A DNA stretch of 64,000 bases from Nocardia spumae (GTDB taxonomy: Bacteria > Actinomycetota > Actinomycetes > Mycobacteriales > Mycobacteriaceae): assembly GCF_020733635.1 (NCBI RefSeq), contig NZ_JAJFZL010000001.1, forward strand, positions 5,952,001-6,016,000, read 5' to 3'. A program made the translations under genes and the position numbers. Below are positions 1 through 64,000 of this stretch, one piece after another. How positions within the stretch are numbered: position 1 is the stretch's first letter; each line of letters begins with the position of its first letter. A model generated the notes under the pieces. That model was not told the DNA's origin and ran no database searches. It was given only the letters and a program-made list of their open reading frames with translations.

Positions 1-91
1 CGAGCGCGGCATCTACTTCTGCCCGCACTGCCAGCCACCGCCCGATTCCCCAGATTTGCCGATCGATAGCCATCATTCTTACGGCGGCTAA
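1..91 (+). CDS. C-terminal fragment of Fpg/Nei-family DNA glycosylase (gene continues left of the window)
   Basis: The window opens inside a frame (codons from base 2) that ends at TAA 89-91 and reads RGIYFCPHCQ followed by a short polar tail. CxxCQ after an aromatic pair is the end of the zinc finger that closes formamidopyrimidine-DNA glycosylase / endonuclease VIII proteins, which excise oxidised bases in base-excision repair. Only about 29 residues are visible, so the catalytic N-terminus cannot be judged. A nei gene a few genes from glpD2 also fits the M. tuberculosis order (Rv3297 near Rv3302c). The subfamily (Fpg, Nei1 or Nei2) cannot be settled. Confidence 0.6.
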   Translation, partial: ERGIYFCPHCQPPPDSPDLPIDSHHSYGG

Positions 92-156
92 CGTTTCGGT
101 GCCCGCGTGCGACATAGGGGCGATACCACATCGCCACAGGTCGGGAAGCGGGGCAG

Positions 157-324
157 ATGACGGACGTGAGCACCGTGGTGCGTCGGGGCACGCGCCTGAT
201 CACACAGTTGCTGATCGCCGCCATCGCCGTCGCCGCCATCGTGCTGTTCAGCTACGCACTGCACTATTCGACGGCAACGGAGAAGCCCAGTTCCGGCCGC
301 ATCTCGACCTCGACGCCGCACTGA
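157..324 (+). CDS. Small single-pass membrane protein, 55 aa
   Basis: A short frame starts at ATG 157, after the purine-rich stretch GGAAGCGGGGCAG, and stops at TGA 322. It encodes about 13 polar, Arg-containing residues, then a clear hydrophobic helix (LLIAAIAVAAIVLFSYAL), then a short Ser/Thr-rich tail. The Arg-rich N-terminus predicts the N-in orientation. I recognise no family. It lies between the glycosylase end and the convergent glpD, and the ribosome site plus the transmembrane segment make it more than chance. It could be a spurious frame, since it is very short. Confidence 0.45.
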   Translation: MTDVSTVVRRGTRLITQLLIAAIAVAAIVLFSYALHYSTATEKPSSGRISTSTPH

Positions 325-372
325 CGGCCACCACGAGTCCGGGGCGGCCGCCGCGACGACGACAGACTCGGT

Positions 373-2121
373 CTAACCCTGCGGGAGCGGAACCGGTTCC
401 AGGATCTCCGGTCGCGGCTCCGGCGCGGCGGCCCGCAACGCGTCGGCGGAGATGTCATCGGGCTGGGTCTGCGACCGCACCTCGGCCTCCACCCGCGCCG
501 CGTACGTACTCACCTCGCGCCGGATCTGTTCGGCGTCCCAGCCCAGCACCGGCGCGACCACCCGGGCCACCTCGTCGGCGCATTCGGTCCCGCGATGGGA
601 GTACTCGATGGAGATACGGGTGCGACGGGCCAGGATATCGTCCAGATGCAATGCCCCCTCCGCCGCCGCGGCGTAGACCGCCTCCACCCGCAGATAACTG
701 GGTGCGTCGGTAATCGGTTGCAGCAGTTCGGGTTTGCCCTCGGCCATATCGAGTACATCGGTGATCAGCGCACCGTAGCGGTTGAGCAGGTGCTCGATGC
801 GATACGGGTGCACACCGTAGGTCTGGGCCAATTGCGGCGTCTGGTTGAGCAGCGCGAAGTAGCCGTCGGCGCCCAGCAGCGGCACCTTGTCGGTGATCGA
901 GGGCGAGACCCGCTGCGGGATATCGCGGGCGGCGGCATCGACCGCGTCGTAGGCCATCACGCGGTAGGTGGTGTACTTACCGCCCGCGATGGCGACCAGT
1001 CCGGGTGCGATCCGCGCCACCGCGTGTTCACGCGACAACTTCGAGGTCTCGTCGCTCTCCCCGGCCAGTAGCGGTCGCAGTCCGGCGTACACACCCTGGA
1101 TATCGTCCTGAGTCAGCGGGGTGACCAGGACCTCGTTGATCCGGTCGAGCAGATAGTCGATATCGGCCTTGGTGGCGGCCGGATGCGCCAGATCCAGATT
1201 CCAGTCCGTATCGGTAGTGCCGATGATCCAGTGGTTGCTCCCCCACGGGATCACGAACAGCACCGAGGTCTGCGTGCGCAGGATCAGGGCCGCGTCGCTG
1301 GTGATCCGATCGCGCGGCACCACGATGTGCACACCCTTGGAGGCACGCACATGGAAACGGCCGCGGACGTGCGACAACGCCTGCAATTCATCGGTCCACA
1401 CACCGGTCGCGTTGATCACCACGTGGCCGCGAACCTCGGTCGTGCGCCCGTCCTCGCTGTCGCGCACCTTGACCCCGACCACCCGGTCGGCCTCCCGCAG
1501 GAAGTCCACGACCTGGGTGGAGGTCCGGATCACCGCGCCGTAGTGGGCAGCGGTACGGGCGACGGTCATGGTGTGGCGGGCGTCGTCGACCACGGTGTCG
1601 TAATAGGTGACACCGCCGATCAGCGCGTCCCGGCGCACGCCCGGCGCCAGTCGCAACGCACCCGAACGGGTCACATGATGTTGTCCCGGAACGGATTTCG
1701 CGCCGCCCATGGAGTCGTAGAGCACCAGCCCCGAGGCGACGTAGGGCCGCTCCCAGACCCGGTGGGTCAGCGGGTAGAGAAAGCGCAGCGGCTTCACCAG
1801 ATGCGGAGCCAGCGTCTTCAGGCTCAGCTCACGTTCCCGCAACGCCTCCCGGACCAGCCCGAACTCCAGTTGTTCCAGGTAGCGCAGGCCGCCGTGGAAC
1901 ATCTTCGACGATCGGCTCGAGGTCCCGGAGGCCAGGTCACGCGCCTCCACCAGGGCCACCTCGAGACCACGTGTGGCGGCATCGAGGGCGATGCCCGCGC
2001 CGACCACGCCGCCACCGATCACGACGACGTCGAAATGCTTGGCACCCAGACTCTCCCAGCTCGCCTCCCGTTGTTCGGGACCCAGCTCGCCGGTGTGCTG
2101 ACCGTGTGATTTCTCGTTCAT
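373..2121 (-). CDS. glpD: Glycerol-3-phosphate dehydrogenase (FAD, aerobic)
   Basis: Oxidises sn-glycerol 3-phosphate to dihydroxyacetone phosphate and passes electrons through FAD to the quinone pool; peripheral membrane enzyme. The 582 residues match family length. The N-terminal Rossmann FAD motif GGGVVGAG is at residues 36-43, followed by the acidic strand end (VALVEARD) and the family signature GTSSRSSKMFHGGLRYLEQ. The C-terminal part is the usual helical domain. The start ATG is preceded by GGAGG about 12 nt upstream. It is divergent from glpK across 134 bp, so both steps of glycerol use are probably controlled together. It corresponds to glpD2 (Rv3302c) by neighbourhood with lpdA and amiA1/amiB1. 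Confidence 0.95.
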   Translation of the reverse strand: MNEKSHGQHTGELGPEQREASWESLGAKHFDVVVIGGGVVGAGIALDAATRGLEVALVEARDLASGTSSRSSKMFHGGLRYLEQLEFGLVREALRERELSLKTLAPHLVKPLRFLYPLTHRVWERPYVASGLVLYDSMGGAKSVPGQHHVTRSGALRLAPGVRRDALIGGVTYYDTVVDDARHTMTVARTAAHYGAVIRTSTQVVDFLREADRVVGVKVRDSEDGRTTEVRGHVVINATGVWTDELQALSHVRGRFHVRASKGVHIVVPRDRITSDAALILRTQTSVLFVIPWGSNHWIIGTTDTDWNLDLAHPAATKADIDYLLDRINEVLVTPLTQDDIQGVYAGLRPLLAGESDETSKLSREHAVARIAPGLVAIAGGKYTTYRVMAYDAVDAAARDIPQRVSPSITDKVPLLGADGYFALLNQTPQLAQTYGVHPYRIEHLLNRYGALITDVLDMAEGKPELLQPITDAPSYLRVEAVYAAAAEGALHLDDILARRTRISIEYSHRGTECADEVARVVAPVLGWDAEQIRREVSTYAARVEAEVRSQTQPDDISADALRAAAPEPRPEILEPVPLPQG

Positions 2122-2255
2122 CGCCTCGACTTCCTCCGCACTGTTCGGTGGGATCGTCCTGCGCTACTCGTCGGTAATCGGCTTCTACCCTAGTCCACCT
2201 GCGGTCCTGCGGCGATGTGATGCGCGGCGCGTGAGAGGTTTAGTAGCCTGCACGG

Positions 2256-3755
2256 ATGCGACGCTTCGTGGCCGCCATCGATCAGGGGACTACCTCGAGC
2301 CGATGCATCGTCTTCGACCACTCCGGCCGCATCGCCGGCCTCGCCCAGCGCGAGCACGAACAGCTGTTCCCGCAGCCGGGCTGGGTCGAACACGACCCCG
2401 AAACAATCTGGCGCAATACCGAATTCGTGATCGGCGCGGCCCTGGAGAACGCCGGCGCGAGTCCGGCCGAGATCGCCGCGGTCGGCGTCACCAATCAGCG
2501 GGAGACGACGGTGGTCTGGGACCGGGCCACCGGCGAACCGGTCGCCGACGCCATCGTCTGGCAGGACACCCGCACCGCGGCCCTGTGCGAACAGCTCGGC
2601 GGCGAGGTCGGCGCCGGGCGCTACGCCGACCGGACCGGCCTGCCGCTCAGCACGTACTTCTCCGGTCCGAAGCTGCGCTGGATCCTCGACAACGTCGAGG
2701 GTGCCCGCACTCGCGCGGAGGCCGGAGAGTTGTGCTTCGGCACGATGGACAGCTGGATCGTATGGAAGCTGACCGGCCGCCACCTCACCGACGTGACCAA
2801 CGCGTCGCGCACGATGCTGATGAATCTGCAAACCCTGCAATGGGATTCGCAGATCTGCGCCGAATTCGACATCCCCGTCTCGATGCTGCCGCAGATCCGC
2901 AGCTCCTCGGAGGTCTACGCCGAGATCACCTCGGGGCCGCTGGCGGGGGTTCCGGTCGCCGGCATCCTCGGCGATCAGCAGGCGGCGACGTTCGGCCAGG
3001 CCTGCCTGGTGCCCGGCGAGGCCAAGAACACCTACGGCACCGGCAATTTCATGCTCCTCAACACCGGCACCACCCCGGTGTTCAGCAAGCACGGGCTACT
3101 CACCACCGTCTGCTACCGGCTCGGTGACCAGCCCGCGGTATACGCGCTCGAGGGATCGATCGCGGTCACCGGATCGCTGGTGCAGTGGCTGCGCGACAAC
3201 CTCGGCCTCGTCGAATCGGCCGCGGATATCGAACCGCTGGCCCGCACCGTCGACGACAACGGCGGCACCTACATCGTCCCGGCGTTCTCGGGCCTGTTCG
3301 CACCGCGCTGGCGCCCGGATGCCCGCGGTGTGATCACCGGACTGACCCGTTTCGTCACCAAGGCACATCTGGCCCGAGCGGTGCTGGAGGCCACCGCGTT
3401 CCAGACTCGCGAGGTGCTGGACGCCATGCGCGCGGATGCCGAAGCGGAGAACCTCGGGGTGGAACTGACGACCCTGAAGGTCGACGGCGGCATGGTGACG
3501 AACGAGCTGCTCATGCAGTTCCAGGCCGATATTCTCGACGTTCCGGTGGTCCGGCCGGTGATCACCGAAACCACCGCACTCGGTGCCGCCTACGCGGCCG
3601 GACTGGCCGTCGGCTACTGGCCCGGCACCGACGATATCCGTGCCAACTGGGCCGAGGACAAGGTGTGGCGGCCGGTGATGCCGGCGACGGAACGCGATCG
3701 GCGCTACGCCGAGTGGAACAAGGCCGTGGAACGCACCTACGGATGGGCGCAGTAG
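2256..3755 (+). CDS. glpK: Glycerol kinase
   Basis: Phosphorylates glycerol with ATP to sn-glycerol 3-phosphate, the substrate of the divergent GlpD. FGGY-kinase fold, 499 residues, full length. The phosphate-binding loop [13 protein letters not shown] is at the N-terminus, with [10 protein letters not shown] in the middle and [15 protein letters not shown] and the [12 protein letters not shown] adenosine loop in the C-terminal lobe. A TANNNT element (TAGCCT) ends only about 6 nt before the ATG and no good Shine-Dalgarno is seen, so the transcript may be leaderless (inference). In M. tuberculosis glpK is elsewhere (Rv3696c, from memory), so the pairing with glpD differs here. Confidence 0.95.
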
Positions 3756-3764
3756 GGCCGGAGG

Positions 3765-4961
3765 TCACCGCGCGGCGGGATCGCCCGCCTCGACCGCTCG
3801 TGCCAGCCGATCGACCGCATCGGTCAGAACGGCCGCATCGGAGGTGGTGAAGCACATCCGCATCGACGCGCGGTAGCTCTGCGAGACCGCGAAGGCGGAG
3901 CCCGGAACATAGGCCACGCCGTGGTCGAGGGCCCGCGGCAGCAGGTCCACGGTGTCGGTGCCGTCGGTGAAATCGACCCAGACGAACATGCCGCCCGCGG
4001 CGTCGGTACTCACCACACGGTCGCCGAAGCGATCGCGCAGCGCACCCACGAGCGCGCCGGCCCGCTCACCGTAGATGCCGCGCACCTTGTCCAGGTGTGC
4101 GCCCAGCCAGGCCTCGTCGGCGAGCAGATCCGCCGCGATCTGCTGGGTCAGCGCCGAACCGCACAGGTCCGCACCCTGTTTCAGCAGCTCCACACCGCGG
4201 CAGACGGTGTTCGGAGCGACCATCCAGCCGACCCGCAGCGTCGGGGCGAGGATCTTCGAGGCGCTCGACAGCCGAATCACGTTGGGCGAGTAGGACGCGA
4301 CCGGTTCCGGAGCGGGGCGATCGAACCAGAGTTCACCGTAGGGATCGTCCTCGACCACCCAGAAGTCATACCGCTCGGCGAGCGCGGCCAGTGCCCGCCG
4401 TCGCTCGGCGCTCAGGGTCACCCCGCGCGGATTGTGGAAATTGCTGACGGTGTGCACGAGCGCGGGGCGCTCGCCGCGCGCCAGCAACTCCTCGAGCGCG
4501 TCGACCCGCATACCGTGTTCGTCCAGCGGCACCGCGACGATGCGCGCACCCGCCGCCCGGAACACCTGCAGCGCCCCGACGTAGGCGGGATCCTCCACCA
4601 CCACCAGCGCACCCGGATCGATCAGCACCTCACCGAGCAGGGACAGCGCCTGCTGCGAACCGTGGGTGATGAACACGTCCCCGAGCGGGACCGGGCGACC
4701 CAGCCGCACCGACTCCCGGGCGGCGACGACCTCGCGCAGCGGCCCCCATCCCGCCGATTCGGTGTACTGCAGCCGGGCCCGGTCGGCGAGTGCCGATTCC
4801 GCGGACCGGGCGATCGCATCGCGCGGCATCAACTGTTCGTCGGGCAGCCCGCCGGCCAGGCTGACGATATCCGCGCGGGCGGTCAGCTTGAGCAGGTCGC
4901 GAATCGCCGAACTCTGCAGCCCGTCCAGCCGATGGGACAAGGGTGGAGTGTGCGGCGACAT
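3765..4961 (-). CDS. PLP-dependent aminotransferase, class I/II (2-aminoadipate/MocR-type catalytic domain)
   Basis: Fold-type I aminotransferase of 398 residues transferring amino groups between an amino acid and a 2-oxo acid in the cytosol; substrate unknown. The PLP-binding lysine lies in SSASKILAPTLRVGW, the Asp/Tyr cofactor region in VVEDDPYGELWFDRP, and the Asn loop in HTVSNFHNPRGVTLS. The wording is closest to LysN/ArAT-like enzymes that resemble the C-terminal domain of MocR regulators, but there is no winged-helix DNA-binding domain. Start chosen at ATG 4961 because GGAGG sits 8 nt upstream; the frame is open 17 codons further. Convergent with glpK with a 9-bp gap. Confidence 0.85.
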   Translation of the reverse strand: MSPHTPPLSHRLDGLQSSAIRDLLKLTARADIVSLAGGLPDEQLMPRDAIARSAESALADRARLQYTESAGWGPLREVVAARESVRLGRPVPLGDVFITHGSQQALSLLGEVLIDPGALVVVEDPAYVGALQVFRAAGARIVAVPLDEHGMRVDALEELLARGERPALVHTVSNFHNPRGVTLSAERRRALAALAERYDFWVVEDDPYGELWFDRPAPEPVASYSPNVIRLSSASKILAPTLRVGWMVAPNTVCRGVELLKQGADLCGSALTQQIAADLLADEAWLGAHLDKVRGIYGERAGALVGALRDRFGDRVVSTDAAGGMFVWVDFTDGTDTVDLLPRALDHGVAYVPGSAFAVSQSYRASMRMCFTTSDAAVLTDAVDRLARAVEAGDPAAR

Positions 4962-5047
4962 GCGGATACCTCCGGACGAAAGGGTGGTCACTCCACTTTC
5001 GCACAGAGGCATCCAGGATATGAACTTATATTCTCATAGTGTGAGAT

Positions 5048-6238
5048 TTAGAACGATTGGATCAGCTGGATGAGGTTCCGGCCGCCCTGGTTCACCGTGG
5101 TGATCACCTCCAGATACAGCGACTGGGTGCCGTCCGGGTGGTGCTCGGTCACCTCGACGTTGAACTGGCTGGGCGCGGTCGAGGCGATCCGCAGGCAATA
5201 GGTCGTGCCCTGCGGGATGTGGTCGTCGATGGTCTTCTGCAGGTCCGGCGGCGGCTGCACATTGGCGCCGGGCGCGATGAAGGTGTGCGCCTTCTCCGCA
5301 TTGCGCTCGGTGTAGTACGCGTGCTGGTAGCCGAAGATGGCATTCGACCCGCTGGAGGTGTCGCCCGGTCCGTTGCCGTAGACGATGTTGCCCTCGGTCC
5401 GCGCGGCACAGTTACCGCTCGCACCGGTCGCCCCGCCCGGCTGCGCGTTGTTCGAGGTGTCGTCGCCGCCGCGGGTCGCGAAGACGATCACCACGATCAG
5501 CGCGACGACCAGAACGGCCGCGGCGCCGATACCGCCGTACAGCACACCGCGATTGCGATGGGTCTCGTCGAGGTCCGGACCGGCGGCCGGGCGCGACGGC
5601 GCCAGCTTCTTGGCGAGATCGTCGTCGTCCCACAGTGAGCCCGAGCCCGCCTTGGCATCGGTGCCAGCGCGCGGGACAGCCAGTTTCTTGGCCAGTTCGT
5701 CGTCGTCCCACAGCGACCCCGGCTTCTCCCGCGGCGGCGCCGGTGGAAATCCGGAATCGTCCTTCCACCAGGAACCACGATCGCCGTCGGAACCCGAGGA
5801 GCCGGCGGAGTCGAGATAGCGCACCGTCTCCGGGCTCCGGGCGGGATTCGCACCCTGCTTCGGTTCGGGAACAGCGTTGCGGCGTGCCTCGGGAGCGCGC
5901 GAGGCCTCCGGGGCCGAATGCCGGACGGTCTCGGGTGCCGGGGTCGAATCCGGCGCGCGATACTGAGCGGGCGGCGGCGGCACCGACGGCTGCGCGGGAG
6001 CGTCGGCCGGCTGCCAGCCGAGATTCGGCCGCTCGGGCTCGCCGACCGGCGACCAGCCCACAGAACGCGATTCCCCGGTGGGCGGCCCGAAAGCACCCGA
6101 TTCCCCGGTGGGCGGCCCGAAAGCGCCCGAGTCACCGGTCGGCGGTCCGAAGTCGTTCAGTGGTGGTCCGAATCCGGAGACCGGCGGGCCGAATTCCGAC
6201 TCGCCCTCGTCCCGGCCCTGTTCGTCGCCGGAAGCCAT
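5048..6238 (-). CDS. Proline-rich single-pass membrane protein with extracellular DUF8176-like domain
   Basis: 396 residues with a cytoplasmic N-terminal half rich in Pro, Gly, Ser and Glu. It contains three FGPPTGES/FGPPTGDS copies and two copies of a SLWDDD(E/D)LAKKLA block. One transmembrane helix follows around residues 230-250 (IGAAAVLVVALIVVIVFATR), then an exported C-terminal domain of about 130 residues with two cysteines (NCAAR and TTYCLRI). The ectodomain resembles the small DUF8176-type domains of mycobacterial membrane proteins, an assignment from memory. Duplicated short acidic motifs on the cytoplasmic side look like partner-binding sites (inference). ATG 6238 is preferred over the adjacent GTG 6241 because AAGGA lies 7 nt upstream. 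Confidence 0.6.
   Translation of the reverse strand: MASGDEQGRDEGESEFGPPVSGFGPPLNDFGPPTGDSGAFGPPTGESGAFGPPTGESRSVGWSPVGEPERPNLGWQPADAPAQPSVPPPPAQYRAPDSTPAPETVRHSAPEASRAPEARRNAVPEPKQGANPARSPETVRYLDSAGSSGSDGDRGSWWKDDSGFPPAPPREKPGSLWDDDELAKKLAVPRAGTDAKAGSGSLWDDDDLAKKLAPSRPAAGPDLDETHRNRGVLYGGIGAAAVLVVALIVVIVFATRGGDDTSNNAQPGGATGASGNCAARTEGNIVYGNGPGDTSSGSNAIFGYQHAYYTERNAEKAHTFIAPGANVQPPPDLQKTIDDHIPQGTTYCLRIASTAPSQFNVEVTEHHPDGTQSLYLEVITTVNQGGRNLIQLIQSF
6071..6152. repeat. In-frame 30-bp tandem repeat (FGPPTGESGA units)
   Basis: Two identical-length 30-bp units (6071-6100 and 6101-6130) differing at one base are followed by a partial diverged third copy (6131-6152). Because 30 bp is ten codons, each unit adds one FGPPTGESGA block to the membrane protein encoded on the minus strand. 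Copy number could vary by replication slippage without breaking the frame. Confidence 0.85.
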
Positions 6239-6261
6239 CACCCGTTCCTTCCCCGAGACAC

Positions 6262-6297
6262 ACGCGTGGGGCGGTCGCGAACGACCGCCCCACGCGT
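6262..6297 (-). terminator. Perfect 16-bp hairpin terminator
   Basis: ACGCGTGGGGCGGTCG is followed by the 4-nt loop CGAA and its exact reverse complement. It begins 15 nt past the stop of the minus-strand secreted-protein gene (6312-7403). There is no U-tract, which is usual for intrinsic terminators of high-GC actinobacteria. It separates that gene from the membrane protein downstream. Confidence 0.8.
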
Positions 6298-6311
6298 CGA
6301 TTCAGTCTGAA

Positions 6312-7403
6312 TCAGTACTGGACCGTGCCACCCCACTGAGTGGTCGCACCAGCGACATTCACTGTTTGCGGAGCGAAATCACCCTGCGGGAGTCTACCAA
6401 CCTGAGCGGCGGCATCCAGCGCGGCCGCACCACCGGGCTGCTGCTTGATCCAGCCCTCGACGGCCGCCTTCGCCGCATTGGGCTGGGTGGTGTCGACGTA
6501 GTTCTCGGACTTCAGATCGTCGAAACCCGTGGCATGGGTGTACGAGGTGATCTTGACCTTGTTGGCCTCGACGAACTCCACCGAAATACCCGCGTCACCG
6601 ACCGCGTTCGGAGTGCGGTAACCGACGGTGCCGACATACCCGTCCAGGTTGCTGAAGTGATGGGTGTTGGCGATGTAGCCCGGCGCCAGCCCGCCACCGT
6701 CGACGTTGGCGCCGACCTCGGTGTGCGGACCGGTCATCTGCACGACCGGCGCGGCCGGCGCGGCCTGCAGGCTCGGCGAGGTCCACTGCGACTGCGGGGC
6801 GCTGTTGTCACCGCCCTGTCCGCGCAGGGTGTCCATCTGGCTGTCCGGCGTACGCGGCTTCTCCGGCGTCACCGCCTGGCCGGGCGCCTGCTGCCCCGGC
6901 TTGAGCTGATCGGCCTGGCCGCCCGGGTTGTGCTGATCCGGCACGATGGCCGGCTGCACCTGACCGCCCTGACCCGGCACCGGCAGCGGCGCGACGCGTG
7001 GGGTGGTGACACCCGGCTGCGTGGGCGAGGCCAGATTCTGGTCCGGCTTCGGCTGATTCGGAGTGGTGACACCCGGCTGGGGAGTCGTCACGCCCGGCTG
7101 GCTCGGACTGGTGGTGCCCGGCTGGTTCGGAGAGGTGACGCCCGGCTGCGACGGGCCGTTCTGCTGTCCGCCCGGCGCGTCCTGGCCCGGAGTCGTCGGT
7201 GCACCGTTGTTGTTGTCGGTCTGCGCCGGCGCCTCGTTGGTGGCCCCCGGCTGCGCGGGAGTGGTCGGCACATTCGGCTGATCCACCGGTGCGGCACTCG
7301 CCGTTCCCGACGACAGGATGGTCGCCACCGCGGCCGCAGTGGCCAGAGGCAACGATGTGGTGGCCATCGCTCGCTGCGCCCGACTCGGCTTACGATGTTT
7401 CAC
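6312..7403 (-). CDS. Secreted Pro/Gln/Thr-rich protein with unknown C-terminal domain
   Basis: 363 residues from GTG 7403. The N-terminus is a Sec signal peptide: basic start, hydrophobic LPLATAAAVATIL and an AxA site (TASAAP). Residues of about 40-190 are low-complexity Pro/Gly/Gln/Thr with repeated QPGVTTPNQPG-type units, suited to spanning the cell wall. The C-terminal ~150 residues (from GPHTEVGANVDGG) form a folded domain with the conspicuous stretch GYIANTHHFSNLDGYVGTVGY; I do not recognise it. No cysteine pair, lipobox or sortase motif is visible. A long leader and a dedicated terminator suggest a single-gene transcript. Likely an extracellular envelope protein. Confidence 0.6.
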   Translation of the reverse strand: MKHRKPSRAQRAMATTSLPLATAAAVATILSSGTASAAPVDQPNVPTTPAQPGATNEAPAQTDNNNGAPTTPGQDAPGGQQNGPSQPGVTSPNQPGTTSPSQPGVTTPQPGVTTPNQPKPDQNLASPTQPGVTTPRVAPLPVPGQGGQVQPAIVPDQHNPGGQADQLKPGQQAPGQAVTPEKPRTPDSQMDTLRGQGGDNSAPQSQWTSPSLQAAPAAPVVQMTGPHTEVGANVDGGGLAPGYIANTHHFSNLDGYVGTVGYRTPNAVGDAGISVEFVEANKVKITSYTHATGFDDLKSENYVDTTQPNAAKAAVEGWIKQQPGGAAALDAAAQVGRLPQGDFAPQTVNVAGATTQWGGTVQY

Positions 7404-7812
7404 TGTCCCGCAATCCCTTTCCCGAAGCCCGGCCTTGTCCTCGACCGACGAATGCCGTTCGATGAGGCCGTCTCCATTCGTCCCTCATCGATGCCCCGGC
7501 CGCGCCCCGCTGCGGCGTGGAGCCGCCCGCGGATTCCCGGCCCGGGAAAGGTGATTCCCCCCGCGCGTGAACCTACCAGCCGCCCACCAGTGACATCTCT
7601 GCGGGAAGTGAACCACACGAACAAGTTTCAGGCAACAGGGATGTTTCGCACCCCTGGGAAGGCGGGTTGGTGGGCCTTCGCCTCACTCCGGCGGGTTCCC
7701 GGCCCCTGCGCGGAGAACCACTCGGGCGCACCGTTTCGACGATGTCCGCGACACCGGCGTCCTCGCCCGTCGTTCCCACGGCTCCGGCTCGTTCGCCGCA
7801 GCTCCGGCGCTC
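7404..7812. other. 409-bp intergenic stretch between the secreted protein gene and lpdA
   Basis: No frame in this stretch has protein-like composition, and no tRNA-like fold or good hairpin was seen. It must hold the leader and promoter of the minus-strand secreted-protein gene and the 3' end of lpdA transcription. A purine-rich ribosome site candidate (GGGAAAGGG) lies shortly before GTG 7403. Confidence 0.5.
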
Positions 7813-9216
7813 TCAGTCCAGGTCGTCGTGGCGCATCAGCTGACGCGCGGCCTCGGTGACCGATCCCGACAGCGAGGGATACACCGAGAACGTCTGCGCG
7901 AGATCGTTCACCGTCAGATTGTTCTGCACCGCGATCGCGATCGGCAGGATCAGTTCGGAGGCGATCGGCGCGACCACCACGCCGCCGATGACCACACCGG
8001 TGGCGGGACGGCAGAAGATCTTCACGAAACCGCGCCGCAGACCCGACATCTTGGCCCGGGGGTTGGTGTTCAGCGGCAGCATCACCGTGCGGGCCGGGAC
8101 CTCCCCGTTGTCGATGGAGGTCTGGCTGACGCCGACGGTCGCGATCTCGGGGCGGGTGAACACCGCCGAGGCGACGGTCTTCAACCGGATCGGCTGCACC
8201 CCCTCGCCGAGTGCGTGATACATCGCGATCCGGCCCTGCATGGCCGCGACCGAGGCCAATGGCAGCAGGCCGGTGCAGTCGCCCGCGGCGTAGATGCCGG
8301 GTACCGAGGTCCGCGACACCCGGTCGACGCGCAGATAGCCACCGCGATCGAGTTCTATACCGATGCGCTCGAGCCCCAGATCATCGGTGTTCGGTGTGGA
8401 ACCCACGGTCATCAGGGCATGCGATCCGGTGACGGTGCGCCCGTCGGAGAGTTTGACCACAACCCCGTCCGCGGTGCGTTCCACGGCGTCCGCACGGGCC
8501 TGTTTGACCAGCTCCACCCCGCGTTCGGCGAGCGCGTCCTCGAGCACCAGGGCGGCGTCGGCGTCCTCGCCGGGCATCATGCGGTCGCGGCTGGAGACCA
8601 GCTTCACCTTGACGCCCATTTCGGTGTACGCGGAGACGAATTCGGCGCCGGTGACACCGGAACCGACCACGACCAGCGTTTCCGGCAGTGCCTCGAGGTC
8701 GTAGAGCTGGCGCCAGGTGAGGATCCGTTCACCGTCGGGCTCGGCGCCCTGCAGCACCCGTGGGCTGGCGCCGGTGGCGATCAGCACCACCTCGGCCTCC
8801 ATCACCCGCTCGGTGCCGTCCGCCAGGGTCGCGCGCACCAAATGCGTGGCCAGACCGGCGATCTGGTCGATCAGCTGACCGCGGCCGTTGAGGATGGTGA
8901 CCCCGGCGGCCTGCAGTTTGGAGCGGATGTCGGAGGACTGCGCCTGGGCCAGCGCCTTCACACGGGAATTGACCTCCGACAGCCGCACCTGGGCCTGGGC
9001 CACGTGCACGGTGATACCCAGATCACGCGCGCGGCGCAGATCGGTGCGCACACCGGTCGAGGCGATGAATGTCTTGGACGGAACACAATCCCACAGCACG
9101 CACGCCCCACCGATACCGTCGGAGTCGATCACGGTGACCGTGGCTCCGTGCTGAGCCGCCACCAGCGCCGCCTCGTAGCCGGCGGGGCCGCCCCCGATGA
9201 TTGCTATGCGGGCCAT
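7813..9216 (-). CDS. lpdA: NAD(P)H-quinone reductase, flavoprotein disulfide reductase family
   Basis: 467 residues, FAD-dependent, orthologous in wording and position to M. tuberculosis LpdA (Rv3303c), which reduces quinones with NAD(P)H and lacks lipoamide dehydrogenase activity. FAD motif GGGPAGYEAA at residues 8-17, NAD(P) motif VVGSGVTGAEF, second FAD motif GIYAAGDCTG. The redox site reads GGACVLWDCVPSK with Cys39 and Cys44, a CX4C pair as in true disulfide reductases, but the C-terminal His-Glu dyad region reads YPSLSGSVTE with no His and no partner Glu. The start has GGAGG 5 nt before the ATG. Divergent from the GGCT-like gene. Confidence 0.88.
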   Translation of the reverse strand: MARIAIIGGGPAGYEAALVAAQHGATVTVIDSDGIGGACVLWDCVPSKTFIASTGVRTDLRRARDLGITVHVAQAQVRLSEVNSRVKALAQAQSSDIRSKLQAAGVTILNGRGQLIDQIAGLATHLVRATLADGTERVMEAEVVLIATGASPRVLQGAEPDGERILTWRQLYDLEALPETLVVVGSGVTGAEFVSAYTEMGVKVKLVSSRDRMMPGEDADAALVLEDALAERGVELVKQARADAVERTADGVVVKLSDGRTVTGSHALMTVGSTPNTDDLGLERIGIELDRGGYLRVDRVSRTSVPGIYAAGDCTGLLPLASVAAMQGRIAMYHALGEGVQPIRLKTVASAVFTRPEIATVGVSQTSIDNGEVPARTVMLPLNTNPRAKMSGLRRGFVKIFCRPATGVVIGGVVVAPIASELILPIAIAVQNNLTVNDLAQTFSVYPSLSGSVTEAARQLMRHDDLD

Positions 9217-9432
9217 GTGTACCTCCGCTATCGAGCTGTGCGGCCGGGATCTCCGGCACTGCCGTCAACGTTATCGGTCCTGCTCTCCCCAGTTTTGACC
9301 GCGTCAGGTGTGACGTTGCGCGTGTCACCTTCCTGTAATTCGCCCGACATCTGTCGCCCGGTCCGGAGACGGCCGGACCCCGAACCCGGCCGGATCGAAA
9401 CAAGCGGTCCGTACATTCGATACTCTTGCCAG

Positions 9433-9915
9433 GTGCCGATATACGCCGCCTACGGATCCAATATGGATCCGGAGCAGATGCTCAAGCGCTGTCCGCACTC
9501 CCCCGTCTACGGAACGGGCTGGCTGGAAGGGTGGCGGCTGACCTTCGCGGGCGACGACATCGGCTGGGAGGGACCGCTGGCGACAGTGGTCGAGGATCCC
9601 GGCTCCCGGGTGTTCGTCGTGCTGTACGACGTTTCCGCCGAGGACGAGCAGAGCCTCGATCGGTGGGAGGGTTCGGATTTCGGTATCCACAAGAAGATCC
9701 GCCTGCGGGTGTCTCCCAATTCGGGCACCGGCACCCAGCCGGTGCTGGCCTGGCTCTACGTCCTGGACGCCTACGAGGGTGGCCTGCCCTCGGCCCGGTA
9801 TATCGGCGTGATCGCGGATGCCGCGGAAAAGGCCGGTGCGCCAGCCGATTATGTGCACGCGCTGCGCACCCGCAACAGCCGCAACGTGGGGCCGGGCACC
9901 TTCGGCTCGATGTAG
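9433..9915 (+). CDS. Gamma-glutamylcyclotransferase-like (AIG2/GGCT fold) protein
   Basis: 160 residues, the size of the GGCT family, whose members cyclise gamma-glutamyl groups to 5-oxoproline. The substrate loop YGSN is at residues 7-10 and a candidate catalytic Glu lies in LDRWEG, followed by the family's RLRV strand and AWLYV. GTG 9433 must be the start because the next ATG falls after the essential YGSN. A TANNNT element (TACTCT, 9421-9426) ends 6 nt before the GTG and no Shine-Dalgarno is present, so a leaderless mRNA is likely. It occupies the position of Rv3304. The true substrate is unknown. Confidence 0.75.
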   Translation: MPIYAAYGSNMDPEQMLKRCPHSPVYGTGWLEGWRLTFAGDDIGWEGPLATVVEDPGSRVFVVLYDVSAEDEQSLDRWEGSDFGIHKKIRLRVSPNSGTGTQPVLAWLYVLDAYEGGLPSARYIGVIADAAEKAGAPADYVHALRTRNSRNVGPGTFGSM

Positions 9916-9942
9916 TTCCGCGACGAGGTGGTTCCCCGAAGG

Positions 9943-9974
9943 CGGCCCGCCGAGTGATCGCACCCGACGGGCCG
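9943..9974. terminator. Hairpin between convergent genes
   Basis: CGGCCCGCCG (9943-9952) pairs with CGACGGGCCG (9965-9974) with one mismatch and a 12-nt loop. It lies between the stops of the GGCT-like gene (+) and the M20 gene (-), so it could end transcription in either direction. Confidence 0.5.
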
Positions 9975-9979
9975 GATGG

Positions 9980-11344
9980 TCAGCGTGCCTGCAGGACCAG
10001 GTTGGTCATCACCCGCACCCCGGCGGCCAGCGCCCGTTCGTCGATATCGAAGGTCGGCTGGTGGATGTCCAGCTGCGGGCCCTCGCCCGGCCACACACCC
10101 AGCCGCGCCATCGCCCCCGGCACCTCCTCGAGGTACCAGGAGAAGTCCTCGCCGCCGCCGGACTGCGGGGTGTCCGACAGCGCGTCCGGGCCCAGTCCGA
10201 GAATCGCGTCCTCGAACATGCGGGTGGAGAACTCGTCGTTGACCACCGGCGGCACACCGCGCTTGTAGTTCAGCTGATACCGGACCCCGGTGGGGGCGAG
10301 CAGACCGTCGACGATCTCGCGGACCATCGGCTCGAGCAACGACCACGTGGCGTGGTCGCCGGTGCGCACGGTGCCGGTGAGCATGCCCGTCTGCGGAATC
10401 GCGTTGGGCGCCTTACCGGCCGACACCGCGCCCCACACCATGACCGTGCTGGTCCGCGGGTCGATCCGGCGGCTGAGCAGGCCGGGCAGGCCGGTGATGA
10501 CGGTGCCGATGGCGTAGACCAGATCGCTGGTCAGATGCGGACGCGAGGTGTGACCGCCCGGGGAATCCAGGACCAGCTCGACGGTGTCGGCCGCCGAGGT
10601 GATGGCCCCGACCCGGACCCCTACCTTGCCGACCTCGAGCCGGGGATCGCAGTGCAGCGCGAAGACCCGCGACACATCGTCCATCGCACCGGCGGCGACC
10701 ATATCGATCGCACCACCGGGCATGACCTCCTCCGCGTGCTGGAAGACCAGCCGCACACCGACCGGTAACTCGTCCAGTTCGGACAGCGCCAGCGCGGTGC
10801 CGAGCAGGATCGAGGTGTGCGCGTCGTGGCCGCAGGCGTGCGAGACGCCGGGCACAGTCGAGGCGAACGGGCGGCCCGTGTACTCCTGCAACGGCAGGGC
10901 GTCCATATCGGCGCGCAGTGCGATACGCGGCCCGCTGGGGCCGATATCACAGACCAGACCGGTTCCCGTGGGCAGTTTGCGCGGTTCGAGTCCCGCCTTG
11001 ACCAGCCACGATTCCACGAATTCTGTGGTCGCGTGCTCGGCCCGGGAGAGTTCCGGGTTGGCGTGGATGTGGCGGCGCCAGCCGATCAGCTCGGCACCGT
11101 GCTGACTCAGCCACGCCTCGATCGCCGCCTGACCGGCCGCGACCTCGGCCTGCCGCCCGGCCGCCAGGCCGGTGTGACGACAGGTGCCCGCCTCCGGGCC
11201 CGCCGCGGTACCGGGCTGCCGTCCCTGCAGGCCCGTGGTCCTCACCTGGCGGCTCGCCGATGCGGGAGAGCGAGATCCGGCCCCGGAGTCGCCCTCCGAG
11301 GCATCGTCCTCGCGGCCCGCCGGTGACCGGCCGATCGTGCTCAC
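9980..11344 (-). CDS. amiA1: M20 family amidohydrolase (AmiA1-like)
   Basis: 454 residues; zinc-dependent hydrolase of N-acyl amino acids or related amides. Metal motif HACGHDAH and the Glu-containing FQHAEEVMPGG are both intact, and the lid domain lies between about residues 250 and 370. The start overlaps the stop of the upstream paralogue by 4 nt (ATGA, 11341-11344), so the two are translationally coupled. Odd: residues 8-70 are a low-complexity Ser/Gly/Arg/Thr-rich stretch before the first helix (QAAIEAWLSQHG), an extension not typical of the family. Substrate unknown. It matches Rv3305c by order. Confidence 0.85.
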   Translation of the reverse strand: MSTIGRSPAGREDDASEGDSGAGSRSPASASRQVRTTGLQGRQPGTAAGPEAGTCRHTGLAAGRQAEVAAGQAAIEAWLSQHGAELIGWRRHIHANPELSRAEHATTEFVESWLVKAGLEPRKLPTGTGLVCDIGPSGPRIALRADMDALPLQEYTGRPFASTVPGVSHACGHDAHTSILLGTALALSELDELPVGVRLVFQHAEEVMPGGAIDMVAAGAMDDVSRVFALHCDPRLEVGKVGVRVGAITSAADTVELVLDSPGGHTSRPHLTSDLVYAIGTVITGLPGLLSRRIDPRTSTVMVWGAVSAGKAPNAIPQTGMLTGTVRTGDHATWSLLEPMVREIVDGLLAPTGVRYQLNYKRGVPPVVNDEFSTRMFEDAILGLGPDALSDTPQSGGGEDFSWYLEEVPGAMARLGVWPGEGPQLDIHQPTFDIDERALAAGVRVMTNLVLQAR

Positions 11345-12654
11345 CGAATATCCTCCTGTCGCGGAATACTGCGCTCCAACAACCTGTCCCTGTGTAGTTC
11401 GTCGCCGGCGATCTGGATCGCGGTACGCGCCAGTGCGCGCGCCCCGTCGATCACCGCGAGATCGGCCGACGGCGTCACGGCCGCCGCGGCGAACTCCCGC
11501 TGGTGCGTCACCGCGCCGTTCGCGTCGATGCCGATCACCGGGTGAATCCCGGGAATGACGTTGGTGACATTGCCCATATCGGTACTACCCAGCGGCCGTG
11601 CTGCCTCGAGTTCCGGCGCGAGCGGCAAGCGACCCATACCGATGATCTGCTCGCGGTAAGCACACAGTAGTGCGGCATCCGGCGTGAGCTCGGTATATGT
11701 GGGCGCCAACGCCCGGATTTCATGAGTGCATCCGGTCGCCAGCGCTCCCGCCTCGAAACAGGCCGAGGCGCGCTGTAGCAGATCGTCGAGGGATGCGGAA
11801 TCGTCTGCCCGCAGGTAATACAACAGTTCCGCAAAGCCGGGCACGATATTCGGGGCAACACCGCCCGATTCGACTATACCGTGCAGTTGCTGGCCGGGCC
11901 GCAGATGCTGACGGAGCAGCCCCAGCGCGACCTGCGCGACCGTGGCGGCGTCTCCGGCGTTGCGCCCGTATTCGGGCGCCGCGCTGGCATGGGCCTCGCG
12001 ACCGTGGAACCGCACCGAGAGATCCGCCAGTGCCAGCGAACGCGCACCGACGATGTCCAGCGGGCCCGGATGCACCATCATGGCCATCGCGAGCCCGTCG
12101 AACACTCCGCGTTCGAGCATCAGGACCTTGCCGCCACCGCTCTCCTCGGCCGGCGTGCCGAACACCTTGACCGTGATGCCGCAGCGGTCGGCCACCTCGG
12201 CCAGCGCGAGGGCGGCGCCGACGGCCGACGCGGCGATGATGTTGTGCCCGCAGGCGTGCCCGATCTCGGGCAGCGCGTCGTATTCGGCGCAGATGCCGAC
12301 CACCAGTTCCCCGCTGCCGTAGGTGGCGACGAAGGCGGTGTCCAGGTCCGCCACCGGGGCTTCGATCTGGAAACCGCGCGCCCGCAGGGGGATCAGTGTC
12401 TCGTGCACGCTGCGGAACTCGGCGAAGGCCAGCTCCGGTTCGGCGTGGATGGCGTGTGAGAGTGCGATCAGTTCCGGTTCGGCGGCCGATACCACGGCAT
12501 CGGCCGCCGCGAGCAGGTCCGGATCGGCGGGGGCGACCGCCGATCCGGCTTTCCCGACGGCGGTGCCGTCGGTGTGCACGCAGCCGCTGCCCGCGGTCCG
12601 GTCCCCCGACCGGACCGCCGGCTTCCCGCTGCGATCGTCCGCGCTGCGTGGCAT
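11341..12654 (-). CDS. amiB1: M20 family amidohydrolase (AmiB1-like)
   Basis: 437 residues, paralogous to the downstream amiA1-like gene and its operon partner. Motifs IGHACGHNIIAASAVG (first metal ligands) and FGTPAEESGGGKV (catalytic Glu and metal Glu) are present, with Asn in place of Asp after the GH pair as in the AbgB-like branch. That branch includes subunits that cleave p-aminobenzoyl-glutamate, so the two paralogues could act as a heteromer (inference). The first ~35 residues are low complexity (Arg/Ser/Gly). It corresponds to Rv3306c. Confidence 0.85.
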   Translation of the reverse strand: MPRSADDRSGKPAVRSGDRTAGSGCVHTDGTAVGKAGSAVAPADPDLLAAADAVVSAAEPELIALSHAIHAEPELAFAEFRSVHETLIPLRARGFQIEAPVADLDTAFVATYGSGELVVGICAEYDALPEIGHACGHNIIAASAVGAALALAEVADRCGITVKVFGTPAEESGGGKVLMLERGVFDGLAMAMMVHPGPLDIVGARSLALADLSVRFHGREAHASAAPEYGRNAGDAATVAQVALGLLRQHLRPGQQLHGIVESGGVAPNIVPGFAELLYYLRADDSASLDDLLQRASACFEAGALATGCTHEIRALAPTYTELTPDAALLCAYREQIIGMGRLPLAPELEAARPLGSTDMGNVTNVIPGIHPVIGIDANGAVTHQREFAAAAVTPSADLAVIDGARALARTAIQIAGDELHRDRLLERSIPRQEDIR

Positions 12655-12699
12655 GGCACACAGTCTCGCACTGCGCGCCGCGCGATGATCATCGGGTTA

Positions 12700-13401
12700 T
12701 CAGGCGCCGAAGGCCAGATTCTCCGGAGTGGTCGCGGTCTGCAGCCCGGCCAGCGCGCGGCCGTGCAGGGCACGCTTGATGACCGGCAGGTTCGGTTTGC
12801 GGTTGCCGGCCAGCGCGGCGGCCCGCGCGACCGCGTCGGCCAGCACCCGATCCGCGTCGGCCTGCTGATCGACGATGCCCGCGGCGATCGCGTCGGCGGA
12901 ACCGTAGCGCCGGCCGGTGGTCATGGCCTCGAGGGCGACCTGATTGGTCAGCCGCTCGGTGACCAGCGCGTTCATCGCGACTGTGAACGGCATCCCCAGA
13001 TGGACCTCCGGCAGGCACCAGTAGCCGCGATCGCCACGCATCACGCGGAAGTCGTGCGAGGTGGCCAGCATCGCGCCCGCGCCGAAGGCATGGCCGTTCA
13101 GCGCGGCGACCGTCGGCATACCGAAGGTCAGCAACCGGCTGAAGATCGAATGCACCCGGTCCAGATACCAGTGCATCCGGTCCATGTTCCCGAACAGCCA
13201 GTCGGTGTCCAGTCCGTTGCTGAAGAACTTGCCTGTCGCCACCGTGACCAGCGCCGCCGGTCCTTCGGCGGCCTCGACCCGATCCAGCTGGGCGTGGATT
13301 TCGTCGATCCAGTCGGGGTGGAAGCGGTTCTCGCTGTCGGTCTGTCCCTCGTTGCCGAGGTAGAGCACGAATACGTCCCCGTCACGGTCCAAGTACGGCA
13401 T
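12700..13401 (-). CDS. Enoyl-CoA hydratase/isomerase family protein (Delta3,Delta2-enoyl-CoA isomerase-like)
   Basis: 233 residues, crotonase fold. The oxyanion region GHAFGAGAMLATSHDFRVM and the preceding KFFSNGLDTDWL resemble plant-type Delta3,Delta2-enoyl-CoA isomerases (SNG(F/L)D and SHDxxxMRxDRG) more than classical hydratases. Such enzymes shift double bonds of unsaturated fatty acyl-CoAs for beta-oxidation. The position of the usual second hydratase Glu is occupied by PEVHLGMPF, so a Glu is present there. Start set at ATG 13401, giving the family's MPYLDRDGDVFVLYLG beginning; TATTCT lies 6-7 nt upstream, suggesting a leaderless transcript. Confidence 0.75.
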   Translation of the reverse strand: MPYLDRDGDVFVLYLGNEGQTDSENRFHPDWIDEIHAQLDRVEAAEGPAALVTVATGKFFSNGLDTDWLFGNMDRMHWYLDRVHSIFSRLLTFGMPTVAALNGHAFGAGAMLATSHDFRVMRGDRGYWCLPEVHLGMPFTVAMNALVTERLTNQVALEAMTTGRRYGSADAIAAGIVDQQADADRVLADAVARAAALAGNRKPNLPVIKRALHGRALAGLQTATTPENLAFGA

Positions 13402-13454
13402 AGGCAGAGAATATGCAGCTCCGAATGACCGCCGCAGCACACCCCCCACCTAAG

Positions 13455-14363
13455 TTACCGGCGAGTTGGCACCGGCACCCGCATCAGATCCTCGGCGACG
13501 ACCAGATCGCCGTCGAAATAGCGCTGCGCCTCGTCGCGATGTCCGGTCAGATCGCCGTAACGCTGCGAGAAGTGCGTGAGTACCAGCGTCCGCACTCCGG
13601 CCGCGGCGGCGACCTTCGCGGCCTGTCCGGCGGTGAGGTGTCCGAAATCGTGTGCCAGCTGCGCCTCGGATTCCAGGAAGGTGGATTCGATGACCAGCAT
13701 GTCGGCCCCCTCCGCCAATTCCTCGACGCCCGAACACATTCGAGTGTCCATGACGAAGGCGAAGCGCTGGCCGGGCCGCTCGACCGACACCTGATCCACG
13801 GTGACGGTGCGGCCGTCGGCCACCCGGACCGAGCCCTCGCGCTGCAATCGCCCGATCGCCGGTCCCGCCAGACCGAATTCGGCCAGCCGCTCGGGCACCA
13901 GCCGGTAGCCGTCGGGCTCGGTGAGCCGATAGCCGAAGGTGTCGACGCGATGCGACAGCCGCACGGCCTCGAAGGCGAACGGCGCGTCCGGTAGCGGAAC
14001 CGGACCGCTCACCTCGACGGGATGCTCACGCAGACCGGAGAATTCGGGTACCACCCCGCGCAGATGCGCGAGCATTTCGGCGCCCGACCCCGGGAAGCAG
14101 ATGTCCACCGGATGGGTGACCTGATCCAGATTGAGGCGGGCCAGGACGCCCGGCAGGCCGAGACAGTGGTCACCGTGGAAGTGGGTCAGGCAGATCCGGG
14201 TGATGCCGCTCGCCGACACGCCCGCGTAGAGCATCTGCCGTTGCGTACCCTCACCGGGATCGAACAGCAGCCCGTCGCCGTCCCAGCGCAGGAGATACCC
14301 GTTGTGATTGCGGCGGCGGGTCGGCACCTGACTGGCCGTGCCGAGGACCACGAGTTCACGCAC
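13455..14363 (-). CDS. rnz: Ribonuclease Z
   Basis: Endonuclease that matures tRNA 3' ends; metallo-beta-lactamase fold, about 302 residues. The zinc motif [14 protein letters not shown] (HxHxDH), the metal Asp in FVMDTRMC and the C-terminal His in [10 protein letters not shown] are all present, and [17 protein letters not shown] is the family N-terminus. GTG 14363 is preferred over GTG 14378 because AGGA lies about 7 nt before it. It is divergent from deoD with roughly 100 bp between starts. Confidence 0.88.
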
Positions 14364-14463
14364 GGCACCATCCTGCACCGCGGTCCGGCCCCGCGCGCGG
14401 TGGCCTCGCCCGGATCCGGCGCGCGGCCCACCCGTGCGGGCCGCCGCGCACTATCGTGGGCGC

Positions 14464-15243
14464 ATGCTTGCCGAACAGGCCGCCGAGGCGATCGCCACAC
14501 GTACGGGAGTACCGCAGCACCGAGTCGCGGTGATCCTCGGATCGGGCTGGCAGTCCGCCGCCACCGAGATCGGAACGCCGCACGCCTCCCTCCCCATGGG
14601 TGAGATCCCGGGATTCGAACCGCCGACCGCCGAGGGACATCGGGGCATCGTGGTGTCGGTGCCGGTGGGCGAGACGCCGGTGCTGCTGATGATGGGCCGT
14701 CAGCACCTCTACGAGGGGTACGAACCGCAACGGGTCGTGCAGGCCGTGCACACCGCGGCCGCCGCGGGGGCGGAGACGATCGTTCTGACCAACGCCGCCG
14801 GCGGCATCCGGGCCGGTCTGCGAGTCGGTGAGCCGGTACTGATCAGCGATCACCTCAACCTGACCGGGCGCACGCCGCTGACCGGCGCCACGTTCGTCGA
14901 TCTCGTCGACGCCTGGGATCCCGAACTGCGTTCGCTGGCACGAGAAGTCGACCCCTCCCTGAGCGAGGGTGTCTACGCCGGGCTGCACGGCCCGCAATAC
15001 GAGACCCCCGCCGAGATCCGCATGCTCGGCGGAATGGGCGCGGACCTGGTCGGGATGTCGACCGTGCTCGAGGCCATCGCGGCCCGGTCGCTGGGGCTGC
15101 GGCTGCTGGGCATCTCGCTGGTCACCAACCTGGCGGCCGGTGTGACCGGCGCACCGCTGTCACATCAGGAGGTGCTGGCCGAAGGCCGTGCTGCCGCACC
15201 GCGTTTGGGTAAACTGCTGCGCGGCGTCCTGGAACGGATCTAG
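14464..15243 (+). CDS. deoD: Purine nucleoside phosphorylase
   Basis: 259 residues of the trimeric PNP/MTAP class. Cleaves inosine, guanosine and their deoxy forms with phosphate, feeding purine bases to salvage. Phosphate loop VILGSGW at residues 21-27, [11 protein letters not shown], base-site LTNAAGG and [14 protein letters not shown] are all conserved. Start ATG 14464 gives the family's short N-terminal helix ([15 protein letters not shown]); the frame is open upstream but does not resemble protein there. It is followed after 9 bp by pmmB, where the ribose 1-phosphate product can be handled, as in the M. tuberculosis deoD-pmmB pair. Confidence 0.9.
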
Positions 15244-15252
15244 GCGGCGACG

Positions 15253-16818
15253 ATGTTGCGATTCGGGACGGCCGGCCTGCGCGGACCGCTGCGGGACGGA
15301 CCCGACGGTATGAACGTGACCACGGTGGCCCGGGCGAGTGCCGGTGTGGCCGAATGGCTCCGGGGACGCTGCCTCGGCGGCGGGCTGGTGATCGTCGGCC
15401 GCGACGCGCGGCACGGTTCGGCGGAGTTCGCCACGGTCACCGCCGAGGTCTTCGCGGCCGCCGGGTTCGCGGTCCTGCCGCTGCCGCGGCCGCTGCCCAC
15501 ACCGGTGGTGGCCTTCGCGGTCCGCGAGCTGGGCGCGGTGGCGGGCGTGCAGATCACGGCCTCACACAATCCGGCCACCGACAACGGCTACAAGCTCTAC
15601 CTCGACGGCGGCTCCCAGTTGATCCCGCCCGCGGACAACGAGATCGAACGGTGCATCGAGGCGGTCGCCGGCCCCGTCCCGCGTGCCGACCCCGGGCCCA
15701 CCGCTCCGGAACCCTCGATCCTGTCGCTGCCCGCCGACGCGGCCGTCGCCGATCTCGGAGCGGAGATCGTGCGCCGCTATCTGGCCCGCGCGGGCGCGAT
15801 CCCCGAGGTGATCGGCGGCCCGGCCGCCGATCCGATCGCGTCGCGTCGCGAGCGGCCGCGGATCGCCCTGACGCCGATGCACGGCGTCGGCGGCGAGACC
15901 GCGGTGGCGGCACTGGCGGCGGCGGGCTTCTCCGATGTGCACGTGGTGGCCGAGCAGTTCGCGCCGGATCCCGACTTCCCGACGGTCGCCTTTCCCAATC
16001 CCGAGGAGCCGGGGGCGTCGGATCGGCTGCTGGCACTGGCGGAACAGGTCGACGCCGATCTCGCCATCGCGCTCGATCCCGATGCCGACCGCTGCGCGCT
16101 CGGCGTGCGCGGGCCACGCGGATGGCGGATGCTGCGCGGGGACGAGACCGGTGTGCTGCTCGCCGATTACGTGCTCGGACACGCGGCTCCGGATGCTCTG
16201 GTCGCGACCACCGTGGTGTCCTCGCGGCTGCTCGGCAAGCTCGCGGCCGCGCGGGGCGCGCGCTACGCCGAGACGCTCACCGGGTTCAAATGGCTGGCCC
16301 GGGCCGGGCGGGGACTGGTCTACGCCTACGAGGAGGCCATCGGCCACTGCGTCGATCCGGCCACCGTGCGCGACAAGGACGGCATCACCGCCGCCGTGGC
16401 CGCCGCCGACCTCACCGCCCGGTTGCGGTCCGGTGGCAGTGGCCTGCTCGAGCGGCTCGACGAGTACGCGGTGACCTTCGGCCTGCACGCCGGCGATCAG
16501 GTGTCGCTGCGCCTGGCCGACTCGCAGGCGGCCGCCGACGTCGTTGCCCGCCTGCGCGAGACGCCGCCGAATCACATCGCGGGTGAGGCGGTGACGTGCA
16601 CCGACCTGTCGACGGTGCGCGGCCCGATGCGTACCGACGCGCTGATCTTCGAGGGCGCGTCCCAGCGTCTGGTGATCCGCCCGTCCGGCACCGAACCCAA
16701 GCTCAAGTGCTATCTGGAGGTCGTCGAACCGGCATCGGCGCCCGATCGGCTCCCCGACGCGAAAGATCGTGCCGCGCAGCGGCTTTCGGAGCTACGCCGA
16801 TTCTGCGAGAAACTGTGA
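15253..16818 (+). CDS. pmmB: Phosphomannomutase/phosphoglucomutase-type phosphohexomutase (possibly phosphopentomutase role)
   Basis: 521 residues, alpha-D-phosphohexomutase superfamily. The phosphoserine loop TASHNPATDNGYK, metal loop LDPDADRCALG, sugar loop YEEAIGH and phosphate-binding RPSGTEPKLKCYLE occur in order in the four domains. The length and the position directly after deoD match M. tuberculosis PmmB (Rv3308). Coupling to a nucleoside phosphorylase makes isomerisation of (deoxy)ribose 1-phosphate a reasonable role besides mannose or glucose phosphates. The two cannot be separated from sequence alone. Confidence 0.85.
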   Translation: MLRFGTAGLRGPLRDGPDGMNVTTVARASAGVAEWLRGRCLGGGLVIVGRDARHGSAEFATVTAEVFAAAGFAVLPLPRPLPTPVVAFAVRELGAVAGVQITASHNPATDNGYKLYLDGGSQLIPPADNEIERCIEAVAGPVPRADPGPTAPEPSILSLPADAAVADLGAEIVRRYLARAGAIPEVIGGPAADPIASRRERPRIALTPMHGVGGETAVAALAAAGFSDVHVVAEQFAPDPDFPTVAFPNPEEPGASDRLLALAEQVDADLAIALDPDADRCALGVRGPRGWRMLRGDETGVLLADYVLGHAAPDALVATTVVSSRLLGKLAAARGARYAETLTGFKWLARAGRGLVYAYEEAIGHCVDPATVRDKDGITAAVAAADLTARLRSGGSGLLERLDEYAVTFGLHAGDQVSLRLADSQAAADVVARLRETPPNHIAGEAVTCTDLSTVRGPMRTDALIFEGASQRLVIRPSGTEPKLKCYLEVVEPASAPDRLPDAKDRAAQRLSELRRFCEKL

Positions 16819-16846
16819 GCGAAGGGCCCGGCGGCCTCGATCGGTT

Positions 16847-17503
16847 CTACCGGGGCCCGAACTGACGATCGCCCGCGTCGCCGAGCCCGGGCACGATGAA
16901 GGCGTCGGCATTGAGGTGGTCGTCGACCGCCGCCGCCACCAACCGCACCGGGAACCCGGAATTCTCCAGTGCGGCAATACCTTCCGGAGCGGTGACCACG
17001 CAGACCGCGGTGATATCGGTGGCGTTGCGGTCGACCAGCAGTTCCAGGGTGTGGCACATGGAACCGCCGGTGGCCAGCATCGGGTCGAGGACGAAGACCG
17101 GGAGCCCGGACAGGTCGGCGGGCAGCGACTCCATGTACGGCACCGGCCGATGGGTCCGCTCGTCGCGCGCCATCCCGACGAAACCCACCCGGGATTCCGG
17201 GATCAGCGCACTGGCGGCGTCGACCATGCCGAGTCCGGCGCGCAGCACCGGTACCAGTAGCGGTGGTTGCGCCAGCCGGGCACCGCGGGTGGTGGCGACC
17301 GGGGTCTCGATATCGAAAGTCGTGGTCGGAACGTCCCGCAACGCCTCGTAGATGAGGAATCCGGTCAAATCCGCCAGGGCGGCGCGGAAGCCCGCGTTCG
17401 ACGTGCGAGCGTCGCGCATGGTCGTCAGCAGGGTGGCCGTCAGGGGGTGATCCACGATATGCGTGCGCATGAAGGAACGATAAGGTCTGTCGGGGTTCGA
17501 CAT
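16847..17503 (-). CDS. upp: Uracil phosphoribosyltransferase
   Basis: Converts uracil and PRPP to UMP; 218 residues. The [11 protein letters not shown] loop, the PRPP-binding [14 protein letters not shown] and the C-terminal [11 protein letters not shown] uracil loop are intact. Start ATG 17503 ([17 protein letters not shown]) reproduces the family's N-terminus, with GGGG 5-8 nt upstream; the frame runs on but without similarity. Convergent with pmmB across 28 bp. Confidence 0.93.
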
Positions 17504-17616
17504 CGGAACCCCGCGGCAGATTTCCGCAACCGGAGTGGGAACCGATGCGCAGGGGCATGCGTCGAACCGGTCGGATGACGTAATCTGCCACCAGACCAGC
17601 ACGATGGGGGATGTTG

Positions 17617-17937
17617 ATGCACAAGATCTCGGTCGATACCGAGGGCGTCGCCGCCTACGGTGCCACAGCAGCGGGCCTGGCCGGTGAAATGGGGGTTGCC
17701 GCGGCGGGCGCCGCCGGCGCCGACCCACTCCTGCTCGGGCCGATCATGGGACTGATCGGGGGCGATTTCGTCGCCGCCTACGCCGCGGCCCATGCCGGAC
17801 ACGTGGCGGGGATCGGCGAATTGTCCGCTGTGATGGGGAGTATGAGCGCCGCCGCCACCGGCGCCGCGGCCACCTACTCCGACACCGACGCCACGCACGC
17901 GGCCGGACTGCGCGCCACGGAAGGCGAATTCGCATGA
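17617..17937 (+). CDS. EspC-like small helical T7SS substrate
   Basis: 106 residues, almost entirely Ala/Gly-rich amphipathic helix as in EspC/DUF2580-type ESX secretion partners. A YxxxD secretion motif (YSDTD, residues 87-91) sits near the C-terminus, where the T7SS signal of such proteins lies. ATG 17617 is chosen because GGGGG ends 6 nt upstream; ATG 17611 abuts the G-run. It overlaps the next gene by 4 nt (ATGA), so it is made with the NlpC/P60 protein and may be its secretion partner. First gene of cassette A. Confidence 0.65.
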
Positions 17938-19073
17938 CGGGGGTCGTCGACCTGGACGCGCTCGCTCAACCGCTCATCGATCTGCTCACCAGCTTCGGCT
18001 CCGGCGTCATGCCCACCGACGGCCCGGCCGACGCGCTGCGCCAGGTCTCCACTCATCTCGACGGCATCCACCAGGCGGGCAGTTCCAGCATCAACCAGAT
18101 GACCAATGCCTGGAACGGCCAGGGTGGCGATTCCGCGATGGACAAGGCGCTGAAGGTGCAGACCTCGGCCGCGTCCATGTCGGATCGCGGCAACGATATG
18201 GCCGATGTGGTCAGCCAGGCCGCGGCGTCGGTGCAGACCGGTCAGCGGGAACTCGACGGGATCGTGCAGTCCTTCGTCAAGTCGGTCACGGTCCTCGGTC
18301 CCGCGGTGACCACTCCCCCGGGCCTGATCACCGTGGTCAACTCCGCGATCGATCATTTCGGGCAGGCGTTGGGCGTGGTCGGGCGGGTGCGCAACGAACT
18401 CGACACCCACACCTCCTCGATGTCCGAGCTCACCCCGCCGCCGTCCACCCCGTCCACCGCGGGTGTTCCGGTGGCCGCGGCCGCGGCGCCTGCGCTCAGC
18501 ACCGGCGCCCAGCAGGCCACCTCGCTGCTGGGCGGGCTGGTCTCCTCCGGCGGTTCGATGATGAGCGGCATGGTCAGCCCGGCGAGTGCGACGACCACCT
18601 CACGGTCGAGTTCCGGTACGGGCAAGACCGCCCCGGGCGCGGATCGGTCCGGCGCCGAGAAACCGGGCAAACACGGCGGCGTCATGATCACCCTGCCCGA
18701 CGGCAGCCAGGTCGAGGCACCCAATCAGAAGGCCGCGACGGCGGTCAAGGCCGCGGTCAGCGCATGCGGCACCCCCTATGTGTGGGGCGGTAACACTCCG
18801 GGCTCCGGGCTCGACTGCAGCGGACTGACCAAATGGGCCTACGGCGAGGCCGGGGTGGATCTGCCGCGCCTGGCCTGTGACCAGAGCTCCGGGGCGACCC
18901 CGGTCAGCCCCGGCGATGTCATGCCGGGGGACCTGGCCATCTGGGACGGTCACGTCGCGATGGTCGTCGGAAACGGACAGATGGTCGAGGCCGGGGATCC
19001 GGTCCAGATCGACCCGATTCGAACGGAGAACATGGGAATGGCGTTCCACGGGTTCTACAGGCCGACTTCATGA
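17934..19073 (+). CDS. WXG-type N-terminus fused to NlpC/P60 peptidoglycan endopeptidase, probable T7SS substrate
   Basis: 379 residues. Residues 1-165 are helical with a WxG turn (W60-N-G62), as in ESX substrates. Residues 166-250 form a Pro/Ser/Ala linker. Residues 251-379 are an NlpC/P60 domain with catalytic Cys295 (GLDCSGLTKWAY) and His340 (WDGHVAMVV), which cleaves stem-peptide bonds in the cell wall. No Sec signal peptide exists, so export by T7SS with the EspC-like partner is likely. Overlaps both neighbours by 4 nt. It could remodel the wall for secretion or attack competitors. Its C-terminal domain shares LPDGS, GDLAIW and GFYRP landmarks with the protein at 56766-58889. Confidence 0.75.
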   Translation: MTGVVDLDALAQPLIDLLTSFGSGVMPTDGPADALRQVSTHLDGIHQAGSSSINQMTNAWNGQGGDSAMDKALKVQTSAASMSDRGNDMADVVSQAAASVQTGQRELDGIVQSFVKSVTVLGPAVTTPPGLITVVNSAIDHFGQALGVVGRVRNELDTHTSSMSELTPPPSTPSTAGVPVAAAAAPALSTGAQQATSLLGGLVSSGGSMMSGMVSPASATTTSRSSSGTGKTAPGADRSGAEKPGKHGGVMITLPDGSQVEAPNQKAATAVKAAVSACGTPYVWGGNTPGSGLDCSGLTKWAYGEAGVDLPRLACDQSSGATPVSPGDVMPGDLAIWDGHVAMVVGNGQMVEAGDPVQIDPIRTENMGMAFHGFYRPTS

Positions 19074-19420
19074 GCGGGCCGCAGCAACAGCAGATCCCGA
19101 GCGTCACGGTCGCCGCCAGCACCAATCGCGCCGGTACCATCAGTGTCCGGGCCACCGATCAGGGCATGCCGGTGGAAATCAAATTCGAACGCAGCGAATA
19201 CCGTTACGGCGCACAGGCTTTGGCCGCGGAGATCCTCCGCCTGACCAAGCGGTCGGCCATCGTGGCCAAGGCCCGCCGGCGCGAATTGCTCGCCGAATCC
19301 GGCATGCCACCCGAAATCCTGGACAAGCTCGGCCTGCCGACCCGGCAGGCGGCCGTCGACGAACTCGATCGCATGGACGACGAGGACACCGGCCCCACCA
19401 GCTGGATGCGGCCGGTATGA
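19070..19420 (+). CDS. YbaB/EbfC-like protein of T7SS cassette A (first copy)
   Basis: 116 residues. The core pattern, strand-rich beginning (TVAASTNRAGTISVRATDQGMPVEIKFE) followed by long helices, resembles the YbaB/EbfC fold used by EspL-type proteins of ESX loci. It starts inside the NlpC/P60 stop (ATGA overlap). Family members near ESX genes are thought to act as chaperone-like or DNA-binding accessory proteins. The exact role here is not known. Confidence 0.55.
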   Translation: MSGPQQQQIPSVTVAASTNRAGTISVRATDQGMPVEIKFERSEYRYGAQALAAEILRLTKRSAIVAKARRRELLAESGMPPEILDKLGLPTRQAAVDELDRMDDEDTGPTSWMRPV

Positions 19421-19457
19421 ACAGGGGACTGAGCCCGATGTCCGGAAAGGACGCACT

Positions 19458-19790
19458 GTGAGCGCGGAAATGGATGCCCTCGTCGCCGCGGCGACCGACA
19501 AACTCGAAGCCCTCGAGGCCGCGCTCTACAACCTCAAGAATGTGCGCGGCCGGTTCACCTCCGAGGACGGTTCGGTCAGCGTCGAGGTCGACAGCGACGG
19601 CGCCCTGGTGGGGCTGACCTTGTCGGAGGCCGTGGCCTCCCAATCGCCCGCCGACGTGGGACAACTGATCATCTGGGCGTGCCAGCAGGCGGCCCAGAAC
19701 GCGGGCGAACAGCGCTCCGAGGTGGTCTCCACGCTCAATTCCGCCTTCACCGCACCCGAATCGGGAAACGTTGCGGGGCGGGCCGAATAG
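19458..19790 (+). CDS. YbaB/EbfC-like protein of T7SS cassette A (second copy)
   Basis: 110 residues from GTG 19458 with AAAGGA 7 nt upstream. Helix, then RFTSEDGSVSVEVDSDGALVGLTLSE (strand hairpin), then helix is the textbook YbaB/EbfC layout. It closes cassette A, 37 bp after the previous gene. Two YbaB-like genes in tandem suggest a heteromeric pair (inference). Confidence 0.6.
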   Translation: MSAEMDALVAAATDKLEALEAALYNLKNVRGRFTSEDGSVSVEVDSDGALVGLTLSEAVASQSPADVGQLIIWACQQAAQNAGEQRSEVVSTLNSAFTAPESGNVAGRAE

Positions 19791-19823
19791 TGTCGCACGC
19801 TACGGCTCGATAGGCTTCCGGTC

Positions 19824-21095
19824 ATGGCTTCTGGAGACATCGTCCCGATCGAGCTCGGTCTCACCGACGGCGATCTTGTCACCCTGTGGGCACCGCGCTG
19901 GCGAGACGGTGACGACGAGTGGGAGGCATTCCTCGGTCACGAGGACGAGCTCTACGGATTCGACTCGCCGGCGGAGCTCGCCGCCTTCATCCGGACCAAC
20001 GACGACAACGATCTGGTCGACCATCCGTCCTGGAAGGTCGTGGTCGGGTTGTCCGCGGCCGAGCTGGAGCCCCTGGAGGAGCACGTCTTCGATCTGGTCG
20101 GGGTGCCCGAGCTCGCGGCAAGCGAACCCGACCCGGAGACCATCGCCGAACTCGAGGAGACCCTCGAGATGGTCCGCACCATCGGCGAGGTGTGCGAACT
20201 CGAGGTGGTGACGAAGTTCTTCGGTTCCCACCCGGTGCTGGGCGCATTGCCCGCGGGTGTGACGGCCTTCGTCGGCCGCGACGGCGAGCAGCTGTGGGAT
20301 CAGGTCGGCAACGCGATCGCCAAGGACTGGGATCAGGTCATCGACGCCATCGATTCGGTGGTCGTCTCGCCCGAGGTCGACGCCGAGGCGCTGGCCGTCG
20401 CCGAGGCCGAAATGCTCGCGGCCGAGGAGAACGTCGTCGACGCCGAGGATGTGGCCGATACCGACGACGACGATATCGAACCGGTCGACCTCGACGACGA
20501 AGACGCCGACGAGGAAGACGCCGACGAGGAAGACGAGGACGAAGAGGAGACGTTCTGGCACGAGGTCGGCATCGACCCGGTCAAGATCGTCACCTCCGAG
20601 GGCGAATTCTTCACGCTGCGTTGCTATCTCGACGACGAGCCGGTGTTCCTCGGTAGCGAGGGCACCATCACCGTCTTCGGCTCCGAGCGTGCGCTGGCCC
20701 GCTATCTGGCCGACGATCACGACCACGATCTGGCCCGGGTCAGCACCTACGACGAGGTCCGGACCGCCGCGGTGGACGGCTCGCTCGAGGTCGAGGTCAC
20801 CGAGGAGAACATCTACGTCCTGCCGGGCCTGGCCGACGATCTGGGGCAGGGCCCCAAGTCCGTCGATGTCGATCAGCTCGACCTGGCCGTCGAATTGTTC
20901 ACCGACGCAGCCGATTACGTGGGCGACGACGGAGTCGAGCAGGCGCTCGCCAAATCGACGCCGCTGGGCTGGTACGTCTCCTATCTGCTCGAACCGGACC
21001 CGAGCCGGATGGCCCCGAGCCCGCCGTTCGCCGCGGAGGCCGACGGCTGGCGGGCCCTGGAGCAGGCGTTCGAGAGCCGCCTGCAGAAGGGCTAG
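19824..21095 (+). CDS. Conserved acidic protein, Rv3311-like
   Basis: 423 residues, soluble, very acidic throughout. Two related modules of about 120 residues (starting near VPIELGLTDGDLVTLWAPRW and near WHEVGIDPVKIVTSEGEFFTLRC) both continue into a 'FL' strand, an ER/DE-rich loop and an A(x)YL helix, so the protein looks like an internal duplication. A run of about 35 mostly Asp/Glu residues (around residues 210-245) separates them. Position between upp and add corresponds to Rv3311, a conserved protein without known function. ATG 19824 follows the cassette A stop by 33 bp. No catalytic motif is visible. Confidence 0.65.
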   Translation: MASGDIVPIELGLTDGDLVTLWAPRWRDGDDEWEAFLGHEDELYGFDSPAELAAFIRTNDDNDLVDHPSWKVVVGLSAAELEPLEEHVFDLVGVPELAASEPDPETIAELEETLEMVRTIGEVCELEVVTKFFGSHPVLGALPAGVTAFVGRDGEQLWDQVGNAIAKDWDQVIDAIDSVVVSPEVDAEALAVAEAEMLAAEENVVDAEDVADTDDDDIEPVDLDDEDADEEDADEEDEDEEETFWHEVGIDPVKIVTSEGEFFTLRCYLDDEPVFLGSEGTITVFGSERALARYLADDHDHDLARVSTYDEVRTAAVDGSLEVEVTEENIYVLPGLADDLGQGPKSVDVDQLDLAVELFTDAADYVGDDGVEQALAKSTPLGWYVSYLLEPDPSRMAPSPPFAAEADGWRALEQAFESRLQKG

Positions 21096-21096
21096 G

Positions 21097-21156
21097 CCTG
21101 CCGGGCTGCCGTGCTCATCCGATCAGCCTGCCGGGCTGCCGGGCTCATCCGATCAG
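21097..21156. repeat. 30-bp tandem duplication covering the 3' end of add
   Basis: Units 21097-21126 and 21127-21156 are identical except for one base. The second unit contains the last codons (LIG) and stop of the minus-strand add gene; the first is an extra copy just past the stop. It looks like a recent slippage or replication duplication outside the coding frame. Confidence 0.85.
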
Positions 21157-22239
21157 CACGGCATAGCCCGGTTTGATCACCTCGTCGATGATCCGGAGCC
21201 GGTCCGGGAACGGGATGAACGCCGATTTCATGGCGTTGATGGTGAACCGCTCCAGATCGCTCCAGCCGTAGCCGAAGGTCTCGACGAGTTTGAGCATCTC
21301 GCGGCTCATGTCGGTATCGCTCATCAGCCGGTTGTCGGTGTTGACGGTAACCCGGAACCGCAGCCGGGCCAGCAGGTCGAACGGATGCTTGTCCAGTGCC
21401 GGCACCGCACCGGTCTGCACATTCGACGACGGGCACAGCTCCAGCGGAATCCGTTTGTCGCGAACATAATTCGCCACCAACCCGAGAGTGGGCTCGGATC
21501 CGCCGTTGTCGAAGATGTCGTCGGTGATCCGGACTCCGTGCCCGAGGCGATCGCATCCGCAGAAGGCCACCGCCTCGTGGATCGAGGGCAGCCCGAAGGC
21601 CTCACCGGCGTGGATGGTGAACTGCGCGCAGTTGCTGCGCATGTACTCGAACGCGTCCAGATGCCGCGACGGCGGATAGCCCGCCTCGGCCCCGGCGATA
21701 TCGAATCCGCCCACACCGCGATCACGGAAACGGACGGTCAGCTCGGCGATCTCACGCGAGCGCGCGGCATGGCGCATGGCGGTGAGCAGGCAGGTCACCC
21801 GGATCGGCGTACCGGCCGCGGCGGCCAGCTGTTCCCCTTCGCGGAAACCCGCCAGCGTGTGCTCGACGACCTCGTCGAGGGTGAGCGCGCGCTCCAGATG
21901 CTGTTCGGGTGCGAAGCGGATCTCGGCATACACCACACCGTCGGTGGCCAGATCGAGAGCGCATTCGCGCGCCACCCGGCGCAGCCCCTCCGGGGTCTGC
22001 ATCACGGCGACGGTGTGGGCGAACGTTTCGAGATAGCGCTCGAGCGATCCGCTGTCGGCGGCCTCGCGGAACCAGCGCGCCAGCGATGCGGCATCGGTGG
22101 CCGGTAGCTGGTCGTATCCGCATTCCTCGGCCAGTTCGAGCACGGTCGCGGGGCGCAGGCCACCGTCGAGGTGGTCGTGCAACACGGCCTTGGGGGCCTG
22201 GCGGATCGAGGCGAGAGTCAAAGGCATCGGTCCAGTCAT
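21145..22239 (-). CDS. add: Adenosine deaminase
   Basis: Deaminates adenosine and deoxyadenosine to inosine; 364 residues. Zinc and substrate motifs in order: [33 protein letters not shown] (catalytic Glu region), [10 protein letters not shown] and SSNVQTGAV with [11 protein letters not shown] (metal Asp). HDHLDGGL instead of HxHLDG(S/A)L is the actinobacterial form. Part of the salvage run cdd-deoA-add, although two transporter groups are placed between deoA and add here. Confidence 0.93.
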
Positions 22240-22361
22240 GTAACGACGCTATCGGCATTCGCGGCTTCGCGCAGGAAACTTCCGAGGTGTGCATCGAATC
22301 GCCGGACAGTTGTTGCCCGACTGTCGCCCGGGCGTCGCCGAGTGGCGGCGCCCGGCGAGCC

Positions 22362-22877
22362 TCAGTATTTCGCCATCAGATAGGACCCGACGATGATCAG
22401 CGCGCATCCGGCCAGGCGCTGCACGGTGATCCGGCGGCGCGGGAAACCCATCACCCCGTAGTGATCCATCACCGTCGCCAGCAGCATCTGCCCGGCGATG
22501 ATCAGCGCGTTGAAGGTGCTGACCCCCACGCTGGAGGCGACCGTGATCATCGCGAAAATCGCGGCGCCACCGGTCAATCCGCCGAACGGGGCCCACCGCG
22601 GCATGGCCTTCAGGTCGGCCCGCGACGGCCACTGCCGATGTTTCGACAGCGCCATCGTGACGGCGAAGATCAGCCCGACACCCGTGAGCGCCACCGCATA
22701 GGAGATGACGCCGCACAGAAAAACGTTGTGCAGAGCCAGTTTCAGCGAGTTCTGGCAGCCGGCCTCCACCGACCGCAGCGCCCCGCCGATGAGCATGAAG
22801 ACGAAGATGAGAACCATGACCCGGCCCCGCGGGGACGGACGGACGGCGGCCGCGTCGGCGGTGGCCGGCGCGTTCAT
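22362..22877 (-). CDS. YdcZ-type (DUF606, DMT superfamily) small membrane transporter, copy 1
   Basis: 171 residues with about five hydrophobic helices. The pattern GGALRSVEAGCQNSLK, then APFGGLTGGAAIFAMITVASSVGVSTFNALIIAGQM and a final GCALIIVGSYLM is that of YdcZ/DUF606 proteins. It is about 50% like the next gene, which it overlaps by 4 nt (ATGA). Paired short DMT proteins usually form an antiparallel heterodimer. Substrate unknown. Confidence 0.75.
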   Translation of the reverse strand: MNAPATADAAAVRPSPRGRVMVLIFVFMLIGGALRSVEAGCQNSLKLALHNVFLCGVISYAVALTGVGLIFAVTMALSKHRQWPSRADLKAMPRWAPFGGLTGGAAIFAMITVASSVGVSTFNALIIAGQMLLATVMDHYGVMGFPRRRITVQRLAGCALIIVGSYLMAKY

Positions 22878-23398
22878 CGGACTCCCTCTCCGGTGAGGAC
22901 CACGGGCTGTGGCGCGGGCCGCGACTCACCCGAGTCGCTGGCCATGAGGTAGACCGCGACGGTGATCAGCACAGCGGCCAGCAGCCGCGGCGGCGTCACC
23001 TCCCGGACCGCGAAGCCCATCAGGCCCAGATCGTCCATGACCAGCGCGACCAGCATTTCGCTCACGATCACCACGGCGTTGAAGGTGGCGACACCGACGT
23101 GCCGGGCCACGGTGATCATGCCGACCACCGCGACACCGCCGATCAGCCCGCCGAACGGCGCCCACCACGGCATCTGGCGCACGTCCGCGAACGTCGGCCA
23201 CGGCGACTCCGAGACCACCGACGAGATCGCTAAAAAGATCGAAAACCCCACTAACGCGACGGCATAGGACACCACCGCGCACAACCAGATGTTCTTCACA
23301 TGGATCTTCTGCGTGTTCTGGCAACCGACCTCGACGGATCGCAATCCGCCCGCGGCCAGGATGAACAGGAAGACCAGCCCAAGAGCGACAGCACTCAC
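22874..23398 (-). CDS. YdcZ-type (DUF606, DMT superfamily) small membrane transporter, copy 2
   Basis: 174 residues, same five-helix pattern as its downstream partner (GGLRSVEVGCQNTQK, APFGGLIGGVAVVGMITVARHVGVATFNAVVIVSEML). Start at GTG 23398 is preferred: AAGGA lies 9 nt upstream and the length then equals the paralogue; a TTG 13 codons earlier is the longest alternative. Tandem duplication with coupled translation suggests one functional dimer. Confidence 0.75.
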   Translation of the reverse strand: MSAVALGLVFLFILAAGGLRSVEVGCQNTQKIHVKNIWLCAVVSYAVALVGFSIFLAISSVVSESPWPTFADVRQMPWWAPFGGLIGGVAVVGMITVARHVGVATFNAVVIVSEMLVALVMDDLGLMGFAVREVTPPRLLAAVLITVAVYLMASDSGESRPAPQPVVLTGEGVR

Positions 23399-23499
23399 GA
23401 GCGCACGTCCTTCGAATCGGGGAAGTAACCCATCCAATGTACCGTCAAACAGCGGCTCGTTAGTTGGGTGTCAACCCCAGTGCTGGGGGGCGCGGGCCG

Positions 23500-24744
23500 T
23501 CACGCCGTGATGAGCAGAGCCGCGACGGCGCCGGCGGTCGCGGTGGCGGCGAGCACGCAACCGGCGGCGACGAAGCGGCCGATCGGGACCCGTACGCCGT
23601 GGCCGCGGCAGAACTCCAGGCACAACAGCGTCGCCAGCGATGCCCAGGGCGTCACGACCGATCCCAGGTTGGTGCCGATCAGCAGGGCGAGCAGCTGCAG
23701 GTGATTCCCCTCCGGAATCACCGCCTCGCCGGCGGTGTAGGCCGGGAGATTATTGGCCACATTCGACAGCCCCGCTCCGGCCGCGGCGGCCCGAAACGCC
23801 CCGGCCGCACCGGAATCGGCGCCGATCAGTGAGTGCATCAGCGGCGACAGTCCCAGCCGCCCGAGCGTCGGGACGACCAGGAACAGGCCGACCACGAATA
23901 TCAACAGCCGCCACGGAATCAACGACAGCCGTAGCGCAGACCGGTCGACAACCGCGAACGCGGCGATCGCGAGCAGCGCGGCGGCAAGGGCGGCGAACCC
24001 GATCAGATCACCGACGATCGGGATCGCGGCGATGAACAGCAGGCAGGCCGCGCCGGTGAGCCAGAGCAGCGCGCGCTCGCGCCGATCGGCGATCCGGACC
24101 GGCTCCGGCGGCAGGTAGCGGTCCACACCCCGGCGCCCGCGCCGCCAGAACCACACCCACAGCCACAGCATCGTCACCGCGATGGAGACCAGCTGGGGCA
24201 GCCACATCGCCGCCGCGAACTCGGGCCCGGCCAGTCCGACCCGTTCGGCGGCCAGCAGATTGGTGAGGTTCGAGACCGGCAGCAGCAGGCTCGCGGTGTT
24301 GGCCAGCCACAGCGTGGTCATGGCCAGGGGCAGGGCCGGAATGCGCGCCGGCACGGCCAGGGCCAGCAACACCGGCGTGAGCAGCACAGCGGTGGTGTCG
24401 AGGTTGAGCAGCATGGTGGTCACCGACGCGAAGGCCACACACAGGACGAACAGCACCGGGTAGTGTCCACGTCCGATGATCGCCAGCCGATGCGCGATCA
24501 CATCGAATACCTTCGCCCGCCGCGCCAGCTCGGCGAGGACGATCACGCTCCCGAGGAACAGCAGCAGCGGTCCGACCCGCCGCATGTTCGCCGCCGCCTC
24601 CGCCCGTGGTAACAGTCCCGTCGCCACACATAACAGCCCCACTACCAGCAACCCGACCCGGACCCAATCGAGCGCACCGATCCGCCGGCCCGCCACGTCG
24701 GCCTCCGCAGAACTCGAACGCTCGGTGTCCAGCCGCTCAACCAC
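23500..24744 (-). CDS. ArsB/CitMHS-type ion transporter
   Basis: 414 residues, about 11 transmembrane helices. Half-symmetry motifs LNLDTTAVLLTPVLLALA and SNVANNLPAYTAGEAVI match the ion-transporter superfamily loops of ArsB, NhaD and CitMHS proteins, where (L)NxDTTA and SNxxNN line the substrate site. An arsenite or anion efflux role is possible, but no arsR or arsC is nearby, so the substrate is open. The N-terminal 25 residues are polar and variable. Confidence 0.75.
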   Translation of the reverse strand: MVERLDTERSSSAEADVAGRRIGALDWVRVGLLVVGLLCVATGLLPRAEAAANMRRVGPLLLFLGSVIVLAELARRAKVFDVIAHRLAIIGRGHYPVLFVLCVAFASVTTMLLNLDTTAVLLTPVLLALAVPARIPALPLAMTTLWLANTASLLLPVSNLTNLLAAERVGLAGPEFAAAMWLPQLVSIAVTMLWLWVWFWRRGRRGVDRYLPPEPVRIADRRERALLWLTGAACLLFIAAIPIVGDLIGFAALAAALLAIAAFAVVDRSALRLSLIPWRLLIFVVGLFLVVPTLGRLGLSPLMHSLIGADSGAAGAFRAAAAGAGLSNVANNLPAYTAGEAVIPEGNHLQLLALLIGTNLGSVVTPWASLATLLCLEFCRGHGVRVPIGRFVAAGCVLAATATAGAVAALLITA

Positions 24745-24860
24745 GACCCCATCATCCCAAGCCCCGGCCGCACCGATTCCTGGGCTTGGGAACCACCCCG
24801 GCCCGCCCCTGGCGGGTGAGCACGGCGCGGGGTTCGGCCAGGGGCGAGGGCGGAAAGTGG

Positions 24861-26153
24861 TCAGCCGCCGATGCGATCGATGATCAGCGGACCCGCGGGC
24901 GGCGCAACGGTTCCGATCTCGTATCCGGTGCGCAACGCCTCCACCGCCGCGGGGATCGCCGAGTCGGTATCGGTGTGCACCGTGAACAGCGGCTGCCCCC
25001 GTTCCACGGATTCCCCCGGTTTGCGATGCATCTCCACACCGGCGCCGTACTGAACCGGATCACCCTGGCGGGCGCGCCCGGCGCCGAGACGCCACGCCGC
25101 GAGACCGACCGCGAGCGCGTCCAGCCGGGTGAGTACACCGGATTCCGCCGCGACCACGGTTTCGGTGTGCCGGGCGCGTGGCAGCGGCGCCGCGGGATCG
25201 CCGCCCTGTGCCGCGATCATCGCGCGCCAGTGATCCATCGCCCGGCCGCCCGCCAGCACCTGGGCCGGATCGATATCGCGAATTCCCGCCTGCGCCACCA
25301 TCTCCCGCGCCAGCGCGACGGTGAGTTCGACGACATCGGACGGTCCACCGCCGGCCAGCACCTCGATTGATTCGGCCACCTCCAGCGCATTGCCGGCGGT
25401 GCGTCCGAGTGGTGTGTCCATCGCGGTCAACAACGCCACCGTGTGGACTCCGGCGTCGGTGCCCAGTTCGACCATGGCCGCGGCCAATTCGGCGGCGTCG
25501 CCGAGATCCTTCATGAAGGCGCCGCTGCCGACTTTCACATCGAGGACCAGGGCGCCGGTGCCCTCGGCGATCTTCTTGCTCATGATGGAGCTGGCGATCA
25601 GGGGAACCGATTCCACGGTGCCGGTGACATCGCGCAGCGCGTACAGGCGTTTGTCGGCGGGTGCGAGATCGGCGCCGGCCGCGCAGATCACGGCCCCGAT
25701 GGCCGGATCGGCGAGCGCGGCGCGCATCCGGGTGGCCGAGATGTCGGCCTGCCAGCCCGGAATGGATTCCAGTTTGTCCAGTGTCCCGCCGGTGTGCCCC
25801 AACCCCCGCCCGGACAGTTGCGGGACGGCCGCACCGCAGGCGGCCACCAGCGGGGCCAGCGGCAGGGTGATCTTGTCGCCCACTCCGCCGGTGGAATGTT
25901 TGTCGACCGTGGGCCGCGGCAGATCGGTGAAATCCATCCGCTGTCCGGAGGCGATCATCGCGGCCGTCCACCGCGCGAGCTCCCGCCGATTCATACCGCG
26001 CAGCAGGATCGCCATCGCCAGCGCCGACATCTGCTCGTCGGCCACGACCCCGCGGGTGAATGCGTCGACCACCCAGTCGATCTGTTCGTCGTCGAGCGCC
26101 GCACCGTCGCGTTTCGTCGCGATCACCGACACCGCCGAATGCGCCTGGGTCAT
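24861..26153 (-). CDS. deoA: Thymidine phosphorylase
   Basis: 430 residues, homodimeric pyrimidine nucleoside phosphorylase releasing thymine and 2-deoxyribose 1-phosphate. Conserved KHSTGGVGDKITLPLAP (phosphate site) and the family signature SGRGLGHTGGTLDKLESIPG are present, with the C-terminal domain ending in VERGQPLFTVHTD. Start ATG 26153. It lies downstream of cdd on the same strand with a 169-bp gap, so it may have its own promoter. Confidence 0.93.
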   Translation of the reverse strand: MTQAHSAVSVIATKRDGAALDDEQIDWVVDAFTRGVVADEQMSALAMAILLRGMNRRELARWTAAMIASGQRMDFTDLPRPTVDKHSTGGVGDKITLPLAPLVAACGAAVPQLSGRGLGHTGGTLDKLESIPGWQADISATRMRAALADPAIGAVICAAGADLAPADKRLYALRDVTGTVESVPLIASSIMSKKIAEGTGALVLDVKVGSGAFMKDLGDAAELAAAMVELGTDAGVHTVALLTAMDTPLGRTAGNALEVAESIEVLAGGGPSDVVELTVALAREMVAQAGIRDIDPAQVLAGGRAMDHWRAMIAAQGGDPAAPLPRARHTETVVAAESGVLTRLDALAVGLAAWRLGAGRARQGDPVQYGAGVEMHRKPGESVERGQPLFTVHTDTDSAIPAAVEALRTGYEIGTVAPPAGPLIIDRIGG

Positions 26154-26322
26154 ATCCGACAGTTTCCCAGATCGCCGCTGGGCCTGGGCCGTACGCCGGA
26201 TCTCACGGTTCGGTCGACGCCCGGCGATACCGTAGCGCTATCACCTACGGTCATCGCGCCGGGCCGGGTCCGGACCGGGCGCACTGACCACCGAATTCGA
26301 CCTCCGCGTGCCGAAATTCACA

Positions 26323-26724
26323 TCAGATTCGCCCCGCGGCCAGATCATCCGGGCCGAAGGCATCGGGCAGCAAACTCAGCAGCGTAGTCGGGCCACGGCG
26401 ATGATCGACGAGCATGTCCGGGCCGCCGTGCTCGTAGAGCACCTGCCGGCAGCGTCCGCACGGCAGCAGAATTTCGCCGCGCGAATCGCAGACGGCAATC
26501 GCCAGCAACCGCCCGCCACCCGAGGAACAAAAGTTACCGACGAGTACCGTTTCCGCACACAGGCCTAGTCCGTATGAGACATTTTCCACATTGCAGCCGC
26601 TCACAATTCGGCCGTCAGCAGTGAGAGCAGCGGCGCCGACCGGAAAGTCCGAGTAGGGTGCATACGCATTTCGCATGACTTGAAATGCATTGTGACGCAG
26701 GGAATTCCAATCGATATCCGGCAT
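26323..26724 (-). CDS. cdd: Cytidine deaminase
   Basis: Deaminates cytidine and deoxycytidine to uridine forms; 133 residues, tetrameric class. SGCNVENVSYGLGLCAE provides the first zinc Cys and catalytic Glu; PCGRCRQVL provides the other two zinc Cys. Start ATG 26724 is supported by an ideal GGAGG 6 nt upstream (MPDIDWNSLRHNA), although the frame is open 38 codons further. A candidate promoter (TTGCCT, 18 nt, TAACGT) lies upstream, with its -35 overlapping an iron-box-like site at 26790. Confidence 0.9.
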   Translation of the reverse strand: MPDIDWNSLRHNAFQVMRNAYAPYSDFPVGAAALTADGRIVSGCNVENVSYGLGLCAETVLVGNFCSSGGGRLLAIAVCDSRGEILLPCGRCRQVLYEHGGPDMLVDHRRGPTTLLSLLPDAFGPDDLAAGRI

Positions 26725-27056
26725 ATCGGACCTCCGCTCGAATGGCTGATGCGACAGCGTGGAAATGACGTTACGGGACCCTCGAAGATTCAGGCAAGGC
26801 AAACCTAACTCGACCGGAAGTGGCGCAACGCGCAGCACGCCGAATTAGTTCCGCGAATCGCCGGGGATTAGAGTTCTCCACAGATCGGTCCAGGTTCGGC
26901 AGCGCACCGTCCGCCACCGCCTCCGGATGTCAGCGCACGATTTGAGCTGGTGTTTCTCCAGATTCAGTGGCTCAGCGGCGTATGCCGAATCCGCGACCGG
27001 ATCCGACTGCCGGCTCGCCGGCGTGTCCATCAACGACGTTGGAGGCACCGCACTCT
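26725..27056. other. 332-bp divergent regulatory region between cdd and sdhC
   Basis: Non-coding. Contains the cdd ribosome site at its left edge, an IdeR/DtxR-type box (26790-26808), a possible plus-strand -10 (TAGAGT near 26868) and a GGAGG 11 nt before sdhC. The left part is visibly less GC-rich than surrounding genes, as expected for promoters. Confidence 0.55.
26790..26808. promoter_or_regulatory. IdeR/DtxR iron-box-like operator
   Basis: TCAGGCAAGGCAAACCTAA agrees with the 19-bp actinobacterial iron-box consensus TWAGGTWAGSCTWACCTWA at 16 positions by eye. It is 66 bp upstream of the cdd start and about 250 bp upstream of sdhC. Repression of one promoter or iron-dependent activation of the Fe-S/haem enzyme SDH are both possible. 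Confidence 0.45.
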
Positions 27057-27461
27057 ATGACGACCACACTGGAAGCTCCGGCTCAGCCGAAGCGGAAGAC
27101 CCTGTACCGCGGCGACCCGGGTATGTGGTCCTGGGCGATGCACCGGATCACCGGTGTCACGATCTTCTTCTTCCTGTTCGTCCACGTACTCGACACCGCG
27201 CTGGTGCGAGTCAGCCCGGACACCTACGACCGGGCCATCGAGACCTACAAGAATCCGATCGTGGCCCTCATGGAGATGGGCCTGGTCGTCGCCGTGCTGT
27301 TCCACGCACTCAACGGCATCCGAGTCATCCTGGTCGACTTCTGGTCCAAGGGACCCCAGTACCAGCGCCTGATGCTGTGGATCGTGCTCACCATCTGGGT
27401 CCTGGTATCGGCCGCCGGTGTCGGCCGCCAGCTCTTCTACATGATCACGACGGAGCTCTGA
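27057..27461 (+). CDS. sdhC: Succinate dehydrogenase cytochrome b subunit
   Basis: 134 residues with three membrane helices that, with SdhD, anchor the catalytic dimer and bind haem b and quinone. SWAMHRITGVTIFFFLFVHVLDT carries the S/R quinone-site residues and the haem-ligand His (VHVLD). ATG 27057 has GGAGG 11 nt upstream; the frame is open 30 codons further but without similarity. First gene of sdhCDAB, 4 bp before sdhD. Confidence 0.92.
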   Translation: MTTTLEAPAQPKRKTLYRGDPGMWSWAMHRITGVTIFFFLFVHVLDTALVRVSPDTYDRAIETYKNPIVALMEMGLVVAVLFHALNGIRVILVDFWSKGPQYQRLMLWIVLTIWVLVSAAGVGRQLFYMITTEL

Positions 27462-27465
27462 CACC

Positions 27466-27897
27466 ATGACTGCACCCGTTCTCGGCAAGTCCTACGACCG
27501 TCCCGCCAGCCTCGATGCTCCGCGTTCGCCGCGCCGCGCCTCCGGCAACAACTTCGAGAAGTACGCGTGGCTGTTCATGCGGTTCTCCGGCCTGCTCCTG
27601 GTCGTGCTCGTGCTGGGCCACATGACGATCATGCTGATGCTCGACGGCGGCGTGAAGCGCCTGAACTTCGGCTTCGTCGCCGGACGCTGGGCGAGCCCGT
27701 TCTGGCAGATCTGGGACCTGACCATGCTGTGGCTGGCCCAGTTGCACGGCGGTAACGGCCTGCGCACCATCATCGACGACTACTCCCGCAAGGACTCCAC
27801 CCGGTTCTGGCTGAAGTCCCTGCTGGTCATCGCGATGATCCTGATCATGGGCGTGGGCACCTACGTCATCTTCACCTTCGACCCCAACATCAGTTAG
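27466..27897 (+). CDS. sdhD: Succinate dehydrogenase membrane anchor subunit
   Basis: 143 residues, three transmembrane helices (LFMRFSGLLLVVLVLGHM with the haem-ligand His, LTMLWLAQLHGGNGLRTIIDDY, SLLVIAMILIMGVGTYVIFTF). It begins with a polar 30-residue tail. Pairs with SdhC. Spaced 4 bp after sdhC and 15 bp before sdhA. Confidence 0.92.
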   Translation: MTAPVLGKSYDRPASLDAPRSPRRASGNNFEKYAWLFMRFSGLLLVVLVLGHMTIMLMLDGGVKRLNFGFVAGRWASPFWQIWDLTMLWLAQLHGGNGLRTIIDDYSRKDSTRFWLKSLLVIAMILIMGVGTYVIFTFDPNIS

Positions 27898-27912
27898 GAA
27901 CAGGCCCTCGCG

Positions 27913-29694
27913 ATGAGTGAATCCCGGATTCAGGAACACCGCTACGACGTCGTGATCGTCGGTGCCGGTGGCGCGGGGATGCGGGCCGCGATCGAGGCCG
28001 GCCCCCGGGTCCGCACCGCTGTGCTGACCAAGCTGTACCCGACCCGTAGCCACACCGGCGCCGCCCAGGGCGGTATGTGCGCCGCACTGGCCAACGTCGA
28101 GGAAGACAACTGGGAGTGGCACACCTTCGACACCGTCAAGGGTGGTGACTACCTGGTCGACCAGGACGCCGCGGAGATCATGGCCAAGGAGGCCATCGAC
28201 GCGGTGCTCGACCTGGAGAAGATGGGCCTGCCGTTCAACCGGACGCCCGAAGGCAAGATCGACCAGCGCCGCTTCGGTGGTCACACCCGTGATCACGGTA
28301 AGGCTCCCGTGCGCCGCGCGTGCTACGCCGCCGACCGCACCGGCCACATGATCCTGCAGACGCTCTACCAGAACTGCGTCAAGCACGACGTCGAGTTCTA
28401 CAACGAGTTCTACGTGCTCGACCTGGTGATGAGCGAGACCGAGCGCGGTTCGGTGGCCACCGGTGTGGTCGCCTACGAGCTGGCCACCGGTGAGATCCAC
28501 GTCTTCCACGCGAAGTCGATCATCTTCGCCACCGGCGGTTCCGGCCGCATGTACAAGACCACCTCCAACGCGCACACGCTGACCGGCGACGGTATGGCGA
28601 TCGTGTTCCGCAAGGGACTGCCGCTGGAGGACATGGAATTCCACCAGTTCCATCCGACAGGTTTGGCCGGTCTGGGCATTCTCATCTCCGAGGCCGTCCG
28701 CGGTGAGGGCGGCATCCTGCGCAACGCCTCCGGTGAGCGCTTCATGGAACGCTACGCCCCCACCATCAAGGACCTCGCGCCCCGCGACATCGTGGCACGA
28801 TCCATGGTCAAGGAGGTCCTCGAGGGGCGCGGTGGCGGCCCGAACAAGGACTACGTCTTCATCGACGTGACCCACCTCGGCGAGGACGTGCTCGAGGAGA
28901 AGCTGCCCGACATCACCGAGTTCTCCCGCACCTACCTGGGTGTGGACCCGGTGAAGGAGCCGGTGCCGGTCATGCCGACCTGTCACTACGTGATGGGTGG
29001 TATCCCGACCCGGATCCGCGGCGAGGTGCTGCGCAACAACACCGACGTGGTCCCCGGCCTGTACGCCGCCGGTGAGTGCGCCTGCGTGTCGGTGCACGGC
29101 TCGAACCGCCTGGGCACCAACTCGCTGCTCGACATCAACGTCTTCGGCCGCCGGTCCGGTATCGCCGCCGCCGAGTACGCCGATCGCACCGAATTCGTCG
29201 AGCTGCCGGAGAACCCGGCGCAGATGGTGCAGGACTGGCTGGCGCTGCTGCTGAGCGACCACGGCAACGAGCGGGTCGCCGACATCCGGACCGACCTGCA
29301 GGTCACCATGGACGCCAACGCCGCGGTGTTCCGCACCGAGGAGACCCTCAAGACGGCGCTGACCGACATCCACGCGCTCAAGGAGCGCTACCAGCACATC
29401 ACCGTGCAGGACAAGGGCAAGCGCTACAACAGCGATCTGCTCGAGGCCGTCGAGCTCGGCTTCCTGCTGGAGCTGGCCGAGGTCACCGTCGTGGGCGCGC
29501 TCAACCGCAAGGAATCGCGCGGCGGCCACGCCCGCGAGGACTACCCCGACCGCGACGACGTCAACTTCATGCGCCACACCATGGCGTACAAGCAGGTCGA
29601 AGCAGGTAAGCCGGCGGAGCTGATCGCCGACATCCAGCTCGACTTCAAGCCGGTCGTGCAGACCCGTTACGAGCCGATGGAGCGTAAGTACTGA
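27913..29694 (+). CDS. sdhA: Succinate dehydrogenase flavoprotein subunit
   Basis: 593 residues; oxidises succinate to fumarate in the TCA cycle using covalently bound FAD. FAD motif VGAGGAGMRAAIEAG, the flavinylated His in RSHTGAAQGGMCAAL, substrate-site HPTGLAGLGILISE and RxxHYVMGG-equivalent PTCHYVMGGIPTR are present, and the active-site Arg region RGEGGILRNASGERFMERY is intact. The next gene starts on its last base (TGATG). Confidence 0.96.
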   Translation: MSESRIQEHRYDVVIVGAGGAGMRAAIEAGPRVRTAVLTKLYPTRSHTGAAQGGMCAALANVEEDNWEWHTFDTVKGGDYLVDQDAAEIMAKEAIDAVLDLEKMGLPFNRTPEGKIDQRRFGGHTRDHGKAPVRRACYAADRTGHMILQTLYQNCVKHDVEFYNEFYVLDLVMSETERGSVATGVVAYELATGEIHVFHAKSIIFATGGSGRMYKTTSNAHTLTGDGMAIVFRKGLPLEDMEFHQFHPTGLAGLGILISEAVRGEGGILRNASGERFMERYAPTIKDLAPRDIVARSMVKEVLEGRGGGPNKDYVFIDVTHLGEDVLEEKLPDITEFSRTYLGVDPVKEPVPVMPTCHYVMGGIPTRIRGEVLRNNTDVVPGLYAAGECACVSVHGSNRLGTNSLLDINVFGRRSGIAAAEYADRTEFVELPENPAQMVQDWLALLLSDHGNERVADIRTDLQVTMDANAAVFRTEETLKTALTDIHALKERYQHITVQDKGKRYNSDLLEAVELGFLLELAEVTVVGALNRKESRGGHAREDYPDRDDVNFMRHTMAYKQVEAGKPAELIADIQLDFKPVVQTRYEPMERKY

Positions 29695-30467
29695 TGACTG
29701 CTGTAGCCGAAGCCCCCGCCGGGCAGAAGCCGGCCCCGGTGCCGGACGGGTCGACCATGGTGACCGTCAAGATCGCCAGGTTCAACCCCGAGGACGACAA
29801 GGGCGCGCACTGGGATTCCTTCCAGGTTCCGGTGCTGCCCACCGACCGTTTCCTCAATGTGCTCATGTACATCAAGTCCTACCTGGACGGCACACTCACC
29901 TTCCGGCGCTCCTGCGCGCACGGCGTCTGTGGTTCCGACGCCATGCGGGTCAACGGCGTCAACCGGTTGGCGTGCAAGGTGCTGATGCGCGACATGCTGC
30001 CCAAGAACGGCAAGGAGCTCACCGTCACCGTCGAGCCGATCCGCGGCCTGCCCGTGGAGAAGGACCTCGTGGTGAACATGGAGCCGTTCTTCGACGCGTT
30101 CCGCGCGGTGAAGCCGTACCTGATCACCCACGGCAACGAGCCCACCCGCGAACGCATCCAGTCCCAGACCGACCGGCACCGCTTCGATGACACCACCAAG
30201 TGCATCCTGTGTGCCTGCTGCACCACCTCGTGCCCGGTGTACTGGAACGACGGCAGCTATTTCGGCCCGGCCGCGATCGTGAACGCGCACCGCTTCATCT
30301 TCGACAGCCGTGACGAGGGCGCCCGCGAACGCCTCGACATCCTCAACGACGTCGAGGGCGTGTGGCGCTGCCGCACCACCTTCAACTGCACCGACGCGTG
30401 CCCTCGCGGCATCGAGGTCACCAAGGCCATCCAGGAAGTCAAGCGCGCACTGCTGTTCGCTCGCTGA
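29694..30467 (+). CDS. sdhB: Succinate dehydrogenase iron-sulfur subunit
   Basis: 257 residues, electron wire from FAD to quinone. The [2Fe-2S] region SCAHGVCGSDAMRVNGVNRLACK uses Asp in place of one Cys, as in other actinobacteria. CILCACCTTSCPVYW and CRTTFNCTDACPRGI supply the [4Fe-4S] and [3Fe-4S] ligands. Last gene of the operon, followed after 30 bp by a strong hairpin. Confidence 0.96.
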   Translation: MTAVAEAPAGQKPAPVPDGSTMVTVKIARFNPEDDKGAHWDSFQVPVLPTDRFLNVLMYIKSYLDGTLTFRRSCAHGVCGSDAMRVNGVNRLACKVLMRDMLPKNGKELTVTVEPIRGLPVEKDLVVNMEPFFDAFRAVKPYLITHGNEPTRERIQSQTDRHRFDDTTKCILCACCTTSCPVYWNDGSYFGPAAIVNAHRFIFDSRDEGARERLDILNDVEGVWRCRTTFNCTDACPRGIEVTKAIQEVKRALLFAR

Positions 30468-30497
30468 TTCCGGCCGACAGGAAACACCTCCGGGTCG

Positions 30498-30543
30498 TAT
30501 GCGAAAGCCGTCCGCATCGTTCGATGCGGGCGGCTTTCGTATA
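30498..30543 (+). terminator. sdhCDAB terminator hairpin
   Basis: A 21-bp stem (arms 30498-30518 and 30523-30543) with two G-U wobble pairs closes on the loop GTTC. The stem includes CGAAAGCCG on the left and CGGCTTTCG on the right. It begins 30 nt after the sdhB stop. No U-tract is present. Confidence 0.85.
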
Positions 30544-30615
30544 CCCAACTAGGCAATTTGCTCAGTTTGCCGGGTGTTTGTTGTCGGGTCGGGAAAGTGG
30601 TGCTTGCCTTGAGGC

Positions 30616-31500
30616 ATGTTCAGCGAAGGTCAGTTGTACTCGCCGGTGACCACGGGCAGTGACGGCGATGTCACGGTGCATCTGAGTGACGAGCACCCCG
30701 GGGTGCACGACGCGCAGTATCGGGCACGGCGGAATGCCATCGCGGCGCTGGCACTGGACTATCGGGCGGGTGAACCGTTGCCGCGGGTCGAGTACACCGA
30801 GTCCGAGCAGCAGGTGTGGCGAATCGTCTCCGCCGAACTGACCCGCAAACACCGCGCGTACGCATCGGCCGAGGTGCTCGCCGGTCAGCAGCGCCTGGAC
30901 CTGCCCGCCGATCACATTCCCCAACTGGACGAGGTCACCGCGAAACTGGTGCCGCTCAGCGGTTTTCGCTACGTCCCGGCGGCCGGGCTGGTGCCGCTGC
31001 GGGAGTTCTTCGGCTCCTTCGCCGATCGGACCTTCCACTCCACCCAGTACATCCGCCACCATTCCGCGCCGCTCTACACCCCGGAACCGGATTCGATCCA
31101 CGAAATCATCGGCCATGCCAATCAATTGGCGTCGCCGCGCTTCGCCGCCATCTACGCCGAGGTCGGCGCGGCGGTGGCGCGGCTCGAAACCGAGATGGCC
31201 CTGAAATTCCTCGCCGACGTGTTCTGGTTCTCGATGGAATTCGGTGTGGTCCGGGAGCGGGGCGAAGTGCGTTGTTACGGTGCGGGTCTGCTCTCGTCCT
31301 TCGGTGAGATCGAGGAGTTCCGGCAGGCTCGGTTACGCCCGTTGAACATCCACGAGATGGGCACCGCGAACTACGACATCACCCACTATCAGCCGATTCT
31401 GTATTGCGCGGAATCGATTTCGGAGATCGAGGATGTAGTCGGCGGCTTCTTCGCGACGATGACCGACGACGTGGTGGCCGGGCTGTCGGCCTCCCACTGA
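30616..31500 (+). CDS. phhA: Aromatic amino acid hydroxylase (phenylalanine 4-monooxygenase-like)
   Basis: 294 residues, biopterin- and Fe(II)-dependent hydroxylase; the expected reaction is phenylalanine to tyrosine. The iron ligands are HEIIGH (both His) and Glu in FWFSMEFGVV, with the pterin loop GFRYVPAAGLVPLREFF and the substrate region FHSTQYIRHHS preceding them. It has the length of the bacterial monodomain enzyme with no regulatory ACT domain. The ribosome site is poor (GAGG one base from the ATG), so the start is less sure. It lies alone between the sdh terminator and a convergent tetR gene. Confidence 0.88.
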   Translation: MFSEGQLYSPVTTGSDGDVTVHLSDEHPGVHDAQYRARRNAIAALALDYRAGEPLPRVEYTESEQQVWRIVSAELTRKHRAYASAEVLAGQQRLDLPADHIPQLDEVTAKLVPLSGFRYVPAAGLVPLREFFGSFADRTFHSTQYIRHHSAPLYTPEPDSIHEIIGHANQLASPRFAAIYAEVGAAVARLETEMALKFLADVFWFSMEFGVVRERGEVRCYGAGLLSSFGEIEEFRQARLRPLNIHEMGTANYDITHYQPILYCAESISEIEDVVGGFFATMTDDVVAGLSASH

Positions 31501-31505
31501 TCGGA

Positions 31506-32147
31506 TCAGTCCGTCTCGGCGGCCGGGCGAAGCGGCATTCCCGCCTCCAGGAACGCGATGATCCGATCCACCTTGTCCAGGTCGAGTCCCTCGCGCCCGA
31601 AGGCGGTCATCATCGCCCCGATCATCGCACCGCAGAAGGTGCGGACCTCGAAATCGTCCTGCGCGCGCCCGATCCGGCGCGCGAGCAGTCCGGCGATCAG
31701 GTCGACATTGCGTTCGGTCTCCCGCATGATCACGCTGCGCAGTTCGGGCTCGTTGTAGATCAACCGCATCCGATCCTGTTCGAACTGCCAATCCTGCGGG
31801 TCCAGCTCACGGAAGGTATCCCGCATGGCCTGCCGGAATGCCGCCAGCGGCGTCAGCTCCGGCGGCTGCGATTCGATGGCCCGGATCATGATGGGATCGA
31901 GATCGTCGGCCAGCACCAGCTGTTCTTTGGACGGAAAGTAGCGGAAGAAGGTGCTGGGCGAGATATCGGCGGCCTCGGCGATCTGCTCGACCGTGGTCGC
32001 CGCGTATCCCTGCCGCTGGAACAGGGCCAACGCCTCGGTGCGGATCGTGCGGCGGGTGCGCTGTTTCTTGCGCTCGCGCAGACCCATCCGGGGCGACGCG
32101 GTCGCTCCGGAATGGGCCCGTGCGGGTACCTTCGACTCAGCCGACAT
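31506..32147 (-). CDS. TetR-family regulator of the adjacent DHA2 exporter
   Basis: 213 residues. Helix-turn-helix in residues of about 25-70: RRTIRTEALALFQRQGYAATTVEQIAEAADISPSTFFRYF, then a ligand-binding domain with an ERNVDLIAGLLARR helix. Start ATG 32147 overlaps the stop of the MFS gene by 11 bp, so the regulator is translated from the exporter's message and likely represses that same promoter (operator candidate at 33739-33760). Convergent with phhA across 5 bp. Confidence 0.85.
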   Translation of the reverse strand: MSAESKVPARAHSGATASPRMGLRERKKQRTRRTIRTEALALFQRQGYAATTVEQIAEAADISPSTFFRYFPSKEQLVLADDLDPIMIRAIESQPPELTPLAAFRQAMRDTFRELDPQDWQFEQDRMRLIYNEPELRSVIMRETERNVDLIAGLLARRIGRAQDDFEVRTFCGAMIGAMMTAFGREGLDLDKVDRIIAFLEAGMPLRPAAETD

Positions 32148-33690
32148 GCACCGATTGTCCCGCATCGACGCGCGGTCGCGAGGCCGCCTCCCCGCCTCGT
32201 GTGCAGATCGCGGCCAGTACCGCGGCCAGCGCGCACACCCCGGCACACAGCCACAGCATCGCGCCCATCCCGGATACGAAGGCCGACTGCACCTGTTCGA
32301 GCAGGGCCGGGTTACCGGTCGACCGCGCGACGGCGACCCCGGCGTTCACACCGTCGGAGATCGGCTCGTGGTTGTAGGAGCCCAGATCGGCGCGATACCG
32401 CGTGGCCAGCACGGTGCCGAGGATCGCTACGCCGATCGTGCCGCCGGCCTGCCGCAGCGCCTGGATCAGCGCCGAACCGGAACCGGCTCGCTCGGCGCTC
32501 AGCTCACCCATCGCCATCCCCATACCGGCGGGCATCACCAGTCCCATCCCGAAGCCGAGGACGGTGGTCCAGGCCGCGGTGTAACCGTATCCGCTGCTCA
32601 CCTCGGTCATCGCGCCCATCGCCAGGCCGGCGCCGAGGATCAGGAAGCCGACGGTCAGCACGACGCGCGCCCCCAGTGCGGGCAGCAACTTGTCGACCGC
32701 GCGGGTCCCGACGACGAGGCCGCCGATCAGTGGCAGCAACCGCAGACCGCTGCCGAGCGTGTCGACGCCCAGTACCGCCTGGAAGTACTGCGGAACGGTG
32801 AAGAACATCCCGAACATCGCGAAGTTCACGAAGACGGAATAGGCGGTGCCCCAACTGAATCCGCGGTTGGCGAACAGCCCCACGTCGACCAGCGGATGTT
32901 CGGCCCGCCGCTGCCACCAGACGAACGAACCCAGGAGCGCGATACCGGCGATCACCGCCGCCCAGGCCGGACCGTCACCCCAGCCCTGTTCACCGAACCG
33001 GATGAAGCCGTAGGTGAATCCCAGCATCCCGGTGGCCGACAGCACCACTCCCGGCAGATCGATCGTGAACGTCCGCTCCCCCCGGGTCTCCGGCACCAGG
33101 ACCGCGACCGCGATCAGTCCGACGATCACCAGGGGAACATTGATGAGGAATACCGAGCCCCACCAGAAGTGCTGGAGCAGCCAGCCGCCCACGATCGGTC
33201 CCAGCGGCAACCCCAGCGCGGTGGAGCTGACCCAGATCGTCAGCGCGCGTTGCCGTTCGGCCTGATCGGGGAACAAGCTGGGCAGGACCGCCATCGACAG
33301 CGGCATCATCGCGGCCGCCGCGATACCGAGAACGGCGCGCGCCGAGATCAGCATTCCCGACGAGGTCGCCAGCGCGCACCACAGCGAGGCTCCGCCGAAG
33401 ACCACGAGCGCGCCCAGCAGGAACTTCTTGCGGCCGTACCGGTCTCCCAGCGCGCCCGCGGGCAGCATCAGCGCGGCCAGCGCCAGCGTGTAGGCGGTGG
33501 TGAACCATTGCAGCGCCGCGGTATTCGCATGCAGGTCGATGGCCATCGTCGGCAGGGCGACCACCAGCACCGTGGTGTCCAGGCCGATCGTGAGCATCGC
33601 CAGCGCGAGCGCCCCCAGGGCGAGCCAGCGTGTCGTGCCGTTCGCCGCCCCGTCTTTCGCGGGTGGCGCGGCAGTCGATTCAGACGTCAT
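32137..33690 (-). CDS. MFS multidrug exporter, DHA2 (EmrB/QacA) family
   Basis: About 517 residues, 14 transmembrane helices. Motif A in GALGDRYGRKKFLLGAL, the DHA2 helix LDTTVLVVALPTMAIDLHAN and motif C (GLPLGPIVGGWLLQ) are visible. Exports drugs or metabolites with the proton gradient. ATG 33690 has GGGGATCGG upstream; ATG 33717 gives a 9-residue longer form. The overlap with the downstream tetR gene marks a self-regulated efflux unit. Confidence 0.9.
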   Translation of the reverse strand: MTSESTAAPPAKDGAANGTTRWLALGALALAMLTIGLDTTVLVVALPTMAIDLHANTAALQWFTTAYTLALAALMLPAGALGDRYGRKKFLLGALVVFGGASLWCALATSSGMLISARAVLGIAAAAMMPLSMAVLPSLFPDQAERQRALTIWVSSTALGLPLGPIVGGWLLQHFWWGSVFLINVPLVIVGLIAVAVLVPETRGERTFTIDLPGVVLSATGMLGFTYGFIRFGEQGWGDGPAWAAVIAGIALLGSFVWWQRRAEHPLVDVGLFANRGFSWGTAYSVFVNFAMFGMFFTVPQYFQAVLGVDTLGSGLRLLPLIGGLVVGTRAVDKLLPALGARVVLTVGFLILGAGLAMGAMTEVSSGYGYTAAWTTVLGFGMGLVMPAGMGMAMGELSAERAGSGSALIQALRQAGGTIGVAILGTVLATRYRADLGSYNHEPISDGVNAGVAVARSTGNPALLEQVQSAFVSGMGAMLWLCAGVCALAAVLAAICTRGGEAASRPRVDAGQSVHVG

Positions 33691-33738
33691 TCGCGATCCC
33701 GATCCCCGCAAGTTCATGACATGTCCGTTCAGTTGATT

Positions 33739-33760
33739 GTCACTAGTTTTTGATAGTAAC
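33739..33760. promoter_or_regulatory. Candidate TetR operator overlapping the exporter promoter
   Basis: GTCACTA, 8 nt, TAGTAAC: 7-bp arms with one mismatch. On the minus strand a TACTAT -10 (33758 to 33753) lies inside it, and TTGACA (33783 to 33778) lies 19 nt upstream as a possible -35. The site is just before the MFS start, where autorepression by the co-transcribed TetR would act. Confidence 0.4.
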
Positions 33761-33837
33761 TCTCATTTAATGGTCGATGTCAATACCCAGCCGCGGCAGG
33801 CGGCGACGGCACAACCGCTGAACTCCGCATAAGCTGC

Positions 33838-35154
33838 ATGGCGATGAACACCCGCACGTCCCGCACCCACCTCCGCCGAACCCGCTCACTCGCGGCCGCC
33901 GTCCTGGCGGCCGGGCTGCTGGGTGCGACCACGGTCACCGGACTCGGTGCCGCCACGGCGGCTCCCGCGCCCACCTCGGTCCCGTTCACGACGCCGAACA
34001 CCGATTCCTGCCCGAACAAGACCGCCCCGCCGCCGCCGATCGACGCCTCCGAGGTCCCCGCCCCCGGTGCGACGGCTCCGGACGCGCTGCCGATACCCTC
34101 GAAGCCGATCGGCGGCGACAAACTCGGTAACTGCGGCGTCGTGCTGCCGCAGGGCGCCCCCGCGGTTCCCGCCGATATCTCCGCGACCGCCTGGCTGGTC
34201 GCCGACCTGGACACCGGACAGGTGCTGGCCGCGAAGGACCCGCACGGCCGCTACCGGCCCGCCTCCACCATCAAGACGCTGCTGGCCGCGGTCGCACTCC
34301 CGGCGCTGGACCCGAACCAGGTGGTGGTCGGCACCCAGGACGATGCCAACGCCGACGGCACCCGCGTCGGCATCGGTCCCGGCGGGCACTACACCAACGA
34401 CCAGCTGTTCCACGCGCTGCTGATGTGCTCGGGCAACGACGCGGCGCACGCCATCGCCACCCAGCTCGGCGGCGACGAGGCCACCGTGGCCAAGATGAAC
34501 ACGATGGCGAAGCAGCTGCATGCCCTGGATACGCGCGCGGCGACCCCCTCGGGCCTGGACGGGCCCGGCATGAGCACATCGGCCTTCGATCTGGCGACGA
34601 TCTTCCGCCACGACATGCAGAACCCCACCTTCGCCACGATCATCCACACCGAGCAGTACGACTTTCCCGGCTTCCCCGCCGACCCCAGGATCCCCGACGA
34701 CAAGGATCACCCGGGCTTCCCCATCGCCAACGACAACCGCCTGCTCTACGACTACGACGGCGATCTGGGCGGGAAGACCGGCTACACCGACGACGCCCGC
34801 CAAACCTTCGTCACCGCCGCCGAACGCAATGGTCACCGCCTCGTGGTCACCCTGCTGAAGGCCGACGTACTGCCCATCCGGCCCCCCGAACAGGCCGCTC
34901 GCCTGCTGGACTACGCCTTCGCCCTGCCCGCGGGCGCGAGTGTCGGATCGCTGCCGAGCACGCAGGACGAGACGAGCAACACCAATGTGGCATTGGCCTC
35001 ACCGCCGGCGCAGAGCACGTCCGCCGAGACCACGGTGAGCACACCCTCACGCGGCCACGAGAGCCTGCGCACCGTCGGCATCATCGCCGCATTCGCGGTC
35101 GCGATCGTGCTGGGTTTGTGGGGCTGGTCACGTATCGGACGCTCGCGGCGGTAA
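33838..35154 (+). CDS. dacB1: D-alanyl-D-alanine carboxypeptidase (penicillin-binding, DacB1-like)
   Basis: 438 residues. Trims the terminal D-Ala of peptidoglycan stem peptides outside the membrane. N-terminal signal peptide (SLAAAVLAAGLLGATTVTGLGAATAA), a 60-residue Pro-rich segment, then the serine-peptidase S11 motifs: STIK (SxxK), SGN (SxN) and KTG in GGKTGYTDDAR. The C-terminus is a transmembrane anchor (IIAAFAVAIVLGLWGW) with a basic tail. Position between sdh and trpS fits Rv3330. ATG 33838 and ATG 33844 are both possible. Confidence 0.9.
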   Translation: MAMNTRTSRTHLRRTRSLAAAVLAAGLLGATTVTGLGAATAAPAPTSVPFTTPNTDSCPNKTAPPPPIDASEVPAPGATAPDALPIPSKPIGGDKLGNCGVVLPQGAPAVPADISATAWLVADLDTGQVLAAKDPHGRYRPASTIKTLLAAVALPALDPNQVVVGTQDDANADGTRVGIGPGGHYTNDQLFHALLMCSGNDAAHAIATQLGGDEATVAKMNTMAKQLHALDTRAATPSGLDGPGMSTSAFDLATIFRHDMQNPTFATIIHTEQYDFPGFPADPRIPDDKDHPGFPIANDNRLLYDYDGDLGGKTGYTDDARQTFVTAAERNGHRLVVTLLKADVLPIRPPEQAARLLDYAFALPAGASVGSLPSTQDETSNTNVALASPPAQSTSAETTVSTPSRGHESLRTVGIIAAFAVAIVLGLWGWSRIGRSRR

Positions 35155-35197
35155 GCCTGCCCGGCATACCGGCCCCGGCCTGTCCGCACATCCCGCG

Positions 35198-35383
35198 TCA
35201 GCGCGCGCTGAACCGCCGGCGGCTCTCCGGATCGCGCGCGCACCAGGGCGGGCCAGAGAGATCCTTCGAATCACGCACGCCCACATGCTTGTTCGCGAGG
35301 AAGGTGATCTCGACGCAATTCTCGGATTCGCCGCTACGACCGCTCTTGAACCACTGCGCGGTATCGGGTGCCGCGACAACGCA
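35198..35383 (-). pseudogene. Decayed DUF397-domain gene
   Basis: The minus-strand frame reads QWFKSGRSGESENCVEI and later VGVRDSKD, clear landmarks of the short DUF397 proteins that normally follow an XRE regulator. The frame begins right after a TAA (35384-35386) with no ATG, GTG or TTG before the conserved Trp, and an ATG overlapping that TAA is in another frame. The usual ending (..FTPxEWxAF) is replaced by a Pro/Arg-rich tail. No XRE gene is next to it. A remnant of a regulator pair is the simplest reading. Confidence 0.55.
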
Positions 35384-35462
35384 TTACGCGCCGGTGACCG
35401 GAACGGTGCCCCGGGCGCACGTCGCAACTGTCCGTTCCGATGACGATGCGCCGCGGTTCACG

Positions 35463-36083
35463 TCAGACCAGTTCCGGCACCCGCAAGTGGGCCAAAGCCA
35501 GTTCGAACTCGCGTACGTCGATGGCTTCGACACCCGCTTGCCTGGCGGCGTCGACGCGCAATGCCGCGGACTGCTCGCGAGTGCGCGCCATGGCCTCGGC
35601 GCTGTCGAAGGTGCTGCACGAGACGGCCCGGCCGGATGCGCGGTTGAACAGCAGGCTGGCACTGCAGAAGCCTTCGAGCTGTTCCATACCGGGCAGGATG
35701 TAGGTGCGGTACACCTCGTTGGACATCTCCAGGCGGCTCGGCTCGGTCTTGATCCAGGTCGCGCGAACACAGGCGCCGGGCATCGAACGATGGTCGCGAT
35801 GCAGGACCGCGATCTCCCATTCACCGACCTGAGCGGCGCCACCGAAGATGGTGGCCGCCCGATCACGGATCGGCAGCACTCGGTCGGCGCTGTCGTGCAT
35901 GGCGGACTCGGACTCCCAGCCGGTGGTGGCGATGCAGCGGCCGTAGAGCCGATCGACCAGCAGCGACAGCCCGGTACAGCCGGGGATTTCTTCGAGCGCG
36001 GGCATGACCTCGTCCCGCATGTGCGCAATTCCGGCGTCGATAGCGGAGGGTCGCGCCTGAATCGTGGTAGACCGCGCGAACAC
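35463..36083 (-). CDS. Tandem ABM-like (dimeric alpha/beta barrel) protein
   Basis: 206 residues made of two ferredoxin-like halves. Each half starts with a helix and '[15 protein letters not shown]' or '[13 protein letters not shown]' followed by a strand and an '[16 protein letters not shown]' helix, the layout of antibiotic-biosynthesis-monooxygenase domains. The N-terminal [19 protein letters not shown] is shared with mycobacterial proteins of this type. GTG 36083 has GGGGG 8 nt upstream. No haem or cofactor residue can be assigned; function unknown. Confidence 0.65.
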
Positions 36084-36201
36084 GATCCACCCCCTCTCTG
36101 CTCGGGGCAGCGCCCGGCGGCGCCACCGGTGCCTTCAGCCTGCTCCGATACGGCAGCGCTGGCAATAGGGCCACGGTGGCCCGCCGGTGCGGCGGGGAGA
36201 G

Positions 36202-37281
36202 TCAGTCGTCGATTCGCAGGCGCCCTCCGTCTCCGTCACGGTGAAAGGTATCCCCGTCCAGGTCGAGACCGAATCCGGAACCGGCGGGGCGCGCCGTCAC
36301 CACCAGTTGCGGCGCATCGAACTCGAGGTTGTCCGGCAGGGTGTTCGGTGCCGTGTACTGGAGTTGCCCGGTCGGCGCGGACGATTCCTCGTCGGTGCCG
36401 CCGAAGACCTTCTTCGCGAGCTCGGTGGCATCGGACTTGAACCGCTTCTTGTCGTCCTCGGGCCCCTCGACCACCTCGTCGGCGACCTTCTCACCGAACT
36501 CGTCGACCTTGCCCTCGAACTTCTCGCGCGCCTTGGTCTTCGGGCCGCCCGGAGTGTCGGAGTCGTGGGTGTGCGGATGGTGCGCGTCGGGGCGTTTGCT
36601 GTGCTCGTCGACGCCCACCTTGCCCAGCGCACCGTGCAACGCGCCGGTGGCGGCGCTCGATACGGCGTTGTGCAGCCCCGCTTTCCCGACATCGGTGAGG
36701 CTGATTCCGTCGCGCAGGCCGAGCGCCGTCTCCCCCGCTTCCCAGGCCAGCTCCTTACCGACCCCCTTCATGAAACCCTCGAACGCCTCGATGAGGGTCT
36801 CTTCGATGATGCGCTCCAGCAGCTGCTTCAGCGCCTGCTGGATCATCGCCCGGGTCACGACCTCCGCACCCGCGGCCTCGGCCAGGCTCGCGCCCAGCGT
36901 CTCGACCGCCGTGGCCGCCGCGATCGCCAGATTGATCGCCAGCTCGACCAGCATCGCGATGATGTACAGCTTCACCGCGAGGATGAGCACCGCCATCACC
37001 CGGCAGGCGATGGCGATCGCCTTGCAGAAGGTGACCAGACCGTCCAGATCCTCGCCCGCGGTACCCCAGAACCGCTGGATCGACTCGTTGGTCCGGCCGT
37101 CGATACGGGCGAGAATCGCGGTGGTGACCGCATCACCTTCCGCACGGATCCGGGAAAGGGTGTCGCCCATGTGTTCCCAATGATCGGCCATCCGCAACAG
37201 CGCGGTTTCGTCGCATTCCGGCCACTTGCAGGCGACGATCGATGCGACCGGCTCGAGATATTCCGGTATCTCCATACCCAC
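36202..37281 (-). CDS. CpnT-N-like WXG/T7SS-associated protein without recognisable toxin domain
   Basis: 359 residues. The N-terminus (IPEYLEPVASIVACKWPECDE, then a DHWEHMGDTLSRIRAEG helix and an FWGTAGEDL turn) matches the helical N-terminal domain of CpnT-like T7SS exotoxins. A hydrophobic helical middle (AVLILAVKLYIIAMLVELAINLAIAAAT) and a GKAGLHNAVSSAATGALHGALG segment follow. The C-terminal 130 residues are charged and disordered with no nuclease, NAD-glycohydrolase or deaminase motif. GTG 37281 has AAAGG 8 nt upstream; it starts 4 bp after the WXG100 gene. Either a structural substrate or a toxin that lost its warhead. Confidence 0.6.
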   Translation of the reverse strand: MGMEIPEYLEPVASIVACKWPECDETALLRMADHWEHMGDTLSRIRAEGDAVTTAILARIDGRTNESIQRFWGTAGEDLDGLVTFCKAIAIACRVMAVLILAVKLYIIAMLVELAINLAIAAATAVETLGASLAEAAGAEVVTRAMIQQALKQLLERIIEETLIEAFEGFMKGVGKELAWEAGETALGLRDGISLTDVGKAGLHNAVSSAATGALHGALGKVGVDEHSKRPDAHHPHTHDSDTPGGPKTKAREKFEGKVDEFGEKVADEVVEGPEDDKKRFKSDATELAKKVFGGTDEESSAPTGQLQYTAPNTLPDNLEFDAPQLVVTARPAGSGFGLDLDGDTFHRDGDGGRLRIDD

Positions 37282-37284
37282 CGG

Positions 37285-37653
37285 CTACGCCTTTCCCCCG
37301 TTGACGCCGTTGTTCTCGATGGCTTTCCCGACTTCGTTCAGGACCCCTGCCAAACCCTCGTCGGCCGCCTCGAGCGTCGCGGCGGCATTCCCGGATGCCT
37401 CGTCCAGATGCGCGAACACCGCCGCGGCCGCGGCGATATCCCGCAGCGCCTGTTCGGCTTTCGGCAGATAGTTCTGCGCGAAGGCCGAACCGAACACATC
37501 GTCACCCCATGTGCCGGTGACCTCGCCCAGGTCGACGGTGAGGTTCTTCAGATCTTCCTCGAGTTGCCGGCCGAGCTCGCCCAGACGCGGTGCGTGCCGC
37601 CGGAACTCCTCGAGCTCGATACGAAATTCGTCGGCGCTCGCCATCTCCGTCAC
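37285..37653 (-). CDS. WXG100-like T7SS protein
   Basis: 122 residues, helix-turn-helix hairpin with the WxG-type turn TWGDDVFGSAF near residue 48. The helices before and after are amphipathic, ending with AGVLNEVGKAIE. GTG 37653 overlaps the stop of the upstream YbaB-like gene (GTGA). It sits in cassette B between the YbaB-like and CpnT-N-like genes and probably forms a heterodimer with the latter's N-terminus. Confidence 0.7.
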   Translation of the reverse strand: MTEMASADEFRIELEEFRRHAPRLGELGRQLEEDLKNLTVDLGEVTGTWGDDVFGSAFAQNYLPKAEQALRDIAAAAAVFAHLDEASGNAAATLEAADEGLAGVLNEVGKAIENNGVNGGKA

Positions 37654-38159
37654 CACCCCTTCCAGTGCGGTCCGTTGTCCTCGTCGTCGGCGGGCGGGTG
37701 CTCGGATTCCGGCGCGGGTTCGGGTTCGGCGAACGGTTCCGGTGGCGGGGGCAGAATACTGCCGACAACTCGCGGCAAATCCAATTCGGCGCCGAGCGGA
37801 TTGCGCACGCCCGGTTGCCGGGCGTCCGCGAGGATCGGCGCCATCGCCGCGCTCACCTCGAATTTCGCCGCGCGAGCCGCCGCCTGGGCGGCCTCGGTGA
37901 TCGCGGCGCCCAGCTTCTCGGGGGTCGAACGTTTGAACGCGGCCGGGTCCACCCGGACCTCGATCGGGATACCGGCCGCATTGCTGATGACGTGGATCAG
38001 ATTGTCGGATGACCAGCCCTCGGCGGTGCGGGCCGCCAAAGTGTCACGGGCGCCGGCGATATCGCGCAGTTGGTGCTCGTAGTTCTGGAGCATGGAGTCG
38101 ACCTGTATCTGCAGGGCGTCGGTCCGTGCGCGCAACTGGTCGTAACCGGATGAATCCAC
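37650..38159 (-). CDS. YbaB/EbfC-like protein of T7SS cassette B
   Basis: 169 residues from GTG 38159 with GAGGGG 5 nt upstream. Long coiled helix (YDQLRARTDALQIQVDSMLQNYEHQL), strand pair (TAEGWSSDNLIHVISNAAGIPIEVRVDPAAF), then SPEKLGAAITEAAQAAARAAK helix, as in YbaB/EbfC. The tail is Pro/Glu-rich. First gene of cassette B. The frame is open upstream but poor in similarity. Confidence 0.65.
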   Translation of the reverse strand: MDSSGYDQLRARTDALQIQVDSMLQNYEHQLRDIAGARDTLAARTAEGWSSDNLIHVISNAAGIPIEVRVDPAAFKRSTPEKLGAAITEAAQAAARAAKFEVSAAMAPILADARQPGVRNPLGAELDLPRVVGSILPPPPEPFAEPEPAPESEHPPADDEDNGPHWKGW

Positions 38160-38310
38160 TGGTTCCCCTCGAGTCGGACTTCTCGCGTCTGGTATTTCCG
38201 ACGCAGCGAATCCGTAGCCGGTTCCCTCTGTCACCGAACATGTGCCCGAGCGGCACGACGGTTGCCGCGCACCGCGGGTCCGGCCAGTTTCGCGGGTCAC
38301 GCCGTGGCGG

Positions 38311-39321
38311 TCACCGTTTCCGGCGGGTGGTGACGAGCGAGCCCAGTACCGCGCCCACCCCGAACAGCGCGGCGCCCGTGGTCGCGGTCATCCCCGCGTA
38401 CATTCGCGGTTCGATCACCGCCGGAGCGGGTGCGGGGATCTCGGCCTCGAGTTCGTTCTCCCGGGCGGTGGCCGCCCAGGCCGTGGCGAACAGGATGATG
38501 CGCGCGGTGATGTAGGCGAACACCATGAAGCCGATGATGGAGCCGAAGGCCACACCCGCGGGACTGGTGAGCACCTTCTGCAGGTAGAACGACGCCACCT
38601 GCTTCCAGAGCTCGAAGGCCACCGCGGCGATGAATCCCGCCCGGATCGCACTGCGCAGCGTCACGGGCTGGCGGGGCAGCCGGGCGATGATCCACACGAA
38701 GACCGCCCAGGAGGCGGCCACCGCGAGCACCAGCGATACCAGTCGCAGCAGGATCGGAACCCCGGGAACCTGATCGAGACCGACATTCTCCAGCAGTTGC
38801 CGGGCCAGACCGCTCGACGACAGCGCCGACAACCCCAGCGACACCACCATCGCCAGGCCCAGCCCGCCCAGGGCGAGCAGATCCGACAGTTTGGTCCGGA
38901 ACCAATTGCCTTGCTGTGCAGGCTGTTCCCACTGCTCGGTCAGCGCGGCGCGCAGGTTCGCCATCCAGCCCAGCCCACCGTAGGCGGCGCCGAGCAAACC
39001 GATGACGCCCACACTGGCGCGGGATCTGATGGCCTGATCGATGAGGTCGTTGATCTGGGTGCCGAAGGATCCGGGGATGTTCTGCACGATCTTGTCGCGC
39101 AGTTCGTTCAGCAGTTCCGGATCTCGCGCGAGAACGAAACCGGCGACCGCGAAGGCCACCATCAGCAGCGGAAACAGCGACAGCACGGTGAAATAGGTGA
39201 TGCCGGCGGCGAAGTAGTCTCCGCGCTGGCGTTGATAGCTGCCGCCCGCGCGGATGACGTGGTCCAGCCACGGCCGTGTCTGGACCTCACGCCGAACTCG
39301 CGCCTTGGCCTTGTCGAGCAC
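38311..39321 (-). CDS. YihY/BrkB-family inner membrane protein
   Basis: 336 residues with about six transmembrane helices. It has the opening family phrase GDYFAAGITYFTVLSLFPLLMVAFAVAGF and the later YGGLGWMANLRAALTEQWEQP, FRAGFIAAVAFELWKQ and GVAFGSIIGFMVFAYITARIILF. Formerly called RNase BN in error; function unclear, possibly a transporter or envelope factor. Corresponds to Rv3335c next to trpS. Confidence 0.9.
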   Translation of the reverse strand: MLDKAKARVRREVQTRPWLDHVIRAGGSYQRQRGDYFAAGITYFTVLSLFPLLMVAFAVAGFVLARDPELLNELRDKIVQNIPGSFGTQINDLIDQAIRSRASVGVIGLLGAAYGGLGWMANLRAALTEQWEQPAQQGNWFRTKLSDLLALGGLGLAMVVSLGLSALSSSGLARQLLENVGLDQVPGVPILLRLVSLVLAVAASWAVFVWIIARLPRQPVTLRSAIRAGFIAAVAFELWKQVASFYLQKVLTSPAGVAFGSIIGFMVFAYITARIILFATAWAATARENELEAEIPAPAPAVIEPRMYAGMTATTGAALFGVGAVLGSLVTTRRKR

Positions 39322-39366
39322 CTGTCCTCCCGAAACGACGAGCAGTCCGGTCTCGCGAGGCCGACG

Positions 39367-40455
<1,089 letters not shown>

Positions 40456-41388
40456 TCAGCCCGCGTGCCGCTCCGCGTAGCTGCGCGGATCCACGCCCGG
40501 CATGCTGGACCGGCCACTGGCGACCAGGTCGCGCTCGCGCCGGGTGAGCAGGCGATACACCGGCGAACTCGGACCCGACAGGGTGTCGCGCAGCACCGGC
40601 GGGGTCAGCGGCGGCCGGATGTGCGCGGTGCGCACGGCCTGGGCCAAGCCGCGATAGGACAGTTCCTCGCGCCGTCCCCAGCGGATGTCGTACAGCTGCC
40701 GGATCCGCGGCGGCAGACTGCCCTGGACCAGCAGGTGCGCACCACTGCTGGCCTGCTGAAACGGAGTCGGCAGCGGATGCGGCACGCGTTTACCGGCCAG
40801 ATAGGAGCCGACCAGGCGCGCCTCGTCGGTGAGATAGAGCTCATCGGAGGCCAGGTAGCCGTCGAAGTAGCGGCGGAAGGCGGGGTAGTCCGCCGGCGCC
40901 GCCGAGCGCGGCATGCCGAACAGCTCACCCCAGCGCACATAGTCCTGGTACAGGTCCTCCCGCTCGGTCGCGGTCAGCCTGCGCACCAGCACATCGTGCA
41001 TGACCTCGGCGGAATCGGCGGTGAAGGCCATGGTCATGAACATCAGATGCGGGTCGAGGGCCGCGTAGTGCGATCCGGCGGGATGGTGTGGCCCGGCGTC
41101 CTCGGGCAGCACGCCGTCGACCGGCACGTGCCGCTTGCGGGTGTAGGCCAGCGCGCGATCGGCTTCGTCCTTGTCGCCGAGGAAGACCGCTTCGAACAAC
41201 CGGCCGGTCAACGCCAGGCGGGTGTACGGAGTAGCACGGTGCGCGGTGTGCTCGGCGGTGCCGACGAAGAGCAGCGGATGGACCGCGCCGATCACCAGGG
41301 CTCGCAGCCCGTAGGTGAGTCCGACCGCCCGCTTGCGCATGACGCGGCGGATCATCGAATCGTCGGAGAAGTATCCCGGACCAGGCAT
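40456..41388 (-). CDS. DUF2236 (MpaB/latex-clearing-type) oxygenase family protein
   Basis: 310 residues. Helical proteins of this family bind a b-type haem and include rubber oxygenases and fungal MpaB. Seen here: YTRKRHVPVDG (haem-contact RxxHxxVxG), HYAALDPHLMFMTMAFTADS, YLTDEARLVGSYLAG and LPPRIRQLYDIRW. Start ATG 41388 has GGAGG 6 nt upstream. The divergent tetR gene and two operators 21-74 bp before the start indicate ligand-induced expression. The substrate is unknown. Confidence 0.8.
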   Translation of the reverse strand: MPGPGYFSDDSMIRRVMRKRAVGLTYGLRALVIGAVHPLLFVGTAEHTAHRATPYTRLALTGRLFEAVFLGDKDEADRALAYTRKRHVPVDGVLPEDAGPHHPAGSHYAALDPHLMFMTMAFTADSAEVMHDVLVRRLTATEREDLYQDYVRWGELFGMPRSAAPADYPAFRRYFDGYLASDELYLTDEARLVGSYLAGKRVPHPLPTPFQQASSGAHLLVQGSLPPRIRQLYDIRWGRREELSYRGLAQAVRTAHIRPPLTPPVLRDTLSGPSSPVYRLLTRRERDLVASGRSSMPGVDPRSYAERHAG

Positions 41389-41408
41389 CGTCGCCCTCCT
41401 TCACCATA

Positions 41409-41432
41409 TTCTGGCAATAGCATCTACCAGAA
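41409..41432. promoter_or_regulatory. TetR operator O1 (imperfect)
   Basis: TTCTGGCA, 8 nt, TACCAGAA: 8-bp arms with one mismatch. It lies 21 bp before the DUF2236 start. Confidence 0.65.
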
Positions 41433-41438
41433 TCTCAG

Positions 41439-41462
41439 TTCTGGCAAGAGTTACTGCCAGAA
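41439..41462. promoter_or_regulatory. TetR operator O2 (perfect palindrome)
   Basis: TTCTGGCA, 8 nt, TGCCAGAA: perfect 8-bp arms. Its centre is 30 bp from that of O1, about three helical turns, so two TetR dimers could bind on the same face. It ends 24 bp before the tetR start. Confidence 0.7.
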
Positions 41463-41486
41463 ACGCGACCGTGCCACAATCGGACC

Positions 41487-42152
41487 GTGACGGCACAGCG
41501 GACCTATGGCGGTATCTCGGCTGCCGAGCGCCGCGCCGGACGCCGCGCGGCGCTCCTGGACGCCGCGCTCGAGATCATCGGCACCCAGGGCGCGGACAAG
41601 TTGACCGTCGCCGGGCTGTGCGCCCAGGCCGGACTCAACGAGCGCTACTACTACGAGCAGTTCGACGGCCGCGAAGCCGTGCTCACCGCGCTGATCGATG
41701 GCATCGCCGAGGAATTGGCGGTGGCGATCGTCGGCGCGCTGCGCAAGCTGGAGGACGACGCCCCGGGCTCGGACGCGCCGCGACCGGATACCCGCGCGAT
41801 GGCACACGCGGCGGTCTCGGCCGGGATCCACGTGCTGACCGACGACCCACGCAAGGCGCGGGTGGCGCTCGCGGTGAGCGCGTCGACCCCGGAACTGCGC
41901 TCGCGCACCATGCGGAACATCCGCACCTTCGCTGATCTCGTAGCCGCCCAGGGGGTCGACTTCTACCACCTCGGCGGTCCCATCCCGAACCCGGCGATCG
42001 GATTCCGCGCCACCTACCTGGTCGGCGGCCTGGTACAGGCCCTGACGAGCTGGTTGCAGGGCGATATCGAGATGACCCGTGACGAACTCATCGACGAGAC
42101 CACCGAGGTGTTCGTCCTGCTCGGTGAGGACCTCGCCGGCCGGCTGCGGTGA
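41487..42152 (+). CDS. TetR-family regulator divergent from the DUF2236 gene
   Basis: 221 residues, GTG start. DNA-binding part GRRAALLDAALEIIGTQGADKLTVAGLCAQAGLNERYYYEQFDGREA, with the unusual triple Tyr in the recognition helix. The ligand domain includes VGGLVQALTSWLQGDIEMTRDELID. Position across the double operator implies control of the oxygenase gene and of itself. Confidence 0.85.
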   Translation: MTAQRTYGGISAAERRAGRRAALLDAALEIIGTQGADKLTVAGLCAQAGLNERYYYEQFDGREAVLTALIDGIAEELAVAIVGALRKLEDDAPGSDAPRPDTRAMAHAAVSAGIHVLTDDPRKARVALAVSASTPELRSRTMRNIRTFADLVAAQGVDFYHLGGPIPNPAIGFRATYLVGGLVQALTSWLQGDIEMTRDELIDETTEVFVLLGEDLAGRLR

Positions 42153-42174
42153 TCCCCGCAGGCGGGCCCGTGAG

Positions 42175-42675
42175 CTAGGCCGGGCCGGCCAGGGTGAGCT
42201 CGACCGGGGACAGCCCCGCGGGCGTATGTTGCAGCACTACCCGGAAGGCCACCCCTCGACGGGTCCAGTACCGCGCCGCGTCGGTCATCGCCTCGGCGAA
42301 CCAGTCCAGGTCCTCGCTCTGATCGATCAGCAGATCGGCCGAATCGCGAATCACGGCAACATATCCCGGGGCCTCGCCGACGAATTCGTCCAGATCCCGC
42401 AGGCATTCGTCGAAGGCGTCGCGATTGTCACCGAAGTAGTACGGGAATTGGAACGCCGCGGCGAATTCGTCGAACAGCCCGGTGGTGGTGCGCATCTTCG
42501 CGCCCCGCAGTTCCCGGGCGACATATCCGGACGGGACCTGAAAGCGGACGCCACTGAACGGCCCCGCGTCGACGTCGAGAGCGCCCAGCACCGGCGGGCT
42601 CGACTGGCCGGGATGCGCCGCGGCGACCGGTTCCGATGCCGCGAGGAACCGCGACAGCGCTATCGCCCCCGCCAT
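42175..42675 (-). CDS. Barstar-family ribonuclease inhibitor
   Basis: 166 residues. The barstar core reads GAKMRTTTGLFDEFAAAFQFPYYFGDNRDAFDECLRDLDEF; the FGDNxDAFxECL helix supplies the acidic residues that plug a barnase active site. It is preceded by about 60 extra residues and followed by a LVVL-type strand. It begins on the last base of the ribonuclease gene (TGATG), giving coupled production of toxin and immunity protein in the cytoplasm. Confidence 0.85.
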   Translation of the reverse strand: MAGAIALSRFLAASEPVAAAHPGQSSPPVLGALDVDAGPFSGVRFQVPSGYVARELRGAKMRTTTGLFDEFAAAFQFPYYFGDNRDAFDECLRDLDEFVGEAPGYVAVIRDSADLLIDQSEDLDWFAEAMTDAARYWTRRGVAFRVVLQHTPAGLSPVELTLAGPA

Positions 42676-43193
42676 CAGCGCATCCTCGTGAATGTCTTGT
42701 AATGGTCACCGGTGTAGTAGGCGGTGCCGTCGCTGCCGGTGACGATACGTTCGGCATCGCGGCTCTGACCGGGCTTCTTCGGGTTGACGTCCCACTCCTG
42801 GTAGCTGATGGTTCTACCGCCGGCATCGGTCTTGGGCAGGGTGCCCGCCCGGTTCATCCACTGATCGCCGCCCTTGGTGCCGGGTGCGTTCGCGGACCCC
42901 GGCCAGCGACCGGCGTCGATCTCGGCCAGCGTGTCGTACGCGTGATCGGGGACGCCGGGCGCGCGGGCGGCCGAGGCGATCGGAGCGGCCGCGGATCTAC
43001 CGGAGGCGGAATTGACGGGGCCGGGCTTGGGCTGAGTGGTCTTCACCGATGCGGCGGTCGTCGAACTCGAGGCGACCGGACCGACCGCGTCGTGATTCGC
43101 GGCTCCGCCGCGCAGGCCCAGCACACCCGCGACGATCGCCGCGACCACCAGCCCGCCCAGCACCATCAGGACGCGAATTCTTTTGTCTGACAT
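42675..43193 (-). CDS. Exported barnase-type guanyl ribonuclease
   Basis: 172 residues. An N-terminal signal anchor (VLMVLGGLVVAAIVAGVLGL) and a 60-residue Ser/Thr/Ala linker precede a barnase/RNase T1-superfamily domain of about 85 residues: WPGSANAPGTKGG, the catalytic Glu in SYQEWDV, Arg in RDAERIV and His in TGDHYKTFTRM. All three catalytic residues are present, so it should cut RNA. The cell is protected by the coupled barstar. No cysteines; the enzyme may remain tethered unless cleaved. Confidence 0.85.
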   Translation of the reverse strand: MSDKRIRVLMVLGGLVVAAIVAGVLGLRGGAANHDAVGPVASSSTTAASVKTTQPKPGPVNSASGRSAAAPIASAARAPGVPDHAYDTLAEIDAGRWPGSANAPGTKGGDQWMNRAGTLPKTDAGGRTISYQEWDVNPKKPGQSRDAERIVTGSDGTAYYTGDHYKTFTRMR

Positions 43194-43251
43194 AGCTACC
43201 AGTGCCTGTTCGTCGATACGGGTCGATGTCGATTCTTACCGGTTCCGGCGC

Positions 43252-44040
43252 TCAGCGGTACTGGACGGTCACCGGCGCGTGATCGGACCAGCGCAGGGCG
43301 TATTCCGGCGCCCGCTCCACCACGGCCTGCTTCGCGCGTCCGGCGATATCGCCGCGGGCCAGGTGATAGTCGATGCGCCACCCGGCGTCGGTATCGAAGG
43401 CGCGGCCGCGATAGGACCACCAGCTGTAGGGGCCCGGAACGTCCGGGTGCAGGTCGCGGACCACATCCGCATATCCGGCGGCGAGCATCTCGTCGATCCA
43501 CGCCTGTTCCCCCGGCAGGAACCCGGCCTTGCCGATATTGCCCTTCCAGTTCTTGATGTCGAGTTGGGTGTGGGCGATGTTCCAGTCACCGCAGATCACG
43601 TAGTCCCCGGTCCGTGCCCGCAGATGGGCGCCCAGTTCGCCCAGGAAACGGTACTTCTCGTCCTGGATCGGGGTATCCGCCTCACCGGTGTGCACATACA
43701 CACTCGCCACGGTCAGCCCGTCGAATTCGGCCTCCACGAAACGGCCGAGTCCGTCGAATTCGTCGCTGCCGAATCCGATCCGTACCCGCCGGGGCGAGCG
43801 ACGCGACAGAATTCCCACACCCGCGCGGCCCTTGGTGCCCGGTTCGGCATGGGTCAGGTACCAGCCGTCCGCCAGGGCCGGGGCGAGCGCCTTGCGTGTC
43901 TGCTCATCGGTTGCCCGGGTCTCCTGCAGACAGATGATGTCGGCCTCGGTCACCGCCAGCCATTCGAGCATTCCCTTCCCGGTCTTGCCGGTAGCTGCAC
44001 GGATGCCATTCACATTGATCGTACTGACGATATTGCCCAC
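43252..44040 (-). CDS. xthA: Exodeoxyribonuclease III
   Basis: 262 residues, AP endonuclease/3'-exonuclease of base-excision repair. Active-site motifs: NVNGIRAA, LQETRATDEQ (metal Glu), SVYVHTGEAD in place of the usual Tyr-Pro loop, GDWNIAHTQLDIKN (Asp, Asn), WRIDYHLA and SDHAPV (His). GTG 44040 is chosen because the family starts here; TACGGT ends about 6 nt upstream with no ribosome site, suggesting leaderless translation. Confidence 0.9.
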   Translation of the reverse strand: MGNIVSTINVNGIRAATGKTGKGMLEWLAVTEADIICLQETRATDEQTRKALAPALADGWYLTHAEPGTKGRAGVGILSRRSPRRVRIGFGSDEFDGLGRFVEAEFDGLTVASVYVHTGEADTPIQDEKYRFLGELGAHLRARTGDYVICGDWNIAHTQLDIKNWKGNIGKAGFLPGEQAWIDEMLAAGYADVVRDLHPDVPGPYSWWSYRGRAFDTDAGWRIDYHLARGDIAGRAKQAVVERAPEYALRWSDHAPVTVQYR

Positions 44041-44134
44041 CGAACGACCGTACAATGCTGAACATCAACCCGTCCTCGCGGACATGCGGGCCGAATCGAG
44101 TCGGCCCCGGACCGATCCGGAAGGGGTGACGACG

Positions 44135-44989
44135 ATGATGTCGAGCACCACCCACAAACATCCTTCCCTCGCGCCGATGACGGCCCTGCACACCGGGTCC
44201 GGTGATCCGGTTCTGCTGTTGCACGGATTCATGTTGTCGCCGCACTGCTGGGAAGAGGTGGCGATGCGATTGTCGGCCACCTGTGAGGTGTTCGCCCCGG
44301 CCTTCGCCGGCCATTGGGGCGGATCCGAACTCGACGGCCGCAAGATCGACGTGAGCCTGCTCGCCGATCGCGTGGAGCAGCAACTCGACGAATTGGGTTG
44401 GCGCACTTGCCATATCGCTGGCAACTCGCTCGGCGGCTGGGTCGGTTTCGAATTGGCGCGCCGTGGGCGAGCCCGCACCCTCACCGCGATCGCACCGGCC
44501 GGGGGCTGGCAGCACCTGTCGCTGGCGAAGCTGTGGGTGGGCCTGGAATTCCTGTCGCTGGTGCCGATCGTCGAGGTCGGCAAACGGCTACCACCGGCGG
44601 TCCGGTGCGGCGGCCTGATCCGCCGGTGCACGGCCATGCTGTTGAGCAAGAACGCCGCCGCGGCCTCGCGTCGCGGGGTGGAGGCCGCGATCATGTCGGC
44701 CACCAACTGCGCGGCGCTGCTACCGCTGATCACCGGCGGAATCCGCATGGCGGTGCTCGCGGATCTGGACACCGTGCCGGTCCCGGTGCGGCTGCTGTTG
44801 TGCGAATACGACCGGATCATTCCGAATCGCACCTTCGCCAAACGTTTCCTGCGTGAACTACCCGAATCCGCCGATCGGATTCTGGTGCACGGTGTGGGCC
44901 ACGTGCCGATGCTGGAGGCTCCCGACCGCATCGCGACCCTCATCGCCGAGCACGTCTACGCCAGCCGCACGCGTCTGCGGGCGGTGTGA
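44135..44989 (+). CDS. Alpha/beta hydrolase
   Basis: 284 residues. Nucleophile elbow GNSLGG, acid in CEYDRIIP and His in GVGHVPML complete the triad; oxyanion loop HGFMLS. Start ATG 44135 has GGAAGGGG 8 nt upstream. Convergent with the beta-oxidation operon and separated from it by a bidirectional terminator. Substrate unknown; cap domain is small. Confidence 0.8.
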   Translation: MMSSTTHKHPSLAPMTALHTGSGDPVLLLHGFMLSPHCWEEVAMRLSATCEVFAPAFAGHWGGSELDGRKIDVSLLADRVEQQLDELGWRTCHIAGNSLGGWVGFELARRGRARTLTAIAPAGGWQHLSLAKLWVGLEFLSLVPIVEVGKRLPPAVRCGGLIRRCTAMLLSKNAAAASRRGVEAAIMSATNCAALLPLITGGIRMAVLADLDTVPVPVRLLLCEYDRIIPNRTFAKRFLRELPESADRILVHGVGHVPMLEAPDRIATLIAEHVYASRTRLRAV

Positions 44990-44993
44990 GAAA

Positions 44994-45037
44994 GGCCGGC
45001 GGATCGGTTCGAACCCCTCGGCGCCGATCCGCCGGCC
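44994..45037. terminator. Bidirectional terminator between convergent genes
   Basis: Perfect 14-bp arms GGCCGGCGGATCGG and CCGATCCGCCGGCC around a 16-nt loop. It starts 4 nt after the alpha/beta hydrolase stop and ends 4 nt before the end of fadD on the other strand. Confidence 0.85.
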
Positions 45038-45041
45038 GCCA

Positions 45042-46811
45042 TCAATCCCGGTACATGGCGTCGATCTCGGCGGCGTACTTCGCGCTGATCGCCTTCCGTT
45101 TCAGTGACATCTTCGGCGTCAGCTCATCGCCACCGGGTTCCCACACCACGGGCAGCACGGTGAATCGCTTGATCTGCTCGACTCGCGCCAGCCGCTCGTT
45201 GGCCGCCGCGATTCCGGCCGCGACAGCGGCCCGGATGCCGGCGTCTTCGGCCCACCCGGCCGGCCCGACCGCTCCGGCGCCCGCTCGCGCCGCGCAGACG
45301 TCCGGATCGAGCGTCAGCAGAGCGGTGACGTATTTGCGGTCGTCGCCGATCGCGACGACGGTGCCCACGAGCGGGCAGGAAACCCGCACGGCCCCTTCGA
45401 TATTCGACGGCGACATATTCTTGCCCGCCGAATTGATGATCAACTCCTTCTTGCGATCGAGGATACGCACATAGCCGTCGGCGTCGATGGTGCCGATATC
45501 GCCGGTGTGCAGCCAGCCGTCGGTATCGATCGCCGCCGCCGTCTGCTCCGGATCGTCACGGTAACCACGCATCACCAGCGGGCCGCGCACGAGGAGTTCA
45601 CCGTCGTCGGCCACGGCGATCTCGGCGCCCGGCAGAGCCTTTCCGACCGTGCCGATCCGGATGGCGTCGGGCGGATTGGCCGTGGCGCCCGCGGAGGTTT
45701 CGGTCATTCCCCACGCCTCACACACCGTCACACCGAGCCCGAGGATGAAGGCCATGGCGTCGGGAGCGATGGGCGAGGCGCCGCTGACCGCGGCACGCAC
45801 CTCGCCCAGCCCCATCCGTGCCCGCAGCCTGCGCAGGACGAGACGTTCGGCGAGGTCGTATCGCCGGCGCAGGGAGCGGGGAATCGGTCGCTGTTCGCTG
45901 CGCCGCCACGCCAGTTCGGTTCCGAGGCCGACGGCACGGCCGACGAGGAGCCGAGTGATCGGATCCTGCTGCGCCACCATGGTTTCGACCCCGGCTTTGA
46001 TCTTGTACCAGATGGCCGGGACCGCCAGGAAGAGCGTCGGCCGCACCCGGGGCAAGACCTCGATCAGCTGGTTCGGGTCGGCCACGGTGGTGACCTGAAC
46101 CCCCTCGACGAGGTTGTTGTAATGGCAGAACGCTCGGTTGGCCAGATGCGCGTCCGGCAGATACGACACCACCCGATCGTCCGGACCGACACGCACCAGC
46201 GACTCCATCGCCGAGAATTCGGCCAGGAGGTTCGCGTGTGTCAGCTCGACCCCCTTCGGCGGCCCGGTGGTGCCCGAGGTGTAGACGATGGTCACCAACG
46301 CCTCGGGGTCGACCGCACGCCAGGCCGCGTCGAAGTCGAACTGGGGCGCCGGCGTAGCGGCCAGCTCGTCGAGGGTGAGGCAGCCGTGGGCCGGGCCGTC
46401 CACGCAGACGATCCGCTCGATCCGGCCCTGCGGATCCGCCGCCCGGACGGCGTCCAGGAAGCAGGTCTGGGTGACCACCATCCGATTGCCCGCATTGTCG
46501 AACAGGTGCGAAATCTGTTCCGGGGCAAAGGTGTTGTAGATCGAGAACGGTACCGCGCCCACGTGCAGAACCGCCGTATCGACCAGGTGGAACTCCGGAA
46601 TATTGGTCAACATGAGGGCCACGGTGTCGCCGGGACGGACACCGGAGGCGAACAAACCTGTCGCTATCGCCCGCACCCGTGCGGCGTAGTCGCGCCAAGT
46701 GTAGCTCGGCGTAGCCGACGGACCGCGCAGAGCGACGCGGTCGGGGTGGCGGGCGGCCGTTGCTTGGAAGGCCGCGCACAGGGTCCGCGCGGGCTGTTGA
46801 ACTGCGCTCAC
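45042..46811 (-). CDS. Long-chain acyl-CoA synthetase (AMP-forming)
   Basis: 589 residues, FadD15-like. Activates a carboxylic acid with ATP and CoA. P-loop VYTSGTTGPPKGVELTHANL, the EAWGMTETSAG motif, TGDIGTIDADGYVRILDRKKE hinge and terminal SLKRKAISAKY with catalytic Lys region are present. GTG 46811 follows GGGAGGGAGAG and yields the normal N-terminus. Last gene of the leftward lipid operon, where it would prepare its substrate. Confidence 0.9.
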   Translation of the reverse strand: MSAVQQPARTLCAAFQATAARHPDRVALRGPSATPSYTWRDYAARVRAIATGLFASGVRPGDTVALMLTNIPEFHLVDTAVLHVGAVPFSIYNTFAPEQISHLFDNAGNRMVVTQTCFLDAVRAADPQGRIERIVCVDGPAHGCLTLDELAATPAPQFDFDAAWRAVDPEALVTIVYTSGTTGPPKGVELTHANLLAEFSAMESLVRVGPDDRVVSYLPDAHLANRAFCHYNNLVEGVQVTTVADPNQLIEVLPRVRPTLFLAVPAIWYKIKAGVETMVAQQDPITRLLVGRAVGLGTELAWRRSEQRPIPRSLRRRYDLAERLVLRRLRARMGLGEVRAAVSGASPIAPDAMAFILGLGVTVCEAWGMTETSAGATANPPDAIRIGTVGKALPGAEIAVADDGELLVRGPLVMRGYRDDPEQTAAAIDTDGWLHTGDIGTIDADGYVRILDRKKELIINSAGKNMSPSNIEGAVRVSCPLVGTVVAIGDDRKYVTALLTLDPDVCAARAGAGAVGPAGWAEDAGIRAAVAAGIAAANERLARVEQIKRFTVLPVVWEPGGDELTPKMSLKRKAISAKYAAEIDAMYRD

Positions 46812-46833
46812 AGTGTTCTCTCCCTCCCGGGTG

Positions 46834-47733
46834 TCATTCGCGACGTCGACCGGGCGCCGCCGGCGAGTGCCGCAGTGGCTGTTTCGTACCGCTCGCGGCT
46901 GGCGGCGTCGCATCGGCGAACTCGGCGACCAGCGCCGCGATCGCGACCGGATCGTCGAGGTGGGGACAATGCCCGGCCGTGGGCAGGATGACCAGTTGGC
47001 TGCCCGGAACCAGGCGGTGCAGTTCCCGGCTGGCCTGCGGCGAGATGATGCGGTCCTTGCGTCCGTGCACGATCAGCATCGGGCACCCGACGGCGTCGAG
47101 GTGGTAACCGGCGACCGTCTCCCGCGCGAACCGCACGGCGTGTTCGAGTAACCAGAACATGCGCTCGCGCTGCCCGTAGCGGTCGCACCAGCGGTCCAGC
47201 ACCACCGGATCCGCGCCCGCGGGACTGCCGTAGAGCAGTGTGCGCGCCGTCCGGCGGACCAGCCGCCGGGCCACGGGCGTCGGCACCGGCAGCAGTCGCA
47301 GCCGTGCGACCAGGTAGGGGATACGCGGGCCACGAGCCAGGCGCGCCATCCGGTCCGCGGAGAGGATCGGCTCGTCCAACGTCACCACCCCCCGCACCGA
47401 CGCCCGTCGCCGCTGCGCCGCCCGCACCGACATCATCGCGCCGAGCGAATTGCCCACCACCACAGCAGGTCCCGTGGCATCGAGCACCCCGTCTACGAAT
47501 CGATCCACTTGCGGAAGCAAGGCCCCGGCGGCGAACGGGTCGGCGTCACCGTGGCCGACCACATCCACGGCCAGCGCCGCCCGCCCACGCCGATCCAGTT
47601 CCTCCAGCACACCCCGCCAGGTGTCGGCGCAATCGGCGAAGCCGTGCAGCAGCAGTATCGGCACGCCCTGCCCGCCGGTGGTGAGTGCCCGGGTGTGCAC
47701 GCCGTTGTAGCACACCCGGGTTCGGGCGATCAT
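46834..47733 (-). CDS. Alpha/beta hydrolase of the beta-oxidation operon
   Basis: 299 residues. HGFADCADTW oxyanion loop, nucleophile GNSLGA, acid in VHGRKDRII and His in TAGHCPHLD. Overlaps the upstream acyl-CoA dehydrogenase by 4 nt (ATGA). It could free an acid from an ester or hydrolyse an acyl-CoA or a ring-cleavage product; no finer call is possible. C-terminal 30 residues are polar. Confidence 0.82.
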   Translation of the reverse strand: MIARTRVCYNGVHTRALTTGGQGVPILLLHGFADCADTWRGVLEELDRRGRAALAVDVVGHGDADPFAAGALLPQVDRFVDGVLDATGPAVVVGNSLGAMMSVRAAQRRRASVRGVVTLDEPILSADRMARLARGPRIPYLVARLRLLPVPTPVARRLVRRTARTLLYGSPAGADPVVLDRWCDRYGQRERMFWLLEHAVRFARETVAGYHLDAVGCPMLIVHGRKDRIISPQASRELHRLVPGSQLVILPTAGHCPHLDDPVAIAALVAEFADATPPAASGTKQPLRHSPAAPGRRRE

Positions 47734-48992
47734 CGGCCGAGCAGGCCCTTCGCGATATGGGTCACCTGGATCTCGTTGCTGCCCGCGTAGATCATGAGCG
47801 ATTTCGCGTCCCGGGCGAGCTGCTCGACACGGTATTCCTGCATATACCCGTTGCCGCCGAACAGCTGCACGGCCTCCATCGCGACCTCGGTGGCCGTCTC
47901 CGAGCAGTACAGCTTGATCGCCGATGCCTCGGCCAGGGTGGGCGGCTTCCCGGCGCGGCCGCGTTCGAGCGTGTTGAACACCATGTTCTGCACGTTGATG
48001 CGGGCGATCTCCATCTTGGCGAGCTTGAGCTGCACCAGTTGGAAGCGTCCGATCTCCTGCCCCCACAGCGTGCGCGTGTTGGCGTATTCCACACAGAGCC
48101 GGTGACATTCGTTGATGATGCCCAGCGCCATGAAACCGACCCCGACCCGTTCGGCGACGAAACTGGTGCGCGCACTCTCACGGCCGTCGCCGCCGGAGTG
48201 TTCCTCGGTCTCGCCGAGCAGCCGATCCCGGCCCAATCGCACATTGTCGAAGAACAATTCACCGGTCGGCGACGAGTGCAGGCCCATCTTCTTGAACGGT
48301 TTGCCCTGGGTGAAACCCTCCATCCCCTTGTCGAGAACGAAGGTCAGCACCTTGCGGTCGCGCTTGTCGGCGGCGGTGGCACCGCTGCCGTCCTCGTCGA
48401 GTTTCGCGTAGACGATCACGACGTCGGCATAGGGACCGTTGGTGATGAAGGTCTTCTGACCATTGAGAATGTAGTCGTCACCATCGCGCTTGACGTAGGT
48501 CTTCATCCCGCCGAAGGCATCGGATCCGGAATCCGGTTCGGTGATGGCCCAGGCCGCCACCTTCTTCAGGGTGACGATATCGGCGAGCCAGCGTTCCTTC
48601 TGCGCGAGCGTGCCCCGGGACATGATGGTGGCCGCGCCGAGGCCGATGGAAACTCCCATCGCCGCGACCAAACCCATGCTCACCCCGGAGATTTCGCTGA
48701 TCAGCACGGCCATCAACGACTGCTGATCGCCGAAGAGCCCCGCGCCCGATCCCGACTTCTTCGGCTCCTGCCCGGCGGGAGCGGATTCGGCGGCGCGCTG
48801 CCGGGCCAGCATCTTCTCGATCGCCTCACCGCCCATCGCATCGATACCGAAGTCGCTGAACAGCTTTCGCAGGATCGGATACGGCGCCATCTCACCGCTG
48901 TCGAGGGCGTCGACATGCGGGCGGATCTCCTTGTCGATGAATCCGCGCACCGCGGCGCGGATCATCTCATCGGTCTCGGACCATTCGAACAT
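47730..48992 (-). CDS. Acyl-CoA dehydrogenase
   Basis: 420 residues. Introduces a C2-C3 double bond into an acyl-CoA with FAD. Flavin-binding AWAITEPDSGSDAFGGMKT and NGQKTFITNG, and AVQLFGGNGYMQEYRVEQLARDAK with the catalytic Glu. An unusual Lys/Ser/Gly insertion (QEPKKSGSGAGLFGDQ, residues 75-95) follows the first helices. 13 bp downstream of the SDR. Confidence 0.9.
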   Translation of the reverse strand: MFEWSETDEMIRAAVRGFIDKEIRPHVDALDSGEMAPYPILRKLFSDFGIDAMGGEAIEKMLARQRAAESAPAGQEPKKSGSGAGLFGDQQSLMAVLISEISGVSMGLVAAMGVSIGLGAATIMSRGTLAQKERWLADIVTLKKVAAWAITEPDSGSDAFGGMKTYVKRDGDDYILNGQKTFITNGPYADVVIVYAKLDEDGSGATAADKRDRKVLTFVLDKGMEGFTQGKPFKKMGLHSSPTGELFFDNVRLGRDRLLGETEEHSGGDGRESARTSFVAERVGVGFMALGIINECHRLCVEYANTRTLWGQEIGRFQLVQLKLAKMEIARINVQNMVFNTLERGRAGKPPTLAEASAIKLYCSETATEVAMEAVQLFGGNGYMQEYRVEQLARDAKSLMIYAGSNEIQVTHIAKGLLGR

Positions 48993-49005
48993 CGTCGTTC
49001 TCCGT

Positions 49006-49875
49006 TCAGGGCAGGCGGGCCGCGATGTCGTCGATCAGCCAGGGCCCGTCGGTTTCGATGGTCTTCACGTCGTGCCAACCGCCCAGTTCCGAGATGGCGC
49101 CACCCTGCACGGCGAACACCTTTCCGGTGATCGGGCACTTGTCGGTGGACAGGTAGGCGACCAGCGGCGAGATGTTGGCGGGGCTGAAGGCGTCGAACTC
49201 ACCCTCGGGCACCTCGGCGGCGAAGATCGCGCCCATCCCGGGGGTGGCCAGGGTCAGCCGGGTGCGAGCCATCGGGGCGATCGCGTTGACGCGTACTCCG
49301 TAACGTTCCAATTCCTCGGCGGCCACCAGTGTCAGTGCCGCGATACCGGCTTTGGCGGCGCCGTAGTTGGCCTGTCCGGCATTGGGCAGGGTGACCCCGG
49401 AGGCCGAGGCAGTGTTGACCACCGCCGCGTTGGGCTGCCTCCCGGCCTTGGACAGTTGCTTCCAGTATTCCGCAACATGGCGCAGCACGTTGAAATGGCC
49501 TTTGAGGTGAACGGCGATCACCGCGTCCCATTGCGGTTCCTCGAGCGAGGCGATGAACCCGTCGCGCAGAATTCCCGCGTTGTTGACCACTACGTCCAGC
49601 GTGCCGAATTCCGAGACGGCCTGATCGACAAGGTTCTTCGCGCCGTCCCAGACCGCGACGTTGTCGGTGTTGGCGACGGCCTTCCCGCCGGCGGCGCGGA
49701 TCTCGTCGACCACCTCCTGCGCGGGCCCCGTATCCGAGCCCTCACCGGCGTTACTGCCGCCGAGGTCGTTCACGACCACCGCCGCGCCCTCGGCGGCGAA
49801 CAGCAGCGCGTGTTCGCGGCCGATACCCCGGCCGGCGCCGGTGACGACGGCTACCCGCCCATCCAGTGCACCCAT
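49006..49875 (-). CDS. SDR 3-hydroxyacyl-CoA dehydrogenase (MFE-2 type)
   Basis: 289 residues. NAD-binding TGAGRGIGREHALLFA, and the phrase VVVNDLGGSNAGEG characteristic of the (R)-specific dehydrogenase of peroxisomal-type multifunctional enzyme 2. Catalytic Ser-Tyr-Lys in NTASASGVTLPNAGQANYGAAKAG. ATG 49875 has GGAG 6 nt upstream. Its leader is a 25-bp hairpin repeat array. Confidence 0.88.
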   Translation of the reverse strand: MGALDGRVAVVTGAGRGIGREHALLFAAEGAAVVVNDLGGSNAGEGSDTGPAQEVVDEIRAAGGKAVANTDNVAVWDGAKNLVDQAVSEFGTLDVVVNNAGILRDGFIASLEEPQWDAVIAVHLKGHFNVLRHVAEYWKQLSKAGRQPNAAVVNTASASGVTLPNAGQANYGAAKAGIAALTLVAAEELERYGVRVNAIAPMARTRLTLATPGMGAIFAAEVPEGEFDAFSPANISPLVAYLSTDKCPITGKVFAVQGGAISELGGWHDVKTIETDGPWLIDDIAARLP

Positions 49876-49905
49876 GAACATCTCCTCGATTTCTTCTGTG
49901 AAAAG

Positions 49906-50073
49906 CACTGCGGCGAGCCGCATTTCATAACACTGCGGCGAGCCGCATTTCATAACACTGCGGCGAGCCGCATTTCAAAACACTGCGGCGAGCCGCATTT
50001 CATGACACCGCGGCGAGCCGCATTCGATGAACCCGCGGCGAGCCGCATTCCTGTGACCCGCCGCGAGTCCGGG
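49906..50073. repeat. 25-bp tandem repeat with embedded palindrome (six units plus degraded seventh)
   Basis: Units begin at 49906, 49931, 49956, 49981, 50006 and 50031, with a degraded seventh at 50056. Each holds the core TGCGGCGAGCCGCA (or CCGCGGCGAGCCGCA), which folds as a short hairpin on either strand, followed by about 11 less conserved bases. The first two units are identical, and divergence increases toward the MaoC stop. The array fills the gap between the MaoC gene and the SDR ribosome site. Confidence 0.9.
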
Positions 50074-50949
50074 TCAGTCGGCGACGACGGCGAGCCCGTC
50101 GGTGAGTACCGCGTCCGCACCGCGGGTGGTCCGGAAGGCGTAGCCGGTCCCGCCGTCAGTGGGCCCGATCCGCCAGATCCGGGTCTCCAGATCGTCGCCG
50201 GGGAACACCATCTTCGAAAAGCGCACCGCGAAACGCTTCAGTCGACGCACATCCGAGCCGGCCACCTCGGTGAGCACGGCCCACGACGACATCGCCATCG
50301 TGCACAGGCCGTGCGCGATGATGCCGGGCAGTCCGGCGTCCTTGGCTACCTGCTCATCCAGGTGCAGCGGCACCGGATCGCCGGAAGCCGGTGCGTACCG
50401 GAAGGTTTGGTCGTCGTCGACGTGCTGGGCTACCGCGGCGGTCGGCTCCTGTTCGGCCCAGGCCGGGTCGAATTTGTGCGTGGGCGCGGACGCGCCGACC
50501 TGTTTGCCCACATCGATATTGCGGAAGAACGCGGTCAGGTACTGCTCGTTGACCAGTTCTCCGTCCTCGGCACGGCATTCGATGTGAATGGTGATGGTGG
50601 TGCCGTTCTCCCGGCCCTCGTAGCCGACCGCACGGGCCCGCGAGACCAGCCGGTCGTCCGGCCGGATCGGGCGGTGGAAGTGGAAGTCCTGCTCCCCGTG
50701 CACGACTCGGCCGAAGATCTCCATCGGCACCACGTCGATGACCGGCATCATCATCGCCTCGAAGACCGGGACGATGGCGAAGACCGGCGAGGCGATATCG
50801 CCGGACAGGTGCGCCGGAATCGGGTCGTTGGTCGCGGCGGCGTAGTCGGCGATCCGCTCGCGGGTGACCTCGAAACGTTCCTCGTCGGACCAGACGTTCA
50901 GGCCCGCGTCGTCGAATTCCACCGGGCGTGGCGCTGTTTCGGTAGCCAT
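50074..50949 (-). CDS. MaoC-type double hot-dog enoyl-CoA hydratase
   Basis: 291 residues, two hot-dog halves as in (R)-hydratase 2. The catalytic hydratase-2 box reads RYAPASGDPVPLHLDEQVAKDAG with the Asp and His kept but Val where Asn usually is (GDxNP). GIIAHGLCTMAMSS follows. ATG 50949 has GGAG ahead (GGAGACGCCC). Hydrates enoyl-CoA to the (R)-hydroxyacyl-CoA that the SDR oxidises. Confidence 0.85.
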   Translation of the reverse strand: MATETAPRPVEFDDAGLNVWSDEERFEVTRERIADYAAATNDPIPAHLSGDIASPVFAIVPVFEAMMMPVIDVVPMEIFGRVVHGEQDFHFHRPIRPDDRLVSRARAVGYEGRENGTTITIHIECRAEDGELVNEQYLTAFFRNIDVGKQVGASAPTHKFDPAWAEQEPTAAVAQHVDDDQTFRYAPASGDPVPLHLDEQVAKDAGLPGIIAHGLCTMAMSSWAVLTEVAGSDVRRLKRFAVRFSKMVFPGDDLETRIWRIGPTDGGTGYAFRTTRGADAVLTDGLAVVAD

Positions 50950-50968
50950 GGGCGTCTCCTCGCCGGGC

Positions 50969-51403
50969 TCAGGCGGTCGCGAGTGCGTCGAGCTGGCCCA
51001 GGGTCTTGTCCAGCTGGGTGGCGCCGTCCTTCTCGACCGCCTTGCCGAGCGCACCCTTGATGAGCGCCCCCTCGAAATCACCGGATACCGAGAACGTGCT
51101 GCCGGCGTCGTTCGCGGCGATATCGAAGGAGAACCTCACCTTCACCCCGGCCATGCCGCTGCCGCTGAGCACGAGGTTGTTCGGTGAATCGACCTCTTCC
51201 ACCACCCATTCCATCTTGTTCGCCATGCCCAGCATCATGATCTTGGCGACCAGTGTCGAACCGGTGGTGAGGGTGGCGGGCGGCTCCTCCATCCAGCGTT
51301 CGTGGATGGTGAACCATTTGTCCCAGGTCTGTGGATCCGAGACCACCGCCCACAGGGCTTCGGGGGTGGCGTTGAGATTCCTGGTGGCTTCGATGTGGCC
51401 CAT
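50969..51403 (-). CDS. SRPBCC (START/Bet v1-like) small protein
   Basis: 144 residues. MGHIEATRNLNATPEALWAVVSDPQTWDKWFTIHERW is the usual N-terminal strand-helix-strand of polyketide-cyclase/dehydrase-like lipid carriers, with a long C-terminal helix. ATG 51403 has GGAG about 6 nt upstream. Likely binds the hydrophobic substrate of the operon. Confidence 0.8.
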   Translation of the reverse strand: MGHIEATRNLNATPEALWAVVSDPQTWDKWFTIHERWMEEPPATLTTGSTLVAKIMMLGMANKMEWVVEEVDSPNNLVLSGSGMAGVKVRFSFDIAANDAGSTFSVSGDFEGALIKGALGKAVEKDGATQLDKTLGQLDALATA

Positions 51404-51432
51404 GGGCGATACTCCTTCTGCGGTGGAATGAT

Positions 51433-52650
51433 TCAGCGATCCGCGCGCTGGTAGGCGGTGACGACAGCCGCGCCGCCGAGGCCGATGTTGTGCTGGAGGG
51501 CGGCGGTGACACCGTCGACCTGGCGCTTGTCCGCCTCGCCGCGCAACTGCCAGGTGAGTTCGCTGCATTGCGCCAGACCGGTGGCGCCCAGCGGATGCCC
51601 CTTGGAGATCAATCCGCCGGAGGGGTTGACCACCCAGGTGCCGCCGTAGGTCGTCTGATCGCCGTCGACGAGGCTGCCCGCTTCCCCCTCGCCGCACAGC
51701 CCCAGCGCCTCGTAGAGCAGCAGTTCGTTGGCGGAGAAGCAATCGTGCAGCTCGATGACCTGGAAGTCCCGCGGGCCGAGCCCGGACTGTCCGTACACCT
51801 GTCGCGCGGCTTGCGCATTCATGTCGTAGCCGATGAGATTCTTGGCGGTGCCGTCGAAGGTCGAGGCGAAGTCGGTGGTCATCGCCTGCCCGACGATCTC
51901 GACCGCGCGGGCGGACAGGTCGTGGCGGTCGACGAAATCCTCCGAGGCCAGAATGACCGCTCCGGAGCCGTCCGAGGTCGGCGAGCACTGCAGTTTGGTG
52001 AGCGGGTCGTAGATCATCCGCGAGGACAGGATGTCGTCGAGCGAATACGCGTCTTGGAACTGCGAATACGGGTTGTTCACCGAATGCTTGTGGTTCTTGT
52101 AGCCGATCTTCGCGAAATGCTCCGCGGTGGTGCCGAATTGCTTCATGTGTTCACGACCGGCGGCGCCGAACATCCACGGAGCCGGTGGGAACAGCACCTC
52201 GGAGATCTCGGCCAGGGCCATCATGTGCTTGGCCATCGGCTGTTCGCGGTCGTCCCAGGTGGAACCGAGTGAGCCGGGCTGCATCTTCTCGAAGCCGAGT
52301 GCCAGTGTGCACTGCGCGAGTCCGCCCCGGATCGCCTGGGCCGCGAGGTACAGCGCGGTCGACCCGGTGGAACAGTTGTTGTTCACGTTGACCACCGGGA
52401 TGCCGGTCATTCCCAGCTCGTAGACCGCGCGCTGTCCGGAGGTGGACTCCCCGTAGACATAGCCCACATAGGCCTGCTGTATCTCGCGATAGTCGATACC
52501 CGCGTCGGCGAGTGCGTTGGTTCCCGACTCGCGGGCCATATCCGGGTAATCCCAGGCCCGGGTCGTTCCGTCGGCCTCGGTGACCTGGCGGCGCCCCGGC
52601 TTCTCGAACTTCGTCATTCCGACGCCGACGACATAGACCTTGTTCGTCAT
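51433..52650 (-). CDS. SCP2-type (SCPx) thiolase
   Basis: 405 residues. Thiolytic cleavage of 3-ketoacyl-CoA. Nucleophile Cys in [14 protein letters not shown], His in [17 protein letters not shown], and [20 protein letters not shown], the SCPx form of the C-terminal motif. First gene of the leftward operon; its promoter carries the palindrome at 52725. SCPx thiolases handle branched and sterol side chains. Confidence 0.88.
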
Positions 52651-52723
52651 CGAACTCCTCCCATCCGCACCGCCTCGTAGGACCGGGCGGCAGTGGCCGA
52701 TCCGTTCCGATCAGGCTGAAACA

Positions 52724-52752
52724 AACATACGAAGCTGTATGTAAATACGCAA
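52724..52752 (-). promoter_or_regulatory. Promoter of the beta-oxidation operon with TetR-type operator
   Basis: On the minus strand TTGCGT (52752 to 52747), a 17-nt spacer, then TATGTT (52729 to 52724). The palindrome ACATAC-GAAGCT-GTATGT (52725-52742) fills the spacer and overlaps the -10, ideal for repression. Confidence 0.6.
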
Positions 52753-52942
52753 GAGCGACAACGAAAATGGGCGTGATTGTTTACGAAAGCGCAGTTCAAC
52801 AGCTTGTATTGATACGTACAGGATGGGGTGCCGAGTGGTACGAATCGACGATCACGAGGCAGCGACCGCGCATTCCGAACGCGCAGCGAGACCAACCGGA
52901 GACAGCCGCGCGAACGGCCGCCCCGCGCTCTGCGATGCAGGC

Positions 52943-53593
52943 TCAGTGCCGCTCGGCGATACCCAACCCCGGCAACGCCGCCTGGGCCGCCAGCCGCAGC
53001 TGGGCCGATGCTCGCTGCCAGCGCCGATAGGCCCGATCCGGGTCCGGAGAGACGAAGTTCGACACCAGAATTCCGCGCAGCGTATCCATCGCGGTGTAGG
53101 CGAAATCGCGAACTTCCTTGCGCCGCATCTCATCCGGCACCATCTGCGAAACCGCCATCAGGACCGCGTTGTTGACGAACGGTTCGACCTTCTCGGCCTC
53201 GGCGGCCAGTACGGGGTCGGTGCGGCCGGCCACCCACAGCTCCATCGCGGCGATGAACAGCGGCCCCTGATGCAGTTCCCACATCGCGTCCAGCGTCGCG
53301 CCGATCGGATCGTCACCCGCTCGCAACCGGCCGAGCTCCTTCATCGCGGCCTCGGTCCGCCGCTGCGCGAGATGCGAGATCGCGGCCACCACCAGGTCGG
53401 TCTTGGAGCCGAAATGATGTACCTGCGCACCCCTGGTGACCCCGGCGCGCTCGGCCACCCGAGGAGTGGTGGTACCGGCGTAGCCGAATTCCACCAGGCA
53501 TTCGATCGTCGCGTCGAGCAGCCGAGCCCGCATCTCGCTGCTGCGCTGTTCCTGCGTGCGGCGCGGCGCCTTGCCGACGACAGATCTGGCCAT
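52943..53593 (-). CDS. TetR-family regulator, probable repressor of the beta-oxidation operon
   Basis: 216 residues. Binding domain MRARLLDATIECLVEFGYAGTTTPRVAERAGVTRGAQVHHFGSKTDLV; ligand domain ends RASAQLRLAAQAALPG. Lies directly upstream of the thiolase on the same strand. A weaker ACATAC-N6-GCATGA (53612-53629) sits in its own leader, so it may also control itself. The ligand is probably an acyl-CoA (inference). Confidence 0.85.
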   Translation of the reverse strand: MARSVVGKAPRRTQEQRSSEMRARLLDATIECLVEFGYAGTTTPRVAERAGVTRGAQVHHFGSKTDLVVAAISHLAQRRTEAAMKELGRLRAGDDPIGATLDAMWELHQGPLFIAAMELWVAGRTDPVLAAEAEKVEPFVNNAVLMAVSQMVPDEMRRKEVRDFAYTAMDTLRGILVSNFVSPDPDRAYRRWQRASAQLRLAAQAALPGLGIAERH

Positions 53594-53611
53594 TCCGGAA
53601 ATCCTACACTT

Positions 53612-53629
53612 ACATACACAGATGCATGA
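53612..53629. promoter_or_regulatory. Degenerate copy of the thiolase operator before the tetR gene
   Basis: ACATAC, 6 nt, GCATGA matches the 52725 palindrome in the left arm fully and in four of six right-arm positions. It lies 19-36 bp upstream of the tetR start. Confidence 0.4.
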
Positions 53630-53632
53630 AAC

Positions 53633-54169
53633 TCACTTGGACGCTTGCGCCGCCCGCCCGCGCTGCACCGCGGCTATCAGAACCCGTACCCCCGCGCCGA
53701 TCAGCGCGAGGTCGGCCAGGATCTGCACGGTCACCACGACGCGCGCCGCCTGCGAGGTCGCCGCGATATCACCGAAACCGACCGTGCCCAGAACGGTCAC
53801 GGTGAAGTAGAGAGCGTCGACCCGGGTCAGCGGCGCCGTGAAGCCGTCCGGCGCGACGGACGACATCAGCACATAGATGGTGGCGAACATGAGGATGAAC
53901 GCCACCGCGATCACGGTCATCGCCTCCGCCCCGCGCAGCCCCGGATAGCGCGCGGCGAGGATACGTTTGGCCTCCCAGACGATGAGCACGACGACCAGCA
54001 CCAGACCGCCGCACAGACCGAGCAGCGGACCCAGTTCGTCCAAATGATGAAAGGGCAGCAGAAAATACAGGGCGACGAGCACGATCGTGGTCCCCGAGGT
54101 TCGGGCCGCGGCGGCCAGCACCGCCCGCCGCCGATCACCGTCGGCCGGCCACTGTTGCTGCGGATCCAT
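53633..54169 (-). CDS. Two-transmembrane-type potassium channel (ion channel family)
   Basis: 178 residues. Two N-terminal hydrophobic helices, then a KcsA-like pore: VDALYFTVTVLGTVGFGDIAATSQAARVVVTVQ. TVGFGD is the selectivity filter, with the usual Tyr replaced by Phe. No RCK/TrkA domain, so gating is by another mechanism. 39 bp upstream of tetR on the same strand. Confidence 0.85.
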   Translation of the reverse strand: MDPQQQWPADGDRRRAVLAAAARTSGTTIVLVALYFLLPFHHLDELGPLLGLCGGLVLVVVLIVWEAKRILAARYPGLRGAEAMTVIAVAFILMFATIYVLMSSVAPDGFTAPLTRVDALYFTVTVLGTVGFGDIAATSQAARVVVTVQILADLALIGAGVRVLIAAVQRGRAAQASK

Positions 54170-54418
54170 CCCTGACCTCCGGGTCGAGTGCTACCGCGTG
54201 CTCCGAATCACTCAACCACGCCGGACGCCGCGGCGGCGGGTTGCCACAGCGGCAAGCGACCACTTCCCCTCAATGGGAAATCACATCGCGGCATCTCGGC
54301 GGCTCGAGTTGAGACACTGACTATCGACCAGTCGGTGACGAGCCGTGCATGGCCCGACTCGGCGAGCCGGGAGGTTCGGGGTCCGGCAGCCGAGGTGCCG
54401 GAAGCAGCGTGAGGATTG

Positions 54419-54802
54419 ATGAGAGAACTTCATCCCGATGTGCGCGTGGCGATGGCGATGGGGCGGGAACTGAAACACCGCATCGCCGAAATGCGCGAGC
54501 GAGCCGACGGCGTGGTCGCGCGCCGCCCCTCACCGAGCGGCACGGTGATTCCCGAGGTCAATGCCTACGGCCAGCTGACCGATCTGTACCTCGCACCCGG
54601 CACCTGCGATCGATTCGACAATCACGAGCTGGTCGCCGAGATCATGTCAGCCATCCGGGAGAGCACCGCCAACGCGCGCCGACAGTACGACATCACCATG
54701 AACGAGGACCATCAGCACGTGCCACTTGCCGAGAAGGCGCGGCAGTGGCGGGCGGAGATGCACGCACCGAAGCCCCCCACCACTGGGAACCCAGAAGAAT
54801 GA
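54419..54802 (+). CDS. YbaB/EbfC-like protein of T7SS cassette C
   Basis: 127 residues from ATG 54419. Helix, strand pair TVIPEVNAYGQLTDLYLAPGTC, helix NHELVAEIMSAIRESTANAR: the YbaB/EbfC layout. GAGG lies 4-5 nt upstream. Opens cassette C, 33 bp before the next gene. Confidence 0.65.
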   Translation: MRELHPDVRVAMAMGRELKHRIAEMRERADGVVARRPSPSGTVIPEVNAYGQLTDLYLAPGTCDRFDNHELVAEIMSAIRESTANARRQYDITMNEDHQHVPLAEKARQWRAEMHAPKPPTTGNPEE

Positions 54803-54835
54803 GATCCGGATGGTTGGCGGGAGGATTGGCCGGTT

Positions 54836-56731
54836 ATGGCAGATTATCTGGATTTCGACCCGGATCAGCTGCGCGTATACGCCGAGCAACTCGATAGATA
54901 TGCCGCTGCCATGCGGAAATGGGGCGAGATTCCGGAGGGCTGGCTCAAAGAGTTCCCGGACGGCTACGGCACCATCGCAGATCCGATGCACGGCGCGCTG
55001 TGGGACTACTACCGCGATCGCCACGACAAGGCCGAAGCACAGGCGGCCTCGGCCATTCGAACCCGCGACGATCTGCGGGCCGCGGCCGAGCGCATGGAGC
55101 ACTCCGAACTCTCCGGGGGCCAACAGATTTCCAACACCGGCCCGCACGGCGGTCCGAGTCCGGTAGCCCCCCACACTCCCGGAGCACCAGGTGATACCGC
55201 GCCGCGCATCCCAGACAGAACGGATAATTCTCCCGAGTCGCAGCCGATGCCGGATGCCACGCCGGACACTGCCGTGCCCCCGGCCGGCACCGCCCGCTCC
55301 GACGGAGAGACCGGCCCGCCCCTGGCCGCAACACCCCCGCCCGGTCACGACAACAGGCTGCCGTTCGCAACTCCGAATATCGCTACATCACAAGATATTT
55401 CGCATACGCCGCCGAGCCTCGAACACCACCACGACAGTTCGGCACCCGCGCCGGTTCACGTCACGTCCGTGGAGGTTTCCCCGCTCGCCACCGCATACGG
55501 AATCGGTGACCAGCCCGAAACGCCGACCGCCGGTGCCGTACCACCGATGGGACCGGTAGGTCCCGCCCCCGCGGGTCCACCTCCCGAGCCACCGAGGCCG
55601 CTGCCCCGGGGACCACTCGCAGTCTCGGCCCAGCCCGCCCGGGGACACCGGCAGGGCCTGCCGCCGCTGGTAGTCGGCGACGAAGGCGAGGACGATCTGA
55701 CGCTGGCCCGGACACTACTGGCAGCCGTGCTCTTCGCAGTCGGGGATACAGCGCCCGGTGTCGAGTGGGCAACCGGGGTCGTCCGATCCGGGCGACGCGC
55801 CATCGTCACGCTGACCTCCACCGAGGGACGCGGGTGGCTACCGGCCGGATTGTTCCTGCCCTCGGAGGTTCTGATCCCCTGGCACTGGGATTCGATCCTG
55901 GATGCCGAGGGGCGGACGGCCATTACGACGTTCGAAAACAGTTCCGACCCAGCCCGTTTCCTCGCCGAATTCGGTCATCACGCATCCCGCAGCAAGCGTG
56001 GCCGATTGCGCGCTCTCGCATCGTCGGCGCGTGTGAACGATTCCGTGCGCGCCGCTCTCGGTAACGAGGTCGTCATCGCGGATCAGGTGGTAGCGAGCGA
56101 AACCGCCGTCGACCTGTCCGGCCCCGGCGCCGGTCTGTCGGACCGGCTGGATATGGGTGGCTCCTCAGCGGCGCGGCAACGCGCAACCGAAATCGCGGAT
56201 TCCGACATCCGTACTGTCTGCGTGCAATTGGCTCACGCCGCCCATGAGCTGGTACGGCAGGCGGCAGCGACCGCCGCTCCGGAGACCTCCGCCCACCGAG
56301 CCCGGCGGCACCGGGTCTTGGAGGCACTTCGCGCCGGGCGCGAGGTGCCGACCGACGCTTGGGACAACTCCCCCACCGCCGAGCACCACGACGCAGGGGC
56401 ATCGTCGGCCATCTTCGCGCCATCGTCAGTATCGCGTCCAGCAGTGGTAGCTCCCGCGATCTCCACCGCTTCCCCACACCCCACGTCGGACACAGATATC
56501 GAACGCGGCCGGACATTCGAGCGACGAGCCGATGAACTGATATCGCTACTGCTCGCGGGGAGAGGTGATCGCCAAATGCTTCGCGATGCGCTCTACGCCC
56601 ACGATCAGATCGCGGCACATCCGCAACTCCAGGTCATGTTGCGGAGGGCGGAAATCGGTTCTGTCGACGTAGGTTCGGCCGGGGAGGGCGAGATGGCGAA
56701 ACCGGCCGACGAATATCGAGTTACCCTGTGA
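54836..56731 (+). CDS. EspC-like N-terminus with large C-terminal domain (DUF5632/DUF5631-like), T7SS-associated
   Basis: 631 residues. Residues 1-90 are EspC/ESX-type helices (DYLDFDPDQLRVYAEQLDRYA). Residues of about 95-270 are Pro/Thr-rich. A globular region follows with ARTLLAAVLFAVGDTAPGVEWATGVV and RGWLPAGLFLPSEVLIPWHWD, then a helical region to the end. The two-part C-terminus resembles DUF5632/DUF5631 proteins of mycobacterial ESX loci (Rv3899c-like), an assignment by memory. No signal peptide and no catalytic motif recognised. Confidence 0.55.
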   Translation: MADYLDFDPDQLRVYAEQLDRYAAAMRKWGEIPEGWLKEFPDGYGTIADPMHGALWDYYRDRHDKAEAQAASAIRTRDDLRAAAERMEHSELSGGQQISNTGPHGGPSPVAPHTPGAPGDTAPRIPDRTDNSPESQPMPDATPDTAVPPAGTARSDGETGPPLAATPPPGHDNRLPFATPNIATSQDISHTPPSLEHHHDSSAPAPVHVTSVEVSPLATAYGIGDQPETPTAGAVPPMGPVGPAPAGPPPEPPRPLPRGPLAVSAQPARGHRQGLPPLVVGDEGEDDLTLARTLLAAVLFAVGDTAPGVEWATGVVRSGRRAIVTLTSTEGRGWLPAGLFLPSEVLIPWHWDSILDAEGRTAITTFENSSDPARFLAEFGHHASRSKRGRLRALASSARVNDSVRAALGNEVVIADQVVASETAVDLSGPGAGLSDRLDMGGSSAARQRATEIADSDIRTVCVQLAHAAHELVRQAAATAAPETSAHRARRHRVLEALRAGREVPTDAWDNSPTAEHHDAGASSAIFAPSSVSRPAVVAPAISTASPHPTSDTDIERGRTFERRADELISLLLAGRGDRQMLRDALYAHDQIAAHPQLQVMLRRAEIGSVDVGSAGEGEMAKPADEYRVTL

Positions 56732-56765
56732 GCCCGGGGCTCCACGCTGAAGAGAGGAGTATCCG

Positions 56766-58889
56766 ATGACCGACGCGGCGGATACCGGTGCGCTGATCGA
56801 GAAGATCCGGAGTACCCACGATCATTGGGGCAACGACCGCTACACCGCGGACCAATCCAAAGAGTTCCTGAAAGATCTTGCCGGCCTGACACCGGAACAA
56901 TTCGACACAGTCTGGCACGGCCTCAGCAAGAACGATCGAGAAGATCTCGCACTTGATATAGAAAACGACGCCTACGATCCACGCAAAGAAGGCGACTATC
57001 AGGTGCTCGCCAAAGCGTTGGCGGACGACAAGTTCGACGACGCAATGACGTACATAAAAGGACAGAAAGCCAACCAAGACGCTCAGAAAAATAGTGATCC
57101 GCCGAAGTTCAATAAGGATCAGGGATTCCTACCCAGCGATGGCAAGAAGCATTTCGAGGAAGTGCTCCTGTATGTTCCCAGGGGGCGGAGCGCGTCGCTG
57201 CTCGAGCTGATCCAGGATACCCAGGACACGATGCAGAGCGGAATGGACTCACTCGGCTCTCGCAACCCGAAGGACGCACCTGATTTCAATGCCATGCTGG
57301 AGCAACACCAGCTCGACAAGCCTGACGGCTGGTCGAATATCATCGACAGGTATGACACGTTCAAGAAGACCTTCGACTCACGCGAAGACGCATTCAAAGA
57401 CAAAAACAAGGATGTCAATTTCACTACCAAGACGACCCAGAAGGACCTTCTGGAATGCGCCTCTAAACTCAAAAGTGTCAAAGACGATCTGAACACTTCT
57501 CTTCAGGTGGATTTGAGCACCAGCGCCAGACAGGACGGCAACAAGTTATACACCCACCCGGGTGGACCAAATTCCACGGACCCGGGAGAGCTGGTATTCA
57601 CTCGCGCGAAGTCTACCGATGACTTCACGCTGACGCCGGAAGCCGAGCAGAAGTACTACGTCGCCCAGATCCAAACCGCCGTCGACAAGTGGAACAAAAT
57701 TTACGACGACACGGCGATGAAGTTTCAGAAGCAGGCCGACGGAGTCGACGACCCAGGCCCGGGAGCTCCCCCCAAACCGGCAGCGCCGGCAGCACCCGCA
57801 GCCCCCGCAGCCCCCGCAGCACCGGCGTCGCCGGTCACGCCCGCTGTCGATACAACCGCGACACCCCTGGACGACCAGCAGGACTACAGCGACATCTTCG
57901 GCGACCTGTCCGATGGGCAGGACGGGGCCAAGGCCACCGACATTTCGGATCTCTGGGGCACCGACGACCTGAACGGCACGTCGGACGGCACCGATAAGAC
58001 CGGCACCTCCGACGGGACGGGCTCGTCCGATTCGGATAACCCGTGGCAGCAGATCGAGAACGGCATCACCGGCGGAAACGGCCAGAACACGGGCACGACC
58101 GGCTCCACCGGTTCCACCGGTGCGGCAACGAATCCGGCAGCCGCGATGGCGAACCCCGCGACATATATGAATCCGATGACGAACCCCGGTATGGCGGGAT
58201 TCATGAACCCCGCCGGGTATCAGAACGCGTCCTCACAGTTCGGCCAGAACGGCACGGGGACAGGCAGCGGCGCCGGTTACGGCAACCCATCGATTCCCGG
58301 TATGCCCAACGCGGCGTCGGCATTCAACACCGGCGCCACCGCACAACAGGCGGGCTATACGAACCCGGCATCGGCGGTATCGGCCAGCCAAGCCGCCGGC
58401 ACGCCCCCGCCCGGGACGACGAATCATTCCATGGTCGATATGAAGCTGCCGGACGGCAGTGCGCCGCAGAAGGTTCCCGCGAGCGTGGCCGCCGCGGTGA
58501 ACAGTGCGCTGAACAATCCGAACGGCAGCGATGCGGTCGCCGCCTACGGCAGCGCCTACGGGCAGCCGACACCGGTCGACGGTTCGAATCTGCACACCGG
58601 CGATATCGTGCAGTGGGCCGATCGCAGTGCGGTCATCGTTCGCGAGGGTAGCGACAACTACTACATCATCACCGACGGCCAGATGCGGCACGTCGAGCTG
58701 AAAGATCTCCCGAACTACAACAACGGGGCGTTCGGCCAGTTCGGCGGCTTCTTCCGGCCGTCCGGTGGGGGCGATGCGAACCAGCCGGGGCAGGCGGAGC
58801 CGCACGCCATGGTGCAGCCGACCCAGACGGTCGCCGCATCGTCGACGACCTCCACTCGCCCGCCGAGCACCGACACACAACAGACGTGA
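56766..58889 (+). CDS. Large T7SS-cassette protein with degenerate NlpC/P60-like C-terminus
   Basis: 707 residues. Residues 1-330 are charged helices with unusually many Lys, Asp and Asn and AT-richer codons than neighbours. Residues 335-550 are low complexity (Ala-Pro repeats, Asp/Gly/Ser, Gly/Asn/Met). Residues 556-666 repeat the landmarks of the cassette A NlpC/P60 domain: LPDGS, GDIVQWADRSAVIV, DGQM and FGGFFRPS. The catalytic Cys region is absent, and the site of His340 is occupied by ADRS. Probably a binding rather than cleaving version. No signal peptide. Its stop overlaps the next gene by GTGA. Confidence 0.6.
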   Translation: MTDAADTGALIEKIRSTHDHWGNDRYTADQSKEFLKDLAGLTPEQFDTVWHGLSKNDREDLALDIENDAYDPRKEGDYQVLAKALADDKFDDAMTYIKGQKANQDAQKNSDPPKFNKDQGFLPSDGKKHFEEVLLYVPRGRSASLLELIQDTQDTMQSGMDSLGSRNPKDAPDFNAMLEQHQLDKPDGWSNIIDRYDTFKKTFDSREDAFKDKNKDVNFTTKTTQKDLLECASKLKSVKDDLNTSLQVDLSTSARQDGNKLYTHPGGPNSTDPGELVFTRAKSTDDFTLTPEAEQKYYVAQIQTAVDKWNKIYDDTAMKFQKQADGVDDPGPGAPPKPAAPAAPAAPAAPAAPASPVTPAVDTTATPLDDQQDYSDIFGDLSDGQDGAKATDISDLWGTDDLNGTSDGTDKTGTSDGTGSSDSDNPWQQIENGITGGNGQNTGTTGSTGSTGAATNPAAAMANPATYMNPMTNPGMAGFMNPAGYQNASSQFGQNGTGTGSGAGYGNPSIPGMPNAASAFNTGATAQQAGYTNPASAVSASQAAGTPPPGTTNHSMVDMKLPDGSAPQKVPASVAAAVNSALNNPNGSDAVAAYGSAYGQPTPVDGSNLHTGDIVQWADRSAVIVREGSDNYYIITDGQMRHVELKDLPNYNNGAFGQFGGFFRPSGGGDANQPGQAEPHAMVQPTQTVAASSTTSTRPPSTDTQQT

Positions 58890-59968
58890 CGGCCCGATCG
58901 GCCGGAGACTTCCTGGTCGATGTCGCCGAGCGGATCGGGACCGGTTGCACGCCGGATTCCCTTCGCTCGGTACTACTTCGGGCCTGCGGCGGCCGATTGG
59001 AAGCGCGGACCCCGGACGGGATTCGGTCGAGCGGAATCACACCTTCCGGAATTCCGTTCGAAGCCAGTGTGACAGGTGGGCGGGGGCAATATTCGCCCGC
59101 GCTCCGGTACGTCACCGAAACCACCACCTGGGAGCCGGAGTTCGCCGTTCGGCGGGAGGCATATCTGGCCGCGATCGCGGAACTCGTCGCCTGGCTGCCT
59201 GGCAGGAACGATCCGGTGACCGACCTTCTGCACTCCTTCGTCACCACGGTGTACCCCGATCCAGCCGCCATCGAGCCGGGGCGGCGTCTGGCCATGTGGC
59301 TCGGAATCGTGCACCACCCCACCGACCCAAATCACATTGCCGGGCTCAAGGTGTACTGCAGCCCCACCGTGCGGTCCGATGTCATCGAGACCGTGAGCCG
59401 ACGATGGCCTGGCTTCGAGGGATTGAGTCCGATACCGGAGAACGACGATCTTTTCCGTACCGCCGGAGTCGCAATAGAGGTCGACGCACACGCACGCGTG
59501 GCGCACAAGATCTATCTCCGGGCGCGCCACCGAAATGTGGCGGTACCAATGAAATTGGTCCGCCATTTCGGCGAACCCGGGTGGGAGACGCTGTCGGAGT
59601 TCACCCGGTGTGGCGTGGATGCGGCAGACCTGCACAATTTCGATTACTTCGTCTGCCGTACCCGGCGTGACAACGAAAACGCTTCGTGCACTGTCACGTT
59701 GATGACGAAAAGGTCTGACTACCTCGCCGAGTTGGCCCGCCAACTGGCGGGACGGCACCACGGCACCACCCGGGCGGTGGACGCCATGGCACATGCCGCG
59801 CGTTCCTGCGGCGCGACTTGGCGCTATTCGGGACTGGGACTGGGCTTCTCAGCCGAGCGCGGCATCGACAAACTGAACGTCTACGGCACGCCGACGTGGG
59901 AGAACACCTCGGGCTCGGCCGAACTCAGATCTGCCCGGCCGCTCTCACCATCGGAAGATGCGCGTTGA
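58886..59968 (+). CDS. Putative ABBA-fold (DMATS/tryptophan dimethylallyltransferase-like) prenyltransferase
   Basis: 360 residues, GTG start overlapping the previous stop (GTGA). GIPFEASVTGGRGQYSPALRYVTE matches the GxPxExS...RYxxE beginning of DMATS enzymes, where the Glu (here Glu59) deprotonates indole and the Arg (Arg74) holds pyrophosphate. Three strands end in Lys-x-Tyr-type pairs expected to shield the carbocation: LKVY (154-157), HKIY (207-210) and DKLNVY (328-333). The length and absence of Asp-rich motifs also fit. The substrate is unknown. It overlaps the convergent oxidase gene by 44 bp. The call rests on motifs only. Confidence 0.55.
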   Translation: MTARSAGDFLVDVAERIGTGCTPDSLRSVLLRACGGRLEARTPDGIRSSGITPSGIPFEASVTGGRGQYSPALRYVTETTTWEPEFAVRREAYLAAIAELVAWLPGRNDPVTDLLHSFVTTVYPDPAAIEPGRRLAMWLGIVHHPTDPNHIAGLKVYCSPTVRSDVIETVSRRWPGFEGLSPIPENDDLFRTAGVAIEVDAHARVAHKIYLRARHRNVAVPMKLVRHFGEPGWETLSEFTRCGVDAADLHNFDYFVCRTRRDNENASCTVTLMTKRSDYLAELARQLAGRHHGTTRAVDAMAHAARSCGATWRYSGLGLGFSAERGIDKLNVYGTPTWENTSGSAELRSARPLSPSEDAR

Positions 59969-61187
59969 CGTGTTCGAGCCGCAAGGCGGAACGCAGTTCG
60001 GCCAGCCGGTTCAGATCGTCACCGTAGAGACCGGCCGCTTTCGCATCGTCGAGGTCGCTCACTCCGTACAGATACGGGCGGCCACCCAACCCACAACAGC
60101 GGCGCTGCAGGTCGCGAAATGTCTCCCGCGCATCGGCTATCGCGTCCGGATGACGATCGACGGTGGCGTACAACCCGACCCCGACCGAGACCGGTGCCGG
60201 CAGGACGGGTGCGAATGCGAAGGGAACGGCATCGACGGGCCGCCGTATGACCAGGACGTACACCCTGGTCGAGGGATGGTCGAAGGGTACTCGATCAAGC
60301 TGTGCCGCAACGGTTTCGACCATCGCCACGCAGTGTTCGGCCGGTACCACGTAGTCTGCCCACATCCGCGCTCTGTCGACGAGCGGCCGCCACGCGGCAC
60401 GCGGATCGGCCTCCCACACCGGCGACTGCGTGACAACGGTGCAGTCCTCACCCTCACACGGCCGGGCCGGGCCGGGACCTCGCCGACCGCTGACCGATCG
60501 GATTCGGCCGTGGGCGGCCATTCCCGAGTAGGTGTCGACGTCGTCGCGGTTCGCGACTCGTGCGGTGTGCTCGGCGAGCGCGCCGAGACTCGGATGATCG
60601 ACCCGATGCTCGTGCAGGCGGAGGTCGTGTCCGACTGTCCGCAGCACCACCCGGTCGATCAATCCGACCGTACCCAGCCCCCCGAGCGCGAACCGGAACA
60701 GTTCGCGATGTTCGGTCCGGGAACACCAACGGCTGCTTCCGGTTCCGTCGATCAGCGCAATGCGCTCCACATGATCGATCTGCCAGCCGGATCGGATCGA
60801 CTGGGATCCGGCGCCACCGACGGACAATGTGCCACCCACCGACATATGCAGATGATCCGGCAGCACCGGAAACGCCCGCCCGCGCCGATTCAGATAGCGC
60901 TCGAGTCCGAGCCAGCTGGCACCCGCCGGCACCTCGACCAGTCCGTCACCCAGATCCCGGATTTCCCGGGTCGCGGTGTCGGGCGCGTAGGTGACCAGCA
61001 GTTCGTCATCGGTGACCGTCTGACCGGCACAGGAGTGCCCGGAACCGCGCAGCGTCAACGGCCGGCCGGAACCGAGCAGAGCGGACGGGAATGCGGACGG
61101 CTGTCGATGGACGGCCCGAGGAGTAGCGCGATACAGGCCGCCGAAGTCGGTATCGAATTCGGTGACGGAAACCTCACCGGCACTCAT
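59925..61187 (-). CDS. FAD-linked oxidase, cytokinin-dehydrogenase/BBE-like
   Basis: 420 residues. PCMH-type FAD domain: LRGSGHSCAGQTV with His51 where related oxidases bind FAD covalently, PAGASWLGLERYLNRRGRAFPVLP, and SVGGTLSVGGAGSQSIRSGWQIDHV. The C-terminal substrate domain is CKX-like in size. No signal peptide, so it is cytoplasmic. Its 3' end overlaps the putative prenyltransferase gene by 44 bp in antisense. Oxidation of a prenylated amine or alcohol is plausible. Confidence 0.75.
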   Translation of the reverse strand: MSAGEVSVTEFDTDFGGLYRATPRAVHRQPSAFPSALLGSGRPLTLRGSGHSCAGQTVTDDELLVTYAPDTATREIRDLGDGLVEVPAGASWLGLERYLNRRGRAFPVLPDHLHMSVGGTLSVGGAGSQSIRSGWQIDHVERIALIDGTGSSRWCSRTEHRELFRFALGGLGTVGLIDRVVLRTVGHDLRLHEHRVDHPSLGALAEHTARVANRDDVDTYSGMAAHGRIRSVSGRRGPGPARPCEGEDCTVVTQSPVWEADPRAAWRPLVDRARMWADYVVPAEHCVAMVETVAAQLDRVPFDHPSTRVYVLVIRRPVDAVPFAFAPVLPAPVSVGVGLYATVDRHPDAIADARETFRDLQRRCCGLGGRPYLYGVSDLDDAKAAGLYGDDLNRLAELRSALRLEHVNAHLPMVRAAGQI

Positions 61188-61267
61188 GATCTCGGCAGCG
61201 GTGGTGTCACCGTCCGGACAGCGGTATACGGCACGACGTCATCGTAGTGACCCGCCGAGGCGCCTTC

Positions 61268-62557
61268 TCACCGCGAGGAAGTAGCGGCCCCGCGGTGCGG
61301 GAACGCACGCCGCGCCGACCACACGGTGACGGTGAACAGCACGACACCCGCGACGGCGAGACCCGCGCCGACGACGGCCGGGGCCGTGTATCCGAGGCCG
61401 GCGGCGATGACGAGACCACCCAGCCAGGCGCCCGCCGCATTGGCGATATTCAGCGCGCCGTGGTTGAGCGCGGCGGCCAGGGTTTGGGCATCGTGGGCGA
61501 CATCCATCAGGCGGGTCTGCAGGCCCGGTGCCAGCGCGGCCCCGGACGCGCCGACCAGGAAGGCGCCGATCGCGGCGGTGAACGGATTGTGGGCGCCGGC
61601 GACGAATCCGGCGAGGATCACCACCATCGCGACGAGGGCCACGAAGATCGAACGGTCCACGCCGCGATCGGCTAGGACGCCGCCGCCGATATTGCCGGCG
61701 ACCATGCCCAACCCGAACAACGCCAGCACGATCGGCACGAACCCCTGCGACATTCCGGCCACATCGGTGAGCGTGGAGGTGATGTAGGTGTAGACCGCGA
61801 ACATGCCGCCGAAGCCGACCGCGCCGACCAGCAGGGTCAGCAGCACCTGCGGGCGGCGCAGTGCGGTCAGTTCGGTGCGCGGATCCGTCACCCGCACCCC
61901 GTGCAAATCGGGAACGAACCGGCTGATCGCGAAGACCGTCGCGACTCCGAGGACCGCGACGACCACGTAGGCGTCACGCCAGCCGAGCGCCTGCCCCAGC
62001 CAGGTGGCCGCGGGGACGCCCACCACATTGGCCGCGCTCAGACCCAGCATCACCGCGGCGACCGCCTTGGCTCGCTGTCCCACCGGCGCCAGCGAGGCGG
62101 CCGCCAATGAGGCCACGCCGAAATAGGCGCCGTGCGGGAGGCCGGCGACGAACCGGGCCGCGACCAGAGCCGGAAACGCCGGCGCCAGCACCGAGGCGAT
62201 ATTGCCGACGGTGAAGGCGACCATCAACGCGATCAGCAGTCGCTTGCGCGGCATCCGGGCGCACAACGCCGCGATCACCGGAGCGCCGACCACCACACCC
62301 AGCGCATACGCCGAGACGGCATGTCCGGCGGTGGGCTCCGATACCCGCAGGTCCGCGGCGATATCGGGCAGCAGGCCCATGGTGACGAATTCGGTGGTGC
62401 CGATGCCGAAGCCGCCGAGCGCCAACGCGAGCATCGCCGGGATGTGCCATCCGGTGCGAACCGGATCCGGCCGAGACGAGTCCTGTCGTCCTGTCGTCCC
62501 GGCGGGCGCGAGATCGTCGGCAGGGCTTGCGCTGCGCAGGAGAGCTGAGTCGACCAT
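61268..62557 (-). CDS. MFS exporter, DHA1 family
   Basis: 429 residues, 12 transmembrane helices. GFGIGTTEFVTMGLLPDIA is the DHA1 first-helix signature (AraJ/CmlA branch), motif A-like ALCARMPRKRLLIAL, and GGVLADRGVDRS in the second half. ATG 62557 chosen; TTG 62569 gives four more residues. Follows icd on the same strand after two terminators, and precedes the FAD oxidase. Could export the oxidase's product. Confidence 0.88.
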   Translation of the reverse strand: MVDSALLRSASPADDLAPAGTTGRQDSSRPDPVRTGWHIPAMLALALGGFGIGTTEFVTMGLLPDIAADLRVSEPTAGHAVSAYALGVVVGAPVIAALCARMPRKRLLIALMVAFTVGNIASVLAPAFPALVAARFVAGLPHGAYFGVASLAAASLAPVGQRAKAVAAVMLGLSAANVVGVPAATWLGQALGWRDAYVVVAVLGVATVFAISRFVPDLHGVRVTDPRTELTALRRPQVLLTLLVGAVGFGGMFAVYTYITSTLTDVAGMSQGFVPIVLALFGLGMVAGNIGGGVLADRGVDRSIFVALVAMVVILAGFVAGAHNPFTAAIGAFLVGASGAALAPGLQTRLMDVAHDAQTLAAALNHGALNIANAAGAWLGGLVIAAGLGYTAPAVVGAGLAVAGVVLFTVTVWSARRAFPHRGAATSSR

Positions 62558-62650
62558 AGGGTTGGCCAACGCGCGCCCGGCGCCGACCGATACCCGGTAT
62601 CGAGGTGATTCGACTCACGGACCGGACGCGCACCGGTCCGGAACGCAATT

Positions 62651-62691
62651 CGGGCACCCGCGGCCACCGAATCGGTGGGGGCGGGTGCCCG
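62651..62691 (-). terminator. icd terminator, distal hairpin
   Basis: Outer 11-bp stem CGGGCACCCGC/GCGGGTGCCCG, a GG/GG internal loop, and an inner 6-bp stem CCACCG/CGGTGG. 47 bp past the icd stop. Confidence 0.75.
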
Positions 62692-62701
62692 GATATCTCT
62701 A

Positions 62702-62727
62702 CCGCCCGCACCGGAAGCTCCGGGCGG
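62702..62727 (-). terminator. icd terminator, proximal hairpin
   Basis: CCGCCCG pairs exactly with CGGGCGG over a 12-nt loop, 11 nt past the icd stop. Together with the distal hairpin it forms a tandem terminator. Confidence 0.6.
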
Positions 62728-62737
62728 ACGACGGCGC

Positions 62738-63955
62738 TCAGCTCAGTTCGCGCGCCAAGTTGGCGTCGAGCACGCCGAGGAACTCCTCGGTGGTCAGGTA
62801 GCCCTGGTTGCCACCGACCAGCAGCGCCAGATCCTTGGTCATCTGACCGCTCTCCACGGTCTTGATGACGACATCCTCGAGAGTCTGCGCGAAGCCGATG
62901 ACCTCGGGGGTGTTGTCCAGCTTCCCGCGGTGGGCGATGCCACGGGTCCACGCGAAGATCGAGGCGATCGGGTTGGTGGAGGTGGGCTTGCCCTGCTGGT
63001 GCTGGCGGAAGTGCCGGGTCACGGTGCCGTGCGCGGCCTCCGCCTCACAGGTGCGGCCGTCCGGGGTGAGCAGCACCGAGGTCATCAGGCCCAGCGAGCC
63101 GAAGCCCTGCGCCACGGTGTCGGACTGCACATCGCCGTCGTAGTTCTTGCAGGCCCAGACGTAGCCGCCCTCCCACTTCAGGGCGGAGGCGACCATATCG
63201 TCGATCAGCCGGTGCTCGTAGGTCAGGCCGGCGGCGTCGAACTCCTGCTTGAACTCGGTGTCGAAGATCTCCTGGAACGTATCCTTGAACATGCCGTCGT
63301 AGGCCTTCAGGATGGTGTTCTTGGTCGACATGTAGACCGGGTAGTTCTGCTGCAGGCCGTAGTTCAGCGAGGCCCGCGCGAAGTCCTCGATGGACTTCTT
63401 GAAGTTGTACATACCCATGACGACACCGCCGTCGGTGGGCATCTTCACCACTTCGTGGACGATCGGCTCGGAGCCGTCCTCCGGGGTGAACTGGATCGTG
63501 ACGGTGCCCGCCTGATGCACCTTGAAGTCCGTGGCGCGGTACTGGTCGCCGAAGGCGTGACGGCCGATGATGATCGGCTTGGTCCAGCCCGGAACCAGAC
63601 GCGGAACGTTGGAGATGATGATCGGCGCGCGGAAGATGGTGCCGCCGAGGATGTTACGAATCGTGCCGTTCGGCGAACGCCACATCTTCTTGAGATCGAA
63701 TTCCTCGACCCGCGCTTCGTCAGGGGTGATGGTGGCGCATTTGACGCCGACGCCGTGCTTCTTGATGGCGTTGGCCGCGTCGATGGTGACCTGGTCATCG
63801 GTCTTGTCGCGGTATTCGATGCCCAGGTCGTAGTACTCGAGGTTCACATCGAGGTACGGATGGATCAGCTTGTCCTTGATGAACTGCCAGATGATCCGGG
63901 TCATCTCGTCGCCGTCGAGTTCGACGACGGTCCCTTCAACCTTGATCTTGGACAT
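62738..63955 (-). CDS. icd: NADP-dependent isocitrate dehydrogenase (dimeric, eukaryotic-like)
   Basis: 405 residues, Icd1-type enzyme converting isocitrate to 2-oxoglutarate with NADPH. N-terminus [19 protein letters not shown], substrate loop [18 protein letters not shown] ([17 protein letters not shown]), metal and NADP sites YENKNYDGDxQ-like ([11 protein letters not shown]) and [14 protein letters not shown] 63955 has AGGAGG 12 nt upstream. It matches Rv3339c at the end of the syntenic block. Two hairpins follow. Confidence 0.95.
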
Positions 63956-64000
63956 GGATCTTCGTGTCCTCCTAAGGAAGGTGTGCTCCCATTGCACGGC

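Follow-up and report, generated by a model that had tools for sequence, protein, structure and literature searches.

A divergent DMATS-type prenyltransferase-like gene linked to an ESX-related cassette in Nocardia

DMATS enzymes, which transfer prenyl groups onto aromatic compounds, are familiar from natural-product chemistry. In the window, a stretch of 64,000 nucleotides of Nocardia spumae DNA, a gene resembling them (PT) lies in a cassette of the type VII secretion (T7SS) kind. The genes concerned, in window positions, were as follows:

54416..54802, plus strand: 128-aa YbaB/EbfC-like protein (PF02575, E 4.5e-5, 24 bits against a cut-off of 25.5)
54836..56731, plus strand: 631-aa protein EspC631 (PF10824, E 1.2e-4, 22.9 bits, 0.6 under the cut-off of 23.5)
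56766..58889, plus strand: 707-aa protein T7_707 (no Pfam match at E ≤ 1)
58886..58889, plus strand: GTGA, shared by the PT start and the stop of the preceding gene T7_707 (4-base overlap)
58886..59968, plus strand: DMATS-fold prenyltransferase-like gene PT (360 aa, GTG start)
59925..61187, minus strand: 420-aa FAD-linked oxidase, an optional partner (PF01565, E 1.2e-15; convergent with PT, 44-base overlap)

The motifs on which the preliminary description had based its prenyltransferase assignment (GIPFEAS, PALRYVTE, LKVY, HKIY and DKLNVY) were all found in the 360-aa ORF, and its residue numbering (E59, R74, K155/Y157 and K208/Y210) was correct. Of the three Lys-x-Tyr strand ends that it listed, LKVY and HKIY have this form and the third is in fact Lys-x3-Tyr (K329 and Y333), with the spacing of Arg378/Tyr382 in TleC as given in the accessible part of PMC4786772. 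The suggested translational coupling to the 707-aa gene was upheld, as the GTG start and the preceding stop share the four bases GTGA. A scan for promoter-like sites gave none, and terminator-like sites numbered five, relative to 4.0 in shuffled sequences.

The predicted model of PT contains five strand pairs, ten strands in all, separated by helices, which is the PT-barrel with its alpha-beta-beta-alpha repeats. Foldseek and VIA matches of this model cover residues 1–341. The best 50 of 306 Foldseek matches (E ≤ 10) and all 50 VIA matches listed were, by title, prenyltransferases of the DMATS/ABBA fold, as had been proposed from the letters alone; a confident match to a non-ABBA fold did not occur among the former 50 or the VIA matches listed. 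The hhalign comparison of PT with DMATS gave E 1.9e-12 over 321 columns (0.13, 0.18 and 0.45 for the controls). In a separate alignment, PT had 16–18% identity to five canonical DMATS. PF11991 scored 12.1 bits on PT, under its curated cut-off of 25, and TIGR03429 15.2 bits, under a cut-off of 163.85. At E ≤ 0.1, PF11991 matched 21 of 49 PT relatives, with a best value of 1.1e-5. A PF11991 search of the window's own genome gave no match, nor did the controls. A phmmer search of the PDB with the PT sequence returned nothing, and the single match of a PDB profile search (E 1.6) was taken as chance. By profile comparison, the homology of PT to DMATS is well supported.

PT resembles the bacterial DMATS (5-/6-dimethylallyltryptophan synthases, PriB and IptA; PDB 6zrz, 5inj and 7w8u) in the barrel with surrounding helices, the catalytic Glu, the Arg/Lys/Tyr diphosphate site and the length of about 360 aa. 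Unlike them, it scores under the Pfam and NCBIfam cut-offs and sits in a secretion-type cassette. The ABBA peptide prenyltransferases PagF, KgpF, LimF and PirF have shorter chains and a Z far below that of DMATS (29.3).

Residue conservation was counted in a 49-row alignment of PT relatives, and a second alignment of 14 rows included the five canonical DMATS. The putative active-site codons, with their counts in the 49 rows, were:

59060..59062, plus strand: E59, mapping to the DMATS catalytic Glu (Glu in 48/49, Asp in 1/49)
59105..59107, plus strand: R74, mapping to a diphosphate-binding Arg (49/49)
59348..59356, plus strand: K155 and Y157 in LKVY (each 49/49)
59507..59515, plus strand: K208 and Y210 in HKIY (each 49/49)
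59870..59884, plus strand: K329 to Y333 in KLNVY, mapping to the DMATS RxxxY (K329 48/49, Y333 49/49)

The 14-row alignment left E59, E78, K155, K208, Y210 and Y333 invariant. In the 49 rows, six of the eight positions aligned to DMATS catalytic residues fell in the 14 invariant columns among 340 profile positions (hypergeometric P 3.9e-8, for positions chosen after the alignment had been inspected). All eight key residues (E59, R74, K155, Y157, K208, Y210, K329 and Y333) lie on strands of the predicted model, in agreement with their expected location in the barrel.

The accessible part of the TleC report names Glu106 as catalytic, Arg119, Lys187, Arg248 and Arg378 as phosphate-binding, and Tyr252, Tyr317 and Tyr382 as the tyrosine shield (PMC4786772). 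When PT was matched to TleC by motif order and spacing, two of these residues were found not to be kept. The Arg of RxKxY (TleC Arg248), two residues ahead of the Lys, is A206 in PT, at a variable position, and the Tyr of the TLYxP shield (TleC Tyr317) is T271. Among the 49 PT relatives, position 271 is His in 22, Ser in nine, Thr in seven and Tyr in six. This Tyr does not define the family, because PriB and IptA also lack it and carry His at its position. Judging from the residues that are kept, PT is likely to be catalytically active.

The partners of PT were then characterized. In alignments T7_707 reads as a helical-looking N-terminal part, a low-complexity middle and a conserved C-terminal part. 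When the 707-aa protein was used to search for homologues, one other protein was retrieved among the 8000 candidates scored; the 707-aa profile produced only low-complexity stretches and weak hits against solved structures, and the cassette profiles gave no useful match there. EspC631 has an EspC-type N-terminus followed by a Pro-rich linker, and its C-terminal domain weakly resembles DUF5632, which we take to be the Rv3899c domain. All 14 members of the 631-aa family matched PF10824 (E ≤ 0.01), and DUF5632 was detected in 4/14. The layout is likewise that of EspK, whose N- and C-terminal domains are joined by a low-complexity linker, which is a chaperone of EspB and which, in its C-terminal domain, is similar to a fragment of Rv3899c, according to the accessible part of PMC9811218. 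The 631-aa partner differs from EspK, Rv3899c and EspC in having no match to solved structures, and the same part of that paper mentions no prenyltransferase with EspK.

The pairing of PT with the 707-aa type of gene recurred in other Nocardia. In 38 loci, made up of 36 intact PT copies in 35 genomes and two broken ones, a T7_707 homologue was located within 5.5 kb of PT in 38/38, a YbaB-like gene in 34 and an EspC-like gene in 34, the nearest copy of each being counted, ESX-type copies included; the FAD oxidase was found within this distance in 17. The exceptions were L048 and L106, with no EspC-like gene within 5.5 kb, L110 and L112, with the YbaB-like gene slightly past this limit, L111, on a contig of just 4.1 kb, and the broken copy L115, with T7_707 alone. 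In tblastn searches of 26 genomes with the window genes, T7_707-type and YbaB-like genes occurred near PT in 26/26, EspC-like genes in 25/26 (not in L048) and the FAD oxidase in 13/26.

Four gene orders were observed in the 38 loci. Relative to T7_707, PT is downstream and co-directional in 18, divergent in 12, convergent in two and upstream but co-directional in six. A 4-base overlap was counted at 13 of the 18 co-directional T7_707–PT junctions, by a procedure which picks the possible start nearest the overlap and so leans towards overlaps. In five loci (L037–L039, L041 and L047), the FAD oxidase is located upstream of PT on the same strand. The intergenic gaps of the window cassette are 33 and 34 bases and its remaining two junctions overlap, therefore no room exists between the genes for a separate precursor gene.

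PT was the most conserved of the three cassette proteins compared, with a mean pairwise identity of 58% (46% and 36% for the other two). PT and its partners are co-inherited: the pairwise distances of PT correlated with those of the EspC-like protein (r 0.91) and of T7_707 (r 0.80) in 23 loci, L046 being omitted, and 0/2000 shuffles were as high, a correlation that co-inheritance along the species tree would yield too.

The cassette had been described as belonging to a type VII secretion system, and this was borne out by the EspC-type domain of the 631-aa family and by paralogues within an ESX locus elsewhere in the genome. That locus (G000 C1, about 5.41–5.44 Mb) encodes WXG100, PPE, EccA, EccB, EccD, EccE and an S8 subtilase, with a 1381-aa ORF at the place expected for EccC, and additionally carries a YbaB-like, two EspC-like and one T7_707-like ORF. 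The YbaB-like paralogue passes the PF02575 cut-off. The three EspC-like matches in the window's genome are the window copy and these two, which adjoin each other at 5.43 Mb. The naming of the 707-residue protein as a T7SS protein holds through its neighbours and the homologous ORF in the ESX locus, though not through any Pfam match of its own. ESX loci evolve by duplication. The constant association of PT with ESX-type genes is well supported, and the cassette, which is related to genes of an ESX locus, was probably duplicated from them.

A tree was built from 68 EspC-like proteins. In it, 24 of the 26 PT loci contributed one copy each to a single clade (SH-aLRT 100), with no member from L048 or L054, and the remaining 44 proteins, all ESX-type, fell outside this clade. 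The tree was a quick one with a midpoint root, omitting ORFs shorter than 500 aa and using 13 of the 24 PT-less genomes with EspC-like genes; 35 of its rows were labelled PT, and 11 of these, outside the clade, represent ESX-type copies from the same stretches. Across 59 Nocardia genomes, EspC-like genes occurred in 13/13 with PT (one of them broken) vs. 24/46 without it (Fisher P 0.001, uncorrected for relatedness). The ten top-scoring EspC-like copies (at least 736 bits) were all found in PT genomes and the next one (705 bits) in a PT-less genome, on a profile (A4) of 10 PT-clade and four ESX-type rows whose scores lean to PT copies. Three PT genomes (G013, G082 and G086) had no copy of at least 736 bits.

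PT is patchily distributed, with a match in 37/150 Nocardia genomes and broken copies in two (G004 and G013). The class sample of 394 genomes gave three matches (two Nocardia and one weak hit) and the family sample of 301 genomes gave nine (eight Nocardia and one weak hit). By their frames, the weak hit of the class sample, G164 (18.9 bits), looks like a condensing enzyme and that of the family sample, G625 (21.6 bits), like a xanthine-dehydrogenase-type ORF; both were taken as chance. With a metagenomic PT group as the query, 2/396 phylum genomes matched, the window's own and G1126, and only G1126 matched among 296 genomes of its class. The PT relative of G1126 is identical to a protein named as from an Acidimicrobiales MAG.

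This relative (L082:9862-10887) shares four bases with the end of the preceding gene, which encodes RHS repeats (PF05593, E 2.2e-78). The Pfam matches of the RHS protein were RHS/YD repeats and DUF6531 only. A small divergent gene upstream was read as WXG-like, yet its product matches no Pfam family. The accessible part of PMC11217815 counts RHS proteins that have WXG100-related partners among the candidate T7SS substrates. The locus is like them in that a small divergent gene lies upstream of its RHS-repeat gene, and unlike them in that it is a single case with the PT relative at the place where an immunity gene would stand.

Our tentatively preferred reading, which we hold as slightly less likely than not, is that PT is a divergent aromatic prenyltransferase of the DMATS type, still catalytically competent, and a dedicated part of the ESX-related cassette. 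The prenyl diphosphate would be held by R74, K155, K208 and K329 together with the tyrosines Y157, Y210 and Y333, and E59 would assist the attack by an electron-rich aromatic ring within the barrel. The acceptor would most likely be an aromatic side chain in one of the cassette proteins, which would receive its prenyl group in the cytosol and then be exported; the prenyl group might help this protein to get into or through the mycolate outer layer. A cassette protein is favoured because a gene of the 707-aa type accompanies PT in every locus, often with translational coupling, and because the window cassette has no room for another acceptor gene. Two tryptophans of T7_707 are conserved in 24/26 PT-linked and 0/8 ESX-type rows, labels set by hand in an alignment in which the two T7_707 types match poorly at the N-terminus:

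57330..57332, plus strand: codon of W189, a speculative acceptor
57690..57692, plus strand: codon of W309, a speculative acceptor

These may instead be core residues. That PT prenylates a T7SS substrate (e.g., at Trp189 or Trp309 of T7_707) before its export, as the first enzyme of its kind, is possible but rather unlikely. The EspC-like proteins offered no clear acceptor residue; 19 columns separated the PT-linked from the ESX-type copies in a comparison omitting T7_707 ORFs shorter than 400 aa, and His63 was the only aromatic, His or Cys residue gained among them. The A206 and T271 changes count against the preferred reading, as does the FAD oxidase in 17/38 loci. Moreover, PT seems dispensable, because both broken copies adjoin a kept T7_707 homologue.

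A substantial possibility is that PT makes a prenylated small molecule from tryptophan, indole or another aromatic compound, which the FAD enzyme oxidises in some species and which the cassette proteins export, carry or work beside. The nearest structures act, by title, on free tryptophan or small indoles, and the presence of the FAD-linked oxidase beside PT in more than one orientation points to such chemistry. However, this gene was not found near PT in 21/38 loci, whereas the 707-aa type of gene was never missing. In a crude neighbourhood comparison of 26 stretches, in 21 of which the gene caller found PT, the biggest family beyond the cassette and FAD genes had 10 members.

The position of PT directly after the 707-aa gene in 18/38 loci, and of its Acidimicrobiales relative after an RHS gene, where an immunity gene is usually found, would also suit a non-enzymatic binding protein on a DMATS scaffold, acting as a chaperone or as immunity against a secreted partner, and the two altered active-site positions fit this as well. 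Such a role is improbable: the other catalytic positions are invariant or nearly so, PT is the most conserved of the three cassette proteins compared whereas variation would be expected of an immunity protein, in 20/38 loci it does not come after the 707-aa gene, and no toxin family was detected by Pfam (E ≤ 1) in the window's cassette proteins. It is quite improbable that the link is purely historical, through a shared mobile or duplicating segment with no common function. The patchy occurrence of PT, the position of the cassette relatives in duplication-prone ESX loci and the fact that plain co-inheritance also correlates distances speak for such a history, but the link has been kept in 38/38 loci despite four gene orders, with a dedicated EspC-like partner clade and coupled junctions.

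The earlier remark that no T7SS-linked prenyltransferase is known to have been described agreed with the literature searched by title and abstract start, which mostly covered papers outside subscription; papers on Nocardia DMATS or tryptophan dimethylallyltransferase, searched likewise, included none on a T7SS link. A DMATS lineage beside ESX-type genes in every examined locus suggests either that secreted proteins are modified in a new way or that a small molecule is linked to secretion, and would offer a handle on the poorly understood EspC/EspK-like cassettes. If PT does prenylate a T7SS substrate, ESX-type secretion would be connected with a new protein modification in Nocardia, and in Acidimicrobiales too, there with RHS proteins. 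A comparison of the five proteins with a defence library gave no hit for four of them and one weak hit, PDC-S43 (E 0.0096), for the YbaB-like protein.

An ESX locus and three matches to the YukD domain were found in the window's own genome (G000). The locus lies as follows:

Contig C1 of G000, 5.405-5.445 Mb (stretches L086 and L087): ESX locus with PPE, EccA and EccE

According to a passage of a 2024 paper (PMC11217815), ESX-4 is the sole T7SS of non-mycobacterial Actinomycetota, Nocardia included, and the locus on C1 looks richer than this ESX-4-only statement, as worded in that passage, implies.

A gene related to that of the 360-residue DMATS-fold prenyltransferase-like protein was located in an Acidimicrobiales genome (locus L082):

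L082, 4471-10887: small divergent gene, RHS-repeat gene and prenyltransferase-like gene

This trio was flanked by putative rpoC and rpsL-rpsG-fusA, the names being read from sequence. Broken copies of the prenyltransferase-like gene were observed in Nocardia genomes G004 (L114) and G013 (L115), each adjoined by a homologue of the gene for its 707-residue neighbour, with the YbaB-like and EspC-like genes also present in L114. Among 49 aligned relatives of the protein, two matched DUF6879 (PF21806; best E-value 1.6e-4).

Within the window, a 25-base unit, containing the palindrome GCGGC-GA-GCCGC, was repeated in tandem about six times (49906-50067) immediately 5' of a gene whose sequence suggests a short-chain dehydrogenase.
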